64,000 bases of DNA, taken from NCBI RefSeq assembly GCF_020567425.1, contig NZ_JAJCVJ010000002.1, positions 62,001-126,000 on the forward strand, written 5' to 3'. The stretch is from Salinirubrum litoreum (GTDB lineage: Archaea > Halobacteriota > Halobacteria > Halobacteriales > Haloferacaceae). The position numbers and the translations under genes were made by a program. Below the pieces are notes generated by a model that ran no database searches, was not told where the DNA came from, and saw nothing but the letters and a program-made list of their open reading frames with translations. This document shows, piece after piece, positions 1 to 64,000 of this stretch. Numbering within the stretch: the first letter of the stretch is position 1; each line of letters begins with the position of its first letter.

Positions 1-1121
1 TTCGCGATGTCGAGCTGGCGTTCGACTACGTCAGCTATCGGCGGTCGCTCGGGCCGGTTCGGTTCGGTGATTCCGTTGAGAGTGTGGTAGCTCTCAAGGA
101 CTGACTCGAACTTCGAGAGTACGTCCCCCGCAGTCACGTCTTCTTCGGTTACCCGTTCGAGGTCGCGTTGCTGCTTCCACTCCCCACCACGCTTCTCGTC
201 GCCAACGTGGAGTCCGTACGAGAGGCGATCCCCGTGGAACCCCAGATACAGTTGGTACGCTTCAGTCTGGCTCTCGTGGGTAGCCGGAAATATCGCTAGC
301 CATGCGAAGTCGTCGAGTTTGTGACGTGGCTCTGAGTGATTGACGATATGCTGGGTCGACTCCAATGCGCCACTCTGCTCGAGAAAAAAGTCGGATAACG
401 TCTGAAGGTACGTATTCAGTCGAGGCTTGTAGTAGTCGTAGTATAGCTGGCCGACCGTAGTGAACGGCGTATAACCCTGAGCGATGTTCTTCTCGTGACT
501 CTCGTTCTCTTCGTCGATGAACGTAACCAGTTCGTCGATCGTTAACCCGCTTTGCGATTTAATCGACTGAAGTGCTCGGAAACGGACTCCGTTGATCTTG
601 TCGTCGCCTTCGTACTGGTTCGCTTTGGCCGTCAGATAGGGTCCCGGAAGACGTCGAATTGCCTCGAAGAAACTCTTCGTCTCCTCAGGTCCCTCTTCCA
701 GGAGTTCCTGTCGGTACTCGTGAATTCGCTGTGAAGTCTGCCGAACGGATTGGAGAAGGAATGTTGCGAAGGATTCGGGAACAGGATCGGCACTGATATG
801 CTCGAAGAACCGTTCGAGGTCAGCAGGTTCGACACTGAAGCTGTACTGATCGTTGAGGTTTTTCGAGAGGCGCCTGACCAAAGTCTGATAGAGGCTCCGT
901 TTTTCCGCAGCTGTTAGCGTCTCGATCGTCTCAACAGCTGCGTTGTTCAGTCGTTCTTCTCTCGCGGGTCCCCAATCAGCGAAATAACGTAGTACTCCCC
1001 GAAGTGCGGCTTCCGAGTAATCTGTCTCCTCGGTCGTACTCGGAACGGGAACGAGGTGATACGCGTTTTTCAGTTCTTGTGTATCAAAGTAATAGCCCTC
1101 AATTTCGAGTGTACTTGGCAT
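1..1121 (-). CDS. McrB-like restriction ATPase, N-terminal part (runs off left edge)
   Basis: An uninterrupted frame of 373 codons runs from ATG at 1121 to the left edge. It starts MPSTLEIEGYYFDTQ and has no stop. Residues about 280-360 contain a beta-rich stretch (YQLYLGFHGDRLSYGLHVGD) followed by a conserved-looking linker (RPERPPIADVVERQ). In McrB-type AAA proteins a DUF3578-like target-recognition domain and a linker of this kind lie directly before the GTPase/ATPase Walker A motif, which here would be outside the window. The assignment to McrBC-type modified-DNA restriction is therefore an inference from the N-terminal half only. Codon use is more AT-rich than in the neighbours, suggesting a transferred defence gene. 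It faces away from the HTH/PemK modules that follow. Confidence 0.6.
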   Translation of the reverse strand, partial: MPSTLEIEGYYFDTQELKNAYHLVPVPSTTEETDYSEAALRGVLRYFADWGPAREERLNNAAVETIETLTAAEKRSLYQTLVRRLSKNLNDQYSFSVEPADLERFFEHISADPVPESFATFLLQSVRQTSQRIHEYRQELLEEGPEETKSFFEAIRRLPGPYLTAKANQYEGDDKINGVRFRALQSIKSQSGLTIDELVTFIDEENESHEKNIAQGYTPFTTVGQLYYDYYKPRLNTYLQTLSDFFLEQSGALESTQHIVNHSEPRHKLDDFAWLAIFPATHESQTEAYQLYLGFHGDRLSYGLHVGDEKRGGEWKQQRDLERVTEEDVTAGDVLSKFESVLESYHTLNGITEPNRPERPPIADVVERQLDIA

Positions 1122-1590
1122 CTACCGGGACATGAGTGTTCTCTGGCATAGGTGTTTTCGTGGAAGGAGTTTCGATGCATCCCGAATTCGGAACGCGTGG
1201 ACTTACTGCTCGTGACTGGTGTTTGAGTCGGCGAGACACCGGGTGAGACAGAGTGCCTGCTCGGTATCGTCGGTAATCGCCCCCGCTGGCTGATTCGACG
1301 TTCCGGGGCTGACCGTCTCCCGGAGCGTGACCGTGGGCGCATTCGATCTCGGAAAATAACTCTAACTCGGCCGGGCAACCGGGGGCGTCACTAGAGGGGA
1401 TGCTCAGTAAGACGTTCTCTACCTGCTGACTGTTGATACTGCGACCCACACTACCCGGTCGCAAAAGTGGTCCTAACGGTAGGAGGCCGATCTAAGCTCT
1501 TCTCAGTCTCCGTCTCGTAGTTCGCCACTGACCTCCACGAGGTGTTTTCGCTTCCGTCCCGTCACCTCACAGCTAGTTCACCCATCTCCC
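1122..1590. other. Intergenic region without a convincing gene
   Basis: About 470 bases of mixed composition between the McrB-like gene and the DUF429 relic. The only coding-like stretch is on the minus strand at about 1205-1360. It reads ...TVTLRETVSPGTSNQ and ends in SNTSHEQ and a stop, but stops precede it and no start is visible. It may be the tail of a destroyed gene. Nothing else is supported. Confidence 0.4.
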
Positions 1591-1860
1591 TCAACCTGAT
1601 ACTGAAGTCTCGAAAGCTGTCTCTCGACGGAAGACCATCTGTATCGGGAACTCGTCGCCACTCACATCGTACTCAGGAAGCCGCTGCAACTCGTCTGCAG
1701 GAGCACATGCAGTCAGTGCCAGTAAGTGTGCATCGAGCAGGTCGTCGACTCCTGCATCCTGCTCGGCCTGTTTCAAACTCTCCGCGAGCGAGCGCCAGTC
1801 ATCCCTCTCGCATCTCTGGGCACTGAAACACCGATCCACGATCCCAACATGCCAAACAGC
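1591..1860 (-). pseudogene. Relic of a DUF429 protein (C-terminal end only)
   Basis: The minus strand encodes about 75 residues ending at the stop at 1591. They contain DDLLDAHLLALTACA, ELQRLPEYDVSGDEF and PIQMVFR. This matches the usual end of DUF429 proteins, where a DD.LDA.ALA.TA helix is followed by LP....D..G.PM.IVY. The remaining roughly 170 residues of that family are absent. Upstream the same frame runs into the oppositely oriented winged-helix gene and has no similarity there. The gene was probably cut when the HTH/PemK modules were inserted. The family match is from memory of the motif, not a search. Confidence 0.4.
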
Positions 1861-1888
1861 TATGTTCCAACACCTCCAGCAGTGGTCT

Positions 1889-2248
1889 ATGTCGGGCGGT
1901 CCCATCGATATCGAGGAGTTCGAGAGCGCCGATGCCGACGAGTTCGACGAACGGACTGACACCGAGCGCATCGTGCTGTTTCTCGACGACCACGACGACC
2001 GAGCGTGGAAGGCGGCGACGATCGCAGAGCGACTCGGGCTAGATACAGACGCACTCAGTGCGATTCTCTCGCGATTGAAGGAGCGCGGTCTCGTGCGGCA
2101 CAAGCGCCCGTACTGGGCGATCACTGACGATGCAGAACGGCTCCACGCTACGTATCGGCTCCATCGCCACTACGAGACTGCAGACGAACAGTACGGCGAC
2201 GAGACGCTCGAAGCACTCAAGACAGACGAGATGGACGACGTACAGTGA
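1889..2248 (+). CDS. Winged-helix (MarR-like) regulator, antitoxin-type partner, copy 1
   Basis: A 119-residue acidic protein if started at ATG 1889 (an upstream ATG at 1862 would add nine residues). Residues about 30-85 form a winged helix: a helical start (TERIVLFLDDHDDRAW), the HTH (ATIAERLGLDTDALSAILSR), then the wing (LVRHKRPYWAITDD). It is a clear paralogue of the protein at 2390-2761, with the same order and shared ILSRLK/ALSRLK, YWA(I/V)TDD.ERL motifs. Its stop overlaps a GTG start at 2245 by four bases, the same spacing as in copy 2. By analogy it would regulate and neutralise a PemK-like toxin, but its own toxin is broken. Confidence 0.75.
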   Translation: MSGGPIDIEEFESADADEFDERTDTERIVLFLDDHDDRAWKAATIAERLGLDTDALSAILSRLKERGLVRHKRPYWAITDDAERLHATYRLHRHYETADEQYGDETLEALKTDEMDDVQ

Positions 2249-2320
2249 CCGCGTTCGCGGACCTGGACCGTGGTGACGTCGTCTGGGCGTATCGATCTCG
2301 ATTCAAGAGTGGATCATCAT
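2245..2320 (+). pseudogene. Truncated PemK/MazF-like toxin, copy 1
   Basis: GTG at 2245 overlaps the stop of the upstream winged-helix gene (GTGA), exactly as in copy 2. The first about 25 residues (TAFADLDRGDVVWAYRSRFK) align with the start of the intact toxin at 2758 (DSPIFERGDVVYGDDPFK). After that the similarity vanishes. The frame continues as unrelated residues until it runs into the second module's start. This is best read as a toxin gene deleted after its N-terminal beta strand. Confidence 0.55.
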
Positions 2321-2389
2321 TTCGCACAGTATTTTCATGCATTTCACTCCTAACACTCTTTACAGTGTCTGACGTAGCCTCACTCACCG

Positions 2390-2761
2390 ATGTCGATCGA
2401 TCGGGATACCTTCGAGAACACGAGCGAGGACGAACTCGCGGATCTTTCGATCACTGATCAGGTCCTCGGATTTCTCGTCGCCAACAGGGATCGGGCGTTC
2501 AAGGCCCGCGAAATCGCTACGCAGACTGGCGCCGACGAGGGGGCAGTCAGTACCGCCCTCTCGAGATTGAAGGATCGCGATCTCGTCGAACACAAGGCGA
2601 CGTACTGGGCTGTAACCGACGACACCGAGCGACTGGAGGCGTACGGTAGGTACGAACGGGCAACCACCCTGTTCAACGAGCAACTCGGCACAGAGGATAC
2701 AGATTCGTGGCGCAAGCATGCGCCGAGTGACCAGCACCCAAGCGTCGAGGACGAGCAGTGA
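2390..2761 (+). CDS. Winged-helix (MarR-like) regulator, antitoxin-type partner, copy 2
   Basis: A 123-residue acidic protein with a central winged helix: VLGFLVANRDRAFKAREIA, then the HTH with AVSTALSRLKDRDLVEHK and the wing strand TYWAVTDDTERL. It is followed by a charged tail. The ATG at 2390 lies just downstream of an AT-rich stretch (about 2335-2370) that could hold its promoter. The stop overlaps the GTG start of the PemK-like gene by four bases, so the two are translationally coupled. HTH partners in this position usually act as antitoxin and autorepressor. That role is inferred from context. Confidence 0.8.
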   Translation: MSIDRDTFENTSEDELADLSITDQVLGFLVANRDRAFKAREIATQTGADEGAVSTALSRLKDRDLVEHKATYWAVTDDTERLEAYGRYERATTLFNEQLGTEDTDSWRKHAPSDQHPSVEDEQ

Positions 2762-3108
2762 CCGACGACGACAGCCCGATCTTCGAACGGGGCGATGTCG
2801 TCTACGGTGACGATCCGTTCAAAGACGAGGAGGAGGCTCGACCGTGGCGTATCCTCTCGAACCACGAGGGACGGCCGTTCTACGGTGACCAGTACATTGC
2901 GGTGACGTTGATGACAAAATCGTGGATGGACGGACTCATCGCGATTCCTGCAGAGAGCTGGCTCCGTGGCGGGACGCCGGACGACAGCAGGATCGTTCCT
3001 TGGGGTGTCCAATCGATTGACAAAGAGGATATCGACTTCTGGCAGGGTCGTGTCGAGCGTAGCGTCGTCGACGAGGCGGTGGGTGGCTTGATCGAAGAAC
3101 TCCAGTAA
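2758..3108 (+). CDS. PemK/MazF-like toxin family protein
   Basis: A 116-residue protein starting with GTG at 2758 inside the stop of the winged-helix gene. It has the PemK/MazF barrel pattern: an N-terminal RGDVVYGDDPF strand, then ARPWRILSNHEGRPF, QYIAVTLMTKS, and IVPWGVQSI with a hydrophobic C-terminal helix. MazF/PemK toxins are sequence-specific mRNA interferases. Whether this haloarchaeal branch is toxic is not shown. The pairing with a winged helix rather than an AbrB/PemI-type antitoxin is unusual among textbook modules. It was duplicated locally, because a truncated twin precedes it. Confidence 0.75.
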   Translation: MTDDDSPIFERGDVVYGDDPFKDEEEARPWRILSNHEGRPFYGDQYIAVTLMTKSWMDGLIAIPAESWLRGGTPDDSRIVPWGVQSIDKEDIDFWQGRVERSVVDEAVGGLIEELQ

Positions 3109-3293
3109 TGCGATACGATTGCCCCTCGACTCTATTGCTCGTGCTAGTCGACTGGCTACGCTGACGCTGAAGTCTCGGGAGTGGTGAGTACCCTGCTGTG
3201 CGAACGGCTGAATCAATCCGCCGGGGGAATTCGATCGGTCACCGTACCTGTCGAAACGGGGTTCCCGATTCCGAGCGGTCAGTGATTCCTTCG

Positions 3294-5768
3294 TCAGGGG
3301 TTCTGCCGACCGGAGTTACCCTGACCGGACTTCCCGTTGTTCCCATCGCCTTCGCCACTCTCCGCACCGTCCACGGTCGGGAACGCCCCGGAGAGCCCAG
3401 GCAACGACTCGAACGTCCGAGTGGTCGTCGCCGTGGCACCCGGTTCGACAGAGAGCTCAGTCCCGTCGGAGAAGGACACCGTCTCTTCTGCGTCACCAGC
3501 GTTGTAGGCGACGTACGTTCGCGTCGTCCCGTCCCGGAACACGGAGTAGCACGCCGTATCGGCAGTCACGGTCGCATCGGGTGATCCGACGGCATCCAGC
3601 GTGTAAATCCAGTGGGCGGTGTGGGCACGCGACTCGCCGAAGTCACCAGCACTGTAGTCGGTGTCGTACCACTCACGCGCTTCCCCGGGATTCGAGAACG
3701 CCCGGAACTCCCAGAGCACGTCCGTGTACCAGCCGAGGTTGAAGCTCCCGTCGTAGCCGTCGTTCTCGAGCAACTCACGCCAGTTCGCCGCGGCGGCGTC
3801 GCTGTTCCACCCGAGGTACATCGAGTGACCGCCAACGGGCAGGTAGTTGATCGCGTGGATCGACTCGGGGTCCTGGTTGAACCACGTCGCGTACTTGTAG
3901 CCACGACCCCAGACCATCGCGGCGTAGTCGTAGTCCCACGTCTCGGGGAGGTTCTCGTCGGCGATGTCGAACCAGTACTCCAGGGATGCGTGGACCTCGT
4001 GGGTGTAGAGGTAGATGCCGGTGTCGCGGATCTCGTCGTCGCCGGTCAGTTCGCCCCAGAGGATCAGTGCGGCGTAGGCGTTGATCGCCTCCGAGGAGGA
4101 CTCCTGGTTACAGCCGGCCGGGAGTTCGCCGCTGCCGGAAGCCCACGAGTGGCCCGCGTAGGGGCTGAAGGTCCGCAGGAACGGGAACCGGTCGTCGTCA
4201 CGGTCCGGATTCGCGTAGTCGCGGACGAGCAGGTCGACGATCCCACCGTACGCGTTCTCGTCTGCCCACGAGGGATCGTCGCGTGCGAGTTCTGCGGCGG
4301 CTTTCACCCAGTAGCCGTAGTGGAAGTGGTGGTCGTTGAGGTCGGTGTCGGCACCGAAACTCATCGGCGCGCCGTTCAGCGTCCCCCACACGTCGTCGTA
4401 CCAGAACAGGTCGGTCGCGGCGACCTCGCCGTCAGACTCGGCGGAGAACCACGTCTCCAGTTCCGCCCGCATCGCGTCGTGGAACCGATCTGCGGCCGCC
4501 TCGTCGCCGATCTGTTCGGCGATGGGTGCGAGTTGGAGGAGTCGCTCGAAGTTCTTCCCGTTCCAGTAGGTGCCGTCGCCCTGGAAGTCCCGGATGAGCG
4601 TCCCTTCGGACTCGACACTGTCGACGTGTTCCGAGAGGTTCGGGACGTCGGCCACGTCCGGAAGGAACGGCAGGACGCCACGGTACGGGAGTTCGGTCGT
4701 GAACCCCGACCCACTGAGGGCGGGCATCTCGCCGCGCGGGGAGACGTACGACCAGTCGTGCAGGTCGTCCGTGGTTCGCTTCGCCTGGTGGGGGTACAGC
4801 GCGGTCAGCGTCTCGTCGCCGTTGCCGTGTTTCGCGTCGAGTTCGAACGCGTAGTCGGTGACGACCGCCGACCGCTCCGCGTCGTACTCCCACGTGACGG
4901 TGGTGTCGGTGACGAAGGTGTACGCACACCGCCGGAAGGCGTTCAGCACGTCCGGTGACGCCTCGGGCAAGAGGGCGATCGAGGCGTAGCCTGCACCCTC
5001 GAGAGCCGAGGAGACGGAGTCTGAGCCGACGCCGTCCCAGGAGGCACCCGGCGGCGCGAACAGACCGTAGTGGGAGTCACCGATCGTCACGCCCAGAACG
5101 TGGCTTCGCTCGTGCCAGACGGAGACGTCGCCGTCGAAGGAGACGTCGAGACCACCGCCAGTCGTCTCGAGGTAGACGAACGGCGAACCCTGCGTGAGCG
5201 TCGCCTCCACGCTCGCGTCGCCGTCTGTCTGCCGGTACGTGACGGACCAGTCGCCGTAGTCGGCGACCTTCGCTGGCGTCTCTCCGGAGACGTCCGGGTG
5301 CGAGACGGTCAGATCCGGCGCGATGGGATTCGTACTGGCCTCGGGTTCGGCCGTCACCTCCGCGAAGTCGTCGGTCCGGGGGCCCCACGAGTAGGGCGCG
5401 TCGCCGACCTGCCATTCGTCGGGATAAGTGAGCGCGAGTCCCGAGTCGGTCACCCGCGCTGCGAGTGGGTGGACCCAGAGATTGTCCGAGAGCGGCCGCC
5501 ACAGGAGCGTCGTCCACCAGTCGTTCGATGGGTACGGTGCCGAGAGGTCGTCCGTGGCGTAGATCTCTCGGGGTGCAGCACCGCCGTCTTCCGGTTGAAT
5601 GTGTGCGATGCTGCCCGCACCGATCTGTTCGATGTCGGTACTCGCCGCGCCTGCCGTGACGGCTCCGCTCGCCGAGAGCACGCCGCTCGCGACGAGTCCC
5701 TTGAGCCAACTGCGTCTGGTCGTGGCTGTACTCGATGCGTCGATGGAGGGCTGTGTGTCGTCTGTCAT
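3294..5768 (-). CDS. Secreted GH81 endo-1,3-beta-glucanase
   Basis: This 824-residue protein starts with a Tat signal (RRSWLKGLVASG at residues 18-29). GH81 features follow: an N-terminal beta-sandwich with SNDWWTTLLW and WVHPLAAR, and an (alpha/alpha)6 part with the catalytic-region motif NDHHFHYGYW around D479. About 80 residues later comes the glutamate motif NQESSSEAINAY. These are the expected acid and base residues of inverting GH81 laminarinases. The last 90 residues hold a small beta domain and a Gly/Ser/Asn tail. It would hydrolyse beta-1,3-glucan (laminarin, callose, fungal or algal wall) outside the cell. The gene is monocistronic, with an AT-rich upstream region. Confidence 0.92.
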   Translation of the reverse strand: MTDDTQPSIDASSTATTRRSWLKGLVASGVLSASGAVTAGAASTDIEQIGAGSIAHIQPEDGGAAPREIYATDDLSAPYPSNDWWTTLLWRPLSDNLWVHPLAARVTDSGLALTYPDEWQVGDAPYSWGPRTDDFAEVTAEPEASTNPIAPDLTVSHPDVSGETPAKVADYGDWSVTYRQTDGDASVEATLTQGSPFVYLETTGGGLDVSFDGDVSVWHERSHVLGVTIGDSHYGLFAPPGASWDGVGSDSVSSALEGAGYASIALLPEASPDVLNAFRRCAYTFVTDTTVTWEYDAERSAVVTDYAFELDAKHGNGDETLTALYPHQAKRTTDDLHDWSYVSPRGEMPALSGSGFTTELPYRGVLPFLPDVADVPNLSEHVDSVESEGTLIRDFQGDGTYWNGKNFERLLQLAPIAEQIGDEAAADRFHDAMRAELETWFSAESDGEVAATDLFWYDDVWGTLNGAPMSFGADTDLNDHHFHYGYWVKAAAELARDDPSWADENAYGGIVDLLVRDYANPDRDDDRFPFLRTFSPYAGHSWASGSGELPAGCNQESSSEAINAYAALILWGELTGDDEIRDTGIYLYTHEVHASLEYWFDIADENLPETWDYDYAAMVWGRGYKYATWFNQDPESIHAINYLPVGGHSMYLGWNSDAAAANWRELLENDGYDGSFNLGWYTDVLWEFRAFSNPGEAREWYDTDYSAGDFGESRAHTAHWIYTLDAVGSPDATVTADTACYSVFRDGTTRTYVAYNAGDAEETVSFSDGTELSVEPGATATTTRTFESLPGLSGAFPTVDGAESGEGDGNNGKSGQGNSGRQNP

Positions 5769-6193
5769 GGTATGGGTTTTGGCCGTAGCGGTTCGCTACT
5801 GCCAGTCGACTGTGCCGACACGTTGTTTTATTAAAAAGTTTGTCGTAAATAAATGAAGCGTGTCTTGTAGTCGGCTACAGAACAAATATGTGACAGTACT
5901 GCTATCGGAATCGCAGGACTCTCGACCAGTCGAATGTAGATGACGCCTCTGTTATCTAGGGGACTCTCGATGCTCGACCGGGAGGAAACCACGATACTGG
6001 TCTGTGTGATTTGAAAGTGTCAAACTAACATAAACCGAACTACTGTATCTCGGAGACGACTGACTACCTGTTACCAGTGCCGAGTCGACGTTTCGCTGAA
6101 CGCATGTATCGACGAGAACGGATCGAAGACAGACTCCAGAGTGAAGCCGTCACGTCGTGGCACACGCGGGGCGATATCCGTCTCGAAAGCACC
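5769..6193. promoter_or_regulatory. AT-rich intergenic region with likely promoter of the glucanase
   Basis: This 425-base gap is clearly AT-richer than the flanking genes. On the minus strand a TTTTTAATAAAA tract (5826-5837) lies about 60 bases before the glucanase ATG and fits a haloarchaeal box A. The remainder (5880-6190) shows no gene with haloarchaeal codon use. It ends at the convergent stop of the lipoprotein gene. Confidence 0.4.
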
Positions 6194-7627
6194 CTAGTTC
6201 ACGGCCTTCGACAGTTCCGCGCCGGCTTTGAACTTCACTTCGTTCGACGCGCCATCAGCAGTGGTCAGATGGAGGACCGGTGCGTCCAGCGGAAGATGGG
6301 TCAGCACGTATCCTCCGTCTTCACTCAGTTGCCGTCCACCCGGCTTCTTCCGGATGAACAAATCGGCCGTCTCCTTCCCTCCCTCGGAGAGCACGCCTCG
6401 CTCGACCAGTTCGTCGACAGGGCCCCTGTCGAGTCGCGCTCCGCGACGGCGTCGCATGACGATCCGACGACGGACATCGCCACCAGCCACATCCTCGAAC
6501 GTCGCCCCGAGGTCAGAGAGGGCAGTGGTAGCGACACCGAAGACAGGCGCATCGTCCACCACCGACAAGACGGTACTCGACCCCTCGTACAGCGACGCGT
6601 CGTCGATGACCCACCCGCCCGTGTAGACGAGTTGGTCGTTACTCGCGGCCCGCCCGACGTAGAACAACGCAGGGAACGGGCGTGGACATCCCGGTGGCTG
6701 GACAGTCACTTGCGCGACAGTCACCCCGTTGACCCGCCCCTGCTGCGTCAGAACAGGCGGGACACCGTCCCCTCGTGCCCCCCACGACTGCATGTTTACT
6801 GGCTCGAACGGCTCACCTTCAGCCGGACACACCAGGACCGATGCCCCCTGCTCACCAGCAGGGTCGTTCGAGACGAGTAGCGTGCCATCGCTCGCTCGGT
6901 GCGCGACGAGCCCACCGCCCGTCGACACCGGCCCGGTCACCTCCGCGACGAAGTGCGGCGTCGTCCCGCACACCGCATCCGGGAATACCTCTCGGTCGTT
7001 GTCGTCACAATCGCCACCGCCATCCGGACCAGCCTTCGGCGCTCCCCAGGAGTAGACGCGACCCTCACCATCCAACTCGCCAGTGAGATACGAGAGCAGC
7101 CGCTCCGGTGTCACCGCCTCCTCGATACTCCCGTTCCCACCCGGAACCTCCGCGTCGGGCAAGCAGACCGTGAACCGCTCGGCGACCATCGCCTCGCCGC
7201 CTAGATACTCGTAGAGGGCTTCCAGGTCATCGTCTGCGTCGTCGCTGCCGTCACCGAGGCCGTCGTCGTCGGCGTCGGCGTCACGAGCGTATCCTTCCCC
7301 CGGCGCGTTGCTCCGCGAGGAGTTGTGATTCTGCGCCATGACCGGCGACGACGTGACCCAGCCCTCGACCTCGACTCGTTCCGCCAGCGACGGTGTCAGC
7401 CGACTCACGTGCGGTCTCCCGACGACGAACGCTCCCGAACTCTCGCTCTGTGAGCCCGCGAACACCGCCGCAGGCGAGGCCCCCGTGTTCGTCACCGCAG
7501 ACGCGACCCGACCGAGACAACCAGCGAGGCTCCCGGCGGCGACCAGACCGCCCACTGCGAGCAGTTGTCGCCGACTCGTGTTACCATTCCACACACCACC
7601 TGCGTCACCGTCGCCTCGAATACTCAT
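6194..7627 (-). CDS. Tat-exported lipoprotein of unknown function
   Basis: A 477-residue protein with a twin-arginine signal (SRRQLLAVGGLVAAGSLAGC) whose last four residues form a lipobox, so it should be lipid-anchored outside the membrane. I do not recognise a family. Visible features are an Asp-rich DADADDDGLGDGSDDADDD stretch (about residues 113-132) resembling calcium-binding acidic repeats, a second GGDCDDNDREVFPDAVCG segment (about residues 200) with a possible disulfide, and a C-terminal basic helix region (RRRIVMRRRRGAR). It is convergent with nothing on its 3' side and is followed by a long AT-rich gap. Confidence 0.75.
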   Translation of the reverse strand: MSIRGDGDAGGVWNGNTSRRQLLAVGGLVAAGSLAGCLGRVASAVTNTGASPAAVFAGSQSESSGAFVVGRPHVSRLTPSLAERVEVEGWVTSSPVMAQNHNSSRSNAPGEGYARDADADDDGLGDGSDDADDDLEALYEYLGGEAMVAERFTVCLPDAEVPGGNGSIEEAVTPERLLSYLTGELDGEGRVYSWGAPKAGPDGGGDCDDNDREVFPDAVCGTTPHFVAEVTGPVSTGGGLVAHRASDGTLLVSNDPAGEQGASVLVCPAEGEPFEPVNMQSWGARGDGVPPVLTQQGRVNGVTVAQVTVQPPGCPRPFPALFYVGRAASNDQLVYTGGWVIDDASLYEGSSTVLSVVDDAPVFGVATTALSDLGATFEDVAGGDVRRRIVMRRRRGARLDRGPVDELVERGVLSEGGKETADLFIRKKPGGRQLSEDGGYVLTHLPLDAPVLHLTTADGASNEVKFKAGAELSKAVN

Positions 7628-7840
7628 GATCGACTATAGAAGGTGACATATCATCATAAGCTTTCGTATGCATACGAGATAGTTACGAGATGGTCAACAG
7701 TCGTCTCGTGCCGTCCGATCAGTCCGGGCGCTTCGACTGTTCACAGGCTACCGAGTCGAGAAGAGATCAGCCCGGAGTGGCGACTTCGGTGGCACTCCGG
7801 CTGAGACTCACGGCACCCACGCGACAGGAGCGACGGGCGA

Positions 7841-8125
7841 CTACTCGTCGGCCGACGCCCCGACCGCCTCGGCGATCACCTGGAGGTCGGCCTTCCGGAA
7901 CGTCGAGTCGTCCGCCGCATCGGCAGACTCCGCGATGCCGACTTGTGCCCGGATCTGCTGTCGCATCCGCCCTGTCGACGGCCGCCCGGCCTCCTCGACA
8001 GCGACGTCCAGTGTCGCACAGATCGCCTGCAACTCCTCTTTGGTGAACGACGCCGCGAACTCCCGCTCGAAGCGGCCCGTCGCCGCTCGAATCGCGTTCC
8101 GAATCTCCTGGACGGTCTGGCTCAT
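7841..8125 (-). CDS. Small acidic haloarchaeal protein with two similar helical motifs
   Basis: A 94-residue protein starting at ATG 8125. The segments FTKEELQAICATLDV (about residues 27-41) and FRKADLQVIAEAVGA (about residues 77-91) are alike, each at the end of an Ile/Arg-rich helix (EIRNAIRAATG, MRQQIRAQVG). This points to an internal duplication of a roughly 45-residue helical unit, perhaps SAP- or Rho-N-like, but I cannot assign a function. Codon use is typical of the genome. Confidence 0.65.
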   Translation of the reverse strand: MSQTVQEIRNAIRAATGRFEREFAASFTKEELQAICATLDVAVEEAGRPSTGRMRQQIRAQVGIAESADAADDSTFRKADLQVIAEAVGASADE

Positions 8126-8311
8126 GGCTCACTCCTCTCTCGTTGCCTCCCTCAACGTTCCGACTCGACACCGAGACGGGTCGAGAGGCGACTTCCGCCT
8201 CCGGACACGACGATGCCGACGGCCAGCGGAGAGCATCGGCGCGAACCACGTCGACTCGCTTCGAGACAGTCTTCTCACCTGGGGTCGTCGACTCGAACGA
8301 GACGACATCGC

Positions 8312-8530
8312 ATGCAGATACGACGCGGTACTGCGGCAGATGCCGATGCAGTCTACGAGGTACATCGGCGCGCATTCGACGGACGGACGGAGGAGTCACG
8401 ACTCGTCCAGCGACTACACGACGCCGACGCGGCGCTCGTCTCGCTCGTCGCGGTCGACGGAGACCGAATCGTGGGCCACGTCCTGTTTTCGCCGGTGTCC
8501 GTAGAAGATCACGGAGAGACCGTCAGTTAC
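8312..8530 (+). pseudogene. GNAT acetyltransferase, N-terminal fragment cut by a tnpB element
   Basis: The frame from ATG 8312 encodes MQIRRGTAADADAVYEVHRR followed by RIVGHVLFSPVSVEDHGETVS, the N-terminal third of a YhbS-type GNAT N-acetyltransferase. It stops resembling GNAT exactly where the palindromic end of the IS element begins (8531). The acetyl-CoA loop (Q/R-x-x-G-x-G/A) that should follow is missing, and no continuation is seen beyond the other end of the element near 10 kb. The insertion was therefore accompanied or followed by loss of the 3' half. Confidence 0.7.
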
Positions 8531-8700
8531 CCACGACTTCAGTCGTGGGCTTGTCAGTGGACTCCCCTTCTGCCGTCGAATCGACGGAGGCGGTGTAATC
8601 GCCGTTTAGGTTCAGCGTCCCTGACGTGAGCGCACACTGACAGGGTGCACCTCCACTCGAAGACGTCTGCCCCGAGTGGAGTCGTTTCAAGAGTTTGCGA
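8515..8700 (-). ncRNA. Probable omega RNA (reRNA) of TnpB
   Basis: In IS605-type elements the guide RNA comes from the 3' end of tnpB plus the right end, followed by a guide of about 16 nt copied from the flank. Here the 3' part of tnpB (8531-8700) ends in the strong hairpin at 8531-8550. The guide would be flanking DNA below 8531, reading TAACTGACGGTCTCTC on the minus strand. The extent is inferred from the family, not from a measured RNA. Confidence 0.35.
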
Positions 8701-9821
8701 GCGATGTTCTTGCTCGCGTTATAATCCGCGTTCAGTTCGTACTCGCACTTCTGACACACGAACTGATGCTTCGACCCTCTGTTGTTCTCGTGGGTAAATC
8801 CACACGACGAACACCGCTGAGACGTGTATGCAGGACTCACTTGCTCGACCTCGATACCGAGCATCTCGGCTTTGTATTCGACGTACTCGAACAAACGACG
8901 GAACGCCCACGCATGGAACCGCTTTGCACCAGCCATTCGTTTGCGGATATCAGTCAGATTCTCGAATGCGATGTGCGTACAGTCGTGGTCGCGGGCTTCG
9001 TCGAGAATCCGGTTCGACACGCGGTGGAGTTCGTCCTGCATCCAGCGGTGTTCGCGGTCTTTCATCGACTGTATCGACAGGTGTGCCGACCGTGTACCTG
9101 TCTGTTGCATCGACCCGAGAGTCTTCTCATACTCTCGGCGTCGATGATTCATCTCGTCGGCGTTCCCGATGAACGCGCCTGTGGAAGTCACCGCGAGCGA
9201 GCCGTCCACGTTCAGGTCAACGCCAAGGACTGTGCTGTGCTTGGCATCAGAAGCAGTCGTGGACTGCTCTTGTTCGTCCGTGGTTCGGCGCATCCGTGCG
9301 TGGAGATAGAACGATTCCGTGGGTCGGTCGTACTGCAACGTGGACATTCGGAACTCGTAGTCCTCGTTCAGCAGGTACGAACCAATCGGCGTCCCCTCCG
9401 CATCGTCGGGAAGCACGTAGTCACACTCGACACGACCGTTGACGGTTGAGAGCGAAACGTGGTCGCGGTGGAATGTCGCGCTTCGCTTGTCGTAGACGAC
9501 GCTCCACGCATCGAAGTGTGGTTGACTGGTGGTGTCGCCTTTCTTGAGTCGGGCGACTCCGCTTTTCGTGGCCTCGATAGCCCGCCGAATCCCTTTCTGA
9601 ACGAGGTTCGCAGTCAACTCCGTCTCGGTTCGGAGTTGCTCGTAGAGGGCTTGTTCGGCTTTCTGTTTCGAGGTTATGCAGTAGTCGTTCGGGTATCTCC
9701 ACGCCCATTCTGCGGTGGTGTTCGCACAATGGAGGAACTGGTCTTTGGTTTGATGGAGGTCGTTGCACCGCTCGTCGGGGACATCGAGTTTGATCTTGAC
9801 GGTGCGGATTACGTCCCCCAT
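8523..9821 (-). CDS. tnpB: RNA-guided nuclease TnpB (IS1341-type OrfB)
   Basis: A full-length 432-residue TnpB. The RuvC-like triad is visible: Asp in VLGVDLNVDGS (about residue 203), Glu in IAFENLTDI (about 289) and Asp in LNADYNASKNIA (about 367). Between the last two lies a zinc finger with CSSCGF and CQKCEY. It starts MGDVIRTVKIKLDVPDERC like other OrfB proteins. The last codons (TTEVVGN) are encoded by the right-end hairpin of the element, and the stop codon is partly supplied by flanking DNA. No tnpA is present, so it depends on a TnpA in trans. TnpB proteins cut DNA guided by an omega RNA from the same locus. Confidence 0.93.
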   Translation of the reverse strand: MGDVIRTVKIKLDVPDERCNDLHQTKDQFLHCANTTAEWAWRYPNDYCITSKQKAEQALYEQLRTETELTANLVQKGIRRAIEATKSGVARLKKGDTTSQPHFDAWSVVYDKRSATFHRDHVSLSTVNGRVECDYVLPDDAEGTPIGSYLLNEDYEFRMSTLQYDRPTESFYLHARMRRTTDEQEQSTTASDAKHSTVLGVDLNVDGSLAVTSTGAFIGNADEMNHRRREYEKTLGSMQQTGTRSAHLSIQSMKDREHRWMQDELHRVSNRILDEARDHDCTHIAFENLTDIRKRMAGAKRFHAWAFRRLFEYVEYKAEMLGIEVEQVSPAYTSQRCSSCGFTHENNRGSKHQFVCQKCEYELNADYNASKNIARKLLKRLHSGQTSSSGGAPCQCALTSGTLNLNGDYTASVDSTAEGESTDKPTTEVVGN

Positions 9822-9993
9822 CCGTGTTTCACATACTGGATTGGCTCTTTATCAAGTATACGATTGGCGTGGGGGAGTCGGACTGCTATCGCCCGTGGTT
9901 TGTTTCAAGCGGTGCCGGATTCCTCCCACGAGTAAAGTCGTGGGCTTCCTCCTTGCATCTCTGTGAACTCCTCCCACGCCCGAGGACGCGGGA
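8531..9993 (-). mobile_element. IS200/IS605-superfamily, IS1341-type element (tnpB only)
   Basis: The element is bounded on the tnpB 3' side by a perfect hairpin CCCACGACTTCAGTCGTGGG (8531-8550). Beyond the tnpB start there is a related hairpin CCCACGAGTAAAGTCGTGGG (9924-9943), followed by a third imperfect one (about 9968-9989). Subterminal hairpins without terminal inverted repeats are typical of this superfamily. The right boundary is fixed by the break in the GNAT frame. The left boundary is uncertain and could lie anywhere between about 9945 and 10010. Confidence 0.7.
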
Positions 9994-10122
9994 ACCACCG
10001 ACTTAAACACCCGAACCTGTAGCAGAGAGAACTCACGTACCGACCGACCGTCGACCTCCTATGCACGATACAGCGACGCAATCACGGGAGACAGTCCGAC
10101 CGGCACACTCGAGGAGGCGGCC

Positions 10123-10782
10123 GTGAGACGAGTCGCCGAGGGGGTCTACTCGCTCGGAGGCGTCCGCGACGGGATCAACGCCTACCTCGTCGAGGACGTC
10201 CTCGTGGACGCGCGGACGAAGTGGGCCGCACGGACACTCGTGGGAGCACTCGGCGGACACGACGTGGCGGCACACGCGCTCACCCACGTCCACCCGGATC
10301 ATCAGGGCGCGTCGGCCGCGATCTGTGAGAGACTGGACGTGCCGTACTGGGTGCCGGCACCGGAAGTCGAGACGGCGGAGAGCGGCGCGGTGTACGACTC
10401 GATGCCGGCAAGTCCGATCGGGTGGCTCCAGCAACGACTGTGGGTCGGTCCCGGTCACCCGGTAGATCGCAGACTCCGTGGCGGCGACGAGGTGGCGGGC
10501 TTCGAGGTGATCGAGACGCCGGGCCACAGCGAGGGCCACGTCTCGTTCTGGCGCGAGTCGGACGGGACGCTCGTCCTCGGGGACGTCCTCGTGAATATGC
10601 ACCTGCTGACGACACGACCGGGGTTGCACGAACCGCCGGGAGTGTTCACGAGTGACCGCCACCGGAACCGCGAGTCCGCCCGGACGGTCGCCGACCTCGA
10701 CCCCGACACGGTCCTGTTCGGGCACGGCCCACCGCTGTACGACGGCCAGGAGTTCGTCGCGTTCGTGGCCGACCTCGACTGA
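10123..10782 (+). CDS. MBL-fold metallo-hydrolase (glyoxalase II-like)
   Basis: A 219-residue protein starting at GTG 10123. It carries the metallo-beta-lactamase signature THVHPDHQG (about residues 53-61), a later ETPGHSEGHVSFW (about 130-142) and LVLGDVLVNMH, and a final histidine in LFGHGPP. These supply the two-metal site. The substrate is unknown. The set resembles haloarchaeal hydroxyacylglutathione-hydrolase-like proteins that act on thioesters. It is followed 32 bases later by a Bat-type regulator in the same direction. It lies downstream of the IS element, whose insertion may have removed its original upstream region. Confidence 0.85.
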   Translation: MRRVAEGVYSLGGVRDGINAYLVEDVLVDARTKWAARTLVGALGGHDVAAHALTHVHPDHQGASAAICERLDVPYWVPAPEVETAESGAVYDSMPASPIGWLQQRLWVGPGHPVDRRLRGGDEVAGFEVIETPGHSEGHVSFWRESDGTLVLGDVLVNMHLLTTRPGLHEPPGVFTSDRHRNRESARTVADLDPDTVLFGHGPPLYDGQEFVAFVADLD

Positions 10783-10814
10783 CGAAGCGGAACGCACATC
10801 GGGCCACTCCGCCA

Positions 10815-11468
10815 GTGACCGGTATGGTGTACGCTCGGTTGCAGGTCCGGTTCCCCGAGTCGCTGTGGATCGGCCGACTCTCCCGGATGTACCCATCGGC
10901 GACGGTGACGGCACTCTCGGCGCTGGGCGTCGACGACGACGTCGTGACGCTGGTCTCGGTGACCGGTGCGCCCCCGGCGGAGATCGTCGAACTGGCTCGG
11001 AGCGATCCGGCGGTGACCGAGTTCGACACCGTGGCGCGAACCGCCGACCGACTCGTCTTCTCGTACCGGACACGCTCGACGATCTATCGGGCCGCCGAGC
11101 GAAGCGGCGTCCCACCCGTCTACCCCATCGAGGTGCAGGACGGCTGGGCAGATATCGAGTGCAACACTTCCCGGTCGGCTCTCTCGGCGTTCGTGACGGA
11201 ACTCGAGTCGGAAGGCGGTGTCGTCGAGGTGACGGCACTCTCCGATGGGTCGAACGGGAACGCACTTCTGACGAGGCGTCAGCGTGAGATGCTCACGGCG
11301 GCGTACGACCGTGGCTACTACGACTCGCCACGGCGATGTTCGACGGCGGACCTGGCCGAACTGTTCGACGTCGCACCGTCGACGGTGAGTGACGTGTTGC
11401 GCCGAGCGGAGCGGCGGGCGCTCGGATCGGTCCTCGCCGAGACGGCGTCCCGGGACCACTCGGCGTAG
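10815..11468 (+). CDS. Bat-type helix-turn-helix regulator (HTH-10)
   Basis: A 217-residue cytoplasmic protein. The N-terminal about 150 residues form an alpha/beta sensor-like part with no recognisable ligand motif. The C-terminus has the bacterioopsin-activator HTH: LLTRRQREMLTAAYDRGYYD, then RRCSTADLAELFDVAPSTVSDVLRRAERR. Start choice is between GTG 10815 and ATG 10824; the latter fits a leaderless start. Proteins of this architecture are transcription factors in Halobacteria, and the target is unknown. It may regulate the upstream metallo-hydrolase gene. Confidence 0.85.
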   Translation: MTGMVYARLQVRFPESLWIGRLSRMYPSATVTALSALGVDDDVVTLVSVTGAPPAEIVELARSDPAVTEFDTVARTADRLVFSYRTRSTIYRAAERSGVPPVYPIEVQDGWADIECNTSRSALSAFVTELESEGGVVEVTALSDGSNGNALLTRRQREMLTAAYDRGYYDSPRRCSTADLAELFDVAPSTVSDVLRRAERRALGSVLAETASRDHSA

Positions 11469-11774
11469 CCCGGATCGCGGTCGAGTGAGCCGTCCCGTCG
11501 CCCCGTGACGTGCTGGCGTGCTGACGTGCCGTGAGACATCGACCGCTGTAGCGGCCGCGTTCGTGTCCGGCCAGCGGCGGGCGAGTGCAGAGACACTGGC
11601 AACGACACCGGTCAGGACGACACGACTGGACACCGTACCAGACGCTTCACCGCTCACTGGAGTTCGGGGTTTCGAACGCTATCACTCGGCGGCACGTGCT
11701 CCCGGTCGCCGTATCACTCGTGCGCTCTGGCACGGTGTCGGGGACAGGGGCGATCAGCGCGCTCGACCGAACTG
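11469..11774. other. Intergenic region without a supported gene
   Basis: About 300 bases between the Bat-type regulator and the HalOD1 pseudogene. Open frames exist on both strands but their composition (Arg/Thr/Ser-rich) is that of non-coding GC-rich DNA. I see no RNA gene or repeat here. Confidence 0.4.
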
Positions 11775-12137
11775 TCACGGGGGTTCGGCAGCAGCGGGTT
11801 CGTACACCTGTACCCACCCGTCGCTCCGCACTTTGACGAGGTAGTCGGTGTACCGGAACTCGACGGTGCCGGTGCCCTGACGAGACTCCCCGGCCGAGGC
11901 CTAACCGAAGAAGGCTTTCTCGATGCCGGGGACGTCGACGACCTCGTACAGCGGTGGAGCCGTCACCTCCTTCGGGTCGACGTCCATCGCGTCTGCGATC
12001 GCGTACACGATCACGGTCGTCAGCTCCCCGTCGTGATCCGACTCGTAGAGGCGTTGTGCGACCTGTTGCCAGCGAACGTCACCATCGAGGTTCGGATCGT
12101 CGTGGCTCGTCGTTCCGGTCTCGTCGATATCACTCAT
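11775..12137 (-). pseudogene. HalOD1 output-domain protein interrupted by an in-frame amber codon
   Basis: From ATG 12137 the frame encodes a HalOD1-like start (VRWQQVAQRLYESDHDGELT, then ADAMDVDPKEVTAPPLYEVVD). It stops at TAG (11901-11903) after GIEKAFFG. The same frame continues past the TAG with 38 codons that complete the domain: TGTVEFRYTDYLVKVRSDGW and VQVYEP, ending at TGA 11775. HalOD1 domains normally end with this G.V.F.Y.GY.V.V..DG pair of strands. The gene has therefore suffered a single nonsense change, or is read through. The start overlaps the upstream HTH gene by eight bases, so both form one operon. Confidence 0.75.
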
Positions 12138-12570
12138 TCATGTCTCCCCGTGCGTGTGTCTCCTGGTCACCGTCCAGACTCGCACCCATGCCGCTGAGCG
12201 CTGCGAGCACCTGCTCGGCGTTCTCGGCGGCCGTGATCGTCTCGGTCTCTTCGTCGAAGGTGACGATCCCTTCGTCGACCAACTTGGGGACGTGCGCGTG
12301 ATACAGCGAGACGTACACGCGTTCCCGCTGGTCGGGGCCGACCGCGTGCTCCGGGACGTCCGCCTCCCAGGCGGCGATCTTCGTCGCCAGATCGGTCAGC
12401 GACCACTGTGCGTCCTCGAGGAGCGTGTAACAGAGATATCGGCGTCGGGGATGGCCCAGTGCCTCGTAGACGTGATCTAAGTCGAGAATCTCTCGCGGCG
12501 GGAGGTCCCCCGCTGGCAGTTCACCGGAACGACTGCCGCGCTCGTCGTCGACCGGCGGATCGTCGTCCAT
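12130..12570 (-). CDS. DUF7344-like winged-helix regulator
   Basis: A 146-residue acidic protein. Residues about 30-125 form a winged helix typical of haloarchaeal DUF7344 proteins: DHVYEALGHPRRRYLCYTLL, then a degenerate HTH and VYVSLYHAHVPKLVDEGIVT, ending in DEETETITAAENAEQVL. The YHAHVPKL motif is diagnostic. It overlaps the HalOD1 frame downstream, and DUF7344/HalOD1 pairs are common in Halobacteria, probably as signalling-related regulators. An AT-rich stretch at about 12575-12615 upstream should hold the promoter. Confidence 0.85.
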   Translation of the reverse strand: MDDDPPVDDERGSRSGELPAGDLPPREILDLDHVYEALGHPRRRYLCYTLLEDAQWSLTDLATKIAAWEADVPEHAVGPDQRERVYVSLYHAHVPKLVDEGIVTFDEETETITAAENAEQVLAALSGMGASLDGDQETHARGDMNE

Positions 12571-12765
12571 AACGAATGCGATAACATCGATTAGGTTGTT
12601 AAGTAGTATGTTATTTCTCAGAGAGGAGTCACGGTGTACTGGGATGAGTCGGCGATTCTCCCCGTCGGAGAGTCGTATTCGACTATCGTGCCGATACGCG
12701 AGTACGTCGTCAAATTATCAGTGATTTGTGATACTGTCTCCTACAGAACCACTGAGGCGTTCTCG

Positions 12766-12934
12766 ACGGGGACCGTCTACCGGCGGCTGGAACGACTCCG
12801 CGAGTACGACCTCGTCACCGATCAGTTACATCGCCTAGACGGCGTACCGCCGCAACCAGCGCCGACCGATGCTGTTCATCGCCGTCGGGTTCGTCCTGAT
12901 CCGCTACGGACTGTGGGCACCACGCCGGGGCTGA
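12766..12934 (+). pseudogene. Decayed HTH/DUF7521 module
   Basis: Two gene fragments lie end to end in different frames. The first encodes TGTVYRRLERLREYDLVTDQ, the recognition helix and wing of an ArsR-like protein; the intact gene at 33616-33963 has STVYRRLDRLESLDLVTTS. The second (12845-12934) encodes YRRNQRRPMLFIAVGFVLIR and ends with a stop; the intact DUF7521-like gene at 32937 has YVRNGSRPLAFLGLGIALL at the same place. This looks like a collapsed copy of the same regulator-plus-membrane-protein module. Confidence 0.5.
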
Positions 12935-12979
12935 CCGGTCGCCGAAGTCGTCAAGCCCCTCCCCCGAGACCACCCGACC

Positions 12980-13252
12980 ATGGAGTTCGAGGTCTACGGC
13001 CCTCTGCGAAGTTCGACGGGCGGCAAGACGGCGACGGTCGCGTTCGAGGGCGGCACCGTGGAGGAGGCCCTCTGGTGCTTCCTGGACGCGTACCCGCGAG
13101 CGACCCAGTACCTGCTCACCGACGACGAGGACCCCACGTTCCGGCCGAGCGTCCGGGTGGTCGTAGACGGCGAGAAGGTCGACCTGGACGAGCACCTCGA
13201 CCCGGACGCGACGCTCACGCTGATCCCGGCGGTGCAGGGCGGGCGTCGGTGA
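12980..13252 (+). CDS. Ubiquitin-like MoaD/ThiS family protein (SAMP-like)
   Basis: A 90-residue beta-grasp protein: MEFEVYGPLRSSTGGKTATV opens the sheet, VEEALWCFLDAYP is the central helix, VRVVVDGEKVDLDEHLDPD and ATLTLIPAVQGG finish it. Archaeal SAMPs and MoaD are adenylated and then conjugated, or loaded with sulfur, through a C-terminal Gly-Gly. Here the Gly-Gly (residues 87-88) is followed by two arginines, which would have to be removed or would block activation. A molybdate transporter lies 466 bases downstream, so a molybdopterin link is possible but unproven. Confidence 0.8.
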   Translation: MEFEVYGPLRSSTGGKTATVAFEGGTVEEALWCFLDAYPRATQYLLTDDEDPTFRPSVRVVVDGEKVDLDEHLDPDATLTLIPAVQGGRR

Positions 13253-13269
13253 GCAGGAGTCGGGCCGAG

Positions 13270-13560
13270 GCGGCGAGACCTGACGGCGCGCGAGAACGAC
13301 GAGTCGCTCGACACCGTGGTCGGCGTCTTCGACAGCCGTGACCCGGACGAGGCCGACTACGAGGACTGCTCTCAGTTACCGGTTTCGGCGGTCGTCCCGC
13401 CGACGCTCCACGCGCCGGAGTCGACGAACGTCGACGAACTCCGCTCGGAGATGCACGAGGTGCGAAGCCACACGGTCGTCGTCATCACGGAGTTCGAGGC
13501 GACCGAGGGGTCGATCACCGGTTCGACACCACGGAGGAATCGAGCACGATGGAGGACACG
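13270..13560 (+). pseudogene. Unrecognised coding remnant upstream of the molybdate transporter
   Basis: The stretch has strong haloarchaeal coding character (acidic, Val-rich) in one frame, including LDTVVGVFDSRDPDEADYED, VSAVVPPTLHAPESTNVDEL and HTVVVITEFEATEGSITGS. No start codon in good context is seen. The frame becomes Arg-rich nonsense after about 13530, where another frame (MEDTTEEVVDESLVTGG) looks more natural. I read it as a frameshifted relic of unknown family. Confidence 0.3.
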
Positions 13561-13717
13561 ACCGAGGAGGTCGTCGACGAGAGTCTGGTCACCGGCGGAT
13601 CGGATCCGCCGGGCGATACCGAGGAGACGTGTCCACGACCGGTTACGCCGGGCCGCCGGTGCGACCGGATCCGGTTACTGCGAAGACACTTGGGCGAATA
13701 CGGCATACTGCGGACCG

Positions 13718-14860
13718 GTGGCCTTCGATCTCGCCCGACCTGCCGAGACGACCGTCGCGTTCTCCCGGAGCGAGGCGGCGGGCGCGATCGGCGATTCGGT
13801 CACGGTCCTCCCCCTGGTCGTCGCGGTCGGTGCCCTGACGGAGCTCTCGCTGGCGGTCGCGCTCGGCTGGTTCGGCCTCTGCCAGATCGTCTGGGGACTC
13901 TACTACGGTGTCCCGATCTCGGTCGAACCGATGAAGGCGCTCACGGCGCTCCTGCTCGCGGGCACGGTCACGACCGACGAGTTCCTGCTCGCCGGGCTGG
14001 TCGTCGGCCTCGTCCTCCTCGTCGTCGGGGCGACCGGGACGCTCGGGCGGATCGGCGACTACGTCGGCACGCCCGTCGTTCGCGGCGTCCAGTTCGGCGT
14101 CGCGCTCCTACTGCTGGAGACCGGCCTCCACATCGGTCTCGGCGATCCGCGCCTCGCCGGTCTCGGCGTCGTCGCCGCGGGCGGACTGGCGGCGCTCGGG
14201 CGCGGCAAACTGACCGCACTCGCGGTGCTGGTGGTCGGTGGCCTCGTGGCCGTCCTCTCTCCCGGCGGTGTCGTCCCTGTGGATCTCGGCGGTCTCTCCG
14301 CGCCGAGCCTCGACACGCCCGGGACGCCGGCGCTCCCGTCGTTCACCCTGCCAACCACCGGACTGTCGGTCGCTGCGGCCGAGGCCGTACTCGCGCAGGT
14401 GGCGATGACGGTCGGCAACGCGGCGCTGGCGGCGTCGATCCTGCTGGCCGACTACTTCGACCGCGAGATCTCCGCCGACGACCTGTCGATCAGTATGGGC
14501 CAGATGAACCTCACGGCCGTCCCCTTCGGCGCGCTCCCGATGTGCCACGGGAGCGGCGGCATCGCGGGCAAGTACGCCTTCGGCGCGCGCACGGCGGGGG
14601 CGAACGTCCTCCTCGGCCTCGGCTACCTCGCCGTCGCCGTCTGGGCCGCCGGCCTCGTGGCCGCCTACCCGGTCTCGATGCTGGGCGTCGTGCTGGCGCT
14701 CGTCGCCCTCCAGTTGGCGCGGACGAGTCTCCGGGAGACCGACGCGGTCCCGCTGGTCCTCGGTGTCGGACTCCTCGGACTCCTGGCGAACCTCGGCGTC
14801 GCCTTCGTCGTCGGGACCGTCGTCCACCTCGCGTGGCGGACGTGGCAGGCACGCGCCTGA
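13718..14860 (+). CDS. MOT1-type molybdate/sulfate transporter
   Basis: A 380-residue membrane protein started at GTG 13718 (VAFDLARPAETTVAF); the frame extends upstream but that part is non-coding in character. About ten transmembrane segments are visible. MOT1/SulP-like motifs are present: VPISVEPMKALTALLLAGT near residue 70 and ALPMCHGSGGIAGKYAFGAR near residue 270. The second one is characteristic of the MOT1 branch, which lacks the STAS domain. MOT1 proteins take up molybdate with high affinity. The 3' end is convergent with the formamidase gene, 11 bases away. Confidence 0.85.
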   Translation: MAFDLARPAETTVAFSRSEAAGAIGDSVTVLPLVVAVGALTELSLAVALGWFGLCQIVWGLYYGVPISVEPMKALTALLLAGTVTTDEFLLAGLVVGLVLLVVGATGTLGRIGDYVGTPVVRGVQFGVALLLLETGLHIGLGDPRLAGLGVVAAGGLAALGRGKLTALAVLVVGGLVAVLSPGGVVPVDLGGLSAPSLDTPGTPALPSFTLPTTGLSVAAAEAVLAQVAMTVGNAALAASILLADYFDREISADDLSISMGQMNLTAVPFGALPMCHGSGGIAGKYAFGARTAGANVLLGLGYLAVAVWAAGLVAAYPVSMLGVVLALVALQLARTSLRETDAVPLVLGVGLLGLLANLGVAFVVGTVVHLAWRTWQARA

Positions 14861-14871
14861 GAGACCCGCCC

Positions 14872-16179
14872 TCAGAGGTCGTACTGTGCGCGGACCAGCG
14901 AGTCCAGCCCCCGGTCGGCCAACACGTCCATCGGCGCGAGCAGGGTCAACTGGACGACCCCGGGCAAGCGACCGATCTCGACGCCACCGGTGAAGGTACA
15001 CCGCGCTCTGACCTCGCCCTCGCTCATGTCGAGCAACTCGGTCGCGCGGTCGAAGGCGTTCTGCGTCGCGTCGTTGACGGTCGCGCCGCTGCCGATCACC
15101 TGCAGTGGCCCCACGTCCTCGACGAGGTCGACGCCGTACTGATCGGCCAGTTCGCGGCCCGTCTCCAGTTCGGCGTCGGTGTACGGTTGGGCGATGTGCG
15201 GGAGGTCCTCGCCGTTCGGCAGGAGGAGCGGCCCGTCGATGTCGATTCCCTCGATGACCTCCACGTCGAGTTCGGTGTGGCCACTCACGTCGGTCGTGTG
15301 CAGGGAGAGTTCGCCGTCGCCCTGGTTCGCGTGCATGTCGCCGACGTAGATGCCGCCGCCGTCGACCTTCACCGGACAGATCAGGACCGCGCCCTCCCGG
15401 ACAGCGTTGATGTCCATGTGGCCGTCCGTCCGGTCGGCGAGTTCGGCCTCGTCGGCCAGCCCCCAGTCGTGCCCCGCGCCGATGAGGAACTGCCCGAAGT
15501 CGCCAGCGTTGTGCGAGTCCGGCAGTTCGATCGGTGGCGTCGTGCCGATGTTGCCCACGAACGGGCGGAGGTGGCCGAGCGTCCCGGGGAACTCCGATGG
15601 TTTGTAGAGCAGGATGGGGTGCTGTTCGGAGTGTTCCGGGAGTGCGAGCGCCTCTGCGGCCCGACCGGCGAGGTCGTCTGCGGCCTCGGCGTCCATCGTC
15701 AGGCCGACCGTGTGGTCCTCGTCGAACGCGACGGTGTAGCCGTACTCGAAGCCGAACGAGGAGGCGTTCGCCCCGCACTCCGCACACCTGATCGACTCCT
15801 CGCCGGTTCCCTCGACGATGGTCTCGGGCCACGCCGCGCCACACTCGGGACACACGTGATCGACGAACGGGTCGTCACCGAACGCCGCCTCGCGTTCCCG
15901 CATACTCCCGGTGCTGGTGGCGATACTCGTCACCTCGATGTTCTTGATGTGGAGTGCCACCGCGTCGCCGACCGCCGCGCCCTCGACGGCGACCGGTCGC
16001 GTCACCTCGTGCCCACCCTTGAACTTCGGCGTGATCATCGGCCCCCAGCAGCCGGCCGGGGTGTGTGTCTTGATCGTCCCGCCGTCTGCGACCGTCCCCG
16101 CCCACTCGACGTCCGGGCCGACGAGTCCGCGTGTGTACCGGTCGACCTCGATCACGTCTTCGACGTTTCGCTGTGCCAT
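14872..16179 (-). CDS. Acetamidase/formamidase family amidohydrolase
   Basis: This 435-residue protein belongs to the FmdA/AmdA family. Landmarks are GGTIKTHTPAGCWGPMITPK near residue 35-53, a zinc-ribbon-like insertion with VCPECGAAW and IRCAECGANA (about residues 110-140), DGHMDINAVREGAVLICPV, GGGIYVGDMHANQGDGE and GGVEIGRLPGVVQLTL. The family hydrolyses formamide or acetamide to ammonia and the acid. The zinc-ribbon insertion with two CxxC pairs is a haloarchaeal feature I would not expect in the fungal or bacterial enzymes. It is divergent from the TauE gene, with 152 bases between them. Confidence 0.88.
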   Translation of the reverse strand: MAQRNVEDVIEVDRYTRGLVGPDVEWAGTVADGGTIKTHTPAGCWGPMITPKFKGGHEVTRPVAVEGAAVGDAVALHIKNIEVTSIATSTGSMREREAAFGDDPFVDHVCPECGAAWPETIVEGTGEESIRCAECGANASSFGFEYGYTVAFDEDHTVGLTMDAEAADDLAGRAAEALALPEHSEQHPILLYKPSEFPGTLGHLRPFVGNIGTTPPIELPDSHNAGDFGQFLIGAGHDWGLADEAELADRTDGHMDINAVREGAVLICPVKVDGGGIYVGDMHANQGDGELSLHTTDVSGHTELDVEVIEGIDIDGPLLLPNGEDLPHIAQPYTDAELETGRELADQYGVDLVEDVGPLQVIGSGATVNDATQNAFDRATELLDMSEGEVRARCTFTGGVEIGRLPGVVQLTLLAPMDVLADRGLDSLVRAQYDL

Positions 16180-16331
16180 GGTCGTTCGAAGGTTCTACAT
16201 GATCGACTACAAAGGTTCGTGTCGCGGGGAAATCCGGTTCTTCTCGCGGCCACGGGCGCCACTAGACCGACTCGCGACCACGGTACCTTTTCGTAGCCGG
16301 TCGGTGACCGAGTGGCACGGAGAGACGACCT

Positions 16332-17096
16332 GTGCCCACGACCGAGACGCTGCTGTTACTCGCCGTTATCGGCCTCTGCAGCGGCGTCGTCGGCGGGATC
16401 GGCGGACCCGGCGGCATCCCGGTCATCGTCTCGCTGAACCTCCTGCTCGTCCTCTCGTCGCCGGTCGTCGCCGCGACGACGAGTAGCGTCTTCGTCGTCG
16501 CCACGGTCACGGCCACCGCGCTGTACCGCTACAGCGACGGGATCGAGTGGGGACTCGCGGTGCTGGTCGGAGTCCCCGCACTCCTCGGCACGCAGGTCGG
16601 CACGCGGACGGCGGTCGGCCTGTCTGTCGCCCGGTTCGAGCAGGTGCTGGCCGCGACACTGCTGCTCGCAGTGGCCGGTATCGTCTACCGCCAGCGCACC
16701 CGCGAGCGCGACCCGAGTGAGTCGACCACGGGGTGGCGACGCTGGCCGATCGCGGTGCTGGTCGGGGTCGGGAGCCTCCTGGTCGGCGTCGTCGCGGGGA
16801 TCACGGGCATCGGCGGGCCGGCGCTCACGGTTCCCCTGCTGCTCGTCGTCGGAATCGCGCCGATCACCGCCATCGGGGCGGGACTGGCAAGCGGCGTGCT
16901 CATCACGGTCGCCGCCGCGCTGGGTCACGCCGTGCAGGGGAACCCACCCGCGCTCCTTCCTGCCATCGTGGTCGGGGTTCCGTACGTCTGCGCACAGGTC
17001 GTCGGCTGGAAGTACGTCCACGTGGTCTCCGAGCGAACGGTCGCCTACTCCATCGCCGCCGTCGCACTCCTCGGCGTGGTCGGGGTTCTGCTCTGA
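16332..17096 (+). CDS. TauE/SafE family anion exporter
   Basis: A 254-residue protein with eight predicted membrane segments in two homologous halves. The duplicated motif appears as SGVVGGIGGPGGIPVIVSL near residue 20 and VGVVAGITGIGGPALTVPL near residue 150. TauE/SafE proteins export sulfite, sulfoacetate or related anions. The substrate here is unknown. The start is GTG 16332, with no leader evident. It is divergent from the formamidase gene, and the shared region may hold promoters for both. Confidence 0.88.
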   Translation: MPTTETLLLLAVIGLCSGVVGGIGGPGGIPVIVSLNLLLVLSSPVVAATTSSVFVVATVTATALYRYSDGIEWGLAVLVGVPALLGTQVGTRTAVGLSVARFEQVLAATLLLAVAGIVYRQRTRERDPSESTTGWRRWPIAVLVGVGSLLVGVVAGITGIGGPALTVPLLLVVGIAPITAIGAGLASGVLITVAAALGHAVQGNPPALLPAIVVGVPYVCAQVVGWKYVHVVSERTVAYSIAAVALLGVVGVLL

Positions 17097-17246
17097 CCCG
17101 GACGGAGACACCACCGTTCGGAGGGTGGCGGAACCGGCGTGCTCGATCGGAAGGTATCACGACAGTATTCGATACGTATCCTGTCGCTATCTGTCGGTTC
17201 GACAGCACTACGCTGATATCGATGCGCGACTATGCTGTATGGTGTC

Positions 17247-17435
17247 ATGCAACTCACCGAGAGTGACCGGCGACAGACGGCGGTAGCCTGTCCGACCTGT
17301 GGAGGCGCTCACTGGGTGAGCGTGCCTCGTGCTGCCGAGGGCGACCCGGCCGCGACCACCCGCCGCGCGCTGTTCGGCGAGTTCACGAGAGAGACGTGTT
17401 CCAGCGGCCACTCCTTCTTCGTCTACTACTGTTGA
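17247..17435 (+). CDS. Small zinc-ribbon protein
   Basis: A 62-residue protein from ATG 17247 (an ATG at 17232 would add five residues). It has VACPTCGGAHWVSVPRA at the start and ETCSSGHSFFVYYC at the end, four cysteines in two pairs that form a single zinc ribbon. Short proteins of this kind are abundant in Halobacteria and several are regulators or stress-tolerance factors. No role can be assigned here. It stands alone, with AT-richer DNA on both sides. Confidence 0.65.
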   Translation: MQLTESDRRQTAVACPTCGGAHWVSVPRAAEGDPAATTRRALFGEFTRETCSSGHSFFVYYC

Positions 17436-17658
17436 GTTCTCTCCACTCGATGTGTGGTCTCGACAGGGTTCTCTCGTAGTTTGGGGTACGAACCGAGTTC
17501 GCTCGAAGGATGCACTCGGCACGTACTCAGTCTATACCGAACGTCTGGATGGTCATCAGGCCTCGAAAACCGACTTCTGATGAACGTCACTCCTCTCTCG
17601 AGCAGGATTCTACTCTGACCGTCGAGTAGTGGCGACTTACACAGGTTCTCCACCGCAG

Positions 17659-17820
17659 TCAGTCGATCAATTCCTCCGGGGGCACACCACCGTGTTCGAG
17701 GAGTTCACCGTCGAAAGTCGTCAACGTCGCGCCGACGTCCTCCGCCAGCGCGAGGAGGACGCAGTCCATCGTGTAGTCTGCGATCAGCCGACCGATTGCC
17801 GGATCACGAGCAAGAGGAGG
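17659..17820 (-). pseudogene. Relic of a VapC-like PIN-domain protein (C-terminal end)
   Basis: About 53 codons ending at 17659 encode ADYTMDCVLLALAEDVGATL and TTFDGELLEHGGVPPEELID. In PIN nucleases an acidic motif (D in ADY..D, then D in TFD) sits in this C-terminal part. The upstream two thirds are missing, because the same frame runs into the phnE gene immediately. No antitoxin remnant is visible. The fragment lies at the 3' end of the phosphonate-transporter operon, perhaps marking an old insertion or rearrangement border. Confidence 0.5.
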
Positions 17821-17837
17821 GAGACGCCGCGTCCCTC

Positions 17838-18629
17838 TCACCGCACCTTCCGCCGCAGGTACGCCGAGGTGACCTCGCTGAAGATGACGATGGCGAGGAT
17901 AGCGATCAGGATAGTGAGGACGTTCTGCCAGCGGAAGAAGTTGATCGAGGTGGTGAGTTCGACGCCGATGCCGCCCGCGCCGACGAAGCCGATGATCGTC
18001 GAGGCGCGGACGTTGATGTCCCACCGGTAGGTCGAGACGCCGACGAACGCGGGTTTGATCTGCGGGACGATCCCGTAGATGGCCGCCTCGACGGGGTTCG
18101 CCCCGGTGGCCCTGATCGCCTCCACCTGCCCGGGGTCGATCTCCTCGATGGCCTCGGCGATCAGTTTCGAGGTGAAGCCGATCGAGCGAACCGCGATGGC
18201 AAGCACCCCGGCCAGCGCGCCCGGTCCGATGATGATGACGAAGATCAGCGCCCAGATGATGACGTTCACCGACCGGGTAAAGGAGATGATGAACTTCCCG
18301 AGACCGTAGCCGAGTTGGTTCGGGGCGGTGTTCTCCGCGCCCAGTAGCGCGACCGGCACAGACGCGATCACGGCGAGGATCGTCCCGAGAACGGCGATGT
18401 TGATCGTCTCGATTAGCGGGCCGAGGATGTCGCCCGAGTAGCCGACGTTCGGCGGGTACATCCGCTCGACAAGGTCGCCGAACTCCCGTGGTGCGGTGGC
18501 GAGGAACTCGTAGTTCACGTCGAGAAACTGCCACGAGATGGCCACCGCCACGAACGCCAGGAGGAGTGCGACGTACCGGACGATGCGCTGGCGCGGCGTC
18601 CGCCGTTCCCACGTGCGGTAGTCGGTCAC
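17838..18629 (-). CDS. phnE: Phosphonate/phosphate-ester ABC transporter permease (second PhnE)
   Basis: A 263-residue inner-membrane permease with six predicted segments. The permease EAA-type loop reads EAIRATGANPVEAAIYGIVPQ, followed by YRWDINVRASTIIGFVGAGG, the hallmark of PhnE. It overlaps the upstream phnE by four bases and is its paralogue, so the transporter channel is probably a heterodimer. Last gene of the operon phnD-phnC-phnE-phnE. There are no C-P lyase genes around, so the imported substrate may be a phosphate ester or phosphite rather than a phosphonate to be cleaved. Confidence 0.93.
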   Translation of the reverse strand: MTDYRTWERRTPRQRIVRYVALLLAFVAVAISWQFLDVNYEFLATAPREFGDLVERMYPPNVGYSGDILGPLIETINIAVLGTILAVIASVPVALLGAENTAPNQLGYGLGKFIISFTRSVNVIIWALIFVIIIGPGALAGVLAIAVRSIGFTSKLIAEAIEEIDPGQVEAIRATGANPVEAAIYGIVPQIKPAFVGVSTYRWDINVRASTIIGFVGAGGIGVELTTSINFFRWQNVLTILIAILAIVIFSEVTSAYLRRKVR

Positions 18630-19435
18630 TGGATCCGCCTCCTGACGTACGCGCTGACGACCTCACCGACCAGCACCACCGCGACGATGGCGATGATGAT
18701 GCTCAGACTGAAGTCGTAGTCGTACTTGTCGAAGGAGTTCAGCAGGGTGGCCCCGATACCCCCCGCGCCGACGATACCGACGACGGTGCTGTGCCGGATG
18801 TTGATGTCCCACCGGTAGATGGACAGGCCGACGATCCGGGGTAGGACCTGCGGGACGACGCCGAACAGCATCGTCTGGTAGCGGTTCGCGCCGGTCGCCT
18901 CCACGGCCTCCATCTGGCCGGTGTCGATGTCTTCGATCTCCTCGGCGAGCAGTTTCGAGAAGAAGCCGACCGTCTTGTACGAGAGTGCGATCACGCCCGC
19001 GAGCGCTCCGAACCCGACCGCCTTGACCACGATGATGGCGACGATCAGTTCGTGGAACGCCCGCGAGACCGTGATCAGGCCCCGACCGACCGCGTACACC
19101 GGTTTCGGCGCGAGGTTCTCGGCGGCCATGAACGCGACCGGGAGGCTGATCGCCACGCCGATCACGGTGGCGATCACGGACATGGCGATGCTCTCGACCA
19201 TCCCCTCGATGAGGAGGTCCCGCTTCCGGGGCGTCCACTCGGGCGGGAACATGCTGGTGAGGAGGCCGGCGGCCTGGTCGGCCCCCTGGAGCATCCGGTC
19301 GGGCGAGATACGCATGTTGTAGAAGCTCCAGAGGACGAAGGCGGTGATGACGAGGTAGACGCCGTACTTCACCCAGTCGTTGTAGAAGGCACTCGGACGC
19401 GACCACTCCCGAGGCGAGGTGTCTTTCGTGGCCAT
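18626..19435 (-). CDS. phnE: Phosphonate/phosphate-ester ABC transporter permease (first PhnE)
   Basis: This 269-residue permease is paralogous to the next gene. Its loop motif is EAVEATGANRYQTMLFGVVPQ followed by YRWDINIRHSTVVGIVGAGG. Six membrane segments are seen, starting with YGVYLVITAFVLWSF near residue 24. It lies one base from the ATPase gene upstream and overlaps the second permease by four bases, so translation is coupled. Function: membrane channel of an import system powered by PhnC and fed by the PhnD lipoprotein. Confidence 0.93.
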   Translation of the reverse strand: MATKDTSPREWSRPSAFYNDWVKYGVYLVITAFVLWSFYNMRISPDRMLQGADQAAGLLTSMFPPEWTPRKRDLLIEGMVESIAMSVIATVIGVAISLPVAFMAAENLAPKPVYAVGRGLITVSRAFHELIVAIIVVKAVGFGALAGVIALSYKTVGFFSKLLAEEIEDIDTGQMEAVEATGANRYQTMLFGVVPQVLPRIVGLSIYRWDINIRHSTVVGIVGAGGIGATLLNSFDKYDYDFSLSIIIAIVAVVLVGEVVSAYVRRRIQ

Positions 19436-19436
19436 G

Positions 19437-20267
19437 TCAACCCCGTTTGATCTCCCCGTCGCGGACGACCTCCTCGGTCCCGTCAGTCTCGTCGGGCCGC
19501 CCGACGACCGGATCGCCCTCCTCGTCCGGCGGTGCGCCGCGGTAGATCTGTGACTGGGCCGCCTCGTCGAGTTCCTCCGGTGGTCCCTCGAACACCTTCT
19601 CGCCGTCGCGCAGGCCGACGATGCGGTCGGCGTACTCGATGGCGAGGTTCACCTCGTGGATGTTGATGAGCACCGGAATCTCGTCTTCGGCGGCGATCGT
19701 CGTCAGCAGGTCCATCACGGCGCGTGAGGTCTCCGGGTCGAGACTGGAGGTCGGTTCGTCCACGAGCAGAATCTTCGGGCGCTGGACGACCGCACGGGCG
19801 ATGCCGACGCGCTGTCGCTGCCCGCCGGAGAGTTCGTCCGCCCGGTCGTTCTCGTGACCGGCGAGGCCGACCCGATCCAGCACCTCGTAGGCGCGTTCGA
19901 CGTCGTCACCGGAGAACTTCCGCCGGAAGGCGTTCCACGTCGAGACGTAGCCGAGTCGCCCCGAGAGGACGTTCTCCATCACCGTGAGCCGTTCGACGAG
20001 GTTGAACTCCTGGAAGATCATCCCCATGTCGCGGCGGGCGTTCCGGAGGTCCTTCCCCGAGAGGCGCAGGATGTCGACCCCGTCGAGTTCGACCTGGCCG
20101 TCGGTCGGTTCGGTGAGCCGGTTGATACAGCTGATGAACGTACTCTTCCCCGCGCCACTCGGGCCGATGACGGCGACGGTCTCGTTGCCGCCGACGTCGA
20201 GCGAGACGCCGCGGAGCGCCTCCTCGCCGCCCGAGTAGGTCTTGCGGAGATCGGTTACTGACAACAT
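19437..20267 (-). CDS. phnC: Phosphonate-type ABC transporter ATPase PhnC
   Basis: A 276-residue ATPase. Walker A GPSGAGKS is at residues 35-42, the Q loop at [19 protein letters not shown], the signature [14 protein letters not shown] near 144, Walker [13 protein letters not shown] near 166, and the switch histidine in INIHEVNLA. The QEFNLVERL segment and overall length match PhnC. The acidic C-terminal tail of about 30 residues is a haloarchaeal extension. It follows phnD by 57 bases and directly precedes the two permease genes. Confidence 0.94.
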
Positions 20268-20324
20268 GTGTGCGTCGTCGCGGTCTGGGTGGTGTCTGAC
20301 ACAGATGTACTCCGGTGAGAGTGA

Positions 20325-21527
20325 TCACTCACCGATGTTGCCCGTCTCGTACTCGACCTCGAGCGACTCCTGGATCTGGAGGATGATGTCCCAGACCGTC
20401 GCGTAGTCGATCTCGACCCACGTCCCACGGCCCTCGAACTCCTCTGCGATGGCGGTGTCCGAGTAGTCGTAGTCGAGGAACGCCTTCTCGACGCCCTCGC
20501 GGATCTCGGGGGTGAGGGTGTTCCGGTAGGAGAACGCCGTCGTCGGGAAGGGTTCGGAGGCCCAGATGGCCTTGATCGCGCTGGGGTCGAGTTGGTCGTC
20601 GCGGGCGACCCGCGCGTAACACGTCGAACAGACCGGCGCGGCCGCGTAGTCGCCGTTCGCCACGCCGAGTGAACTCTGTTGGTGACCGCCGGAGTAGGTC
20701 ACCTCGTAGTCCTCGCCGGGGACGATGCCCTGGTTGGCGAACAGCGCCCGGGGAGCGAGGTTGCCGGAGTTCGAGGAGGGGTCGGCGTGTGCGATCGTCT
20801 TTCCCGCGAGGTCGTCGAGTTCGGTCACCTCGCCGTTGTCGAGTTGGGTGATGAGCCACAGGCGATAGCCGAACGAGCCACCGCCGCCCTGGCCGCCCTC
20901 GATCTGGATCGAGAACGGGACCGCGTTGGCGATGTTGACCGCGAAGGGGACCGTCCCGGTCGAGAAGCCGGCGACGTGGAGTCGCTCGGAGCGCATCGCC
21001 TCGACCTGTGCGGCGTAGGAGTCGAGCGAGATGTACTCGACGGCCTTGCCGGTCTCTGACTCGATGTTGTTCAGGAGCGGTTCGAGGGTGTTCTCGTAGA
21101 CGGTCGGGTCTTCGGTCGGGACGAGCGAGAACTGGAGCGTGTCGGGGTCGATCATCTCGCTCTCGCTGTCCGGCGGTGACGCCACGGGCTGACCGTACCG
21201 TGGCTCGTCGCGCTGGTTCTCCTGCATCCGATTCAGGTCCGCCATCGTCCCCGTCTCGAAGCCGGCCTCCATCAGCGTGCTCGTGAGTTGCGGGAACTGT
21301 GGGTCCGCCGGGTCGAACTCCGGGAACTCCGAGGGGTCGGTGCCCGGCGCGTCCCCGCCGTCACCGCCACCACCGTCGCCACCGTCGCCGCTGGTCGTCG
21401 TCCCGCCGCCGCCACCGCTGGTCGTCGTCCCTGTCTGTCCACCGTCGCCGCCGGTACAGCCAGCCAGCCCCGCGAGTGTGGCCGCCGGGAGCGCTCGCAG
21501 GACCGTTCGCCTGTCAATATCTGTCAT
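20325..21527 (-). CDS. phnD: Phosphate/phosphonate-binding lipoprotein (PhnD/PtxB-like)
   Basis: This 400-residue substrate-binding protein has DRRTVLRAL and the lipobox LAGC (Cys24), hence a Tat-type lipoprotein. A long Gly/Thr/Asp linker follows (about residues 25-70). The periplasmic-binding fold then shows LQFSLVPTEDP, EAMRSERLHVAGFSTGTVPF, AHADPSSNSGNLAPRALF and VTYSGGHQQSSLGVANGDYA, which are PhnD-family motifs. The linker probably spans the S-layer side of the membrane. First gene of the phn operon, divergent from a glycerophosphodiesterase gene. Confidence 0.92.
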   Translation of the reverse strand: MTDIDRRTVLRALPAATLAGLAGCTGGDGGQTGTTTSGGGGGTTTSGDGGDGGGGDGGDAPGTDPSEFPEFDPADPQFPQLTSTLMEAGFETGTMADLNRMQENQRDEPRYGQPVASPPDSESEMIDPDTLQFSLVPTEDPTVYENTLEPLLNNIESETGKAVEYISLDSYAAQVEAMRSERLHVAGFSTGTVPFAVNIANAVPFSIQIEGGQGGGGSFGYRLWLITQLDNGEVTELDDLAGKTIAHADPSSNSGNLAPRALFANQGIVPGEDYEVTYSGGHQQSSLGVANGDYAAAPVCSTCYARVARDDQLDPSAIKAIWASEPFPTTAFSYRNTLTPEIREGVEKAFLDYDYSDTAIAEEFEGRGTWVEIDYATVWDIILQIQESLEVEYETGNIGE

Positions 21528-21789
21528 GCCTTTCGTTGGTGGTTGGTAACGATTCTTAATACTTCCGTCCGTAAGGGAGGGTTACATTATTACTTCGACA
21601 CTATATGCCACTATATATAATCTGTAGTAATTTCGTGCTCCCGGTTCCGACTGGATACAACACACACCGGCGAGAACGATTTCGCCCGCACGCCCCGGGT
21701 CGGCCGCCGACCGGTGAGAGCGTGTCACGTCGAACGTTGGACGAACGAACGCGTGACCGGGTTATTTCCGTCACGAACAATAATTATAA
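21528..21789. promoter_or_regulatory. Divergent control region between phnD and the glycerophosphodiesterase gene
   Basis: This AT-rich gap contains ACTATATGCCACTATATATA at about 21600-21620 and AATAATTATAAAT directly before the 21790 ATG. A TATTAAGAATCG stretch lies close upstream of phnD on the minus strand. These fit box A elements for both directions. Both flanking genes scavenge phosphorus, so joint control by phosphate limitation is likely, but I see no proven operator. Confidence 0.45.
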
Positions 21790-22827
21790 ATGGCTATGTC
21801 AGAACGGACTGACCGAGCGACCGGTGCAGAGACCGACGTATCGAAGACGGTTCGCCGACGAGCGTTCGTCGCCGGTGCTGGCGCGTCGCTGGTGGGCGCG
21901 GGTGTCGCCAGCGGGGAGGTCGGCACGGACACGACGACAGACGGCGGTGGACACGGACCACCGACGACAGACGGGACACCTCGGATCGTCGCCCACCGCG
22001 GCTACGCCGGGATGGCTCCGGAGAACACCGTCGGTGCCGTCACGGCCGCGAGCAAGGGTGGCCGGTCCCCGCAAGCACCCGCGCAGGGTGCAGACTCGAT
22101 AGAGATCGACGTCCTGCCGACCGCCGACGGCGACGTGGTCGTCTTCCACGACGACCGCCTCTCCTCGCGCGACGGCGGGGAGCGCGGACTGACGGACACC
22201 GACGGCGTCGTCTGGGAGGAGTCGACGGAGACGGTGACGAGTGCGAAGGTCCTCGGGACCGAGGAGACGGTCCCGCTCATGACCGAGGTGTTCGACGCCA
22301 TCCCGCCGAGCGTCGGCGTGAACATCGAGATGAAGAATCCCGGCTCGTTCGACCTCGCGTTCGCGGCGAACCTCTCGGGGAGCGAACTGGCCGCCCAGAC
22401 GGCGATCTGGCACGACTTCGTCGTGGACGTGTTGAACATCGCCGACCAGTACAACAACGACATCCTCGTCTCCTCGTTCTACGAGGCGGCGCTCGCGGTG
22501 ACGCGGGAGGTGTCGGACTACGACGTCGCGCCCCTGCTGTGGGACTCCATCGAGGACGGCCTGGAGATCGCCAGAGAGTACGACGCCGAGGCGGTGAACC
22601 CGCCGTACAACATGATCGAGGGGACGCCCTTCTTCGCGGACCCCTACTACACCGAGGGGCCGTGGGAGGACGTCGACCTCCTCCAGACCGCTCACGACGA
22701 GGGGCGCGCGGTCAACGTCTACACGCTGGCGACGTGGTACGAGGCGGAGCGACTCGCGGCGGCCGGCGTCGACGGCCTGATCTGTGACTACCCCGGTCTG
22801 TTGCGGTTCGGCGCGACACAGTCCTGA
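21790..22827 (+). CDS. glpQ: Tat-exported glycerophosphodiester phosphodiesterase
   Basis: A 345-residue GDPD-family enzyme with a Tat signal (VRRRAFVAGAGASLVGAG, residues 21-38). The catalytic set is complete: HRGYAGMAPENT (His69-Arg70), SIEIDVL (Glu105, Asp107), VVFHDD (His120), and VGVNIEMKNP. It ends with LAAAGVDGLICDYPG. GDPD enzymes hydrolyse glycerophosphodiesters to glycerol-3-phosphate and an alcohol, here probably outside the cell to release phosphorus from lipid headgroups. ATG 21790 and ATG 21796 are both possible starts. It faces the phn transporter, which could import its products. Confidence 0.92.
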   Translation: MAMSERTDRATGAETDVSKTVRRRAFVAGAGASLVGAGVASGEVGTDTTTDGGGHGPPTTDGTPRIVAHRGYAGMAPENTVGAVTAASKGGRSPQAPAQGADSIEIDVLPTADGDVVVFHDDRLSSRDGGERGLTDTDGVVWEESTETVTSAKVLGTEETVPLMTEVFDAIPPSVGVNIEMKNPGSFDLAFAANLSGSELAAQTAIWHDFVVDVLNIADQYNNDILVSSFYEAALAVTREVSDYDVAPLLWDSIEDGLEIAREYDAEAVNPPYNMIEGTPFFADPYYTEGPWEDVDLLQTAHDEGRAVNVYTLATWYEAERLAAAGVDGLICDYPGLLRFGATQS

Positions 22828-22866
22828 CGGGGCGAGACCTCCCCTACGAGTCCCCGAACGGGACTC

Positions 22867-24186
22867 CTACGCGTACAGGACGGCGAGCGCACTGACGAGA
22901 CCGACCGCGACCAGCAGGCCGTTCCACAGCAGCGCCGGGACGAACAGCGACCGGTCGACGACGGTCGCGAGACCGATCTTCACGAGCACGCTCGACAGCG
23001 TCCCCGCGAGGACACCCCACATCGCCTGGCGAACCGGGACCTGCCCGGCAGCGGCCAGCGCCACCGCCGTCGCCGTCGCGGTCCCACTGGAGACGAAGCC
23101 GGCGAGGAACGTCGAGGTGAGGAACCCGCGCGTGCCGAAGACCGCCTGTGCGCCGGCGGTCCCGACGAGGATGACGAGGAACAACCCGCCGAACGCGACC
23201 GCACTGGAGAGGCTGAACGGCGAGGCGAGGTCGGTCTCGACCGGGCGATCCCAGTCGGCGACGTGTGTCGACAGCAGGACGCCCGCGACCGTCATCGCGC
23301 CGAGTGGGACGACGACCAGTGGCGCGGCGTCGGGGACGAACGGGACGACGATGATCGCGTTTCTGAGCGCCATCGCGGCGTTGGCAAGCAGGATCGACCC
23401 CACGGCGACGGCCCGCATCGACCCCGCGCCGGCGACCCGTCGGGTCAACTCCGCGACGACCGCCGTCGAGTTGACCAGCCCACCGAAGAAGCCGGTCACC
23501 GCGATCCCCTTCCCCTCGTACCGCCGGAGCATGACGTAGTTGACGAACCCGATGCCGCTGACGGCGATGACCAGCAACCAGACCGTCCGGGCGTCGACGG
23601 CGTTCCACGGGCCGAACGACTCACGCGGGATCAGTGGGAAGACGACGAACGCGATGATGGCGAACTCGGTCGCACTCCGCACCTCCTCCCGGGAGAGCGC
23701 CCACGCGAACTGGTGGAGTTCCCGCTTCAACACGAGCAGCAGCGACGAGAGGACGGCGACGGTGACACTCTCCAGGAGGAAGCCACTCACGACGAGGACG
23801 CCGACGCCGTAGGCGACGAACATCGAGACCGAGGTCGTCAACGAGAGGCCGGTCTCCGTGTCCTCGCTGATCAGACTCCGGACCGCGAGCAGCACCCCCA
23901 TCACGAGGACGAGGAGGCCACCGCTCGCCAGCAACAGCGGTTCGCCGAGTACCGTCAGAATCGCGCCGAGCAGGCTGAGCAGTGCGAACGTCCGGATGCC
24001 CGCGTCCTTCTGTGACCACTCCCGCTCCAAGCCGAGAAACAGTCCGAGGACGAGGGCGACCGCGAACTCGACGACGTGCGTCTCCACCCCGCCGAGCGTC
24101 TCGTCCAGGAGGCCCTGGAGGACGACGCCGAGTGGCACACCGACGCCGGAGTGCGCCGCCGGACCGACGACAGGGTGCGGCATCAC
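22867..24186 (-). CDS. MgtC/SapB N-domain fused to DUF4010 membrane protein
   Basis: A 439-residue integral membrane protein. The MgtC-like N-part shows VALVLGLFLGLEREWSQKDA and GIRTFALLSLLGAI (about residues 45-80). The DUF4010 C-part holds ATEFAIIAFVVFPLIP, GIGFVNYVMLRRYEGKGIAV and GFFGGLVNSTAVVAELTRR, then a long hydrophobic end. About twelve segments are predicted. MgtC proteins act in Mg2+ and phosphate homeostasis; the function of this fused type is not established. The stop is at 22867, and its start overlaps the 3' end of the HAD gene by four bases, so they form an operon. Confidence 0.85.
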   Translation of the reverse strand: MMPHPVVGPAAHSGVGVPLGVVLQGLLDETLGGVETHVVEFAVALVLGLFLGLEREWSQKDAGIRTFALLSLLGAILTVLGEPLLLASGGLLVLVMGVLLAVRSLISEDTETGLSLTTSVSMFVAYGVGVLVVSGFLLESVTVAVLSSLLLVLKRELHQFAWALSREEVRSATEFAIIAFVVFPLIPRESFGPWNAVDARTVWLLVIAVSGIGFVNYVMLRRYEGKGIAVTGFFGGLVNSTAVVAELTRRVAGAGSMRAVAVGSILLANAAMALRNAIIVVPFVPDAAPLVVVPLGAMTVAGVLLSTHVADWDRPVETDLASPFSLSSAVAFGGLFLVILVGTAGAQAVFGTRGFLTSTFLAGFVSSGTATATAVALAAAGQVPVRQAMWGVLAGTLSSVLVKIGLATVVDRSLFVPALLWNGLLVAVGLVSALAVLYA

Positions 24187-24977
24187 TCCCCACGCAGTAC
24201 CTGCCCGATGTCGGCGATCGACTCCAGTACGTAGTCTGGCTGGATCGACGACCGCGCGAGCGTCTCGCGGTCGGTGACGCCGGTCAACACGAGTACCGAG
24301 GTCATCCCCGCACGGTTCGCCATCCTGACGTCCGTCTCCAGTCGGTCCCCGACCATCAGACAGCGGGACGCCGGGAGGTCGAGTCCCGACAGCGCCGCGT
24401 CGACGGCGGTCTGTGCCGGCTTCCCGAGATACCGGTCGAGGTCCGTCCCGGTCACGCCCTCGATGGCCCCGACGACGCCGGCACAGTCGGGGATCTCGCC
24501 GCCTTCGGTGGGACAGGTCCGGTCGGGGTTCGTCGCCAGAAAGACCGTCTCCTCGTCGACCGCGTGGAGCGCCTTCGTCAGCGTGCCGTAGTCGAACTGC
24601 CGGTCCATCGACGCGAGCACGACCGCCGCCTCCTCGGGATCGTCGGTGAGAGTGAGGCCGTGTGCGCGGAGTTCATCCCGGAGCGGTGGTTCACCGACGA
24701 CGAAGACGGGGTCGTCGGGGTGGTGTGTCTCCAGATACGACGCCGCGATCAGCGCGGAGTTGACGATGCCGTCGTCGTCGACGTCGATCCCGAGGCGACG
24801 CAGTTTCTCGGCGAAGGCGGCTCTGCGCCGTGTCGCCTTGTTCGACAGGAACAGGACCGAGACGCCCGCCGCCCGCAGGGTCGCGACGGCGTCGTCGGCC
24901 CCCTCGATGAGTGGGTCGCCTCGGAACACCGTCCCGTCGAGGTCGACCAGTGCGCCCTCGACCGGCGGGTCGGTCAC
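24183..24977 (-). CDS. HAD-IIA family phosphatase (NagD/PGP-like)
   Basis: A 264-residue cytosolic HAD hydrolase of subclass IIA. Motif I is VDLDGTVF (Asp12 nucleophile, Asp14), motif II FLSNKATR, motif III lysine in YLGKPAQTAVDAAL, and motif IV MVGDRLETDVRMANRAGM. The cap sits between motifs II and III. Members dephosphorylate phosphoglycolate, ribonucleotides, or p-nitrophenyl phosphate; the physiological substrate here is unknown. First gene of a two-gene operon with the MgtC/DUF4010 protein. Confidence 0.9.
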   Translation of the reverse strand: MTDPPVEGALVDLDGTVFRGDPLIEGADDAVATLRAAGVSVLFLSNKATRRRAAFAEKLRRLGIDVDDDGIVNSALIAASYLETHHPDDPVFVVGEPPLRDELRAHGLTLTDDPEEAAVVLASMDRQFDYGTLTKALHAVDEETVFLATNPDRTCPTEGGEIPDCAGVVGAIEGVTGTDLDRYLGKPAQTAVDAALSGLDLPASRCLMVGDRLETDVRMANRAGMTSVLVLTGVTDRETLARSSIQPDYVLESIADIGQVLRGE

Positions 24978-25247
24978 GGCTGGTCTCCCGGGTGCCGCCC
25001 GGTCGAGGGACGGTCGGCGGTCCCGCCGATCGTCACGCGGGTCGGTCGCTCACGCGAGTCGCCCGCGAGACACGCGACTCTCCGGTACTCCGACGCCGTG
25101 GCCCGTCGACGGTCGTACACTCACATCGCCTCCAACTAAATAGCTATATATTGACTATATATGAAGCTTCTGGCGGGGAGCGACACCGCCCGAACCGCTC
25201 GCGTGCTTCGTCCTGGGTCTCGTCTCGAGCGTGGCGGGCCGAACTGC
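24978..25247. promoter_or_regulatory. Intergenic region with a strongly AT-rich box
   Basis: Most of this 270-base gap is ordinary GC-rich spacer. The exception is 25138-25165, which contains AAATAGCTATATATTGAC and CTATATATGAAGC, two overlapping TATA-like boxes. On the minus strand they lie about 165 bases before the HAD gene, too far for a leaderless promoter, so they may serve a longer leader or an unseen small transcript. Confidence 0.35.
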
Positions 25248-25487
25248 TCAGTCGGCGGCGGGGACGTGACCGAGGTCCTGTCCGGTCTGGGTGCGTTCGA
25301 CCGCTCCGCCACACGCCGGGCACGAGTCCAGTCGGCGCGCGACGAGCGTCTTCTCACAGCCGGGACAGGTGTAGAGCCGGGCCGACTCGTTCGTCTCCGC
25401 TCCCGCCCCGGCGACCGCAGTCGAGTGGTTCGCGGGGGTCTCCGATCCGAACCGGTCGGCGAGCCACTCCCGGAGGGACCGTCTCAC
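25248..25487 (-). CDS. Small zinc-ribbon protein coupled to a DUF7344-like regulator
   Basis: A 79-residue protein starting at GTG 25487, which overlaps the TGA of the upstream regulator. The first 25 residues are basic and helical (VRRSLREWLADRFGSE). The C-terminal half holds a zinc ribbon: YTCPGCEKTLVARRLDSC with PACGGAVERT. Such RRSLREWL-zinc ribbon proteins accompany DUF7344-type HTH genes in Halobacteria. The function is unknown; protein or nucleic-acid binding is likely from the ribbon. Confidence 0.7.
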   Translation of the reverse strand: MRRSLREWLADRFGSETPANHSTAVAGAGAETNESARLYTCPGCEKTLVARRLDSCPACGGAVERTQTGQDLGHVPAAD

Positions 25488-25810
25488 TGAGAGACGACCC
25501 CAGGCGTCTGCGACCGGGCGGTGTCGAGTCGGCGGCGGAACAGCGTGGCCGCCTCGTAGTTCGGGCCCGGTTCGATCCACAGGTCGTCGCGGTCCCACAC
25601 GACGACCCCCGTGTGAGCGAGTTTCGGCAGATGGACGTGATGGAGCGTCGTCCGTAACGGTTCGTCAGTGCTGTCGTGGAGCGCCGACAGGATCGTCTCG
25701 TAGTCGATCCGGGCGCGACAACTCCCGTCGAGGAAGGCGAGCAATCGTCGCCGGGTTGGCTGGCAGAGAAGGTCGTGTAAGCGGGTTGCGTCGAGAGAGT
25801 CACTCGTCAC
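25484..25810 (-). CDS. DUF7344-like winged-helix regulator
   Basis: This 108-residue protein contains LHDLLCQPTRRRLLAFLDGS at the start, followed by a short helix bundle and LRTTLHHVHLPKLAHTGVVV, the family's H-H-x-H-x-P-K-L motif. The wing ends in VVWDRDDLWIEPGPN. It is compact, with only the HTH unit. It is translationally coupled (4-base overlap) to the zinc-ribbon gene downstream. Role: transcriptional regulator, target unknown. Confidence 0.8.
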   Translation of the reverse strand: MTSDSLDATRLHDLLCQPTRRRLLAFLDGSCRARIDYETILSALHDSTDEPLRTTLHHVHLPKLAHTGVVVWDRDDLWIEPGPNYEAATLFRRRLDTARSQTPGVVSQ

Positions 25811-25864
25811 TCGTCGATGTACGCTGTCGGCGTGGGTACGGGCCGGGGCCGATATGTGAACCCT

Positions 25865-26539
25865 TTATATCGAGGCCTCGGGCTCGTGGTCCGGCGGCGT
25901 GACCGTCAGCGCGGTCTCGACCCACGTCTGGTGTGCCCGCCGGAGTCGCTGTGAGACCGACTGGCTCGACACGCCCAGCGCCTCGCCCACGTCGGCGAGG
26001 GTGGCCCGCCGTGGGGTCTCGAAGTAGCCGAGGTTCCACGCGGTGGTCAGGGCGTCGGCCTGCTTCTCGGTGAGACCGTGGCGTGCCCCGACGTGGTCCG
26101 CGTCGGGGTCGTACAGTCGGAGCAGCGTGAAGTCGATCTCGTTCCGGTCACAGTAGTCACGGAACACGTGGAGGCTCTCCCGGTCGTCGAACCGCATCCG
26201 GAGTTCCCACGCGCCGTGTTGGCCGGTCGCCTCGACGATCACCGCGCCGGCGTCGGTGTACGCGAAGGCGACCGCGTCGATCCGGTCGGTCCAGTCGGCC
26301 CGGTACAGCGCGGCCTGCTCGAAGACGTCGAGTCGGTCGAGGTTCGTCACCGACGGGTCCTCGCGTGCGACCGCGTCGAAGGTGTCGAGTGCACAGTCGC
26401 TGACCCAGAAGTACGGCGTCAACACCTCCTTCGCCGCCGCCACGCGTTCGATCTCGATCACCGCACTCGGACTCTCGGCCAGCGTCTGCTCGAACGCGAA
26501 CAGCTCTGCCGGGATTCGGAACTCCGCGACCACGGTCAT
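25865..26539 (-). CDS. Bat-type helix-turn-helix regulator (HTH-10)
   Basis: A 224-residue protein: an N-terminal BAT/GAF-like sensory part begins MTVVAEFRIPAELFAFEQTL. The C-terminal HTH reads GLTEKQADALTTAWNLGYFE, then TLADVGEALGVSSQSVSQRL with RRAHQ. The TVVAEFRIPAE...F..TL start is typical of these haloarchaeal activators, which bind DNA and respond to unknown cues. It is a distant paralogue of the regulator at 10815. The start codon is clear (ATG 26539). Confidence 0.88.
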   Translation of the reverse strand: MTVVAEFRIPAELFAFEQTLAESPSAVIEIERVAAAKEVLTPYFWVSDCALDTFDAVAREDPSVTNLDRLDVFEQAALYRADWTDRIDAVAFAYTDAGAVIVEATGQHGAWELRMRFDDRESLHVFRDYCDRNEIDFTLLRLYDPDADHVGARHGLTEKQADALTTAWNLGYFETPRRATLADVGEALGVSSQSVSQRLRRAHQTWVETALTVTPPDHEPEASI

Positions 26540-26632
26540 GTCCGGCCGTACGGCAGCCCCCCGTATCAGTGGGTGTGAGCCGACACTGACACGACAACAT
26601 TCCGAGACGCATCGGCCGACGAACGCTCCGGC

Positions 26633-27829
26633 TCAGGCCGGGTCGAGTCGGAACAGCGAGTCGCCGCCGTCTCTCGCCTCACACGCGACGAACAGCGCGC
26701 CGTCACCGACCGCGAGTCCCTGGACGAAGTCGGCGTCGAGCGTCTGTGACCACCGCTCTGCGCCGAACGTGAGTCCACCACCGCCGGTCCCGCCCGCGAG
26801 GTCGTACGCGTGGATCGTGTCCTGACTCGGCACGTACAGCGTATCCCCGGCCGCGACCGGGGCCGTCGACCCGAAGTCCCCGCCGGCCCGCCACTGCAGG
26901 TTCTTGTCGTAGACGCGGAGCGCGGAGACCGAGTCCCACCCGGCGCTGTAGACCCACGAACTCGCCTTCACCGGCGGCGACCGGGCGTGTCGGCGCTCGG
27001 CCGTCCAGTCGGTCGTCCCGCCGTGGCCGTCCCGGAGGTTCGTGAGCGGGCCGCCGAAGGTGCTGACGACGACGCCGTTGTCCGCCGGGACGATCGCGTC
27101 GACCCGCGAGTCGACCTTCGTCCGCCACCACTCGTGGGGTCTGTCCCCGCTCGCCGTGCTGAAGGCGTACACCGCGCCACCGGTGGTGCCGACGTACAGC
27201 CCCGTGTGTCGGTGGGCGAGTCGCCGGACGCGCCCGAACACGTCGAGTCGCCAGCGCTCCTCGCCGGTCGCGGGGTCGAGACCGACCACGAGACCGTCTT
27301 CGCCACCGACGACGAGCGGCGAGTCGGCGTCGTCGAACGGGTCGCCGTACAGGTGCGGACTCACGTCGCCGGCGGCGACACCCGTGACGGTCCACAGGTC
27401 GTCTCCCGTCTCGGCGTCGACCGCGTGGACCGAGTCCTCGTCGAGCATCGTGACGTAGACGACGCCGTCGACGACGGTCGGCGGGGCCGGCCACGCCTGT
27501 TCGCCCGGTGCGTAGCGCCACAGCGTCTCGCCGGTCGCCGCGTCGAGGGCGGTGAGTCCCGCCATGCCGGGAGTGAAGACGGTCCCGTCGGCGACCGCCG
27601 GCGTCCGCACGTCGGCGTCCGGGTCCCGTGACCACCGTTCGGTGACGCCGGTTCGCGGCGCGACGGCGTCGGGCGCGTAGGCGGTGTTGGCGGGGTCGTG
27701 GCGGGCCATCGGCCAGTCGGTCGTCGCGTCGTCACCGGCCGAGAACGGATCGTCGGCTGCGAGACAGCCGGCAGTGCCGGCGAGGCCGGCACCGGCCAGG
27801 CCGGCGAGCAGGTCGCGTCTGGAGGGCAT
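26633..27829 (-). CDS. Exported PQQ-type beta-propeller lipoprotein
   Basis: A 398-residue protein. Start chosen at ATG 27829 so that the Tat signal SRRDLLAGLAGAGLAGTAGC is near the N-terminus with a lipobox cysteine. The rest consists of PQQ-like propeller blades, for example LTALDAATGETLWRYAPG, VHAVDAETGDDLWTVTG and VVGLDPATGEERWRLD. Each blade has the D.ATG...W signature of the BamB/PQQ fold. No methanol-dehydrogenase active-site residues are seen, so a binding or assembly role is more likely than catalysis. Confidence 0.85.
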   Translation of the reverse strand: MPSRRDLLAGLAGAGLAGTAGCLAADDPFSAGDDATTDWPMARHDPANTAYAPDAVAPRTGVTERWSRDPDADVRTPAVADGTVFTPGMAGLTALDAATGETLWRYAPGEQAWPAPPTVVDGVVYVTMLDEDSVHAVDAETGDDLWTVTGVAAGDVSPHLYGDPFDDADSPLVVGGEDGLVVGLDPATGEERWRLDVFGRVRRLAHRHTGLYVGTTGGAVYAFSTASGDRPHEWWRTKVDSRVDAIVPADNGVVVSTFGGPLTNLRDGHGGTTDWTAERRHARSPPVKASSWVYSAGWDSVSALRVYDKNLQWRAGGDFGSTAPVAAGDTLYVPSQDTIHAYDLAGGTGGGGLTFGAERWSQTLDADFVQGLAVGDGALFVACEARDGGDSLFRLDPA

Positions 27830-27966
27830 CGTCGGGAAGAGTGTCGCGTGCCTCAAGGCTGTTCCGGCAGCCGACTACCGCCGGGCGTGGCGAGCGTCTC
27901 GGCGTGGCTCCCGGACTGGTTCGCCCCGCCTCAGGAGGTTTCCGTCCCCGGGCCGAACCACGCGGC

Positions 27967-28365
27967 GTGAACGTCAGAACAATCGACCACGTGAACCTCC
28001 GCATCCCCGCAGACGGCGTCGAACCCGCCGTCGACTTCTACCGCGACCGACTGGGCTTCGAGATCGAGCGCCTCGACGCCTACCGTGCGGACGAGCAGTC
28101 CTTCTTCGACGTGCGTCTCGCGCCCGCCCACGTCGTCCACCTCTGGCCGACCGACGCCTTCGACCCACCCGAGGGGGAGCACTTCGACCACGTCGCACTG
28201 CTCGTCGACGAGGGGATCGACGAGATCGAGTCGGCACTCGAGGAGGCCGGTGTCGAGGTCGTGAACCGTCTCGACGCGCCGCTGGGTGCGACCGGAGAGG
28301 CACCGGCGGTGTACGTCGAGAACCCCTTCGGCTACCGGATCGAACTGAAGACGACCGTGGCGTGA
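27967..28365 (+). CDS. VOC-family (glyoxalase/dioxygenase-fold) protein
   Basis: A 132-residue protein from GTG 27967. It is a two-module beta-alpha-beta-beta-beta fold: VRTIDHVNLRIPADGVEPAV begins the first module, FYRDRLGFEIE and FFDVRLAPAHVVHLWP follow, then FDHVALLVDEGIDEIE and VYVENPFGYRIELKT close the second. The His in DHV, His in FDHV and Glu in RIEL could bind a metal. The substrate is not deducible. Upstream residues of the same frame are Arg/Gly/Pro-rich and not part of the protein. Confidence 0.88.
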   Translation: MNVRTIDHVNLRIPADGVEPAVDFYRDRLGFEIERLDAYRADEQSFFDVRLAPAHVVHLWPTDAFDPPEGEHFDHVALLVDEGIDEIESALEEAGVEVVNRLDAPLGATGEAPAVYVENPFGYRIELKTTVA

Positions 28366-28396
28366 GCCTCCGGGGATCGTCGGTCGCCGAGGAGAG

Positions 28397-28759
28397 TCAC
28401 CGACCCTGCGCCGCCCGACGGTGGGCCTTCGACGCCAGCAGGAAGAAGGCGATCACGCCGACGAACAGCAGGACGACGACGAGCGTCGCGGTCCCGCCGC
28501 TGCCGTACTGCTCGGCGAGTGCCAGCGGACTCACGCTCAGACCGAAGACGCCGAGTCCGTAGCCGAGTCGGTCAGTGCGGTCCTCGAAGTCGAACACCGT
28601 GTCGAGCACCGACACCTCGAACGCGAGCAGGAAGTAGACGCTACTGGCGTACACCGCAGCGAGACCGAGCGCGAGGAACCAGTCGGCGACGAGCAGTTCG
28701 TGGACGCCGACGCCGAGGAGGAGTCCGGCGACGAGTGCCGTAGGGAGGGCGTTGTCCAT
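28397..28759 (-). CDS. Membrane protein of unknown function (about 4 segments)
   Basis: A 120-residue protein from ATG 28759 (MDNALPTALVAGLLLGVGVH). Three to four hydrophobic segments are visible, with an acidic loop VSVLDTVFDFEDRTDRLGYG in the middle. The C-terminus is basic (SKAHRRAAQGR) and should face the cytoplasm. I recognise no family. The 3' end is convergent with the VOC gene, 31 bases apart. Confidence 0.7.
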   Translation of the reverse strand: MDNALPTALVAGLLLGVGVHELLVADWFLALGLAAVYASSVYFLLAFEVSVLDTVFDFEDRTDRLGYGLGVFGLSVSPLALAEQYGSGGTATLVVVLLFVGVIAFFLLASKAHRRAAQGR

Positions 28760-28815
28760 ACGACGACCGGCACGCCGTCGCACAAAAATCTACGGCCACC
28801 GGTGGGAGCGCCCGG

Positions 28816-29499
28816 TCACCCCTCGGCGAGCGCCCGGAGGCGTCGGTCGCCCTCCTCGGGGATCGGACCGTGACCCGGACAGACGTGCTTCAGTGGCCCG
28901 GTGCGGGCCGTCAGCGACCGAAGGCTCGCCCGCACCTGCGCGGTGTCGTAGCTGGTGAGCCACCCGGACGCGCGGAGGGTCTCGCCGACCGCGTAGGCCA
29001 GATCGCCGATGAACACCGCAGACAGCACCTCGTGGACGAACGCGACGTGGCCGGGCGTGTGTCCCGGCGTGTGCAGAACCCGGAAGCCGCCGACAGTGTC
29101 CTCGTCGGCGAGCGTGTGGATCGGCAGGTCGGGCAGCGTCAGTCGCCGGTAGTAGAGTCGGTGGAGCGCCTCGATGCCGTGGCGTGCGGTCCACGGCGGG
29201 AGCGCCTCGCCGGCGACGTAGGGTGCCTCGGCGCGGTGGACGAAGACCGGTGCGTCGAGTGCGGGCGTGAGCCGTGACAGCGTGCCGACGTGGTCGGCGT
29301 CGGCGTGCGTCAGCAGGACGCGGTCGACGTCGGCGAGGTCGTAACCCGCGTCGCGGACACCGGCCCGGACGGTCTGCTCGTCTGCAGGCCACCCGGCGTC
29401 GATCAGCGTCAGGTCGCCGTCGTCGACGAGGAAGACGTTCGGACGATCCAGCGTCGTGCAGTCGACGTGCCAGAGTCCCGGCGTGACCTGTGTCGCCAT
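28816..29499 (-). CDS. MBL-fold metallo-hydrolase
   Basis: A 227-residue protein starting at ATG 29499 (MATQVTPGLWHVDCTTLDRP). It has THADADHVG (about residues 65-73; an Asp replaces the first His of the HxHxDH motif, giving H-A-D-A-D-H), LHTPGHTPGHVAFVH, FIGDLAYAVGE and the last metal histidine in CPGHGPIPEEG. The H-x-D-x-D-H variation is common in glyoxalase II-like proteins of Halobacteria and should still bind two metals. Substrate unknown. It is a paralogue of the enzyme at 10123. Confidence 0.88.
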   Translation of the reverse strand: MATQVTPGLWHVDCTTLDRPNVFLVDDGDLTLIDAGWPADEQTVRAGVRDAGYDLADVDRVLLTHADADHVGTLSRLTPALDAPVFVHRAEAPYVAGEALPPWTARHGIEALHRLYYRRLTLPDLPIHTLADEDTVGGFRVLHTPGHTPGHVAFVHEVLSAVFIGDLAYAVGETLRASGWLTSYDTAQVRASLRSLTARTGPLKHVCPGHGPIPEEGDRRLRALAEG

Positions 29500-29582
29500 C
29501 GTCCGGGCTTCCGCCCGGGGCCTGATCGGTGTTTCGGCGACGACAGAACATCTTTGACTCGTCGGCCGGTACGTCCCGAGCC

Positions 29583-30401
29583 GTGTCGGACACAGACGCC
29601 CCCGAGTCGGCCGACCCGTCGCTCCTCGAACCGTTTCGTCACACGACGAGACAGCTCGTCCGGGGGGCGGCCGCGCTCGGCATCTGCGGCCACGAGACCG
29701 CCGAGTCGGTCGTCGAAGACGCCCTCCGAGCCTTCTTCCGGGAGTACGACACCGCCCGTGACGCCAGTGCAGTCCAGCAGTACCTCGCCGAGGAGATTCC
29801 CCGCCACCGCGTCGGCGAGTTGACCGGGCGGTGCGGTGCGCGACTCGACGCGACGATCGGCGAGTACCCAGCGACGGTCGAGTGGGCCGAGATGGAGTCA
29901 GGCGACGCGAAGTCGGGCGAGTCGGCGGGGGTGGTGGTCGAAGGAGCCGACGTCGACGACTCGCCCGGAGCAGACGCCCACGAGGAGGCGGACTCGGAGA
30001 CCGACGCAGACCCGATCCTCGCGGCGGTCGCCGAGAGCGACCCCGGACACCGGACACTGGTTCGGGGGGCGGCACGCGCCGGGATCGGCGGCCTCGACGA
30101 GGACGTGGACGTGCTCCGGGCCGCGCTCCGGTGGTACTTCCAGACCCACGACGCGGTCCGCCGGGCCGCGACCGCCAGACAGTACGCGCTGGGGACCATG
30201 ACGACCGGCTTCGCCTCGGACATGGCCGACGTACAGAAAGGACCCGAGGTCGAGGAACTGCTGTGGAGCCACGGCGTCAGACCGCGTGTCGGCCCCGAAC
30301 CGAGCGAAGCCGCCGAGCGCGAAGAGCGGGTGATCCTCTCGAAACTGTTCGACGGGATCGCCGCCCCCGACCGCGGCGCGGACGCCGACGACGCGAACTG
30401 A
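29583..30401 (+). CDS. Cytoplasmic protein with a duplicated helical domain, function unknown
   Basis: A 272-residue acidic protein from GTG 29583 (VSDTDAPESADPSLLEPF). Two halves repeat the same helical unit: RQLVRGAAALGICGHETAES ...ALRAFFREYDTARDASAVQQ near residue 20-70, and RTLVRGAARAGIGGLDEDVD ...ALRWYFQTHDAVRRAATARQ near residue 155-205. A low-complexity Asp/Glu/Ser linker lies between them. I know no family for it. The repeats look like a dimer-forming helical module. Confidence 0.7.
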   Translation: MSDTDAPESADPSLLEPFRHTTRQLVRGAAALGICGHETAESVVEDALRAFFREYDTARDASAVQQYLAEEIPRHRVGELTGRCGARLDATIGEYPATVEWAEMESGDAKSGESAGVVVEGADVDDSPGADAHEEADSETDADPILAAVAESDPGHRTLVRGAARAGIGGLDEDVDVLRAALRWYFQTHDAVRRAATARQYALGTMTTGFASDMADVQKGPEVEELLWSHGVRPRVGPEPSEAAEREERVILSKLFDGIAAPDRGADADDAN

Positions 30402-30440
30402 CGTGGCGAGTCGCCGAGGGCGTCGGCTCCCCGGCGCGAG

Positions 30441-31844
30441 TCAGGCGTAGTACAGTGCGCCCCACAGCAGCGGGACGATCAGCATCGCCAGCAGCGGCGC
30501 GAGGAGGACCGCGACGGCGGAGCCGGCACCGCCGCTGGCGACGAGGAGTGCGGTCGGCACGCCGGCGAAGACGAGGCCGAGACAGAGCGCGGCGACCGCG
30601 ACCCCACGATCCGACGCTTCCTGTGTCGTGTCGAATCGCGGCAGGTCGAGCGCGTCCACCGCCTGCGCCCCGTCCGTGACCGGACCGAGACGGTACGACG
30701 TGCGCTCCTCGCCGAGTCCCGCGTCGAAGGTGACGACGCTCGTCTCGAGTAGTCTGCTCGTCAGTCGTTTCGACACGGCCGGGTCCCGGACCGTCCCGAG
30801 GGCACAGGTCCACTGTGGCGCGTCGAGGAGGGTGTCGTGACAGACCAGCGTGTCGCCGTAGCGCCGGTACTCGAGCGTGCCGTACTGGAGATAGTGAGCA
30901 CTGAGTGTCGTGCCGACGACCGCCAGCAGGAGGGCGACGAGCACCGGCACGAAGGCGACGCCGAACGCGAGCACCCCGAACAGCGCCAGCACGAGCACGG
31001 CAGTCACCACGCCTCGGTTCACGAACGTCAGCGCGACCGGGACGACGCCCGACAGCAGGACTGCTCGCGTGTCGGTGCCGACGGTCGTGTCGGGTTCGCC
31101 GCTGGGCACGTCGAACTCCGGCGGTGCGTCCCCGGCCTCGGGTCTGCCAAACAGACGATCCAGCAGGGCCGGCGGATCGCGGTCGAGGTGGTCGCGCCAG
31201 AAGCCGTACAGTTCGGCGCTCGTCTGCCCGAGGACGACCAGGGCGAGCAACGCCTGCCGCCCGGCGGCCGACTCGCTCGCGACCGCGAGCAGCGGCAACG
31301 AGCAGAACAGCACCGAGAACTGTCGAACCGGGACGGCCGCGATGGCGCTGGCCGACGTCTCGCGGTACTGCTCGTCGCCGATGTAGTCGCTCCGAAAGGC
31401 GACGAGGTGACCGACCGCGAGTCCCACGCCCGCGAGCGCCACGTCGACCGAGAGGGTGCCGAGTGCGTCGAAGACCAGTCCACTGAGGGCGAACAGCCCG
31501 ACGATCGCCCAGACGTAGAGGAAGCCACCGAGAAGCCCGAGCGCGTACGGGACGTTCCGGGGGTAGATCGGCGGCCACGCCGGGTGGAGCCGGAGTGCTC
31601 CGCGTTTCGTCCGGAGCCAGCCGAACGGTGTCGGGAGTTCCCCGGTCTCGTCGGTCGACAGGCGACGGGCGAACAGCATCCGGAGGCCGACGACGAGCGT
31701 CGTCACGACACCCTCGAACCCGTACAACAGGAGGAGCGTCTCCGCGCGCCACTCGCCGAGGATGACGCCGACGAGTGGCGCGAGGTTGACGACGACGAGC
31801 AGGAGTGCGCGAGCAGACCGGGGGAGGGCGGGCGGGCGGAACAC
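30441..31844 (-). CDS. Multispanning membrane protein (DUF6498-like)
   Basis: A 467-residue membrane protein when started at GTG 31844 (VFRPPALPRSARALLLVVVN). Segments include LAPLVGVILGEWRAETLLLL, LYGFEGVVTTLVVGLRMLF and RNVPYALGLLGGFLYVWAIV. The N-terminal part with PLVGV...W......L..YW/GFE resembles DUF6498. The C-terminal part has a soluble beta-rich segment (LQYGTLEYRRYGDTLVCHDT) resembling a PH-like insertion, then two more membrane segments. GTG 31889 is an alternative start. It follows the next membrane protein by 58 bases on the same strand. Confidence 0.7.
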   Translation of the reverse strand: MFRPPALPRSARALLLVVVNLAPLVGVILGEWRAETLLLLYGFEGVVTTLVVGLRMLFARRLSTDETGELPTPFGWLRTKRGALRLHPAWPPIYPRNVPYALGLLGGFLYVWAIVGLFALSGLVFDALGTLSVDVALAGVGLAVGHLVAFRSDYIGDEQYRETSASAIAAVPVRQFSVLFCSLPLLAVASESAAGRQALLALVVLGQTSAELYGFWRDHLDRDPPALLDRLFGRPEAGDAPPEFDVPSGEPDTTVGTDTRAVLLSGVVPVALTFVNRGVVTAVLVLALFGVLAFGVAFVPVLVALLLAVVGTTLSAHYLQYGTLEYRRYGDTLVCHDTLLDAPQWTCALGTVRDPAVSKRLTSRLLETSVVTFDAGLGEERTSYRLGPVTDGAQAVDALDLPRFDTTQEASDRGVAVAALCLGLVFAGVPTALLVASGGAGSAVAVLLAPLLAMLIVPLLWGALYYA

Positions 31845-31902
31845 GGCGGGAGGTCGGTCTGTCGGTTCCCACAGCCGACAGATAAACACTGCTGTCGACC
31901 CG

Positions 31903-32832
31903 TCAGGGCGGACTCTCGGTCTCGATTCCCTCGGGAACCGGCGGCACACAGGTCGCATTCACCGGTCGCGTCCCGGCCTGCGTGCCGTAGCGTTGCTCGT
32001 TCCCGATCGACACCTGCCACCGGTCGTACGTCGCCCGTATCCAGAACGAGGGGTCGATCTCCGGCGAGTCGTTCGCCCGAACCGCGTACCGGTGGGCGAG
32101 TTCGAAGTGGGCCGGACAGGTTCCGTGATGCAAGACGACGGCTGCGTCCAACTGCGCCTGCGGGGTGTCGATCGCACCGGCCCGCGCGAGTGACAGGACG
32201 CGTTCGATGCGAGCGGTGTCCCGACTCCGGTCCACGAACGCGCCGGTCTCCCGGTCGGCCTGATCGGTCGATTCGAGGTACGCCAGTTGTTCTTCAGGCG
32301 ACCAGTCGGCGGGTGGCACGGCCGGTGACGCGGTCGCGATGGCGAGCAAGGGGCCGACCGTCACCACGAGGACGACGGCACCGACGACGAGGAGTGACCC
32401 GGAGACGACCGGCCGGTCTGTGAGTCGGTGGACACGATCCGGAGAGACGAGTCCGCCGGCGATACGGAGCAGGACTGTCCCGCCGACGAGATACGGCAGA
32501 TAGACGACGACGAACAGGCCGGACATCGAGAGGAGACCGCTGGCTGTCTCGCCGCCGTCGACGAACCGGACACCGACACCGACGACGAGGAGCGCGACCG
32601 CGAGCAGTTGCACGCGCCGGGAGACCCGCCGCCCGACGTGGACGGCGATCACCCCGGCGAACGCGCCAGCGAGAACGAAGTAGCCGGTGACCGAGGTCGT
32701 GGCGAGACGCGCCGGATCGCTCCCGGCCATCACGCCGGTGCCGACGACGAGCGTAAGGAACACACAGATGTAGGTGATCCCGGCGAGGACGAGTGGTGTA
32801 GCGGCGCGACGGAGGGTGTCTCGGAGGGCCAT
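31903..32832 (-). CDS. Membrane protein with a C-terminal DUF6624-like domain
   Basis: A 309-residue protein from ATG 32832. Five to six membrane segments occupy about residues 10-175. The C-terminal 130 residues are soluble and end with LDAAVVLHHGTCPAHFELAH, IRATYDRWQVSIGNEQRYGT and Q. DUF6624 proteins carry exactly this set (a QHG helix pair, then DR....G..Q.YGTQ). DUF6624 is usually a lone cytosolic or exported domain; its fusion to a membrane part is uncommon. Function unknown. Confidence 0.65.
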   Translation of the reverse strand: MALRDTLRRAATPLVLAGITYICVFLTLVVGTGVMAGSDPARLATTSVTGYFVLAGAFAGVIAVHVGRRVSRRVQLLAVALLVVGVGVRFVDGGETASGLLSMSGLFVVVYLPYLVGGTVLLRIAGGLVSPDRVHRLTDRPVVSGSLLVVGAVVLVVTVGPLLAIATASPAVPPADWSPEEQLAYLESTDQADRETGAFVDRSRDTARIERVLSLARAGAIDTPQAQLDAAVVLHHGTCPAHFELAHRYAVRANDSPEIDPSFWIRATYDRWQVSIGNEQRYGTQAGTRPVNATCVPPVPEGIETESPP

Positions 32833-32936
32833 ACCTCTCTTCGGCCGACGACCGCCATAGTCTCCCACGCCGAGTCGCTGGTTCTGCGAATCGGCCGGTT
32901 CGAGGTTTGTCGCCGTCGGGTTTCCGGCTCACCGGC

Positions 32937-33206
32937 TCACGCCCTCGTCAGGGCGTACAACACCGAGAGGAGTCCGAGGACCTGCGCGAGGACGAACACG
33001 TCGTAGTAGCTGAGCGTCACAGGCAGAGAGGCGTCGAGGACGAACAGCGTCGTCGGGAGCACTGCGAGTAGCGCGATGCCGAGACCGAGAAACGCCAGCG
33101 GGCGACTCCCGTTCCGGACGTAGCCCCGGAAACACTGAGCGACGACGAGACTCGCCGTCACGATCAGCAGGGCGTTCACCGCGACGACCGCCGGGGAGAC
33201 ACTCAT
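32937..33206 (-). CDS. Small membrane protein, DUF7521-like (second of a module)
   Basis: An 89-residue protein with three hydrophobic segments: MSVSPAVVAVNALLIVTASL, then FRGYVRNGSRPLAFLGLGIA with the Y.RN.SRP.......G motif between segments 1 and 2, and a last segment ending in LSVLYALTRA. This matches the small DUF7521 type. It overlaps the gene upstream by four bases and is the last of a three-gene operon with an ArsR-like regulator. A decayed relative is at 12766-12934. Confidence 0.75.
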   Translation of the reverse strand: MSVSPAVVAVNALLIVTASLVVAQCFRGYVRNGSRPLAFLGLGIALLAVLPTTLFVLDASLPVTLSYYDVFVLAQVLGLLSVLYALTRA

Positions 33207-33619
33207 CGCTCAACACCTCCGGAATCAGTCGTTTTAGCCTCTGAATCGAGATCGTCGCTCTCCGAGTCGACCGGCTCACCGACCGACCGGTCGTCGCCAG
33301 TCTGTCGCGTCGGGGCGTAGATTGCGTAGAGGATACAACAGATGCCGAGCAGTTGGACCGTCTCCCGGACGATACCGGGAACGCGCTCGAACACGGTCAC
33401 GCTCCCGATACCGACCGTCAGACCGAGCAGCGCGTCTACCGTCGTCAGCAGGACGAGTCCGACTGCGAGCAGGCGGGCTGTCCGGCGATCGGACCGACCG
33501 AACCCTCGGAGCGCCAGCGCACCGACCAGCAGACCCAGCGGGATGGTCACGAGGTACAGCGCGAGCGCGGCCCACGTCGGCAGGAACAGCAGGTCGACGG
33601 CCGAACCAGCGACAGTCAT
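33203..33619 (-). CDS. Small membrane protein, DUF7521-like (first of a module)
   Basis: A 138-residue protein with three hydrophobic segments and the motif RGFGRSDRRTARLLAVGLVL corresponding to the Y.R.....LL..G segment of its neighbour. A polar tail (about 40 residues, acidic) follows the third segment. It overlaps the regulator gene upstream by four bases and its partner downstream by four. The module probably works as a membrane sensor pair with the HTH protein, but this is inference from synteny. Confidence 0.75.
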   Translation of the reverse strand: MTVAGSAVDLLFLPTWAALALYLVTIPLGLLVGALALRGFGRSDRRTARLLAVGLVLLTTVDALLGLTVGIGSVTVFERVPGIVRETVQLLGICCILYAIYAPTRQTGDDRSVGEPVDSESDDLDSEAKTTDSGGVER

Positions 33620-33963
33620 CTGAGTTCCTCGAACAGGTCGGTCAGTCGGTCGGCCGGGTCGTCGCGCTCCCGGTCCACGTCGACGTGGAACTCGCCGTCG
33701 CGCAACTCGACGGTGACACGCCGAAGTCGCGCCTGGTAGCGTTTGGCGTGGTGGCCGTCCCGGCGCACGTCGATGCTGGTCGTCACGAGATCGAGCGACT
33801 CCAGTCGGTCGAGACGGCGGTAGACGGTCGACACGTCAGCGTCGATTCGGTCGGCGAGTTCGGTCGCGCCGAGTGACTCGCGACTGGTAGCCGCGAGGAT
33901 GGACCGGGCGTACTCGTCGTCGAGAACCGCCGTGACCGACGCGAGGTCGTCGCCGTCGCCCAT
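33616..33963 (-). CDS. ArsR-like winged-helix regulator
   Basis: A 115-residue protein: LDDEYARSILAATSRESLGA forms the first helices, TELADRIDADVSTVYRRLDR is the HTH, and LDLVTTSIDVRRDGHHAKRY the wing. It ends with LRDGEFHVDVDRERDDPADR, a helix commonly used for dimerisation. First gene of the operon, translationally coupled to the two DUF7521-like genes. The HTH closely resembles the remnant at 12766. Confidence 0.85.
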   Translation of the reverse strand: MGDGDDLASVTAVLDDEYARSILAATSRESLGATELADRIDADVSTVYRRLDRLESLDLVTTSIDVRRDGHHAKRYQARLRRVTVELRDGEFHVDVDRERDDPADRLTDLFEELR

Positions 33964-34157
33964 CTGTCAGTGGACACGGTCGCCGGTCCGCCGGCGGTTG
34001 GTCCCGCGTCTGCTGTGCATCTCGACTGACAACTGGACTGACGCCTACTTGATGGCTTCGCCGACTCGTCGGGTCGCCGACCGGACGAAGGGTTTAGCAC
34101 GTGAGACCTGCCGACCTCGGCGGTCGGCGACCAGCGGACCCAGCCCGCCGACCCGAC

Positions 34158-34335
34158 TCACTCAGGGACCTCCCGTATCAGGACCAGCAGTTGCGTCCCG
34201 CCGAACTGCTGTTGAATCTGATCGACGAGTCTGAACCCCTCGGCACCGAGTTCGTTCAGCGACGCTTCCGGGTCTCTCCGGCGTAGTCCGCCGTCTCCCC
34301 GCGAACGGGACGGTCCGGTACTCGTACGTAGGCAT
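34158..34335 (-). pseudogene. DUF4177-like small protein, frameshifted
   Basis: ATG 34335 starts MPTYEYRTVPFAGRRRTTPE. The frame then turns into Arg/Ser-rich nonsense. In the next frame the sense continues as DPEASLNELGAEGFRLVDQI and QQQFGGTQLLVLIREVPE, ending at the stop at 34158. Joined, the two parts give a typical small DUF4177 protein (Y.Y....., then LN.LG.EGF.LV....., then LI.RE). The total of 178 bases is one more than a multiple of three, consistent with a single-base indel near 34275. Either a real pseudogene or a sequencing error. Confidence 0.65.
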
Positions 34336-34455
34336 CGACAGGTTCTCCACCGACAGCGACGACGACCGAGGAAGAGACGCTTGGGCCGGAGAGCTCAGGC
34401 AACGCTGTCGAGTCACGCGTCCGGCGTCTGGTGAGACGACCGACCGTCCCGCAGG

Positions 34456-34929
34456 CTACAGCAGCCAGCCGAGCACCGCGACGACCGGCGCGAGCACGGC
34501 CAGGTACACGGCGGCCTCGACGGCCCACGCCTGCCCGATGGTCCGGACGCGCTGGCGGGCAAGCCCTTCGGCACGGGGGAGCGGCACGAGCAGGAAGAAG
34601 CCGACCATCAGGGGGTAACAGACGACGGTCGCCAGCACGACCGCAAGCAGGCCCGGCCCGACGAGCAGGCCCGCGACGAGCGACAGCCAGAGAAACAGCG
34701 GGCCGGTCAGCGACCCGGCGACGTAGTGGACGACGGCGGCGAGGCGACGCGGGGCGTGGTCCGGTGGCTGGCGCGTGAGGACGCCGCTGGCGATGCGGGG
34801 CGGCGTCTCCCCCTCTGCGAGACGGGGCATCACGGCGTCCATCGCCAGCGTGGCGAGGACACCGGCGGCGATACTGGCGAGGATGAGTGCTGGCACCGAC
34901 CACGGCACGGCGACCACGAGTGGGTTCAC
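34456..34929 (-). CDS. Membrane protein of unknown function
   Basis: A 157-residue protein with four hydrophobic segments, starting at GTG 34929 (VNPLVVAVPWSVPALILASI). The region between segments 1 and 2 has DAVMPRLAEGETPPRIASGV and HYVAGSLTGPLFLWLSLVAG, resembling a pattern seen in haloarchaeal DUF1440-like or DUF6789-like proteins, but I cannot fix the family. The last segment ends exactly at the stop. It is divergent from the HTH/zinc-ribbon gene at 35019. Confidence 0.7.
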   Translation of the reverse strand: MNPLVVAVPWSVPALILASIAAGVLATLAMDAVMPRLAEGETPPRIASGVLTRQPPDHAPRRLAAVVHYVAGSLTGPLFLWLSLVAGLLVGPGLLAVVLATVVCYPLMVGFFLLVPLPRAEGLARQRVRTIGQAWAVEAAVYLAVLAPVVAVLGWLL

Positions 34930-35018
34930 ACCGGAGGCACGGACGCGGGGACACTACGTGTTTCGACTGCCGGCGGCGGTCCGGAGCGTTGACGGTGCGA
35001 CCCGACGAAGCCAGTTGC

Positions 35019-35900
35019 ATGACGGAGCGGGACCTGTTGGATCCACGCGACGACGACACCGCACACGACGGGTTCGACGTGTTGAGCGAGCCACTGCGAC
35101 TCGACATCCTCCGGGCGCTGGCACGTCGTGTCCGCGACTACCCGGACGACCCGGTGATCGGGTTCGCCGACCTCCGGCGGGCGGTCGGCAGTCCCGACTC
35201 GGGGAACTTCAACTACCATCTGAACCAACTGACCGGACGGTTCGTCACCCAGACCGACGACGGCTACCGGATCACCGCGACGGGGATGCAGGTGGTCGCG
35301 GCCGTCTCGGTCGGCGTCTACGGCGAACAGCGTCGGATGGGGCCGACCGACCTGCCCGACCCCTGCCCGGTGTGTGACGCGACACTGACCGCCGAGTACG
35401 ACACGGGACTGCTCGACGTGAGGTGTCCGAACGGCCACGAGTTCCGCCATCCACTGCCGCCGGGTGCCGTCGACGAGCGCTCGCTCGACGAGGTCGTCGA
35501 GTTGTTCTGGCTCCGGACGCGCCAGACGCTCGAACGCGCGGTCGAGGGGGTCTGTCCGTTCTGTTACGCACGGCTGTCGTGGTCCGTCGGCACCGAGTTC
35601 GACGACGACCAGCCGAGTTTCCGGAACCAATGTGACCGGTGCGGTGCGCAACTCTGGGTGCCCGCCTTCGCCCTCCTGCTTACACATCCGACGACCATCT
35701 CGTGCTACCACGACCACGGAGTCGATATCAGACGACGCTCTCTGTGGGCCGCCGAGTTCTACCGGAACCTCGCCGTGACGGTCACCGACACCGATCCAGT
35801 CAGGATCGAAGTTCGACTGGACGTGGCCGACGAACGACTGGTCGCTGTCGTCGCCGACGATCTCACGATCCTCGATGTCGAGCGCCGGAAACGAGTGTGA
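35019..35900 (+). CDS. ArsR-like HTH protein with zinc-ribbon effector part
   Basis: A 293-residue protein from ATG 35019 (MTERDLLDPRDDDTAHDGFD). An N-terminal winged helix holds FDVLSEPLRLDILRALARRV, GSPDSGNFNYHLNQLTGRFV and DGYRITATGMQVVAAV. The NFNYHLNQL motif is typical of a haloarchaeal HTH/DUF7351-like family. Next come zinc-binding segments PCPVCDATL ... VRCPNGHEF and VCPFCYARL ... QCDRCGAQL. The C-terminal domain (about residues 205-290) is beta-rich. Likely a transcriptional regulator, ligand unknown. Confidence 0.85.
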   Translation: MTERDLLDPRDDDTAHDGFDVLSEPLRLDILRALARRVRDYPDDPVIGFADLRRAVGSPDSGNFNYHLNQLTGRFVTQTDDGYRITATGMQVVAAVSVGVYGEQRRMGPTDLPDPCPVCDATLTAEYDTGLLDVRCPNGHEFRHPLPPGAVDERSLDEVVELFWLRTRQTLERAVEGVCPFCYARLSWSVGTEFDDDQPSFRNQCDRCGAQLWVPAFALLLTHPTTISCYHDHGVDIRRRSLWAAEFYRNLAVTVTDTDPVRIEVRLDVADERLVAVVADDLTILDVERRKRV

Positions 35901-35977
35901 CACCACCGGTGGGTTTCGCCGCGAGTGCACCAGCCTGCACCGATCACTGCTCCATACGGATCACCGTTTCTCGTGGA

Positions 35978-36919
35978 TCAGTGCTCGTCTGCTGTCTGCA
36001 TCTCCAACACGGCCCGTTCCTTCGCCCCGGCCTCGATCATCACGTCCGACTGTTCCCGGAGCCACTCCGGCAGGTCTGCGACGTACTCGGAGTGGCTCTG
36101 TGGCTTCGCGTCGGGGTCGTCGTGCAGGCGTGCCGGCTCCGAGTAGTGGGTCGCCGGGCGCACGTCACCCCACGTCGAGGCGGCCTGCGCGAACGCCTCG
36201 CGGTAGGGAAGCCCGCGGTCCGTGAAGGAGTGGTGGTGGTAGTCGAAGACCACCGGGACGCCCACCTCGTCGCCGACTTCTTCGACCAGTTCCGGCACGC
36301 TCCAGAGGCTCTCCTCGTCGTCGTTCTCGACGGTCAAGCGGGCGCGGGCACCGGGCGAGAGTCGTTTCACCGCCCCTCGGAACCGTTCTGCAGTCGCCGT
36401 CTTGTCGCCGTAGGTCGCGCCGATGTGGACGTTGATGCCGTAGTACGGCGACCGGTCCAGTTCCATGAGATCGAGCCAGTCGGCGTGGTACTCCACCGCG
36501 TCGACCGCGCGCCGGACCGTCTCGTCGTCGGTGCTGGCGAGTTTACACCAGTAGTCGGGGTGGAAGGTGAACCGCATGTCGTGTCTCTCGATCAGTCGAC
36601 CGCACCGCTGAGCGAGCAGTTCGATGTCGTCGTAGTCGGGCAGGTCCGCGAGGTCGAACTGGGAGTTCCACGGGACGAGCGTCGAGGTACACCGGTAGAA
36701 GCGGATGTCCTCGTCGAGGTTCCACCGGAGAATCTGGTAGAGGTCGGTGAGGTTCTGGACCGCCAACTCCGAGGCGTACGGCAGGCCGCGCTCCTCGAAG
36801 GTCGCCTTGCGCATGTCGCGGTTACACCGGAGCGGGATGTCGCGGTCCCGCAGGGTGCGGTTCATGCAGGGATAGCCGAGCATCGTCGTCTCGTCTGTCT
36901 CCCGGGACCGGACGGACAT
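35978..36919 (-). CDS. uvsE: UV DNA damage endonuclease (UVDE)
   Basis: A 313-residue TIM-barrel endonuclease. Family motifs are MLGYPCMNRTL at the start, IRFYRCTSTLVPW, MRFTFHPDYWCKLAS, NVHIGATYGDK, RLTVENDDEESLWSVPELVE, VPVVFDYHHH and ATHYSEPA. These provide the three-metal site. UVDE nicks DNA 5' to UV photoproducts and starts an alternative excision pathway. It is common in sun-exposed Halobacteria. ATG 36919 is used; a second ATG 12 codons downstream gives the core motif directly. Confidence 0.92.
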   Translation of the reverse strand: MSVRSRETDETTMLGYPCMNRTLRDRDIPLRCNRDMRKATFEERGLPYASELAVQNLTDLYQILRWNLDEDIRFYRCTSTLVPWNSQFDLADLPDYDDIELLAQRCGRLIERHDMRFTFHPDYWCKLASTDDETVRRAVDAVEYHADWLDLMELDRSPYYGINVHIGATYGDKTATAERFRGAVKRLSPGARARLTVENDDEESLWSVPELVEEVGDEVGVPVVFDYHHHSFTDRGLPYREAFAQAASTWGDVRPATHYSEPARLHDDPDAKPQSHSEYVADLPEWLREQSDVMIEAGAKERAVLEMQTADEH

Positions 36920-36938
36920 GAACCACGCGGACGCCGAC

Positions 36939-36991
36939 GTGACGAACGCAGACTACCAAGCCCAAGGTGACGAACGCCGACTACCAAGCCC
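36939..36991. repeat. Two direct repeats upstream of the UV endonuclease gene
   Basis: GTGACGAACGC.GACTACCA followed by AGCCC occurs at 36939-36963 and again at 36967-36991, with one mismatch and a period of 28 bases. It starts 20 bases upstream of the uvsE ATG. It could be a promoter duplication or a regulator binding pair; no evidence separates these. Confidence 0.75.
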
Positions 36992-37111
36992 GACGTGTCG
37001 GCCCCGACGAACGTTTGGATCGGACGGCTCCGAGTAATACTCCGACGCAACTGCATTTTCAATTGACAATCTTACCAAAAGAAATAATATATTTCGTCGC
37101 CACAGTGAACC

Positions 37112-37687
37112 GTGGTACGAACCATTCGAAGACGAGACGCGATCAGAGGCCTCGGAGTCGCCACGATCACCGCACTCGCCGGCTGTACCGGCGGTGACGG
37201 CGACGGTGACGGTGGAGACGGGGACTCCGGTGGGAGCTCCGGCGACGAGAGCGACTCCGGCGGTGGTTCGACGGACGACGGCGGGTCTGGCGGAGACACC
37301 GCGACGAGTACGGACGACGACTCCGACTCCGGGTCGATGGGCACCTCGAACAGCTTCGAGTACACCTTCGGGAGCAACGACGACGTGAGTGGCAGTTCAC
37401 TGACGGCGCTCCGGGCGAACTACCCCGACGGGTCCGGTGCCGTGAGCGACGCCGAGATCGCCTCGGTCATGCTCGGCGGCGAGGACGTGGCTGACGACCT
37501 CAACGCGACGAGCACGTCGAACAACGGGACGAGTCTGTCGGCGGACTTCGGCGGCGCGTACGACATCACCGCAGAGGAGACGCTGACGATGGAACTGTCC
37601 GGTGTCTCGACGCCCGACGGCACCTACACCGTCGAGGTCGTCGTCAACCCGCAGTCCGGCGCGACCACCTTCGAGACCTCGTTCTGA
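37112..37687 (+). CDS. Small Tat lipoprotein with Gly/Asp/Ser linker
   Basis: A 191-residue protein. RRRDAIRGLGVATITALAGC is a twin-arginine signal with a lipobox. Residues about 25-80 are a low-complexity Gly/Asp/Ser stretch. The C-terminal 110 residues form a beta-rich domain: FEYTFGSNDDVSGSSLTALR, then ASVMLGGEDVADDL and DGTYTVEVVVNPQSGAT. The domain may be a Big-like or archaellin-type sandwich; no function is known. The ATG is preceded by AT-rich DNA (37050-37100) that likely holds the promoter. Confidence 0.75.
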   Translation: MVRTIRRRDAIRGLGVATITALAGCTGGDGDGDGGDGDSGGSSGDESDSGGGSTDDGGSGGDTATSTDDDSDSGSMGTSNSFEYTFGSNDDVSGSSLTALRANYPDGSGAVSDAEIASVMLGGEDVADDLNATSTSNNGTSLSADFGGAYDITAEETLTMELSGVSTPDGTYTVEVVVNPQSGATTFETSF

Positions 37688-37709
37688 GTCCGAACGGTCG
37701 AACCACACC

Positions 37710-37714
37710 TTTTT
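37710..37714 (+). terminator. Oligo-T terminator of the lipoprotein gene
   Basis: A CCTTTTTATC run lies 22 bases after the stop of the lipoprotein gene, in otherwise GC-rich DNA. Archaeal transcription ends at such T-runs. Confidence 0.35.
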
Positions 37715-37946
37715 ATCGACCGCCGGCCGTCGACCCGCCGTCCGCGAACCGGAGGAGAGACCGGCCGAGACTCCCGAGCAGATACAGCCCCGCGCCGACG
37801 AAGATCGGGATCGTGACGAACGTGGCGATACTGCCGGTGCCGTCTGCTGGCGTCGCCTCGAACAGTTGTGCGGAGATGGCACCCAGTTGGAGGAGGACGA
37901 CGGCGATCAGTCGGCGACACGTCCGGCGGAGGGCTGGACTCGACAT
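37713..37946 (-). CDS. Small membrane protein (two segments)
   Basis: A 77-residue protein from ATG 37946 (MSSPALRRTCRRLIAVVLLQ). Two hydrophobic segments (LIAVVLLQLGAISAQLFE and TFVTIPIFVGAGLYLLGSL) are separated by a short polar loop (ATPADGTGSIA). I recognise no family. It is convergent with the lipoprotein gene and divergent from the gene at 38079. Coding is supported by composition and membrane pattern only. Confidence 0.6.
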   Translation of the reverse strand: MSSPALRRTCRRLIAVVLLQLGAISAQLFEATPADGTGSIATFVTIPIFVGAGLYLLGSLGRSLLRFADGGSTAGGR

Positions 37947-38078
37947 ACGGCCGGGTGCTCGCGCCCGACGCCTGTCGGTTTCGGTTCGGTCCCGCCCGCC
38001 GATCACACCGGGTCACGAGCCTCCCTCGACGGCTACACGACCACAAGCTTCTTCGAGAATCCGGGACACCGACGATCC

Positions 38079-38882
38079 GTGCCCCTCCACACGCCAGATC
38101 GGCCGACGAGACGACAGTTTCTCGCCGCGAGCGCCGCCACCGGCCTGACGGCCACCGCCGGGTGTCTCGGTGACGGTGTCGCCGACCCGGACGCGAGTTC
38201 CTCGGTGTCGATGGGTGTCACGGTGCCACCGGACCGGGAGCCCTCGGCGGTGAAGTGGTATCTCTCGCCGGCCGAACTCGCCGTCTTTGTCGAGCGCCAG
38301 CGAGAGTGGTTCGGCGAGGCCGCACCGTGGGACGTCGACGAACCGGTCCGCAACGACGGCGAGTTCGTCGGTGCGTGGGCACTGACGCCGACAGTCGGCG
38401 GTGACGACGACCCGCTCGGTCTACTGACGATACTCTGCCTGACTCGCCGGATCGAGCGTGGCGACGACGACCGCCTGCGACATCTCTGCTGGGCCGGCGG
38501 GCGTCGCCTGCGCTCGACCCGGCCGGTCGTCGGCGACCTCGGTCCCGAGTTGGCACTCGCGGACCTCGCGGTCGGCCTGACGACCCGCGACGGCCCGCTG
38601 GATCTGCTGGCAGTCGCACCCGCCGACGTCGGCGAGGCGACCGACGACGGGACGCTGTTCGTCGCCACACAGAGCAGACCGGGCCTCGAACAGCCGACGC
38701 CGCCGGGAGAGGTGGCCGTCGAACGAGACGACGGCGGGCGCTACCTGCTCCGGTGGCGGGGGAACCGAACCGCACCGACCGCCCTGACCGCGATCTGTGA
38801 GACGAGCGTCCCCGGCGGGAACGCGAGACTCGACTTCGCGGTCGACGCCGGCCTCGGACTGGCCGGTCGCGGCCCGCTGTGA
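38079..38882 (+). CDS. Tat lipoprotein of unknown function
   Basis: A 267-residue protein from GTG 38079 (VPLHTPDRPTRRQFLAASAA). The signal RRQFLAASAATGLTATAGC ends in a lipobox. The mature part has VKWYLSPAELAVFVERQREW near residue 60, and long beta-strand-rich stretches to the end. I do not recognise a family. It may form an outer-face adaptor. Upstream residues of the same frame are Arg/Pro-rich and not coding. It is followed 22 bases later by a convergent HNH gene. Confidence 0.7.
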   Translation: MPLHTPDRPTRRQFLAASAATGLTATAGCLGDGVADPDASSSVSMGVTVPPDREPSAVKWYLSPAELAVFVERQREWFGEAAPWDVDEPVRNDGEFVGAWALTPTVGGDDDPLGLLTILCLTRRIERGDDDRLRHLCWAGGRRLRSTRPVVGDLGPELALADLAVGLTTRDGPLDLLAVAPADVGEATDDGTLFVATQSRPGLEQPTPPGEVAVERDDGGRYLLRWRGNRTAPTALTAICETSVPGGNARLDFAVDAGLGLAGRGPL

Positions 38883-38904
38883 GACGGTCGGTGTCCCTCG
38901 CTCG

Positions 38905-39210
38905 TCACCGGGTCCGCCGGACGTGATCGCTCGTCTCGACCGAGATGTCGAGTGCGTCGGTCGACCTGATCCACGGGATGTACTCCGCGAGACGGTCGGC
39001 CTCGCGCAGTGCCTCGACGCTGTCGTACTCCTCGCGGAGTTCCTCGTTGGTGAACGTCGCGTGAATCTGGTCGTGACACGGGCGACAGAGCATGACGGTC
39101 GGGCTCTCTCTCCGGCGTTCCGGCCGCAGGTGGTGTTCCTGCACGACCTGCGGGTCGTCGAGTCGCTCGTCGGGGACGACCCGCCGGCAGAGCGCACACG
39201 TCGTCGGCAT
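38905..39210 (-). CDS. HNH-fold protein (putative nuclease)
   Basis: A 101-residue protein. CALCRRVVPDERLDDPQVVQ begins the fold, EHHLRPERRRESPTVMLCRP holds the H-H pair, and CHDQIHATFTNEEL completes the HNH with the CxxC pairs. The order C..C - EHH - C..CH..IH is that of small HNH endonucleases. The C-terminal 45 residues are helical and acidic. It stands alone, without a partner gene, so a role in phage or plasmid defence is only a possibility. Confidence 0.85.
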   Translation of the reverse strand: MPTTCALCRRVVPDERLDDPQVVQEHHLRPERRRESPTVMLCRPCHDQIHATFTNEELREEYDSVEALREADRLAEYIPWIRSTDALDISVETSDHVRRTR

Positions 39211-39330
39211 CGGTGAGGGGTAAGAACGGGAGCGTTACGAGTCGTTCGGTACTGCGGGAGTCGCGGTGGGTCCGCAGGAGGCCGCTTCGAGGAGCAGGTG
39301 ACGGACCGACCGCGCTCCGGACCGGCGCAC

Positions 39331-40530
39331 TCAGCGGCGCGTGACGTTCGCCCAGACGAGTCGGTGGTCGGAGGCGGCGGCCACGTCGGCACCCAGGCCC
39401 CGCTTCTCGGCGTTCCGACTCGGCCAGACGACCGACGACCGGCGCGTCGAGAGACTCGGCGACGGGAGCACCCAGTCGACCTGCGAGCCACCGCCGAACG
39501 TCGCCGTGGCGTACGGGTTCCCGCGCTGGGCACCGCCGGGACTCGTCGGGAGACTGCTGGTGTCGAAGTCGGGGTTCTCGAGGAAGTACGTCGTCGCCGG
39601 GTCGAGCGGTCGGTCGCTGCCCGGGCCGGCGTTCATGTCCCCCAGCAGGACGTAGTCCGCGTCGGCTCCGAGCCCACCGGACTGGCCGCTGTCGTCGTAG
39701 ATGTAGTCCTCGCCGGCGACGTAGTCGGCGAAGAAGCGGACCTCGTCGTGGTTCCACCGGCCGTTGAAGTTGTTTGCCCCGTCGAACGCCGACGGCGTCG
39801 GGTGGGCGAACAGGCCGTGGACGACGCCGTCGTCGACCTCGAACGGCACGTCGACGTGCGTCTTCGAGGAGAGCCGGTACACCTCGGTCTCCGCCTCCGT
39901 CAGGTAGATGGCGTCGGTGTCGGTGCCCGGGTCGCTCTCCAGGGGGATCAGGTTCCCCGGCATGTCCGCCCACCTGAACTCTTGGAACGTGCGGACCGCC
40001 GACTCGTCGAACGGCACGCGACTCGCGACCACGAACGCGTAGTGGCCGGGGTAGAAACCGAAGCCAAACGCGTCGCCGGGTCGCTCGCCCGCCGACCCGT
40101 CCTTGTTGAAGTCGTAGTCGGCCTCGGGCAGGACGCCGGTGTTGCTGTCCGGTTGCAGGGTGTACGGGTAGTCGATGCCCTCCAGATCGTCGCGCTGTGG
40201 GACCGTGAGGTAGTTCTCGACGAACGCCTCGACGTTCGGCGTGTCGGTCGCGACGCCCTCCTGCAGGTTGTTCGTGAGTTCGTTGACGACGAGGACGTCC
40301 GGGCGGACCTCCTGGATCACGCGGGCGGCGGCGGCCGCCTGCGGGTCGCCCGGTGACTGGACCTGTTCCGTCTCCAGTTCGACGACGTTGAACGCCGCGA
40401 AGCGGGTCGTGGTCGGCTTCCCGCGTCCACTGGCCAGTCCCGCGAGAGTCGGTCCCGTCGCCGCGACGCCCAGCGTCTGCAGGAGACGCCGACGTGAAGT
40501 GTGCCGTGTCACGGTTCGGTACCACGTCAC
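39331..40530 (-). CDS. Tat-exported endonuclease/exonuclease/phosphatase (EEP) family protein
   Basis: A 399-residue protein with a Tat signal (SRRRLLQTLGVAATGPTLAG, starting near residue 12). The EEP fold shows AAFNVVELE, LVVNELTNNLQEG (metal-binding Glu), HGLFAHPTPSAFDG, YVLLGDMNAGPGSD and ASDHRLVWANV. These carry the Asp/Asn/His catalytic set. Such exported enzymes may act on extracellular DNA or phospholipid headgroups. It is another candidate for phosphorus scavenging in this window. Confidence 0.85.
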   Translation of the reverse strand: MTWYRTVTRHTSRRRLLQTLGVAATGPTLAGLASGRGKPTTTRFAAFNVVELETEQVQSPGDPQAAAAARVIQEVRPDVLVVNELTNNLQEGVATDTPNVEAFVENYLTVPQRDDLEGIDYPYTLQPDSNTGVLPEADYDFNKDGSAGERPGDAFGFGFYPGHYAFVVASRVPFDESAVRTFQEFRWADMPGNLIPLESDPGTDTDAIYLTEAETEVYRLSSKTHVDVPFEVDDGVVHGLFAHPTPSAFDGANNFNGRWNHDEVRFFADYVAGEDYIYDDSGQSGGLGADADYVLLGDMNAGPGSDRPLDPATTYFLENPDFDTSSLPTSPGGAQRGNPYATATFGGGSQVDWVLPSPSLSTRRSSVVWPSRNAEKRGLGADVAAASDHRLVWANVTRR

Positions 40531-40577
40531 ACAGTGTAAAATGAGTTGGCTTCGGGGAAGTTCTCAATCGACGTGAC

Positions 40578-41000
40578 TCAGTCCGGTGGCTCGCCGTTTC
40601 CGGCGGGGACGACGGTCACGGGCACCCGTGCCATGTCGGCGACGGCGAAGGCGGTGTTCCCCTTCGTCAGCGTCTCTACCAGTTCCTTCGACTCGTGGCC
40701 GACGACGATGTGCGAGGTGCCGTCCTCGGCGGCGAGGTCGGCGAGGGCCGCGCCGATCTGCTGACGTGGCCGGCCGGCCGCGTAGTCCAACCGCTGGATG
40801 GTGATGGTCGAGACGACCGGTGCGGTGGCGAGTCGTTCCTCCAGTGACGCCCTGAACCGGGCCACGTCGGCGTCGGAGACCGAGTCGTCGACGAGGTGGA
40901 CCACGTGGAGTTCCTCGTTCAACTCGTGTCCGAGGTCGACGGCGACCGTCACTACCCGCTCCCGGAGCGAGTCGTTCGCGGCGGCGACGAGAATGGTCAT
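40578..41000 (-). CDS. Universal stress protein (UspA family)
   Basis: A 140-residue alpha/beta protein. TILVAAANDSLRERVVTVAV begins the Rossmann-like fold. HIVVGHESKELVETLTKGNT and AFAVADMARVPVTVVPAG form the C-terminal strand and nucleotide loop. The usual G-2x-G-9x-G(S/T) loop is present only in altered form (GHES...KGNT), so ATP binding is uncertain. It lies 137 bases downstream of the iron-transport ATPase gene, on the same strand. Confidence 0.85.
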   Translation of the reverse strand: MTILVAAANDSLRERVVTVAVDLGHELNEELHVVHLVDDSVSDADVARFRASLEERLATAPVVSTITIQRLDYAAGRPRQQIGAALADLAAEDGTSHIVVGHESKELVETLTKGNTAFAVADMARVPVTVVPAGNGEPPD

Positions 41001-41137
41001 AGGCTTCGTACGTGACGTGTTACCAAATTAGTTTGTGGCCCACGTCAGACGCGTGTCGGCGGACGGGAGGTCGAGCGAGTCGCCTCGGACTCGCCCGGGC
41101 AGGTCGGCCAGTCGACGCGCCGTGGAGGGGGTCGCAC

Positions 41138-42013
41138 TCACTCGTCCAGCGCCCGGTGTGGCGCGACGTGGGGGCCACCGTCGCGTTCGGTGTCGACGCT
41201 GGCGTCGACCCGGAACACGTCCGCGAGGAGGTCCTCGGTGACGACCTCGGTCGGCGGGCCCCAGTCGTACAGTTCGCCGTCTTTCATCGCCACGAGGTTG
41301 TCGGCGAAGCGGGCCGCCTGCCCGATGTCGTGGAGGACGACCCCGACCGTGATACCGGCCTCGCGGTTCAGCGTCCGCACGACCTCCATGACACGAAGTT
41401 GGTGGTGCAGATCGAGGTACGTCGTCGGTTCGTCGAGGAGGAGGACGTCGGTGTCCTGTGCCAGCACCATGGCGATCCACGCGAGTTGTTTCTGGCCGCC
41501 GCTGAGCGTCCCGAGTTCGGTGTCCCGCAGGTGGTCGACGCCCGCGAGGTCGATGGCGCGATCCACCGCGTGGTGGTCGGCCTCGGACAGCGACTCGAAG
41601 AAGCCCCGGTGCGGGTACCGACCGTGGTACGCGAGGTCCTCGACGGTCGTGCTGGCCGGCGACTCGTGTTCCTGCGACAGCAGACCGAGACGCCGGGCGA
41701 GTTCGTCGTCGTCGAGTCGGTGGACCGCCTCGCCGTCGAGCAGTACCTCGCCGGACTCGGGTGCCAACTGGTCGGCCAGCGCCTTCAGGAGCGTACTCTT
41801 GCCGCTCCCGTTCGGCCCGACGAGCGCCGTGACCTCGCCCGCCGGGACCAGGACCTTCTCACACTCGACGACCGGGTCCTCGGTCGTCGGGTAGCCGAGC
41901 GCGAGGTCCTCGCCGACGAGTTCGCTCGCCGACGTCTCGCCGGGCGTCGTTCCGTCGCCGGGCGCTGTCGCGTCGTCGTCTGCCGCCGACCTGTCGGGCT
42001 TCTGTGCCGGCAT
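41138..42013 (-). CDS. Iron-siderophore ABC transporter ATPase (FecE/FhuC-like)
   Basis: A 291-residue ATPase. Walker A GPNGSGKS (residues 66-73), Q loop LGLLSQEHESPASTTVEDLA, signature LSGGQKQLAWIAMV, Walker B VLLLDEPTTYLD and the switch histidine in VVLHDIGQA. The LDEPTTYLDLHHQ motif is diagnostic of the siderophore branch. A 35-residue acidic N-terminal extension precedes the domain. It overlaps the permease stop by one base and is the last gene of the iron operon. Confidence 0.93.
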   Translation of the reverse strand: MPAQKPDRSAADDDATAPGDGTTPGETSASELVGEDLALGYPTTEDPVVECEKVLVPAGEVTALVGPNGSGKSTLLKALADQLAPESGEVLLDGEAVHRLDDDELARRLGLLSQEHESPASTTVEDLAYHGRYPHRGFFESLSEADHHAVDRAIDLAGVDHLRDTELGTLSGGQKQLAWIAMVLAQDTDVLLLDEPTTYLDLHHQLRVMEVVRTLNREAGITVGVVLHDIGQAARFADNLVAMKDGELYDWGPPTEVVTEDLLADVFRVDASVDTERDGGPHVAPHRALDE

Positions 42014-43131
42014 CAGAGATCACCCATCCGGTCCTGTCGCCGCATCAGGTAGAGGAAGTACGGCCCGCCGACGAGACCGGTGACGACACCCACCGGAATC
42101 TGGACCGGACTCAGGGCGAGTCGTGCGCCCACGTCGGCCGCGACGAGCAGCGCCGGCCCCGCGAAGACGCACCCCACGACCAGTTTCCGGTAGTCGCTCC
42201 CGACGAGGTTCCGAACCACGTGCGGGACGATCAGCCCGACGAAGCCGACGATACCCGCGACCGCGATGCTGGCGGCGGCCGCCAGCACCGCCACGCCCGA
42301 CAGCGCGAACCGCACCTTCTCGACCGACATCCCCAGCGCGCTGGCGGTGTCCTCGCCGAGCAAGAGGACGTTCAACTGGCGTGCGCCGAGCAGTGCGAGC
42401 AGCAGCGAGACGACCGTCCACGGCAGGGCCATGCGGACCTGCTCCCAGTCGGTCCCGGTCAGCGACCCGGTGGTCCACGCGATGGCCGACTGGACGACGC
42501 CGATGTCGTCGGCGAAGAAGAACAGCGCCGTCTGGACCGACCCGAAGACGGTGCCGACGACGACGCCGGCGAGGACCAGTCGCACCGGCGAGGTGCCGTT
42601 CTGCCACGCGATGGCGTAGACGATCAGGAAGGCGAGCGCCCCGCCGGCGGCCGCGATCAGCGGGAGCACCGTCGTCAACCCGGAGAAGACGACGAGCGTC
42701 AGCAGGATCGCCAGCCCCGCCCCGGAGGAGACCCCGAGGATGAACGGGCTGGCGAGTTCGTTGCGCGTGACCGCCTGGAAGATAGCCCCCGAGACGGCGA
42801 GATTCGCGCCGACGAGCGCCGCGACGAAGACGCGCGGCAGGCGGATGTTCCAGACGATCAGGCTCCGGCGGTTCATCTCCGGCACCTCCGCGCCCAACAG
42901 GAACGCCTCCCACGCCTCCCGGCGCAGGACCACGTTCGGGTCGAAGACGGCCCGCCACGCCTCGACGACCGTCATCGAGAACGTGCCGTAGCTGACCTGC
43001 ACGAGGCCGCCCGCGACAACTACGGCGACGCTCCCGAGACAGACCGCGACGAGCGACCGGTCGATCCAGCCGAGCGGTCGGTGTCGCTCACGATTCCGGC
43101 CCGGCGTCTCCGCGTCGTACTCGCTCGCCAC
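42013..43131 (-). CDS. Iron-siderophore ABC transporter permease (FecCD family)
   Basis: This 372-residue permease starts at GTG 43131, two bases after the flavoprotein stop. Nine to ten hydrophobic segments are seen. FecCD motifs: RLPRVFVAALVGANLAVSGA, FQAVTRNELASPFILGVSSG, LLGEDTASALGMSVEKVRFA and GFVGLIVPHVVRNLVGSDYR. A single permease gene suggests a homodimer. Substrate class (ferric siderophore) is inferred from the family and from the iron boxes upstream of the operon. Confidence 0.93.
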   Translation of the reverse strand: MASEYDAETPGRNRERHRPLGWIDRSLVAVCLGSVAVVVAGGLVQVSYGTFSMTVVEAWRAVFDPNVVLRREAWEAFLLGAEVPEMNRRSLIVWNIRLPRVFVAALVGANLAVSGAIFQAVTRNELASPFILGVSSGAGLAILLTLVVFSGLTTVLPLIAAAGGALAFLIVYAIAWQNGTSPVRLVLAGVVVGTVFGSVQTALFFFADDIGVVQSAIAWTTGSLTGTDWEQVRMALPWTVVSLLLALLGARQLNVLLLGEDTASALGMSVEKVRFALSGVAVLAAAASIAVAGIVGFVGLIVPHVVRNLVGSDYRKLVVGCVFAGPALLVAADVGARLALSPVQIPVGVVTGLVGGPYFLYLMRRQDRMGDL

Positions 43132-43133
43132 GG

Positions 43134-44096
43134 TCAGTCACCCACCACCGTCTCGCGGTCGAGATACGCCCGGATCGCCGCGTCGTCCATCGCGTCGAGG
43201 AGTCTGTCCGCACCGATTCCGTCGACGGCCGCTGCCGGGTCGAGGTGTTCGGCGAGTCGTGCCTGTCCGTCCTCGGCGCGGGTCGTCTCCTCGTTCGTGT
43301 CGATGTAGGAGTCGCGCGCCTCGGCGATGGCCCTCGCTCGGACGCGTCGGTAGCGCTCCGAGTCCGTGTCGACCGGCGCGTCGGCGTGGTGGTCGTCGAA
43401 CCACTCCACCCAGCGCGCGCGGTCGGCCCACTCGGCGTCCAGTTCCGCCGTTCTCCGGGTCCAGTCGACGCGCTCGGTCGCCACTGCCTCCCACCACCCG
43501 TCGTCGATGCGGGCGTCGGCGACGACTCGTCGACCGACTCGTGCGCCGCGCCCGGCGGCGATCATCGCCTGTGTGTCCTCGGGGGACGGCGAGACGACGT
43601 AGAGACCGTCGACCGGCGTCGTCCCGTCGTGGGCGGCGCAGTCGTCGCGCAACTGGGCGTCGTCCGAGGGGTCGGTGAACAGATCGGCCGCCGCGTCCAG
43701 GTCCCGCAGGTAGTCGGCGTCGTACCGGGTCGCGGTCACGACCCGACTCGCGGTGACGGGATCACCCGACTGCGGGCGGACGCGGAAGTGTGGTTCCTCT
43801 GTGTCGGCGGCCTCCCCAGTCTCGGCCGGGGCGTCGACGCGTTCGACCGACTCGACGAGATTCGGTTCGATCACACAGCCGGCGGTCTCGGCGTGGTCGT
43901 GACACAGTTCGGCGAACGTCTCGGCGTCGACGCCCGCCGGGAAGCCGAGGTAGTTCTCCAGGTGTGCACACCGGGCGATGGAGGACCTGCCACGGTCGAA
44001 CAGGAGGGTGTCGAGTCCCGCTCGCGCCGTGAACACGCCGACCGCACAGCCCGCCGGCCCGCCGCCGACGACCACCACGTCGTGCTCGGGGGTCAT
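43134..44096 (-). CDS. FAD-dependent oxidoreductase inside the iron operon (candidate siderophore reductase)
   Basis: A 320-residue flavoprotein. HDVVVVGGGPAGCAVGVFTA (residues 5-24) is the FAD Rossmann motif and TLLFDRGRSSI the end of the second strand. Compared with thioredoxin reductase it lacks the CxxC active site and a clear NAD(P)-binding GxGxxA motif. The VDGLYVVSPSPEDTQAMIAA segment sits where FAD-binding domain 2 is expected. The last 110 residues, Trp/Asp/Glu-rich and helical (VDWTRRTAELDAEWADRARW), are an extension of unknown fold. Its position between binding protein and permease, one base after the former, suggests it reduces imported ferric-siderophore to release iron. Not proven. 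Confidence 0.8.
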   Translation of the reverse strand: MTPEHDVVVVGGGPAGCAVGVFTARAGLDTLLFDRGRSSIARCAHLENYLGFPAGVDAETFAELCHDHAETAGCVIEPNLVESVERVDAPAETGEAADTEEPHFRVRPQSGDPVTASRVVTATRYDADYLRDLDAAADLFTDPSDDAQLRDDCAAHDGTTPVDGLYVVSPSPEDTQAMIAAGRGARVGRRVVADARIDDGWWEAVATERVDWTRRTAELDAEWADRARWVEWFDDHHADAPVDTDSERYRRVRARAIAEARDSYIDTNEETTRAEDGQARLAEHLDPAAAVDGIGADRLLDAMDDAAIRAYLDRETVVGD

Positions 44097-44097
44097 C

Positions 44098-45273
44098 TCA
44101 CAGCTCCCCGTTCACGACCTCGACGACGCGTTCCCGGTCGAACAACTCACCCTCGAAGTCGTAGAGCTGTTCGGCGGTGCGTTCGGTCAGCACCATGTTC
44201 GTGATCGGCCCCTGGTACAGACCGCCGGCCCGGTAGACGTCGCCGTTCTGCACCGCGGTCAGATCGCTCGCGGTCGGGTGCTCCTCCAGGAAGGAGACGA
44301 CGCTGTCGCGGAACTCGCTCTCGGACTTCGACTCGTAGCCGCGGAGCAGGAGGACCGGCGGGTCGACCTCCAGCAGCGTCTCCAGGTCGATGGCGGCGCG
44401 ACTGCCGTGGAAGTCCTTGATGTCGGTACTGGCGAGTGCGTCCCGGACCCCGAGGTCGCGCAGGTGTTTGAAGCCGGTCCCCTCCCCGACGATGTAGGGG
44501 TAGAACTCCTCCGGTTCGTCGCCGACGCCCCACAGGACGGCCACGTCGGGGCGGTCCGCGCTGCCGGGGACGACGGGTGCGAGGTTCGACTGGAAGTCGT
44601 CGTGGATCGACTCGAACGCCTCGTAGCGGTCGTGGCGGTCGAACACGCGAGAGAGCTTCTCGAAGCCCTCGTACAGGGAGTAGTAGCGGTAGTCCTCGTG
44701 CCACGGGTAGTGTTGGGCGTAGATACAGTTGCCGAACAGCGGGCCGATTCGGTCCTCGACCTCGGCCACGTCGCTCTCCGCCCACCCCTTGAACCGGTTC
44801 TGGAGGAAGTTCGGGTCCATCACGTGGACGTCGGCGTTCAGTTCGTAGAACAGTTCCTTGCTCACGCCGTCCTGGTACAGCGACACCATGTCGCTCGTGT
44901 CCACCGAGAGGTCCGGAATCGCGTCGTAGTACTGCGTGTGGTACCGGTTCGTGAGCCACACCGCCTTCGGCGGTTCGAGGCCGAGCGCGATCCCCATGTC
45001 GGCCCAACTCCCGTTGTTGGCGACCCACGTCTCCGGCACCGAGTCGAAGGTGACCTCGCCGACCGGTTCGATGGACACCGAGTACGACTCGGCCTCGGGC
45101 GTCGCGGTCGCCGTCTCGGACGGCGTCGCGGTGTCGGTCGCGTCGCTCTCCGTCGCCGGGGTGTCCCCCTCGCCGGTACACCCGGCGAGCAGTGCCCCGA
45201 CGCCGAGCGCACCGGCGTACTGCAGGTAGTCGCGTCGTGTCGGTCCGTCTGAACCGTCGCGTGCTCCAGCCAT
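44098..45273 (-). CDS. Iron-siderophore ABC transporter binding lipoprotein (FecB/FepB-like)
   Basis: A 391-residue protein from ATG 45273 (MAGARDGSDGPTRRDYLQYA). The upstream GTG at 45288 falls inside an iron box and is not favoured. TRRDYLQYAGALGVGALLAG with Cys32 is a Tat lipoprotein signal. A Thr/Glu/Ala linker follows. The binding-protein fold includes FDSVPETWVANNGSWADMGI, ALASTDIKDFHGS and VLLLRGYESKSE. The motifs fit cobalamin/siderophore-type class III binding proteins, though DUF-level family calls need a search. First gene of the four-gene iron operon. Confidence 0.9.
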   Translation of the reverse strand: MAGARDGSDGPTRRDYLQYAGALGVGALLAGCTGEGDTPATESDATDTATPSETATATPEAESYSVSIEPVGEVTFDSVPETWVANNGSWADMGIALGLEPPKAVWLTNRYHTQYYDAIPDLSVDTSDMVSLYQDGVSKELFYELNADVHVMDPNFLQNRFKGWAESDVAEVEDRIGPLFGNCIYAQHYPWHEDYRYYSLYEGFEKLSRVFDRHDRYEAFESIHDDFQSNLAPVVPGSADRPDVAVLWGVGDEPEEFYPYIVGEGTGFKHLRDLGVRDALASTDIKDFHGSRAAIDLETLLEVDPPVLLLRGYESKSESEFRDSVVSFLEEHPTASDLTAVQNGDVYRAGGLYQGPITNMVLTERTAEQLYDFEGELFDRERVVEVVNGEL

Positions 45274-45277
45274 ACGA

Positions 45278-45293
45278 TTTAGGCTCACCTAAA
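45278..45293. promoter_or_regulatory. Iron box 1 (DtxR-family operator)
   Basis: TTTAGGCTCACCTAAA is a near-perfect 16-bp palindrome, ending five bases before the ATG of the binding-protein gene. The TTAGG...CCTAA core is the pattern reported for haloarchaeal DtxR-family iron regulators (Idr/SirR type). Because it covers the leaderless start it would block transcription initiation when iron is plentiful. Confidence 0.75.
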
Positions 45294-45313
45294 GGTACAA
45301 GTGGGTTTCGAAG

Positions 45314-45329
45314 TTTAGGGGCCCCTAAA
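45314..45329. promoter_or_regulatory. Iron box 2 (DtxR-family operator)
   Basis: TTTAGGGGCCCCTAAA is a perfect 16-bp palindrome, centred 36 bases (about 3.4 helical turns) from box 1. Two spaced boxes suggest cooperative binding of two dimers over the core promoter. Confidence 0.75.
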
Positions 45330-45403
45330 TCGTGTGAACCGTCGACAGGAGTCGCCGACGGGAGGGCGTCGTGGTCCCGCAGACCCGTGTCTGCGGTCGG
45401 GAC

Positions 45404-45853
45404 TCACTCGGCCTCGCCAGTCCGTCTCCCGGTCAGTTCCTCGATGCGGAACTCGTAGATAGTCGCCGCCAGGTCGTCCACGTCCTCGCCGAACACCCGG
45501 AGCGGGTCGTACAGGTCGTTGACCACCGCATCGGAGAAGTCGTCCTGTGTGGCGTCGGGGAGTTCGTGGACCGTCCCGCGTGCCAGCACGCTCCACGAGC
45601 GGTCGTCCTCGGTCGTGTCGTAGACGACGAACGTCGCCCGGTCGGTCGAATCGAGGTAGTCCAGTTTCTCGCTGTCGTCGTGGACACCGAGACGGATCAG
45701 CAGTCGCTCGCCGTCGAAGTGGTAGCCCACCGGGACCGCGTAGGCGTCGCCGGCGTCCGCCAGCGAGAGGACGCCAGTGGTGCGACTCCGGAGGTAGTCG
45801 GCGAGTTCGGCCTCGTCCATCCCGAACGTGTAGACGTACTCGACGTGTTCCAT
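45404..45853 (-). CDS. Pyridoxamine 5'-phosphate oxidase-like (flavin-binding) protein
   Basis: A 149-residue protein from ATG 45853 (MEHVEYVYTFGMDEAELADY). The split-barrel shows TGVLSLADAGDAYAVPVGYH, FDGERLLIRLGVHDDSEKLD, ATFVVYDTTEDDRSWSVLAR and GTVHEL. This is a small PPOX/F420- or FMN-binding type. The substrate and cofactor are undetermined. It is divergent from the iron operon by 74 bases to the second box but on the same strand. A regulatory link is not evident. Confidence 0.85.
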   Translation of the reverse strand: MEHVEYVYTFGMDEAELADYLRSRTTGVLSLADAGDAYAVPVGYHFDGERLLIRLGVHDDSEKLDYLDSTDRATFVVYDTTEDDRSWSVLARGTVHELPDATQDDFSDAVVNDLYDPLRVFGEDVDDLAATIYEFRIEELTGRRTGEAE

Positions 45854-45917
45854 ACCCACAGTACGTCGGCCAGCAGGAAGAAGCCGCGCCCGTCTCGACC
45901 GGTGTCGACTCTCCCGG

Positions 45918-45989
45918 CAGTCTCAACGCGGGGTGCGGTGGCGAGTCTATCGTCAGTCTCGACACAGAGTGCGGTGTCGACTCAGAGCC
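45918..45989. repeat. Degenerate 36-bp tandem duplication over the DUF5794 stop codon
   Basis: CAGTCTCAACGCGGGGTGCG at 45918 returns as CAGTCTCGACACAGAGTGCG at 45954, and both continue with GGTG(G/T)CGA(G/C)TC, giving a period of 36. The second copy contains the stop codon (TCA on the plus strand at 45982-45984) of the membrane-protein gene; the first has CTA at the corresponding place. Confidence 0.6.
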
Positions 45990-46923
45990 ACGGCGCGCGT
46001 GACTCGTCCTCGCCGGGGTAGCCGTAGCCCGTCTCGTCGCTCTCGTCGTCGCCGCCGTCGGCCATCGCGTCCGCCTCGGGGCGGACCGGGCCGTACTCCG
46101 GGGCCTCGGGATCGACACCGGTCGGCTCCGGACTCGGGACGTCCGAGACCGGGACGTCGTCGGTCGATTGCGGCACCTCCTCGCTCCCGTCTGCGACGCC
46201 ACGGTCCAGCGCGAACAGCGCCGTCACGCCCATGACGCCGAGGGCGACCGGCGCGTCCGGGTGCCAGACGCCCGAGACCGACAGCGCGAGGACGCCGAGG
46301 GCGACCGCACTGCCGAACCGGAACAGGTCGAGGTCGACCGCGCCACGCAGACGCGGGCCGAGCAGGGCGACCAACAGCGCGAAGCCGACGCCGACGCCGG
46401 CCGCCGCCGCACCGCGGACGACCTGCATCGCCTCCGGTTCGAAGACCAACGCCGAACTCGGCATCTGGAGTGCCGCGACGAGACCGAGGCCGATGATGAT
46501 CCCCGGGCGTGGGAGGTACTCGCCGATCTCCGCGCTCGCCGTCTTCGCCGCGATCGAGAGGATCACCAGGCCGGCGAAGCGGTGGAACAGTTGCGTGTCG
46601 ATGACCTGATCCAGCGTCGGGGCCAGTGCGGCCTCGACTGCCGCCAGCGGGATCAAGAACAGCCCGAGCGTCAGGACCGCCGTGACCTGTTCTCTCCGAG
46701 TCCCCTCCATGTCGGCGAGGATGACCGCGACCGTGGCGGACCCACCGAAGATCAGGAGGCCGACCTCGACGACGCCGGTCCACGTCGCCACCGCACCGGC
46801 GAGGATCATCGCCGGGAAGATACCGTCGACCAGCGGGAGCGCCATGACGGTAGCCAGCAGCTTGGTCGCGCCGCCGACCTGTCGTTCGAGCCGTAACGCG
46901 ATCGGGTGTTGCGAGACGCTCAT
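45982..46923 (-). CDS. Integral membrane protein (DUF5794-like)
   Basis: A 313-residue protein with about eight hydrophobic segments in the first 235 residues, starting MSVSQHPIALRLERQVGGAT. The run KLLATVMALPLVDGIFPAMI followed by GLLIFGGSATVAVILADMEG resembles haloarchaeal DUF5794. The last 75 residues are a very acidic, Pro/Asp/Glu-rich cytoplasmic tail that ends at the repeat described above. Function unknown. Its homologues usually sit alone in core chromosome. Confidence 0.8.
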   Translation of the reverse strand: MSVSQHPIALRLERQVGGATKLLATVMALPLVDGIFPAMILAGAVATWTGVVEVGLLIFGGSATVAVILADMEGTRREQVTAVLTLGLFLIPLAAVEAALAPTLDQVIDTQLFHRFAGLVILSIAAKTASAEIGEYLPRPGIIIGLGLVAALQMPSSALVFEPEAMQVVRGAAAAGVGVGFALLVALLGPRLRGAVDLDLFRFGSAVALGVLALSVSGVWHPDAPVALGVMGVTALFALDRGVADGSEEVPQSTDDVPVSDVPSPEPTGVDPEAPEYGPVRPEADAMADGGDDESDETGYGYPGEDESRAPWL

Positions 46924-47449
46924 TCCGGGTTACGGGCGGCCGTCACCGTCGGCCAAACGGCGATATGAAGACAACACTCCCGAATCGAGGAGTCGGAGTC
47001 CGAAGGTCCCGTCGAACCGCTGTTTGAGTGTGTGCCACATCGCTGTAAACGGAATGCCGGAGAAAGTGGTCGTCTGACCGGCAGTGCGCGATGCGACGGA
47101 GTTGACGGGTGCCATATTCCAGTACAATCGCACTGACCTATTAAGCGTTGTGTGGGACGTGTCCGCATTCACCATTCGTATCCCCACCACGGATATAAGA
47201 AGCGCCGAGGGTTCGTAGCTTTTCGTGCGAGTATTTCGAGGATCGTTCGGTTCTCGACCGCCCATCGGGCGAATATTGCACGAACTGTGGAACCGTGATA
47301 GATTCGGTCTCGCGTGGGCTCGGATCGGGCGGTCGAGTCGGGTGTCCCACCGGTCGCCGGTTCGACCGGGGGGACTCGATAGGCACATTCGTGGACATCT
47401 CGGCTGACGACAGTGGCAGACACCCACAGGGACGTGCCGTCTCGGAACG
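46924..47449. other. Intergenic region upstream of guaB, no supported gene
   Basis: About 525 bases of AT-richer DNA between DUF5794 and guaB. Open frames run through it on the minus strand (for example WHTHLKQRF-like residues at about 46930-47060) but codon use is not haloarchaeal. At 47140-47170 the text TTAAGCGTTGTGTGGGACGT and nearby ATATAAGAAGCG may be promoter fragments. I see no tRNA, no repeat and no riboswitch. Confidence 0.4.
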
Positions 47450-47455
47450 TTTTTG
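47450..47455 (+). promoter_or_regulatory. Likely box A of guaB
   Basis: TTTTTG lies 26 bases before the guaB ATG in AT-poor surroundings, the spacing expected for a leaderless haloarchaeal transcript. Confidence 0.4.
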
Positions 47456-47478
47456 TTGCCGGCTACGGGACGACTTAT

Positions 47479-48978
47479 ATGGCGAACGACGTTCCCGAGC
47501 GAGACCCCTTCTCGGAGAAACTACGAGTACCGGAGGCACTGACGTTCGACGACGTGCTGCTCCGCCCGATGGAGAGCCGAGTCGAACCCGACGACGCCGA
47601 CGTCTCGACACGCGTGTCGAAGGGCGTCGAACTGACGATTCCGATCCTCTCGGCGGCGATGGACACCGTCACCGAGGCGGAGATGGCCATCGGGATGGCC
47701 CGCGAGGGCGGGCTCGGCGTGCTCCACCGGAACATGCCGGTGGACGTGATGGAAGCCCAGATTCGGCAGGTGAAGCGCGCGGACGAACTCGTCATCCAGC
47801 GCGAGGACGTGGTGACGGCCAGTCCCGCCCAGACCGTGCGCGAGGTCGACGAGATGATGGAACGCGAGGGCGTCTCCGGTGCCCCGGTCGTCGCCGACGA
47901 CGACACGGTGCTGGGGATCATCTCCGGGACCGACATCCGACCGTACCTCGAAGTCGGCGACCGCGACGAGGTGCGCGAGGCGATGACCGACGAGGTCATC
48001 ACCGCCGGGCAGGACGTGACCGCCCGCGAGGCGCTGGAACTGATGTACGACTACAAGATCGAGCGCGTCCCCATCGTGGACGACGAGGACCGCCTGGTCG
48101 GTCTCGTCACGATGCAGGGCATCCTCCAGCGCCGAGAACACGAGGACGCCGCCCGCGACGACGCCGGACGCCTGCGCGCCGGCGTCGCCGTCGGTCCCTT
48201 CGAGGACGAACGCGCCGTCGCGGCCGACGAGGCTGGCGCGGACGTGCTGTTCATCGACTGTGCCCACGCGCACAACCTGAACGTCATCGACTCGGCGCGA
48301 GCCATCGCGGAGTCCGTCGAGGCGGACGTGGTCGTCGGGAACGTCGGCACCAGCGAGGCCGCCGAGGCCTGCGTCGACTTCGCGGACGGCCTGAAGGTCG
48401 GCATCGGGCCGGGATCGATCTGTACGACCCGCGTGGTCTCGGGTGCCGGGATGCCCCAGATCACGGCCGTCGCGGAGGTCGCAGACGTGGCGAGTCGCCA
48501 CGACGTGCCGGTGATCGCCGACGGTGGCATCCGGTACTCCGGCGACGCCATCAAGGCCATCGCGGCCGGCGCGGACGCGGTGATGCTCGGCTCCTACTTC
48601 GCCGGGACGGACGCGGCCCCGGGTCGCGTCATCACGATGAACGGGAAGAAGTACAAGCAGTACCGCGGGATGGGGTCGGTCGGCGCGATGCGCTCGGGCG
48701 GCGGCGACCGCTACCTGAAAGAGGAGAAGGACGACGAGGACTTCGTGCCGGAGGGCGTCGAGGCCGCGACCCCGTACAAGGGGACGCTCGCCTCCGAACT
48801 CCACCAACTGGTCGGCGGGATGAAGTCCGGGATGGGCTACGTCGGCGCGGAGACCCTGCCGGGGTTCAAACAGCGCGCGGAGTTCGTCCGCGTCTCCTCG
48901 GCCGGCCAGACCGAGGGTCACCCGCACGACGTGATGATCACCGACGAGGCACCGAACTACAGCCCGCAGAACGACTGA
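47479..48978 (+). CDS. guaB: IMP dehydrogenase
   Basis: A 499-residue enzyme from ATG 47479 ([20 protein letters not shown]). Landmarks: [20 protein letters not shown] at the N-terminus, a Bateman module of two CBS domains (about residues 100-225, with [19 protein letters not shown] and [19 protein letters not shown]), then the catalytic loop [17 protein letters not shown] with Cys315, [20 protein letters not shown], and the flap SEGRVPYKG-equivalent [11 protein letters not shown]. It oxidises IMP to XMP, the first step of GMP synthesis. An upstream in-frame ATG at 47413 gives a poor N-terminus and is rejected. Confidence 0.96.
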
Positions 48979-48982
48979 TCGG

Positions 48983-49204
48983 CTAGTCGGAGTTCGGTTG
49001 CGACTCTTCGTTCTCCTCCGTCTCCGACTGCGACTCGCGGAGCGTCTCGACCTCGTCTTCTAACGACTCGACGCGGGACTGGAGTTCGTCGGGTTCGGCG
49101 AGTTGCCTGACGAAGTGCAGGACGACGAGAGCCACGATGACCGAGAGCAAGACACCGACGAGGAGTAGCGGGACGAGCCACGCCGTCTCGGGCGGGAGTT
49201 GCAT
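48983..49204 (-). CDS. Single-pass membrane protein with coiled coil
   Basis: A 73-residue protein from ATG 49204 (MQLPPETAWLVPLLLVGVLL). One membrane segment (residues about 9-30) is followed by a predicted coiled coil (LQSRVESLEDEVETLRESQS). The final residues are Glu/Ser-rich. The 3' end is four bases from the guaB stop, in convergent orientation. No function is known; it resembles a small DUF7859-type haloarchaeal protein only in layout. Confidence 0.65.
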   Translation of the reverse strand: MQLPPETAWLVPLLLVGVLLSVIVALVVLHFVRQLAEPDELQSRVESLEDEVETLRESQSETEENEESQPNSD

Positions 49205-49333
49205 CGGGAGGGGCACGGGACGGGTGTGGACCCGGCTCGGAGTTTGACGTTTTGGTTCGGGACGGTGTTCTCGTTGAACGTGGATGCGACTGTGGTCGGA
49301 GCCTCCCCGTGACACTGCTGCTCGGTGGTAAGA

Positions 49334-49388
49334 CCGCGACTGCGACGGCAACAGTGACCGCGACAGCAACAGCAACCGCGACAGCACC
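49334..49388. repeat. Low-complexity CGCGACTGCGACGGCAACAG-type hexamer repeat
   Basis: Imperfect tandem hexamers (GCGACx/GCAACx) run for about 55 bases, reading CGCGACAGCAACAGCAACCG in the middle. It lies between two genes and has no coding support. Confidence 0.6.
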
Positions 49389-49509
49389 GCACCTCGTCCT
49401 CCCCAGCCTCGGGGACCTCTCCGCACCGCCCGGTCCCCTCCCTCGCGCGTCCCTCGTGCGCCGACTGCAACCACGAACAACTCGACTAACAATTCAGCTT
49501 ACCACAGAC

Positions 49510-49830
49510 TCACCAGTCAGAGGGGCTGGCGCGACCTCGTGTCGCGCCGACGGTCGCAGGGAGGCGCCTGCGCTGATCCGACTGGTCCACCGGGTGTTGC
49601 ATGCGTCCACGCAAGATCGCCGGGTGGGACTGAAAGGGGCCGACCGCTCGACCCGGCCCCGACGCCGGTACACTGGACTGAGGGCTGGCGGGACAAGCCC
49701 GCCAGCCCGAGGGAAGCGCGCCCCAAGTCGCGGCCGTCTTCGTGAGCGAAGCGAACGAAGGCTCGGGAGAGCTTGCCTCTCCCGGCGGTCAAGCGGTCGG
49801 GGGCTTTCACCCCTCGTCTTCCTCGACAGA
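49510..49830. ncRNA. Candidate structured RNA or repeat element
   Basis: A gene-free block with several strong hairpins: GGCGCGAC-ctcgt-GTCGCGCC (49528-49548), GGCTGGCGGG-acaag-CCCGCCAGCC (49683-49707, ten perfect pairs), CGGGAGA-gcttgcc-TCTCCCG (49764-49784), plus a GGGGCC/GGCCCC pair around 49636-49660. A motif CGGGTGGGACTGAAAGGGGC stands at 49621-49640. It lacks the conserved elements of SRP RNA and RNase P RNA as far as I can see. Strand is undecided; transcription is not shown. Confidence 0.35.
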
Positions 49831-49939
49831 TTCGGCGGAATGCAGTTCGTCGCCGACCGATTCGACGGGACCACCCAAACAGTTCGCCACCTCCTACCGG
49901 CGACGAAGCTATTAGTCCACCGACACCGTCTCTCCACCT

Positions 49940-50923
49940 GTGACTCCCCCGATCCACCTCGCGGACCTCCACAAGCACTTCGGGGACGTGAAAGCGGTAG
50001 ACGGCGTCTCGCTCGACGTCGAGCAGGGCGAGATCTTCGGGTTCCTCGGACCGAACGGCGCGGGCAAGTCCACGACAATCCGCACTCTGCTCGGCTTCCT
50101 CCACCCGACCAGCGGCACCGCGCAGGTGCTCGGCACCGACTCGACCGACCGCGCCGGGATGCGGGAGGTGAAGACCGAACTCGGCTACCTCCCGAGCGAC
50201 GTGCAGTTCCCGGAGGGCGTCACCGGTCAGCAGGCGCTGGACTACTACGCCGGCCTGAAGGGCGACGAACGCCGCGAGGACCTCCTCGCGGACTTCCCGG
50301 TCCCACTCGACCGGAAGATCAAGACCTACTCGCGGGGGAACCGCCAGAAACTCGCCATCGTACAGGCGTTCATGCACGAACCCGACCTGCTGGTGATGGA
50401 CGAACCGACCGCCGGCCTGGACCCCCTCGTGCAGGAGCGCTTCTACGACTTTCTGGACCGGGAGGTCGACCGCGGCGCGACCGTCTTCTTCTCGACGCAC
50501 ATCCTGAGTGAGGTGCGACGGATGTGCGAGCGCGTGGCGATCATCCGCGAGGGGCAACTCGTCACCGTCGAGGAGATCGACGATCTCCTGCGCAAGAGCG
50601 GGAAGGTCGTCCACGTCCAGTCGCCCGACCACCTCGCGCCCGACGACTTCCGGTTCGAGGGTGTCGCCAGCGTCGAGGCAGCGTCCGGTGGGCTTCGACT
50701 GCTCGTCACCGGCAACTACGACGAACTCCTCGACAGACTCACCGACTACCACGTGACCGACCTCGAGATGCGCGAGACCGCCATCGAGGACGTGTTCATG
50801 CACTTCTACGACGAGGGGACAGCCGATACACCGGAGGCGATGGATTCGGATACGGTCGACCCGACCGATCCGGACGGCGACCCCGACGCCGGGCAGACCG
50901 AGGAGGTGTCGCCGGATGTGTGA
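49940..50923 (+). CDS. ABC transporter ATPase (ABC-2 exporter type)
   Basis: A 327-residue ATPase starting at GTG 49940. Walker A GPNGAGKS (residues 37-44), Q loop LGYLPSDVQFPEGVTGQQAL, signature YSRGNRQKLAIVQAFM, Walker B LLVMDEPTAGLDP, and the switch histidine in FFSTHILSEVRRM. The signature has SRGN instead of SGGQ, as is usual in the CcmA/Nod-type exporters. A 100-residue C-terminal part with an acidic tail follows. It sits 48 bases upstream of its permease. Exported substrate unknown; homologues next to ABC-2 permeases often confer drug or antibiotic resistance or export peptides. Confidence 0.92.
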   Translation: MTPPIHLADLHKHFGDVKAVDGVSLDVEQGEIFGFLGPNGAGKSTTIRTLLGFLHPTSGTAQVLGTDSTDRAGMREVKTELGYLPSDVQFPEGVTGQQALDYYAGLKGDERREDLLADFPVPLDRKIKTYSRGNRQKLAIVQAFMHEPDLLVMDEPTAGLDPLVQERFYDFLDREVDRGATVFFSTHILSEVRRMCERVAIIREGQLVTVEEIDDLLRKSGKVVHVQSPDHLAPDDFRFEGVASVEAASGGLRLLVTGNYDELLDRLTDYHVTDLEMRETAIEDVFMHFYDEGTADTPEAMDSDTVDPTDPDGDPDAGQTEEVSPDV

Positions 50924-50971
50924 GTCGCCGGGCGTCTGTCACCGGGCGGGCGTCCACCGGGAGGTGAACAG

Positions 50972-51772
50972 ATGCTCGAAGTGACGAGCTTCGAGTCCCG
51001 CCAACGCGTGCGCGGCATCTTCCTGCTGACGGCCGCACTCGGCGCGCTGATCGTGCTGACGATGGCCGTCTTCCCCTCTATCGAGAGCGCCGGCGTCGAT
51101 CTGGACGCCTACCTGGAGAGCCTGCCGCCGGAGGCCCGCCGGGCGTTCGTCGGCAACGTCACGTCGATCACGACCATCGAGGGGTATCTCGTCTCGCAAC
51201 TGTACCAGTTCGGCTGGCTCCTCATCCTCGGCGTCTACTTCGCGTACACCGCCGCCTCGTCGGTGGCGAAGGAGGTCGAACGCACCTCGATCGACCTGCT
51301 GCTGGCCGCGCCGGTCTCCCGCACCCGGATCGTCGTCGGGAAGTTCCTCGCGCTGGTGCCGACCGTGATCGCGGTCAACGCCTTGACCTTCGTGTTGATC
51401 TGGGCCAGTGTCGCGTTCCTCGGCGAGGAAGTCGCACTCGTCGATCTGATCGCGGTGCACGTCGTCTCCATCCCGTACCTGCTCGCGTGTGCCGCACTCG
51501 GTCTCGTGGCATCCGTCTCCTTCGACACCGCCCGCCGGGCACAGACGGTCGGGATCGGCGCGGTGTTCGGCACGTTCCTCCTCGACTCGCTGACGTTCGA
51601 CACCGACTACGAGTGGCTGGGCGATCTGGCGTTCGCGCGGTACTACGACCCCGGCGAGATTCTCGTCGAGGGGACGATCGACTGGACCGGCGTGGCGGTC
51701 CTGCTGGCCGCGACGGTCGCCCTGGTGATCGTCGCCGCAGAACTGTTCGAGCGCCGCGAGATCAGTGGCTGA
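50972..51772 (+). CDS. ABC-2 type exporter permease
   Basis: A 266-residue permease with six hydrophobic segments: VRGIFLLTAALGALIVLTMA first, then LYQFGWLLILGVYFAYTAAS, FLALVPTVIAVNALTFVLIW, LACAALGLVASVSFDTARR and two later ones. The SVAKEVERTSIDLLLAAPVS segment with a cytosolic SR at the end is the coupling helix of ABC-2 permeases. It should work with the upstream ATPase as a homodimer. Its stop is followed at once by a short direct repeat. Confidence 0.9.
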   Translation: MLEVTSFESRQRVRGIFLLTAALGALIVLTMAVFPSIESAGVDLDAYLESLPPEARRAFVGNVTSITTIEGYLVSQLYQFGWLLILGVYFAYTAASSVAKEVERTSIDLLLAAPVSRTRIVVGKFLALVPTVIAVNALTFVLIWASVAFLGEEVALVDLIAVHVVSIPYLLACAALGLVASVSFDTARRAQTVGIGAVFGTFLLDSLTFDTDYEWLGDLAFARYYDPGEILVEGTIDWTGVAVLLAATVALVIVAAELFERREISG

Positions 51773-51787
51773 GCGGTGCGAGAGAGA

Positions 51788-51843
51788 CGACGAGAGACGC
51801 AGTGTGCGACGGAAGGAGAAGCGACGAGAGACGCAGTGTGCGA
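51788..51843. repeat. Two 22-bp direct repeats just after the permease stop codon
   Basis: CGACGAGAGACGCAGTGTGC followed by GA is at 51788-51809 and, identical, at 51822-51843, a period of 34. It starts 16 bases after the permease stop codon and ends at the edge of the convergent protease gene. Confidence 0.8.
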
Positions 51844-51849
51844 GAGCGG

Positions 51850-53031
51850 TTACTGCGACCGAATTCGGCCCGGCGACCCCATCGGTTCGTCGGAGCCGAG
51901 CGACCGGAACGACCCGCCGGACTGGATGATGTTGAACGCGGTCATCAGGTCCGACCGCGAGACGAGTCCGACCATCGCGCCGGTCTCGTCCACGACCGGG
52001 AGGCGACCGACGCCGGTCTGTTGCATCGTCCGGAGCGCGTCCATGGCCTCACCCTCGACCGGCACGGTCGCCAACTCGCCGGCGGGCGTCATCACGTCCT
52101 CGACCCGGTAGGCGTCGCGTTCGACCTCTGGGACCGACCGCGCGTCCTCGAGTGTCACCATCCCGGCCAACTGGCCGTTCTGGAGCACGGGGTAGCCCGT
52201 GTGTCGCTCGACGAACATCCGGTCGATCAACTCCGCGACCGAGGTGTCCCGCTCGACCGTGTGGAGGTCCTCGCGGGCGGTCATGATGTCCCGGATCGAG
52301 ACGCCCTCGAAGGCCGCCTTCAACACCGTCTGCTGGGCCTCGCCGGAGGCACCCATGTAGATGAAGAACGCCAGCGCGATCAGGAAGATGTTGGTGAACA
52401 GGCCGTAGATCCCGAGCAAGAAGGCGAAGACCTTCCCGACCTCGGCGGCGATCTTCGTCGCCTGCGCGTGGGGGCGGGTCCGGGCGAGCAGCGCACGCAG
52501 GACGCGCCCGCCGTCCATCGGGAACCCCGGGAGCATGTTGAACACCGCCAGCGCGACGTTCGTCAGCGCGAGGTAGCCGAGCACGAACTGGATCGACGCC
52601 CCGCCCGGAATCGTCGTGAACGCGACCCACGAGATGACGCCGAGCGCGACCGAGACGATCGGGCCGGCGATCGCGATCAACAGTTCCTGTTTCCAGTCTT
52701 CGGGGATCTCGGTGAACCGAGCCACCCCGCCGAACAGCCACAGCGTGATCGACTCGATCTCGTAGCCGTAGCGCATCGCCACCAGCGAGTGGCCGAACTC
52801 GTGGAGCAGGACCCCGGCGAAGAGTCCCAGCGCGGAGACGATGCCCAGCACGAGCGGATCGGTCCCGGAGAGCGCGGTCGGGTCGATGCTCGCGCCGAAG
52901 CCGTTGAGTATCTCGACCCACTGGCCGACCTGTGCGCTGATGAGCCAGGCGAACAGCGGGAGAATCAGTAAGAACGTGAGGTCCAACTTGATCGGGATGC
53001 CGAACGCACTACCGATCCGGAAGCTTCGCAT
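51850..53031 (-). CDS. Site-2-type membrane metalloprotease with CBS domains
   Basis: A 393-residue protein from ATG 53031. Zinc motif GVLLHEFGHSLVAMRYG (His77, Glu78, His81), later NMLPGFPMDGGRVLRALLA with the third ligand Asp173. Membrane segments surround both. The C-terminal 150 residues hold two CBS domains (VSIRDIMTAREDLHTVERDT, then VEDVMTPAGELATVPVEGEA). S2P proteases of this group (SpoIVFB-like) cleave membrane-embedded regulators; the CBS pair probably senses nucleotides. Substrate unknown. The 3' end borders the repeat region after the permease. Confidence 0.9.
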   Translation of the reverse strand: MRSFRIGSAFGIPIKLDLTFLLILPLFAWLISAQVGQWVEILNGFGASIDPTALSGTDPLVLGIVSALGLFAGVLLHEFGHSLVAMRYGYEIESITLWLFGGVARFTEIPEDWKQELLIAIAGPIVSVALGVISWVAFTTIPGGASIQFVLGYLALTNVALAVFNMLPGFPMDGGRVLRALLARTRPHAQATKIAAEVGKVFAFLLGIYGLFTNIFLIALAFFIYMGASGEAQQTVLKAAFEGVSIRDIMTAREDLHTVERDTSVAELIDRMFVERHTGYPVLQNGQLAGMVTLEDARSVPEVERDAYRVEDVMTPAGELATVPVEGEAMDALRTMQQTGVGRLPVVDETGAMVGLVSRSDLMTAFNIIQSGGSFRSLGSDEPMGSPGRIRSQ

Positions 53032-53083
53032 ACTCCGCCGTAGGGTGGCCGGGTTCTTAAGGCCGTGCCCCGTACCGCCGTCG

Positions 53084-53479
53084 ATGAGCGACCCAGAGCA
53101 CGCGACCGACAGTCCGCGCCCGGTCGTCAAGCACGCCGAGGAGATCGACTACGCGACGGTCGACGCCGCGGACGGCCTCTCGAAGGGCGTCCTCCTGGAC
53201 GAGACAGACGGCGCACCGCACTTCGCGCTGCGGCGGTTCGTTCTCGCGCCCGGCAGCGAGGTACCGCGCCACACCAACGAGGTCGAACACGAACAGTACG
53301 TCCTCGACGGCGAGTACGTGGTCGGCATCGGCGACGAGGAGTACACCGTCTCGGCTGGCGATTCACTGCTGATTCCGGCGGGTGTCGTCCACTGGTACCG
53401 AAACGATGGCGACGAAGAAGGCGCGTTCCTCTGTGCGGTGCCGAACGGCGACGACGCCATCGAACTGGTCGAAGGGTGA
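53084..53479 (+). CDS. Small cupin-domain protein
   Basis: A 131-residue cupin from ATG 53084. Motif 1 shows GSEVPRHTNEVEHEQYVLDG and EYVVGIGDEEYTVSAGDSLL; motif 2 IPAGVVHWYRNDGDEEGAFL. The His-x-N-x-V-E-H-E-Q set gives metal ligands. Functions of such single-domain cupins range from quercetinase-like to polyketide cyclase or regulatory roles. No context clue exists. The stop codon lies inside a short tandem repeat. Confidence 0.88.
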   Translation: MSDPEHATDSPRPVVKHAEEIDYATVDAADGLSKGVLLDETDGAPHFALRRFVLAPGSEVPRHTNEVEHEQYVLDGEYVVGIGDEEYTVSAGDSLLIPAGVVHWYRNDGDEEGAFLCAVPNGDDAIELVEG

Positions 53480-53519
53480 CGGTTCAGGCCGGTCGGGGAG
53501 TGACGGTTCAGGCCGGTCG
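53476..53519. repeat. Tandem 20-bp repeat across the cupin stop codon
   Basis: GTGACGGTTCAGGCCGGTCG occurs at 53476-53495 and 53500-53519, identical, with a 24-base period. Copy 1 contains the TGA of the cupin gene (53477-53479). Copy 2 contains the stop of the convergent zinc-ribbon gene (TCA at 53508-53510). Confidence 0.85.
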
Positions 53520-53696
53520 CCGCGCGATCTCGCCGTCACACACTGGACAGATGGAGACACGAACCGTCCCCTCGACGGTCGGTTCGAGGTGTGTCTGCCA
53601 GTCGCCGTCGAGGTGGCTCTCGTGACCGCAGTCCGGACAGATCAGCAACGTCTTCGGGGGGCCGTCGTCCGTGGTGGGAGGGCGTGATCTGGACAC
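53508..53696 (-). CDS. Small zinc-ribbon protein
   Basis: A 62-residue protein. LLICPDCGHESHLDGDWQTH contains the first CxxC and two histidines, VSICPVCDGEIARRP the second. It is a single ribbon with an acidic middle, similar to many small haloarchaeal zinc-finger proteins (DUF8106-like). The start is ATG 53696. It is convergent with the cupin gene and shares the duplicated stop-codon segment. Confidence 0.75.
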   Translation of the reverse strand: MSRSRPPTTDDGPPKTLLICPDCGHESHLDGDWQTHLEPTVEGTVRVSICPVCDGEIARRPA

Positions 53697-53923
53697 GTGG
53701 AGGAATAGCGGTTCGCGGTACTAAAACCTGGCGTGAATACGGATATTGAGTCATTAGATACCATAGTCTGTCAGAATATACTGGTTGTTCATTCGATTCT
53801 CCGTGCGAGTCGGTCCCGTGGTGTGTCGTCCCGTGACCGGCGCGGCGGCGACGCTCGGGTCGTCTGGCCGCCGACCGTCCCGCCATCGCATCGCTGAAAT
53901 ACCCCGTTCGCGTAGAACTCGAC

Positions 53924-55984
53924 GTGTCACAGCAGGTCGCGCAGGTCGATACGCTGTTCATCCACGGGTTGCGGGACGACTACCTCGTCTCGGTCGTGCG
54001 CGACGGCGACCGGGTGTTCCGGGCCGTCCTCGAACTGAAGGAGACCGACGCCGGGCCGCGTCCAGCGAAGTTCCGGATCAAGCGTGGCTCGACCGAGGAA
54101 CCGCGCAGTCCCGACCAGTTCGTCGAGATCGCTCGCCGAGCGAACCGCATCCGCATCTCCGAGCAGACTCGCCCCGCCGGCAGACAGGAGATCAAGGAGA
54201 TGCTCGACGGCTACCAACTGGAGGCGGTCGTCGTCCGGACCTGCCGATACTGCGCACAGGAGGGGCGCTACTCGCCGATCACCGACGACACGGCGATCAA
54301 GTCCGACCGCGACCACATCTGCCCGGACTGTGCGATCCGCGAGTTGGAACGCGAGTTGTCGTTCGCCGGGTCGGGCGGCCTGACCGGGGCCGCACAGGAC
54401 CGACTCGAAGAACTGATGCTCGAAGTGCAGGACTTAGACCGGATCACGAACCTGCTCGAGGGGAACCTCGATCCGGACCTGACGAAGTTCGACGAGATCT
54501 CCGCGACCGTCGAGGACGTGAACCCTTACCCGACGAGCGACCTCGACCTCCACCCGAAACTCAAATCGCTCGTCACCGACCGGTTCGACACCCTGCTTCC
54601 CGTGCAGAGTCTCTCGGTCAGAAACGGCCTGCTGGACGGCGACGACCAACTCGTGGTGTCCGCCACTGCGACCGGCAAGACGCTCGTCGGCGAGTTGGCG
54701 GGTATCGACCGCGCGCTGAGAGGCGAGGGGAAACTGCTCTTCCTCGTCCCGCTGGTCGCGCTGGCGAACCAGAAACACGAGGACTTTCAGGATCGGTACG
54801 GCCACCTCGTCGACGTGACCATCCGGGTCGGCGCGAGTCGCATCAACGACGACGGCGCGTCGTTCGACCCGAACGCGGACGTCATCGTCGGCACCTACGA
54901 GGGCATCGACCACGCCCTGCGGACGGGCAAGAACCTCGGCGACGTCGGGACGGTCGTCATCGACGAGGTCCACACGCTGAAAGAAGACGAACGCGGCCAC
55001 CGACTCGACGGGCTGATCTCGCGGCTGAAACACTACAGCGAGACGCGCCAGTCGCGCGTGGACTCCTTCGACGGGACGCAGTGGGTCTATCTCTCGGCGA
55101 CGGTCGGCAACCCGGAGTGGCTGGCGAAGCGACTGCGAGCGACGCTCATCGAGTTCGAGGAGCGCCCGGTCCCCATCGAGCGCCACGTCACCTTCGCCGA
55201 CGGCCAGGAGAAGCCGAACATCGAGAACAAACTGGTCAAACGGGAGTTCGACCGCGAGTCCTCGAAGGGGTACCGCGGGCAGACGATCATCTTCACCAAC
55301 TCCCGGCGGCGCTGTCACGAGATCAGTCGGAAACTGGAGTACGCCTCCGCGCCGTACCACGCCGGCCTCGACTACGGCCGCCGGAAGCGCGTCGAACGAC
55401 AGTTCGGCAACCAGGATCTGGCGGCGGTCGTCACCACGGCGGCACTCGCGGCCGGGGTCGACTTCCCCGCCTCGCAGGTCATCTTCGACACCCTCGCCAT
55501 GGGCATCGAGTGGCTCTCGGTCCAGGAGTTCGAGCAGATGCTCGGCCGTGCGGGGCGGCCGGACTACCACGACCGGGGTGTCGTCTACATGCTCGTCGAA
55601 CCGGACTGCTCGTACCACAACTCGATGGAGATGACCGAAGACGAGGTGGCGTTCAAGCTCCTGAAAGGCGAGATGGAGGACGTCCAGACGGTGTACGACG
55701 AGTCCTCGGCCGTGGAGGAGACGCTGGCGAACCTCGTCGTCGCTGGCAAGCGCGCGAAACGACTGAACGACCGGATGCTCGGCGAGATTCCGACGAAACA
55801 CGCCATCGGGAAACTACTGGAGTGGGGCTTCATCGAGGGCTTCGAGCCGACCCCGCTGGGCCGGGCGGTGTGTCGGCACTTCCTCGCGCCGGACGAGGCG
55901 TTTCTCATGCTCGACGGCATCCGGAAGGGCCAGTCGCCGTACGACATCGTCGCCGAGATGGAACTGCACGACGACGATCTGTGA
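53924..55984 (+). CDS. Ski2-like superfamily 2 helicase with N-terminal zinc motif (DUF5814-like)
   Basis: A 686-residue protein from GTG 53924. An N-terminal region (about residues 1-200) has VVVRTCRYCAQEGRYSPIT and HICPDCAIRELERELSF, a possible four-cysteine zinc site. The helicase core follows: motif I VSATATGKTLVGEL (about 246-258), motif II VIDEVHTLKED (Asp347), motif III LSATVGNPEWL, motif IV IIFTNSRRRCHEI, motif V TTAALAAGVDFPASQVIFDT and motif VI QMLGRAGRPDY. The arrangement resembles the haloarchaeal DUF5814 helicases close to Hel308. Acts on RNA or DNA in repair or decay; unknown which. Its 3' end is tandemly repeated. Confidence 0.92.
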   Translation: MSQQVAQVDTLFIHGLRDDYLVSVVRDGDRVFRAVLELKETDAGPRPAKFRIKRGSTEEPRSPDQFVEIARRANRIRISEQTRPAGRQEIKEMLDGYQLEAVVVRTCRYCAQEGRYSPITDDTAIKSDRDHICPDCAIRELERELSFAGSGGLTGAAQDRLEELMLEVQDLDRITNLLEGNLDPDLTKFDEISATVEDVNPYPTSDLDLHPKLKSLVTDRFDTLLPVQSLSVRNGLLDGDDQLVVSATATGKTLVGELAGIDRALRGEGKLLFLVPLVALANQKHEDFQDRYGHLVDVTIRVGASRINDDGASFDPNADVIVGTYEGIDHALRTGKNLGDVGTVVIDEVHTLKEDERGHRLDGLISRLKHYSETRQSRVDSFDGTQWVYLSATVGNPEWLAKRLRATLIEFEERPVPIERHVTFADGQEKPNIENKLVKREFDRESSKGYRGQTIIFTNSRRRCHEISRKLEYASAPYHAGLDYGRRKRVERQFGNQDLAAVVTTAALAAGVDFPASQVIFDTLAMGIEWLSVQEFEQMLGRAGRPDYHDRGVVYMLVEPDCSYHNSMEMTEDEVAFKLLKGEMEDVQTVYDESSAVEETLANLVVAGKRAKRLNDRMLGEIPTKHAIGKLLEWGFIEGFEPTPLGRAVCRHFLAPDEAFLMLDGIRKGQSPYDIVAEMELHDDDL

Positions 55985-56034
55985 CGACTCTGCACGACGA
56001 CGATCTGTGACGACTCTGCACGACGACGATCTGT
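55964..56034. repeat. 26-bp tandem triplication over the helicase stop codon
   Basis: CTGCACGACGACGATCTGTG followed by ACGACT is present at 55964, again at 55990, and a third, partial copy at 56016-56034 (ending CTGTAA). The first copy encodes the last residues LHDDDL and the TGA stop. The period of 26 is not a multiple of three, and the later copies lie in the untranslated region. Confidence 0.9.
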
Positions 56035-56087
56035 AACTACCGACCGCAACCCCGCACGCTTTTGCCCGGTGAGACTGTCGTTCGACC

Positions 56088-57947
56088 GTGGTCGCAGTCA
56101 CTCCCAGCATCGCTTTCGTCTCCCTGTTGATCCTCCTCGCGCTGGTCGCGTTCGCCACCGAACCGGTGCCGGTGGACATCACGGCACTCGGGGTCATGGT
56201 CGCGCTGCTGGTCGTCGAACCGGTGACGCGACAACTGGTCGCAGTCGGCCTCTTTTCCACGCCCATCGTCGTCTTCAGCGACCCGACCGCCCAGGGACTG
56301 TCGGGCTTCGCCAACGCGGCGACGCTCACCGTGCTGGCGATGTTCGTCCTCAGCGAGGGCGTCCAGCGCACCGGGATCATCCAACTGCTGGGCGCGAAGA
56401 TCTCGGAGATCACCGAGGACGACGAGACGCGACAACTCGGCGCGACGATCGGCGTCGTCGCGCCCATCTCGGGGTTCATCAACAACACCGCCGCCGTCGC
56501 CATCCTCCTCCCGATGGTGACCGACCTCGCGGAACGCGGCGGCACCTCGCCCTCGAAACTCCTGCTCCCGCTGTCGTACGCGTCGATGTTCGGCGGGATG
56601 CTCACGCTGATCGGTACCTCGACGAACATCCTCGCCAGCGAACTGTCGGCGGATCTCCTGGGGCGACCGTTCGGGATGTTCGAGTTCACGGCGCTCGGCG
56701 TCGTGGTGTCCGTGGTCGGCGTCGTCTACCTGATGACGGTCGGCCGGCGGATCACCCCCGAACGAATCAAACCGCAGGTCGACCTGACCGAGGAGTTCGA
56801 GATGGGCAACTACCTGACCGAGGTCGTCGTCCGGGAGGACTCCCCGCTCGTCGGTCAGCGCGTCGGTCCCGCCCTCTCGGAGACGGAGTTCGACGTGGAC
56901 CTGCTCCAACTGATCCGCGGCGACCGGGTGTTCCTCGAACCGCTCGGGCCGAAGGAGATTCAGGCGGGCGACGTGTTCGCGCTCCGGACCGACCGCGACA
57001 CGCTCGTCGAACTGCTCGACGTGGAGGGACTGGATCTCCTGCCGGTCCGGGTCGACGAGGCCGAGTTGGAGGTCGCCGACGAGGGGCAGAACCTCGTCGA
57101 GGTCGTCGTCGCACCGGGAGCCTCGCTGGTCGGGGAGTCGCTCACCTCGGTCCGATTCCGCCAGCGCTACGACGCCACGGTGCTCGCGCTCCGGCGCGGC
57201 GGGGAACTGATCCGCCGACGCATGGACAACATCCGGCTCCGCGTCGGCGACACCCTGCTCGTGCAGGCGACCGAGGGGAGCATCGAACGCCTCGACGCGA
57301 ACCGCGACTTCATCGTCGCCCAGCGCGTCGAACGCCGGGATTTCCGCCGGTCGCGCATCTTCGTCGCCATCGGGATCGTCGTCGCGGTGGTCGGCCTCGC
57401 GGCGCTGAACGTCATGCCCATCGTCGTCTCCGCGCTCGCCGGGGGGCTGGCGATGGTGCTCACTGGCTGTCTGAAACCCGGCGAGGTGTACGACGCGGTC
57501 CAGTGGGACGTCATCTTCCTCCTCGCCGGCGTCATCCCGCTCGGCATCGCCATGCAGGAGACCGGCGCGGCCGCACTCGTCGCGGAGTTCGTGGTCGCCA
57601 GCGCCGCCTCGCTCCCGCTCGTCGCCGTGCTGGGGCTGTTCTACGTCGTCACCGCGCTCCTGACGAACATCATCAGCAACAACGCGAGCGTCGTGTTGAT
57701 GATCCCGGTCGCGGTGGAGGCGGCCCGCGACCCGGCGGTCGGGGCCGACCCGTTCTCGTTCATCATGGCGGTGACGTTCGCCGCCTCGACCGCGTTCATG
57801 ACGCCGGTCGGCTACCAGACGAACCTGTTCGTCTACGGGCCCGGCGGGTATCGGTTCACGGACTACCTACGCGTGGGTGCGCCGCTCCAACTGGTGTTCG
57901 CTATCGTGACGACGCTCGGCATCATGGTGTTCTTCCCGCCGGTGTGA
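56088..57947 (+). CDS. SLC13-type anion transporter with two TrkA-C domains
   Basis: A 619-residue protein starting at GTG 56088. Two blocks of membrane segments surround a soluble middle part. N-block: VISGFINNTAAVAILLPMVT-type signature GVVAPISGFINNTAAVAILL and MFGGMLTLIGTSTNILASEL. The middle (about residues 215-400) holds two TrkA-C (RCK_C) domains with LVGQRVGPALSETEFDVDLL and LVGESLTSVRFRQRYDATVL. The C-block repeats NIISNNASVVLMIPVAVEAA. The NNT/SNN pairs bind the anion and Na+ in SLC13 transporters. Substrate (sulfate, citrate, dicarboxylate) unknown. Confidence 0.92.
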   Translation: MVAVTPSIAFVSLLILLALVAFATEPVPVDITALGVMVALLVVEPVTRQLVAVGLFSTPIVVFSDPTAQGLSGFANAATLTVLAMFVLSEGVQRTGIIQLLGAKISEITEDDETRQLGATIGVVAPISGFINNTAAVAILLPMVTDLAERGGTSPSKLLLPLSYASMFGGMLTLIGTSTNILASELSADLLGRPFGMFEFTALGVVVSVVGVVYLMTVGRRITPERIKPQVDLTEEFEMGNYLTEVVVREDSPLVGQRVGPALSETEFDVDLLQLIRGDRVFLEPLGPKEIQAGDVFALRTDRDTLVELLDVEGLDLLPVRVDEAELEVADEGQNLVEVVVAPGASLVGESLTSVRFRQRYDATVLALRRGGELIRRRMDNIRLRVGDTLLVQATEGSIERLDANRDFIVAQRVERRDFRRSRIFVAIGIVVAVVGLAALNVMPIVVSALAGGLAMVLTGCLKPGEVYDAVQWDVIFLLAGVIPLGIAMQETGAAALVAEFVVASAASLPLVAVLGLFYVVTALLTNIISNNASVVLMIPVAVEAARDPAVGADPFSFIMAVTFAASTAFMTPVGYQTNLFVYGPGGYRFTDYLRVGAPLQLVFAIVTTLGIMVFFPPV

Positions 57948-58090
57948 CGGGTGAGAAGCGTCTGAGGGCCACTTCCGGTCGGCGTCGCAGAGACGCTCGG
58001 TGCCCTGTCTCGCGTGCCACTGTGTTCCAGTGACACCCCGGTCGACAGAACGAAACGCTTTACATCCGACTCGGCGGAAGGTGTAGACGC

Positions 58091-58163
58091 GGGACCGTGG
58101 GTTAGCTTGGTATACTTCGGGCCTTGGGTGCCCGTGACCCCGGTTCAAATCCGGGCGGTCCCA
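58091..58163 (+). tRNA. tRNA-Pro(UGG)
   Basis: A 73-nt gene without intron. Acceptor GGGACCG pairs with CGGTCCC, discriminator A. Anticodon stem CGGGC/GCCCG closes a 7-nt loop CTTGGGT with anticodon TGG. The T stem CCCGG/CCGGG holds TTCAAAT. The D arm is GGTTAGCTTGGTATACTT, partly weak. The CCA end is not encoded. Confidence 0.93.
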
Positions 58164-58308
58164 TCTCTCTGCCGACGTCACCGACGACGGACAGCGGTCG
58201 CTCCCAGTCTCCGCGTTCGGCCCCCTCTCGTGGCGATCAGATTTAGCCGCGTCCGGGTCGACAGAATCCATCCGGCAACTACGTTCAAGCCTCGATAGCG
58301 CGTAATCC

Positions 58309-61053
58309 ATGCCGGCTATGAGTGGTGTAAAGCAGACACACATCGAGAAGACGTATCGCCCGCGCGTCGTGGTCAAGTTCACAGACGACGTCCGCGTCCC
58401 CGGCGAGGGCGACATCGCCGAGTACCTCCAGGAGGCCGAGGTCGGCCCGGTGATGGAACTCACCGAGGGCTTCCCCGGCATCGAGTTCGGCCGGCTGTTC
58501 GCCAGCCTCGCACCCGACGAGTTGGACGAACTCGTGAAGCACGCGACAGAGCGCGACAGAACCTACCGACCGCCGAACTTCCGGACGTTCTTCGCCGTCA
58601 CCTGCCCGCCGGGTGTCGATCCCGACGAGGTACAGGAGCGCATCGCCGAGTGGCGGAGCGTCGAGTACAGCTACGTCGAGGGCGGACCGACCCCGCCCCC
58701 CGCAGTGTCGGCGTCGGACGATCCACGCTGGCCGGATCAGGGGTACCTCGACCCGGCACCGGACGGCATCGACGCCGAGTACGCCTGGACCGTCGCCGGC
58801 GGTGACGGACAGGGCGTCGGCTTCGTCGACCTCGAACGCGGCTGGACGTTCGACCACGAGGATCTGACCGGCGCGAGCGTCTCGCTGATCTCCGGGGTGA
58901 ACAAGGACTTCCACGGCCACGGCACTGCCGTCCTCGGCGAGGTGTCGGCGGTGGACAACAGCCTCGGCTGTGTCGGCACGACGCCCGCCCTCGGGTCGGT
59001 CCGGGCCGTCTCGCAGTGGCGGACGAACTCGACGTACGACACCGCCGACGCGATCACGTCGGCCATCGCGGTGATGGACTTCGGCGACGTCCTCCTGCTC
59101 GAAGCACAGACCTCACAGCCGGGGTACGGCTACCTCCCGGTCGAGGTCGAGAACGGGACCTTCGAGGCGATCAGACTCGCTACCGCCCTCGGCATCGTCG
59201 TCGTCGAGGCGGCCGGCAACGGGAGCGAGGACCTCGACGCCTACACGACGGTCGGCGGCGACTCGATCCTGAACCGGGGGAGCGCGGACTTCCGCGACTC
59301 GGGCGCGATCATGGTCGGCGCGGGGAGCGCGACCGCCCCGCACAGCCGACTCGGGTTCTCGAACTTCGGGAGCCGGATCGACTGCTACGGTTGGGGCGAG
59401 AGCGTCAACACGACCGGCGACGGCTGGACCGGCACCGGCACGACGACCTACACCGCCTCCTTCGGCGGTACGTCGGGCGCTTCGCCGATCGTCTCCGGGG
59501 CGGCCCTCTCCGTACAGGGGATGGCCGAACAGGCGCTCGGCTACCGGTTCAGCCCGCGGCAACTCCGGTCGATCCTCGCCGACCCGGCCAACGGGACCCA
59601 GTCTGCGACCCCGGCCAGCGACGAGATCGGCGTGATGCCCGATCTGCGCACCATCGCCACGGCGGTCCTGAACACGACACCGGACGTCTACATCCGCGAC
59701 TTCGTCGGCGACACCGGCGACCCGCACTCGGGGAGCATCTCGGCGAGTCCGGACGTCATCCTGCGCCCGACGCAGGTCCCGAACCCACAGGCCGAGTTCG
59801 GCGAGGGGAGCCTCGGCGAGAACAGCGCGACCCTCGGCTTCGAGGCGGTCGCCGGACAGGACAACTACGTCTACGTCCGCCTCCAGAACCGGGGCGGCGC
59901 ACCGGCCCAGAACGTCACCGCGACGGTCTACTGGTCGCCGGTCGCCACGCTCGTCACGCCCGACCTGTGGACGCTGGTCGGCACGACCACGGCGACCGCG
60001 ACTCCCACGCCGACGGAGGTCTCGGCCGGCGAGGTGCTGACGGTGATGGAGCCGATCACGTGGGACGCGGGCGAGATTCCCGGCGCGGGCCACTACTGTT
60101 TCGTCGCGCTGATCGGCAGTGACGGCGACCCCCAGCCGACCCCGGCGGACTTCACCGACTGGAGCAACTTCCAGACGTACATCCGCGACAACAACAACGT
60201 GACGTGGCGGAACTTCAACGTCGTCAGCAGTGTCCCGCCCGCCGGTGGACGCTTCGTCGCGCTCCCCTTTATCGCACCCGGTGCGCCCGACGCCGCCCGG
60301 CCGATGCAGTTGGAGGTGCAGGCACGCCTGCCCGACGGCGCACGCGCGTTCCTCGAACTCCCGCAGTACGTCGTCGAGAAACTCGACGAGTATCCGAACC
60401 ACCGCGAGGAGTTGGAGGGCATCGAGATGCCCGAGGGCGAGGCGGTCGCGTACATCCCGATGAACCCACACGGGCGGCGTCTGCTGGACGCCATCCCGTT
60501 CCCGGCGAAGTCGCGGACCGAGATGCGCCTGCTCGTCCACGTCCCCGAAGCCGACCGCGAGAACACCTACCAGGTCGCCGTCCGGCAACTGTTCGAGGAG
60601 CGTGAGGTCGGCAGAGTCACGTGGCAACTGACACCTCCGGAGCAGATCGAGGGCGGAAAGGCGGCCCGCGACCCGGCCAGACTCCCGGTGATCTACGTCG
60701 AAGGGATCGGCATGGTCGGGGAGGCACGCCTCCGAACCGAGGGGATCGAGACGGTCGGCGATCTCTCGATGGCCGACCCGAGCGAGGTGGCCGACTGCCT
60801 CGACGTGTCGACGGAGCGCGCCGCCGGCTTCGTCGAGATGGCCCGGATCATGACCTTCGGGGCGGATCGCCAGACGGCGGAACTGCTCGTCTCGGCGGAC
60901 GTCGAAGCGGACGACGTCGCCGGGATGACCGCAGCCGAGATTCACGAGACGCTGGCGAAGGCGCTCGACGCGCGACTCGCGCCGGTGCCGATCGGCTACG
61001 ACCACGAGACGGTCGACGCCGACGCACTGATCGCGGCCGCGAAACAGGCCTGA
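58309..61053 (+). CDS. Subtilisin-like serine protease (S8) with C-terminal helical domain, no signal peptide
   Basis: A 914-residue protein from ATG 58309 (or 58318). The S8 triad is Asp174 (GVGFVDLERGW), His204 (DFHGHGTAV) and Ser389 (GGTSGASPIV), with the oxyanion region VEAAGNGSED in between. Residues about 20-140 form a pro-like/assembly domain. After the catalytic domain come a beta-sandwich (about 470-620, DNYVYVRLQNRGGAPAQNVT) and a helical module near the end (IYVEGIGMVGEARLRTEGIE, then TVGDLSMADPSEVADCLDVS), like a DUF4332/HhH unit. There is no Tat or Sec signal or membrane segment, so it should work in the cytoplasm. Substrate unknown. Confidence 0.88.
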   Translation: MPAMSGVKQTHIEKTYRPRVVVKFTDDVRVPGEGDIAEYLQEAEVGPVMELTEGFPGIEFGRLFASLAPDELDELVKHATERDRTYRPPNFRTFFAVTCPPGVDPDEVQERIAEWRSVEYSYVEGGPTPPPAVSASDDPRWPDQGYLDPAPDGIDAEYAWTVAGGDGQGVGFVDLERGWTFDHEDLTGASVSLISGVNKDFHGHGTAVLGEVSAVDNSLGCVGTTPALGSVRAVSQWRTNSTYDTADAITSAIAVMDFGDVLLLEAQTSQPGYGYLPVEVENGTFEAIRLATALGIVVVEAAGNGSEDLDAYTTVGGDSILNRGSADFRDSGAIMVGAGSATAPHSRLGFSNFGSRIDCYGWGESVNTTGDGWTGTGTTTYTASFGGTSGASPIVSGAALSVQGMAEQALGYRFSPRQLRSILADPANGTQSATPASDEIGVMPDLRTIATAVLNTTPDVYIRDFVGDTGDPHSGSISASPDVILRPTQVPNPQAEFGEGSLGENSATLGFEAVAGQDNYVYVRLQNRGGAPAQNVTATVYWSPVATLVTPDLWTLVGTTTATATPTPTEVSAGEVLTVMEPITWDAGEIPGAGHYCFVALIGSDGDPQPTPADFTDWSNFQTYIRDNNNVTWRNFNVVSSVPPAGGRFVALPFIAPGAPDAARPMQLEVQARLPDGARAFLELPQYVVEKLDEYPNHREELEGIEMPEGEAVAYIPMNPHGRRLLDAIPFPAKSRTEMRLLVHVPEADRENTYQVAVRQLFEEREVGRVTWQLTPPEQIEGGKAARDPARLPVIYVEGIGMVGEARLRTEGIETVGDLSMADPSEVADCLDVSTERAAGFVEMARIMTFGADRQTAELLVSADVEADDVAGMTAAEIHETLAKALDARLAPVPIGYDHETVDADALIAAAKQA

Positions 61054-61132
61054 ACCATCGTGAATCGGGGCTGAACCACCGCGAAGCGGGCCTGAACCAC
61101 CGCGAAGCGGGCCTGAACCGCCGCGAAACGGA
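61049..61132. repeat. 21-bp tandem repeat (4 copies) over the protease stop codon
   Basis: CCTGAACCACCGCGAAGCGG plus G recurs at 61049, 61070, 61091 and 61112 with a few mismatches (CATCGTGAAT in copy 1, GCCGCGAAAC in copy 4). Copy 1 starts two bases before the TGA of the protease gene. The 21-base period is a multiple of three; on the plus strand one frame reads GLNHREA-type heptads. Confidence 0.92.
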
Positions 61133-61210
61133 TCCGGGTCGACGCGGTCGGGTCGCTACCCGCCGTGTTCGACGCCGTGTCACTCAATCCGTCGACGTCC
61201 CGGCCGCGTC

Positions 61211-61729
61211 CTAGTTCGTGTCCGCGTCGTCGCCCTCCCCCTCCTCGTCCTCGTCGTGTTCCTCCTCGGCCGACTCCCACAGCGCACACCAGTCCTCGCC
61301 GCCGATGTAGCCCTCGACGCGCACGCACGCACCGTATCCGTCGCCGTTCTTGTCGGTGATGAACTCGTGACAGTTCGCGCAGGTCTGGCCTTCGGGAGCC
61401 TCGGCGACTTCGTTGGCCTCGCCGAAGTTGACCGCGCTCTTGGCGACCAACTGGTTCGGGTCGCGTCGCTCCCCACCGATCGAGGTGGCGGTGCGGTACA
61501 CCTCCGGCACCGGTCCCTCGCGGAACTGCCGCTCTGAGACGCCCTCGGGGAGTTCCTCGTCGTCCTCGCCGTCTGCGGCGGGCGCACCGAGACACCCCGC
61601 GACGCCGACCGTCCCGACCAGCGCGGTCGCCGTGGCCGTTCGGAGGAACCGCCGCCGAGAGCCGGGTCCTCCCCCGGAAGCGAGTCGCCGACTGGTGTCT
61701 CGTCGTCCGGCGTCGTTCTGTTGTTTCAT
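61211..61729 (-). CDS. Tat lipoprotein of the high-potential iron-sulfur (HiPIP) family
   Basis: A 172-residue protein from ATG 61729. SRRRFLRTATATALVGTVGV and AGCLG make a Tat signal with lipobox Cys46. An acidic linker follows. The C-terminal part carries QTCANCHEFITDKNGDGYGA, CVRVEGYIGGEDWCALWE, four cysteines (117, 120, 135, 148) in the order C-x2-C-x14-C-x12-C, with G.....GWC..W replaced by GEDWCALW. This is the HiPIP cluster pattern. It should carry electrons on the outer face of the membrane to a donor or oxidase. No partner gene is adjacent. Confidence 0.82.
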   Translation of the reverse strand: MKQQNDAGRRDTSRRLASGGGPGSRRRFLRTATATALVGTVGVAGCLGAPAADGEDDEELPEGVSERQFREGPVPEVYRTATSIGGERRDPNQLVAKSAVNFGEANEVAEAPEGQTCANCHEFITDKNGDGYGACVRVEGYIGGEDWCALWESAEEEHDEDEEGEGDDADTN

Positions 61730-61951
61730 AGTAGGACGTAATCGGCCGGGTAGCAAGAATTGCCGACAGTGATATTCAGGTCCCCGGAGTCGATCTCCGG
61801 CGTCGGCACGAGTACGTTCGTGCCGGGGCGCTCTCCCGGCCGTAGCGGCGGGGCACCGCGTCTCTGCGCGTCACGCCCGTCCCGGTGGACGCGGGCGAGA
61901 GTCCCGGACGCGACCGGTGGCTACAAACCGACGACGGTCGACACGATCGGT

Positions 61952-62404
61952 ATGAGCGACGACGAGGAGTTCCCACCCGGGGTCGCCGAGGTCATCCGCG
62001 AGGCGGTCGAGAACCAGCACGGCTACCTCTCGTGGCTGAACACGAGCGTCGACGACATCGACTGGGGCCGCTGTGTGCTGACGGTGCCGTTCGACGACAA
62101 ACTGACGAACACCCAGGAGCCACCGACGATGCACGGCGGCATCGCCGCGACGCTGATCGACACCGCCGGCGGACTGGCGCTCCGGACGACACTGGACGAG
62201 TTCGACGGCGGCGTGGCGACGGTCAACCTCAACGTCAACTACCTCCTGCCCGCGTCGGGAGACCTGACGGCGACCGCCGAGGTCGTCCGCTCCGGGTCGA
62301 CGATCGGCGTCAGCGACATCCTCGTCGAGAGTCCGACGCCGGACGGCGAACAGGCGCGCGAGACGGTCGCGGTCGGCCAGGGTGCCTACCGACTGTTCCG
62401 GTAG
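61952..62404 (+). CDS. PaaI-type hotdog thioesterase
   Basis: A 150-residue protein from ATG 61952 (MSDDEEFPPGVAEVIREAVE). The hotdog fold shows YLSWLNTSVDDIDWGRCVLT, then TMHGGIAATLIDTAGGLALR with the HGG...DTAGG catalytic motif, and VATVNLNVNYLLPASGDLTA. The active-site Asp in LIDTAG is present. Such enzymes hydrolyse aromatic or acyl-CoA thioesters. A leaderless start is likely (the ATG follows CACGATCGGT). Upstream residues of the frame are not part of the protein. Confidence 0.9.
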   Translation: MSDDEEFPPGVAEVIREAVENQHGYLSWLNTSVDDIDWGRCVLTVPFDDKLTNTQEPPTMHGGIAATLIDTAGGLALRTTLDEFDGGVATVNLNVNYLLPASGDLTATAEVVRSGSTIGVSDILVESPTPDGEQARETVAVGQGAYRLFR

Positions 62405-62571
62405 CCGAGCCGAGAGTTTCGGGCGGTAAGGCGTCGTGTTCTCGGCGCTGGCGCTCGATTTCGAGTCGACTCGGCGGTGTCGGCCGAACGGTGGTAAGCA
62501 GCGGTTACGCGGTCGGTAACGGCTCCATAGTTAGGATGCCTTCCTGAGTGCTCTCAGGTGAGGTAATTCCA

Positions 62572-62733
62572 ATGCAACAGTGTCAGAACTGCGGAAGCTT
62601 CGTCTCGGCACACTTCGCCCGCGTCTTCGGGGACAACGACGACCAGGTCTGGGCCTGTCTCGACTGCACCACGGGGACCGACATCCTCAGTGGTGGCGCA
62701 GTGTACGGCGCGGACTCGGCCACCGCAGAGTGA
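62572..62733 (+). CDS. Small DUF7563-like zinc-finger protein
   Basis: A 53-residue protein from ATG 62572 (MQQCQNCGSFVSAHFARVFG). QCQNCGSFVSAHFARVFGDN and VWACLDCTTGTDILSGG contain two CxxC pairs of one zinc ribbon, with the DN....V..C..C pattern of DUF7563. The C-terminus is short. It stands alone between the thioesterase and a convergent membrane protein gene. A CTCAGGTGAGGTAATTCC region just upstream may contain its Shine-Dalgarno-like GGTGAGG. Confidence 0.8.
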   Translation: MQQCQNCGSFVSAHFARVFGDNDDQVWACLDCTTGTDILSGGAVYGADSATAE

Positions 62734-62832
62734 GTCGTCCGTCTCCACGGCCGCCGCCCTAGGCCCGGCCGGCCGACACGGACACACTCGGCGAGTGGCG
62801 ACACTCGTCTGTACGCGGGACCGTCGAGTCGG

Positions 62833-63444
62833 TCACTGCAACCCGTCGAGGAACCGATCCGGGACGTGGTCGATCACGCCGGAGGGGAGCACGGCGACGA
62901 GACGCTCCGCCACCCGAACCAGCGGCTTCCGGAGGAGGACGTACACCGCCGAGATGCCGAGTGCGGCCAGCACGCCCTCCCGAACCGGCGACTCGAAGAC
63001 GACCAGCGACGGGACCGCCAGCACGCCCGCCAGGGCGAGGTCCTCGGGCGCGCCGTCGTACCGGATCCAGCGTCGAGGCGCGATCCACCGCCGGCGGACG
63101 TGGTCGTACACCGCACGCTCGGACCGACCCTGCCACGGCTTCAGTTCGAGGCCGCCGCCAGCCACGTCCATCACCGAGTGGAGCGCGGCCGCCGACAGGA
63201 AGACCGCGACGGTGACGGTCTCGGGCGTGCCCAACAGGCCGGCGACGGCCACCGAGACGACCGCGAACACCGAGTAGAGCACGGGGTAGTGGAGCGTCTT
63301 CCGGTGGCCCGCGTACAGGTCGAAGTCGGGGAACAGCCCACCGAGTGCGCCGGCGAGAACGACCGCGAGTCCCGCCTCCGGGGCGACGAACAGGGCGAGG
63401 AGGGCGAGCACGACCCCAGCGAGGGCGTGCGTGGTTGCCATCAT
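62833..63444 (-). CDS. YdjM-like (LexA-binding, metal-dependent hydrolase) membrane protein
   Basis: A 203-residue membrane protein. MMATTHALAGVVLALLALFV has the conserved TH near the N-terminus; GGLFPDFDLYAGHRKTLHYP holds the P.D.D....HR...H set, and ALHSVMDVAGGGLELKPWQG the final histidine and aspartate. These give a membrane-bound metal site. The family (DUF457/YdjM) is thought to hydrolyse lipids or phosphorylated substrates at the membrane. Three to four segments follow. It is divergent from the gene at 63621. Confidence 0.85.
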   Translation of the reverse strand: MMATTHALAGVVLALLALFVAPEAGLAVVLAGALGGLFPDFDLYAGHRKTLHYPVLYSVFAVVSVAVAGLLGTPETVTVAVFLSAAALHSVMDVAGGGLELKPWQGRSERAVYDHVRRRWIAPRRWIRYDGAPEDLALAGVLAVPSLVVFESPVREGVLAALGISAVYVLLRKPLVRVAERLVAVLPSGVIDHVPDRFLDGLQ

Positions 63445-63620
63445 GTGTCCCCTCGTAGGAAACAGATCGTGAAAACGGTGTCGTGTGTACTGCTGACAGT
63501 CGGCCCGGTCGGCGGGAGACGACGGCTCGGCCGCCGAATCGACAGGTCGACACCGGGACGGTGACTCGTGTGCGCCGGTCCGGCGCTACCGTTTACCGGC
63601 CGGAGCGCGTACACCGACTC

Positions 63621-64000
63621 ATGGCCCAGTGGCTTCGTCGGGCCGACCTCGGTGTGCTCGCGGGCCGAGCGATGCAGAGCGTGATCGCGGTGATCCTCGT
63701 CGTCGGACTGTGGGAGCGCAGCATCGCGGTCGTCGTCAACGCGAGTCTCGCGCTGGCGATCACGTTTCTCCCGGCGCTCCTCCGGCGGGACTGGGACGTG
63801 CACCTCGGCACCGGGCTGACGCTGTGGATGACGCTCGCGGTCCTGCTTCACACGGTCGGGATGTTGGGGTTCTACGTCTCCGTCTCGTGGTGGGACCACG
63901 TGACCCACACGCTCTCGGCGACGGTCGTCGCCAGCGTCGGCTACGCGACCGCCCGTGCGGTCGACGAGTACAGCGACGCCATCTACCTCCCGTCGCGCTT
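63621..64000 (+). CDS. Membrane protein, DUF2238/YjdF-like, partial at right edge
   Basis: ATG 63621 opens a frame that runs to the end of the window without a stop, 126 codons so far. MAQWLRRADLGVLAGRAMQS is the start; four hydrophobic segments are visible, with a polar SVSWWDHVTHTLSATVVASV motif (residues about 90-109). A D/H pair in WWDHVTHT.S matches the YjdF/DUF2238 family, integral membrane proteins of unknown function. The C-terminus is outside the window. Confidence 0.75.
   Translation, partial: MAQWLRRADLGVLAGRAMQSVIAVILVVGLWERSIAVVVNASLALAITFLPALLRRDWDVHLGTGLTLWMTLAVLLHTVGMLGFYVSVSWWDHVTHTLSATVVASVGYATARAVDEYSDAIYLPSR

Follow-up and report, generated by a model that had tools for sequence, protein, structure and literature searches.

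BIME/REP sequences are palindromic intergenic units that often stand as head-to-head pairs at short spacing. The excerpted text of PMC3049150, in which BIMEs are named alongside BOX, describes the BOX elements of Streptococcus pneumoniae as short intergenic repeats scattered over the genome, whose ends are constant and whose inner modules vary in number; they are predicted to fold when transcribed and have been proposed to be mobile. For Haloquadratum, the excerpts of PMC3119063 describe PATEs, SMRs and MITEs as repeats that lack a transposase and contain palindromic or inverted-repeat sequence. In PATEs the palindromes lie near the termini and are related to IS605-type transposons, SMRs and MITEs have terminal inverted repeats, and the paper also reports that repeats were switched at one site and that cores were deleted (PMC3119063). 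A metatranscriptome study, in its excerpted text, lists conserved intergenic sRNAs of Halobacteria for which no function is reported (PMC7002113). Going by these partial accounts, the BOX elements and the Haloquadratum PATEs, SMRs and MITEs are the nearest known kinds to the element described here.

The element was found in a 64-kb stretch of the Salinirubrum litoreum genome, called the window in the following, which comprises positions 62001-126000 of contig 2 in a 4.06-Mb genome of five contigs. The reading that we favour, with a probability of roughly 0.55, is that the window element belongs to an order-wide family of dispersed intergenic repeats of the BOX/BIME type, which would be selected to fold as RNA and are expanded here by nested hairpins. 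This reading is built on sequence comparison between copies, genomes and orthologous sites.

Architecture of the window element

The original prediction for this locus was a gene-free block of about 320 bases with four hairpins and a conspicuous motif, preceded by a hexamer repeat. A codon-usage gene caller written for the analysis finds no gene in the block. The flanking genes lie at 48983-49216 (- strand) and 49940-50923 (+ strand), which leaves 49216-49940 free of genes, and longer ORFs crossing the block are spurious by their codon-usage score. A coding block is ruled out by the absence of a called gene together with the insert lengths of the copies, which vary freely. The four hairpins are present with stems of 8, 11, 8 and 6 bp: an 8-bp hairpin read from the sequence at 49528-49535/49541-49548, a perfect 11-bp hairpin at 49682-49692/49698-49708, an 8-bp hairpin at 49764-49771/49777-49784 and a 6-bp hairpin at 49738-49743/49755-49760. 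The prediction had missed an outer inverted repeat of 23 nt, 49631-49653 with 49787-49809, which is 83% complementary and encloses the inner hairpins. Folded as RNA, the segment 49500-49830 reaches -181.7 kcal/mol on the + strand (z -4.62) and -183.5 kcal/mol on the - strand (z -5.75), and on either strand 0 of 100 dinucleotide shuffles are as good.

The conspicuous motif is GTGGGACTGAAAGGGGC at 49624-49640. It occurs once in the window, against a chance expectation of 0.07 matches (<=3 mismatches). The sole match of the covariance model of the family in the 64-kb window lies at 49621-49811 (38.8 bits, E 3.7e-06) and spans the full model, 1-121. These positions are the pan-haloarchaeal core of the element, while the genome-specific unit runs from about 49330 to about 49890; the predicted 320 bases thus lie inside the unit, which is larger. 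A tRNA-Pro (TGG) at 58091-58163 is the only match of Rfam or ARAGORN in the window.

In its 5' part, the unit has a tandem tract of 18/12/6-nt units (GCGACCGCGACAGCAACA) at 49336-49386, the predicted hexamer repeat; comparable tracts precede several other copies. Next comes a second repeat motif, GGCTGGGGAGG, which lies in inverted orientation at 49398-49408 on the - strand and is part of the composite unit of this genome. All further parts lie on the + strand. The 5' module at 49512-49620 (ACCAGTC ... GGCGCGAC hairpin ... GACTGGTCCACCGGG ...) is of type A, one of two alternative 5' modules in the genome, and contains the 8-bp hairpin GGCGCGAC / GTCGCGCC at 49528-49548, which is supported by sequence and fold. 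The conserved core at 49621-49811 contains the invariant 5' motif, known from motif searches of the genome and the order. Within it, the 5' arm of the outer stem, TGAAAG (49631-49636), pairs with CTTTCA (49804-49809) over a GGG/GGG internal loop. Stem P1 has its 5' arm CCGACCGCTCGACC at 49640-49653, assigned by arm pairing and covariation, and its 3' arm GGTCAAGCGGTCGG at 49787-49800, assigned as an inverted repeat. Between the arms lie the 11-bp inner hairpin module GGGCTGGCGGG / CCCGCCAGCCC (49682-49708), again an inverted repeat, and an optional extra module at 49738-49784 that holds the 6-bp and the second 8-bp hairpin and corresponds to module M5, found by pattern in 7 of 91 copies of this genome. 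The invariant 3' motif GGGGCTTTC (49800-49808) is followed by a genome-specific tail (ACCCCTCGTC...GACCGATTCGAC...) at 49809-49890, which other copies often repeat in tandem and whose far end is not sharp.

Copies within the genome

The genome contains 58 exact copies of GTGGGACTGAAAGGGGC and 92 at <=2 mismatches, compared with 0 forward and 1 reverse match for the reversed-pattern control. Analyses of the copies of this genome cover 90 loci holding 91 of the 92 copies, the remaining one being a contig 3 copy with 2 mismatches. In a copy, the motif is followed by stem P1, the interior hairpins, the complement of P1 and finally GGGGCTTTC, which is found 3' of the motif as an exact match in 79/91 copies and, including close variants, within 700 bases in 81/91. 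Inserts measure 2 to 356 nt, most often 108, and the module sets are mixed, which makes the interior modular. Eleven copies have inserts of <=29 nt, and several short ones resemble palindromes that have collapsed, for example GGGGC-CG-GGGGCTTTC. The covariance model finds 58 of the 90 loci at E 0.001 or better; the remainder have long or collapsed interiors.

The 5' module is of type A in 53 copies, of type B in 34 and different in 4. The P1 allele shows no dependence on this 5' type (permutation p 0.94, n 57) or on the presence of module M3a (p 0.54, n 59). The copies of this genome are mosaics. Of the 91 copies, 59 have the second motif GGCTGGGGAGG upstream and oppositely oriented, at a distance from the main motif that is mostly 208-370 bases; the own-genome control of 24% is inflated by loci that are centred on copies. 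In copies from other genomes, called foreign in the following, the second motif stands in the same orientation 12-132 bases upstream in 23 of 157, compared with 0.4% of random 200-base windows. A hairpin precedes GGCTGGGGAGG in the copies displayed.

Distribution in the order

The original prediction had been made dependent on the presence of the block in other haloarchaea. GTGGGACTGAAAGGGGC is found at <=1 mismatch in 265 of 392 genomes and in 69 of 95 genera of the order, with up to 147 copies per genome, and the reversed pattern remains near zero. The named genome collection holds at least 120 motif loci, nearly all of them from Halobacteria among the matches listed. What the genomes have in common is YGG-GTGGGACTGAAAGGGGC ... 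GGGGCTTTC (Y at 81%); the flanks are clade-specific. Four foreign copies (L181, L144, L160 and L142) retain motif, P1 and GGGGCTTTC around an interior of unrelated sequence and thus add to the cases in which interiors were replaced.

Searches by structure extend this distribution. Covariance model R1 has matches (E 0.001 or better) in 21 of 148 genomes of the phylum, all in the order of the window, and in 19 of 30 hand-picked motif-poor genomes of that order. Genome G299 has 0 motif matches and 93 model matches; three other motif-poor genomes (G168, G059 and G103) have 15, 13 and 11. The motifs of such divergent copies are altered, for example to CTCGAAGGGGC with GGGGCTTCG or to TTCCAAAGGG with GGGCTTTGG. 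By model, copy number per genome ranges from 0 to over 90, and some genomes have one copy only.

Among 272 motifs we count 22 head-to-head pairs with linkers of 19-31 bases, mostly CACCCG...CGGGTG. Examples are found at L104, L108, L120, L178, L185, L197, L202-L204 and L209, and none of the listed pairs comes from the genome of the window.

A plasmid or phage origin finds no support from blastn of the window copy, with 0 matches in 72,556 plasmid and 50,697 phage records, a weak test given that genomes share only short stretches. GTGGGACTGAAAGGGGC has 0 matches in viral contigs. Two viral matches to GCGGGACTGAAAGGGGC are not supported by the model, which gives no match at the motif and elsewhere reaches 16.6 bits (E 0.03).

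Structure and covariation

The copies share a shell that is composed of the outer stem TGAAAG/CTTTCA, the GGG/GGG internal loop, a variable but complementary P1 and internal loops around GACGCAAGCACC / GGAGCGCAGCGA. This shell encloses interior hairpins which differ in number and kind between copies. Folded as single sequences, five diverse copies all show this outer stem, the internal loop and P1. The terminal 10 bases of the insert form 9.1 of 10 pairs in 124 foreign copies, compared with 5.5 after shuffling of arms between copies (maximum 5.84 in 200). For 71 copies of the own genome the values are 9.0 and 7.56 pairs, respectively.

Three alignments were analysed, in which counts of sequences are not counts of independent events. 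A1, the basis of the model, comprises 69 of 81 compact foreign copies; it omits eight copies with odd interiors (L121, L142, L144, L160, L166, L167, L181 and L191) and four near-duplicates (L217, L218, L222 and L224). Its structure has 31 pairs, 23 of them with two-sided change, and 92.7% of the cells are standard pairs, compared with 72.6% after shuffling and 33-46% with partners slid. The covariation score is 0.477, compared with 0.146 for shuffled data, and 0 of 500 shuffles reach it. Inner pairs covary as well (for example CG 57 / GC 11 and CG 51 / UA 15), and several unpaired loop bases are conserved as strongly as pairs.

A2 consists of 30 divergent copies that were found by structure and lie outside model building. 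Here 27 of 31 pairs show two-sided change, with 92.5% of cells paired against 68.3% shuffled and 34-42% slid. The outer stem, invariant in A1, shows two-sided change in 4 of 5 pairs in A2 while 98.7% of its cells are still paired. A3 takes all 111 model matches from 100 of the 120 named loci with none dropped; being fitted to the model, it gives 95.0% paired cells (70.5% shuffled, 34-50% slid), two-sided change in 26 of 31 pairs and a covariation score of 0.462 against 0.118. The base-paired structure is kept by compensatory change in A1, A2 and A3, and we regard it as almost certain that the copies form an order-wide family of structured repeats.

Orthologous sites

One site compared between species lies upstream of trm1 in the genus to which Haloarcula japonica belongs; the comparison covers 30 of the 32 genomes that match there. 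The element is present in 7 of the 30. L215 shows a collapsed junction, GTGGGACTTTCTGG, and L239 a different, inverted copy together with a collapsed junction; the remaining genomes, including two close relatives (L214 and L221), are without element. Copies with the same flanks differ in P1, which is GAGGCGCTGG in L211, L216, L217 and L224, CGGTCGCTCGA in L213 and CGGCCGCTCGA in L223, and L212 has a larger interior. Comparing occupied with empty sites by eye, we could read no target-site duplication; the ends of the unit are not sharply defined.

Two further sites, H1 and H2, are orthologous by both flanks in another genus of the family to which the window belongs (15 genomes). H1 lies downstream of an M20 peptidase gene in 8 genomes and H2 between genes for phosphoglucose isomerase and a CAAX protease in 5. 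At H1, 97.3% of the element columns are invariant, compared with 43% (upstream) and 30% of the flanking 100 bases; at H2 the values are 87% and, in the flanks, 40% and 47%. Among the few changes at H1 is a C-to-T substitution in the first arm of P1 (L249 and L251), with which the motif strand still forms a G-U pair. Concerted evolution is unlikely at these sites because H1 and H2 of one genome differ. The simplest reading of the column comparison would be selection on the element at H1 and H2, and the strong constraint at H1 sits oddly with a pure passenger.

These sites bear on the best-surviving alternative, in which the copies, or those retained, are host small-RNA genes that are independently transcribed as regulatory or scaffold RNA and amplified in some genomes. 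Conservation of the structure across the order including its unpaired loops, orthologues at H1 and H2 with diverging flanks, and the retention of a single copy in some genomes all agree with such genes. Against this, we find no conserved promoter: the region upstream of H1 is only 43% invariant, and across genomes just YGG is kept directly before the motif. Model copy numbers from 0 to over 90 and the persistence of many collapsed copies are also difficult to reconcile with a gene family. Moreover, 5 of the 15 genomes in the genus with H1 and H2 have zero copies by motif; two of these (G346 and G242) also have zero by model, so the element is not essential. The suggestion of a haloarchaeal ncRNA in the original prediction is thus supported as far as an order-wide structured family, seen in covariance model and covariation, is concerned, while independent small-RNA genes appear improbable to us.

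RNA or DNA as the folded form

If palindromes were maintained in DNA alone, G-T and A-C mismatches would be expected in equal number. Foreign P1 arms contain 30 G-T and 8 A-C mismatches; P1 arms of the own genome, with 3 and 5, have no G-U excess. Over all pairs of A1, read on the motif strand, 70 G-U cells stand against 25 A-C cells. The corresponding values in A2, 22 and 13, do not differ significantly (p 0.18). In all these counts the cells are not independent. The excess of G-U over A-C leans towards folding of the motif strand as RNA, for a structure that was predicted with RNA rules, which themselves favour G-U. On balance we consider it fairly likely that RNA is the folded form under selection.

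The opposing explanation is an element acting at DNA level: a recombinase, a nucleoid protein or the replication machinery would recognise the DNA as a cruciform or as single-strand hairpins, in the manner of REP or PATE sequences, with no role for RNA. Random orientation relative to genes would fit this explanation, as would the P1 stems of the own genome without G-U excess and the head-to-head pairs, which are spaced as in BIMEs. It would also fit the distribution over contigs: the two largest (3.18 Mb) carry 89 of 92 copies and the remaining 0.87 Mb carries 3, a bias that may mark chromosome versus plasmids. Haloarchaeal PATEs and SMRs offer a precedent, being palindromic or inverted-repeat sequences without transposase in the excerpts of PMC3119063. 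The G-U excess in A1, the conservation of asymmetric internal loops and the absence of a Y1 transposase from 9 of 34 motif-rich genomes speak against a purely DNA-level element, and we judge it slightly less probable still than small-RNA genes. Quasi-palindrome correction can render stem arms complementary without selection. The complementarity of the P1 arms could have this origin; conserved unpaired loops, however, would not be kept by such correction.

Probable mobility and host enzymes

Spread as a non-autonomous element is likely, as the original prediction had offered among its options. About 90 copies, presence and absence at orthologous sites, collapse and interior replacement support it, while no mobilising enzyme was found in the searches for candidates. 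Y1 transposase (PF01797) shows no association in a weak test: 25 of the 34 motif-rich genomes have it, as do 24 of the 34 motif-poor ones. The 34 motif-poor genomes were chosen by hand for zero motif count and some are copy-rich by model, such as G299 with its 93 copies, which makes co-occurrence tests of this kind weak. A retroelement with an RVT_1 reverse transcriptase was rejected on 0 matches in the same 68 genomes. The Cas6 family PF10040 matches 1 of 34 and 3 of 34 genomes, in a scan that is uninformative since the control, Haloferax volcanii, was unmatched. A CRISPR repeat or crRNA-like element was rejected: there is no repeat-spacer array, and the copies of the own genome are solitary in the loci examined. 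The part GTGGGACTGAAAG (49624-49636) resembles the 3' end of archaeal CRISPR repeats.

Structured, multi-copy, intergenic sequences with a constant core and copy-specific flanks also recall the guide-RNA scaffold of an RNA-guided mobile system, such as the omega RNA of IscB/TnpB, left behind as solo copies. No ORF family recurs beside the copies as a master gene would, the largest genuine neighbour cluster being an ABC ATPase at 6 of 210 loci, and the flanks are clade-specific repeats instead of unique guides. We consider this origin very improbable.

Gene context

None of the 91 copies in the own genome lies inside a gene called by the codon-usage gene caller. Two of 157 foreign motif matches do, both bacterial (Prevotella L151 and Holophaga L174). 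The covariance model reports neither, although both are among the 100 loci scanned, and these two matches are chance. Neighbouring genes at the 91 copies are oriented (-,-) in 25 cases, (+,+) in 24, (+,-) in 21 and (-,+) in 19, with 2 at edges. With all four contexts about equally frequent and no recurring neighbour, the element is bound neither to one gene nor to the ends of transcripts in one orientation. The original prediction had also proposed a leader of the ABC exporter gene at 49940, and the block does lie directly upstream of this gene on the same strand, but a cis-regulatory leader of that or any other specific gene is refuted as a general explanation by some 90 copies next to unrelated genes in every orientation and has next to no probability left.

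Proposed mode of spread and function

For the preferred reading, dispersed repeats selected to fold as RNA, we propose the following course. An agent acting in trans would have spread the copies. Recombination through their shared ends may then homogenise and re-assort them, and palindrome slippage at short repeats would delete interiors. Upon read-through transcription from the host, the motif strand would fold as a rod, of which the constant shell and its internal loops are the likely protein-binding part and the variable middle is tolerated filler. Most copies would probably be near-neutral passengers, with some, such as H1, kept by selection. Given such selection-kept copies, a role at transcript level seems likely at least at H1, whether in the stability of the host RNA, in its processing or in the formation of its 3' end.

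A more far-reaching version is tentative: an order-wide haloarchaeal RNA family, not described before, with a constant shell (outer stem, GGG/GGG loop and purine-rich inner loops) and interchangeable hairpin cassettes at tens to >100 chromosomal sites per genome, in which the shell would serve as a ribonucleoprotein scaffold under host selection. The haloarchaeal cytoplasm contains multimolar potassium, and the invariant G-runs could form an RNA quadruplex there.

If the preferred reading is true, one structured family absent from Rfam makes up an appreciable part of the non-coding intergenic DNA in many haloarchaea, with up to the 147 motif copies per genome given above. It would be an archaeal counterpart of BOX and BIME whose RNA architecture is old enough to show compensatory changes throughout an order. 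Since haloarchaea can be manipulated genetically and several of them have RNA-seq data, the questions of mover and binder can be asked directly. Haloarchaea are also polyploid; the reassorting interiors would provide a natural system for gene conversion and palindrome instability in polyploid archaea.

Comparison with known systems

Both an Rfam scan and a covariance model had been suggested as checks in the original prediction. Rfam 15 gives no family at gathering score for the window element and 10 loci with diverse copies. The best weak match on the element is SCARNA21 (E 0.62, 15.9 bits compared with a cut-off of 60), and a known RNA family is ruled out by these scans. The covariance model, in contrast to the families in Rfam 15, matches: it could be built, recovers the window copy and finds new ones. 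Within open PubMed Central papers, a scope that leaves aside subscription papers, supplements and preprints, we found no account of the family or of TGGGACTGAAAGGGG, and the excerpts of PMC5852579, PMC4983044, PMC8305020 and PMC2841640 contain no description of the element.

Replacement and collapse of interiors at orthologous sites resemble the repeat switching and core deletion described for Haloquadratum in the excerpted account. Unlike PATEs, SMRs and MITEs, going by those descriptions, the whole element is one nested stem with a covarying, RNA-like architecture and is spread over the order. With BIME/REP sequences it shares palindromic, intergenic units and head-to-head pairs at short spacing. 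It differs from them in its unit, which measures about 110 nt or more and has internal loops that are conserved, and in a Y1 (RAYT-type) transposase that does not track copy number, the latter by a weak test. The likeness to BOX, as far as the excerpts of PMC3049150 describe it, lies in dispersed intergenic copies with constant ends and variable inner modules. No sequence relation to BOX is known, and unlike BOX the haloarchaeal element is archaeal and G+C rich, has an interior of nested hairpins, and its pairing is backed by covariation across the order.
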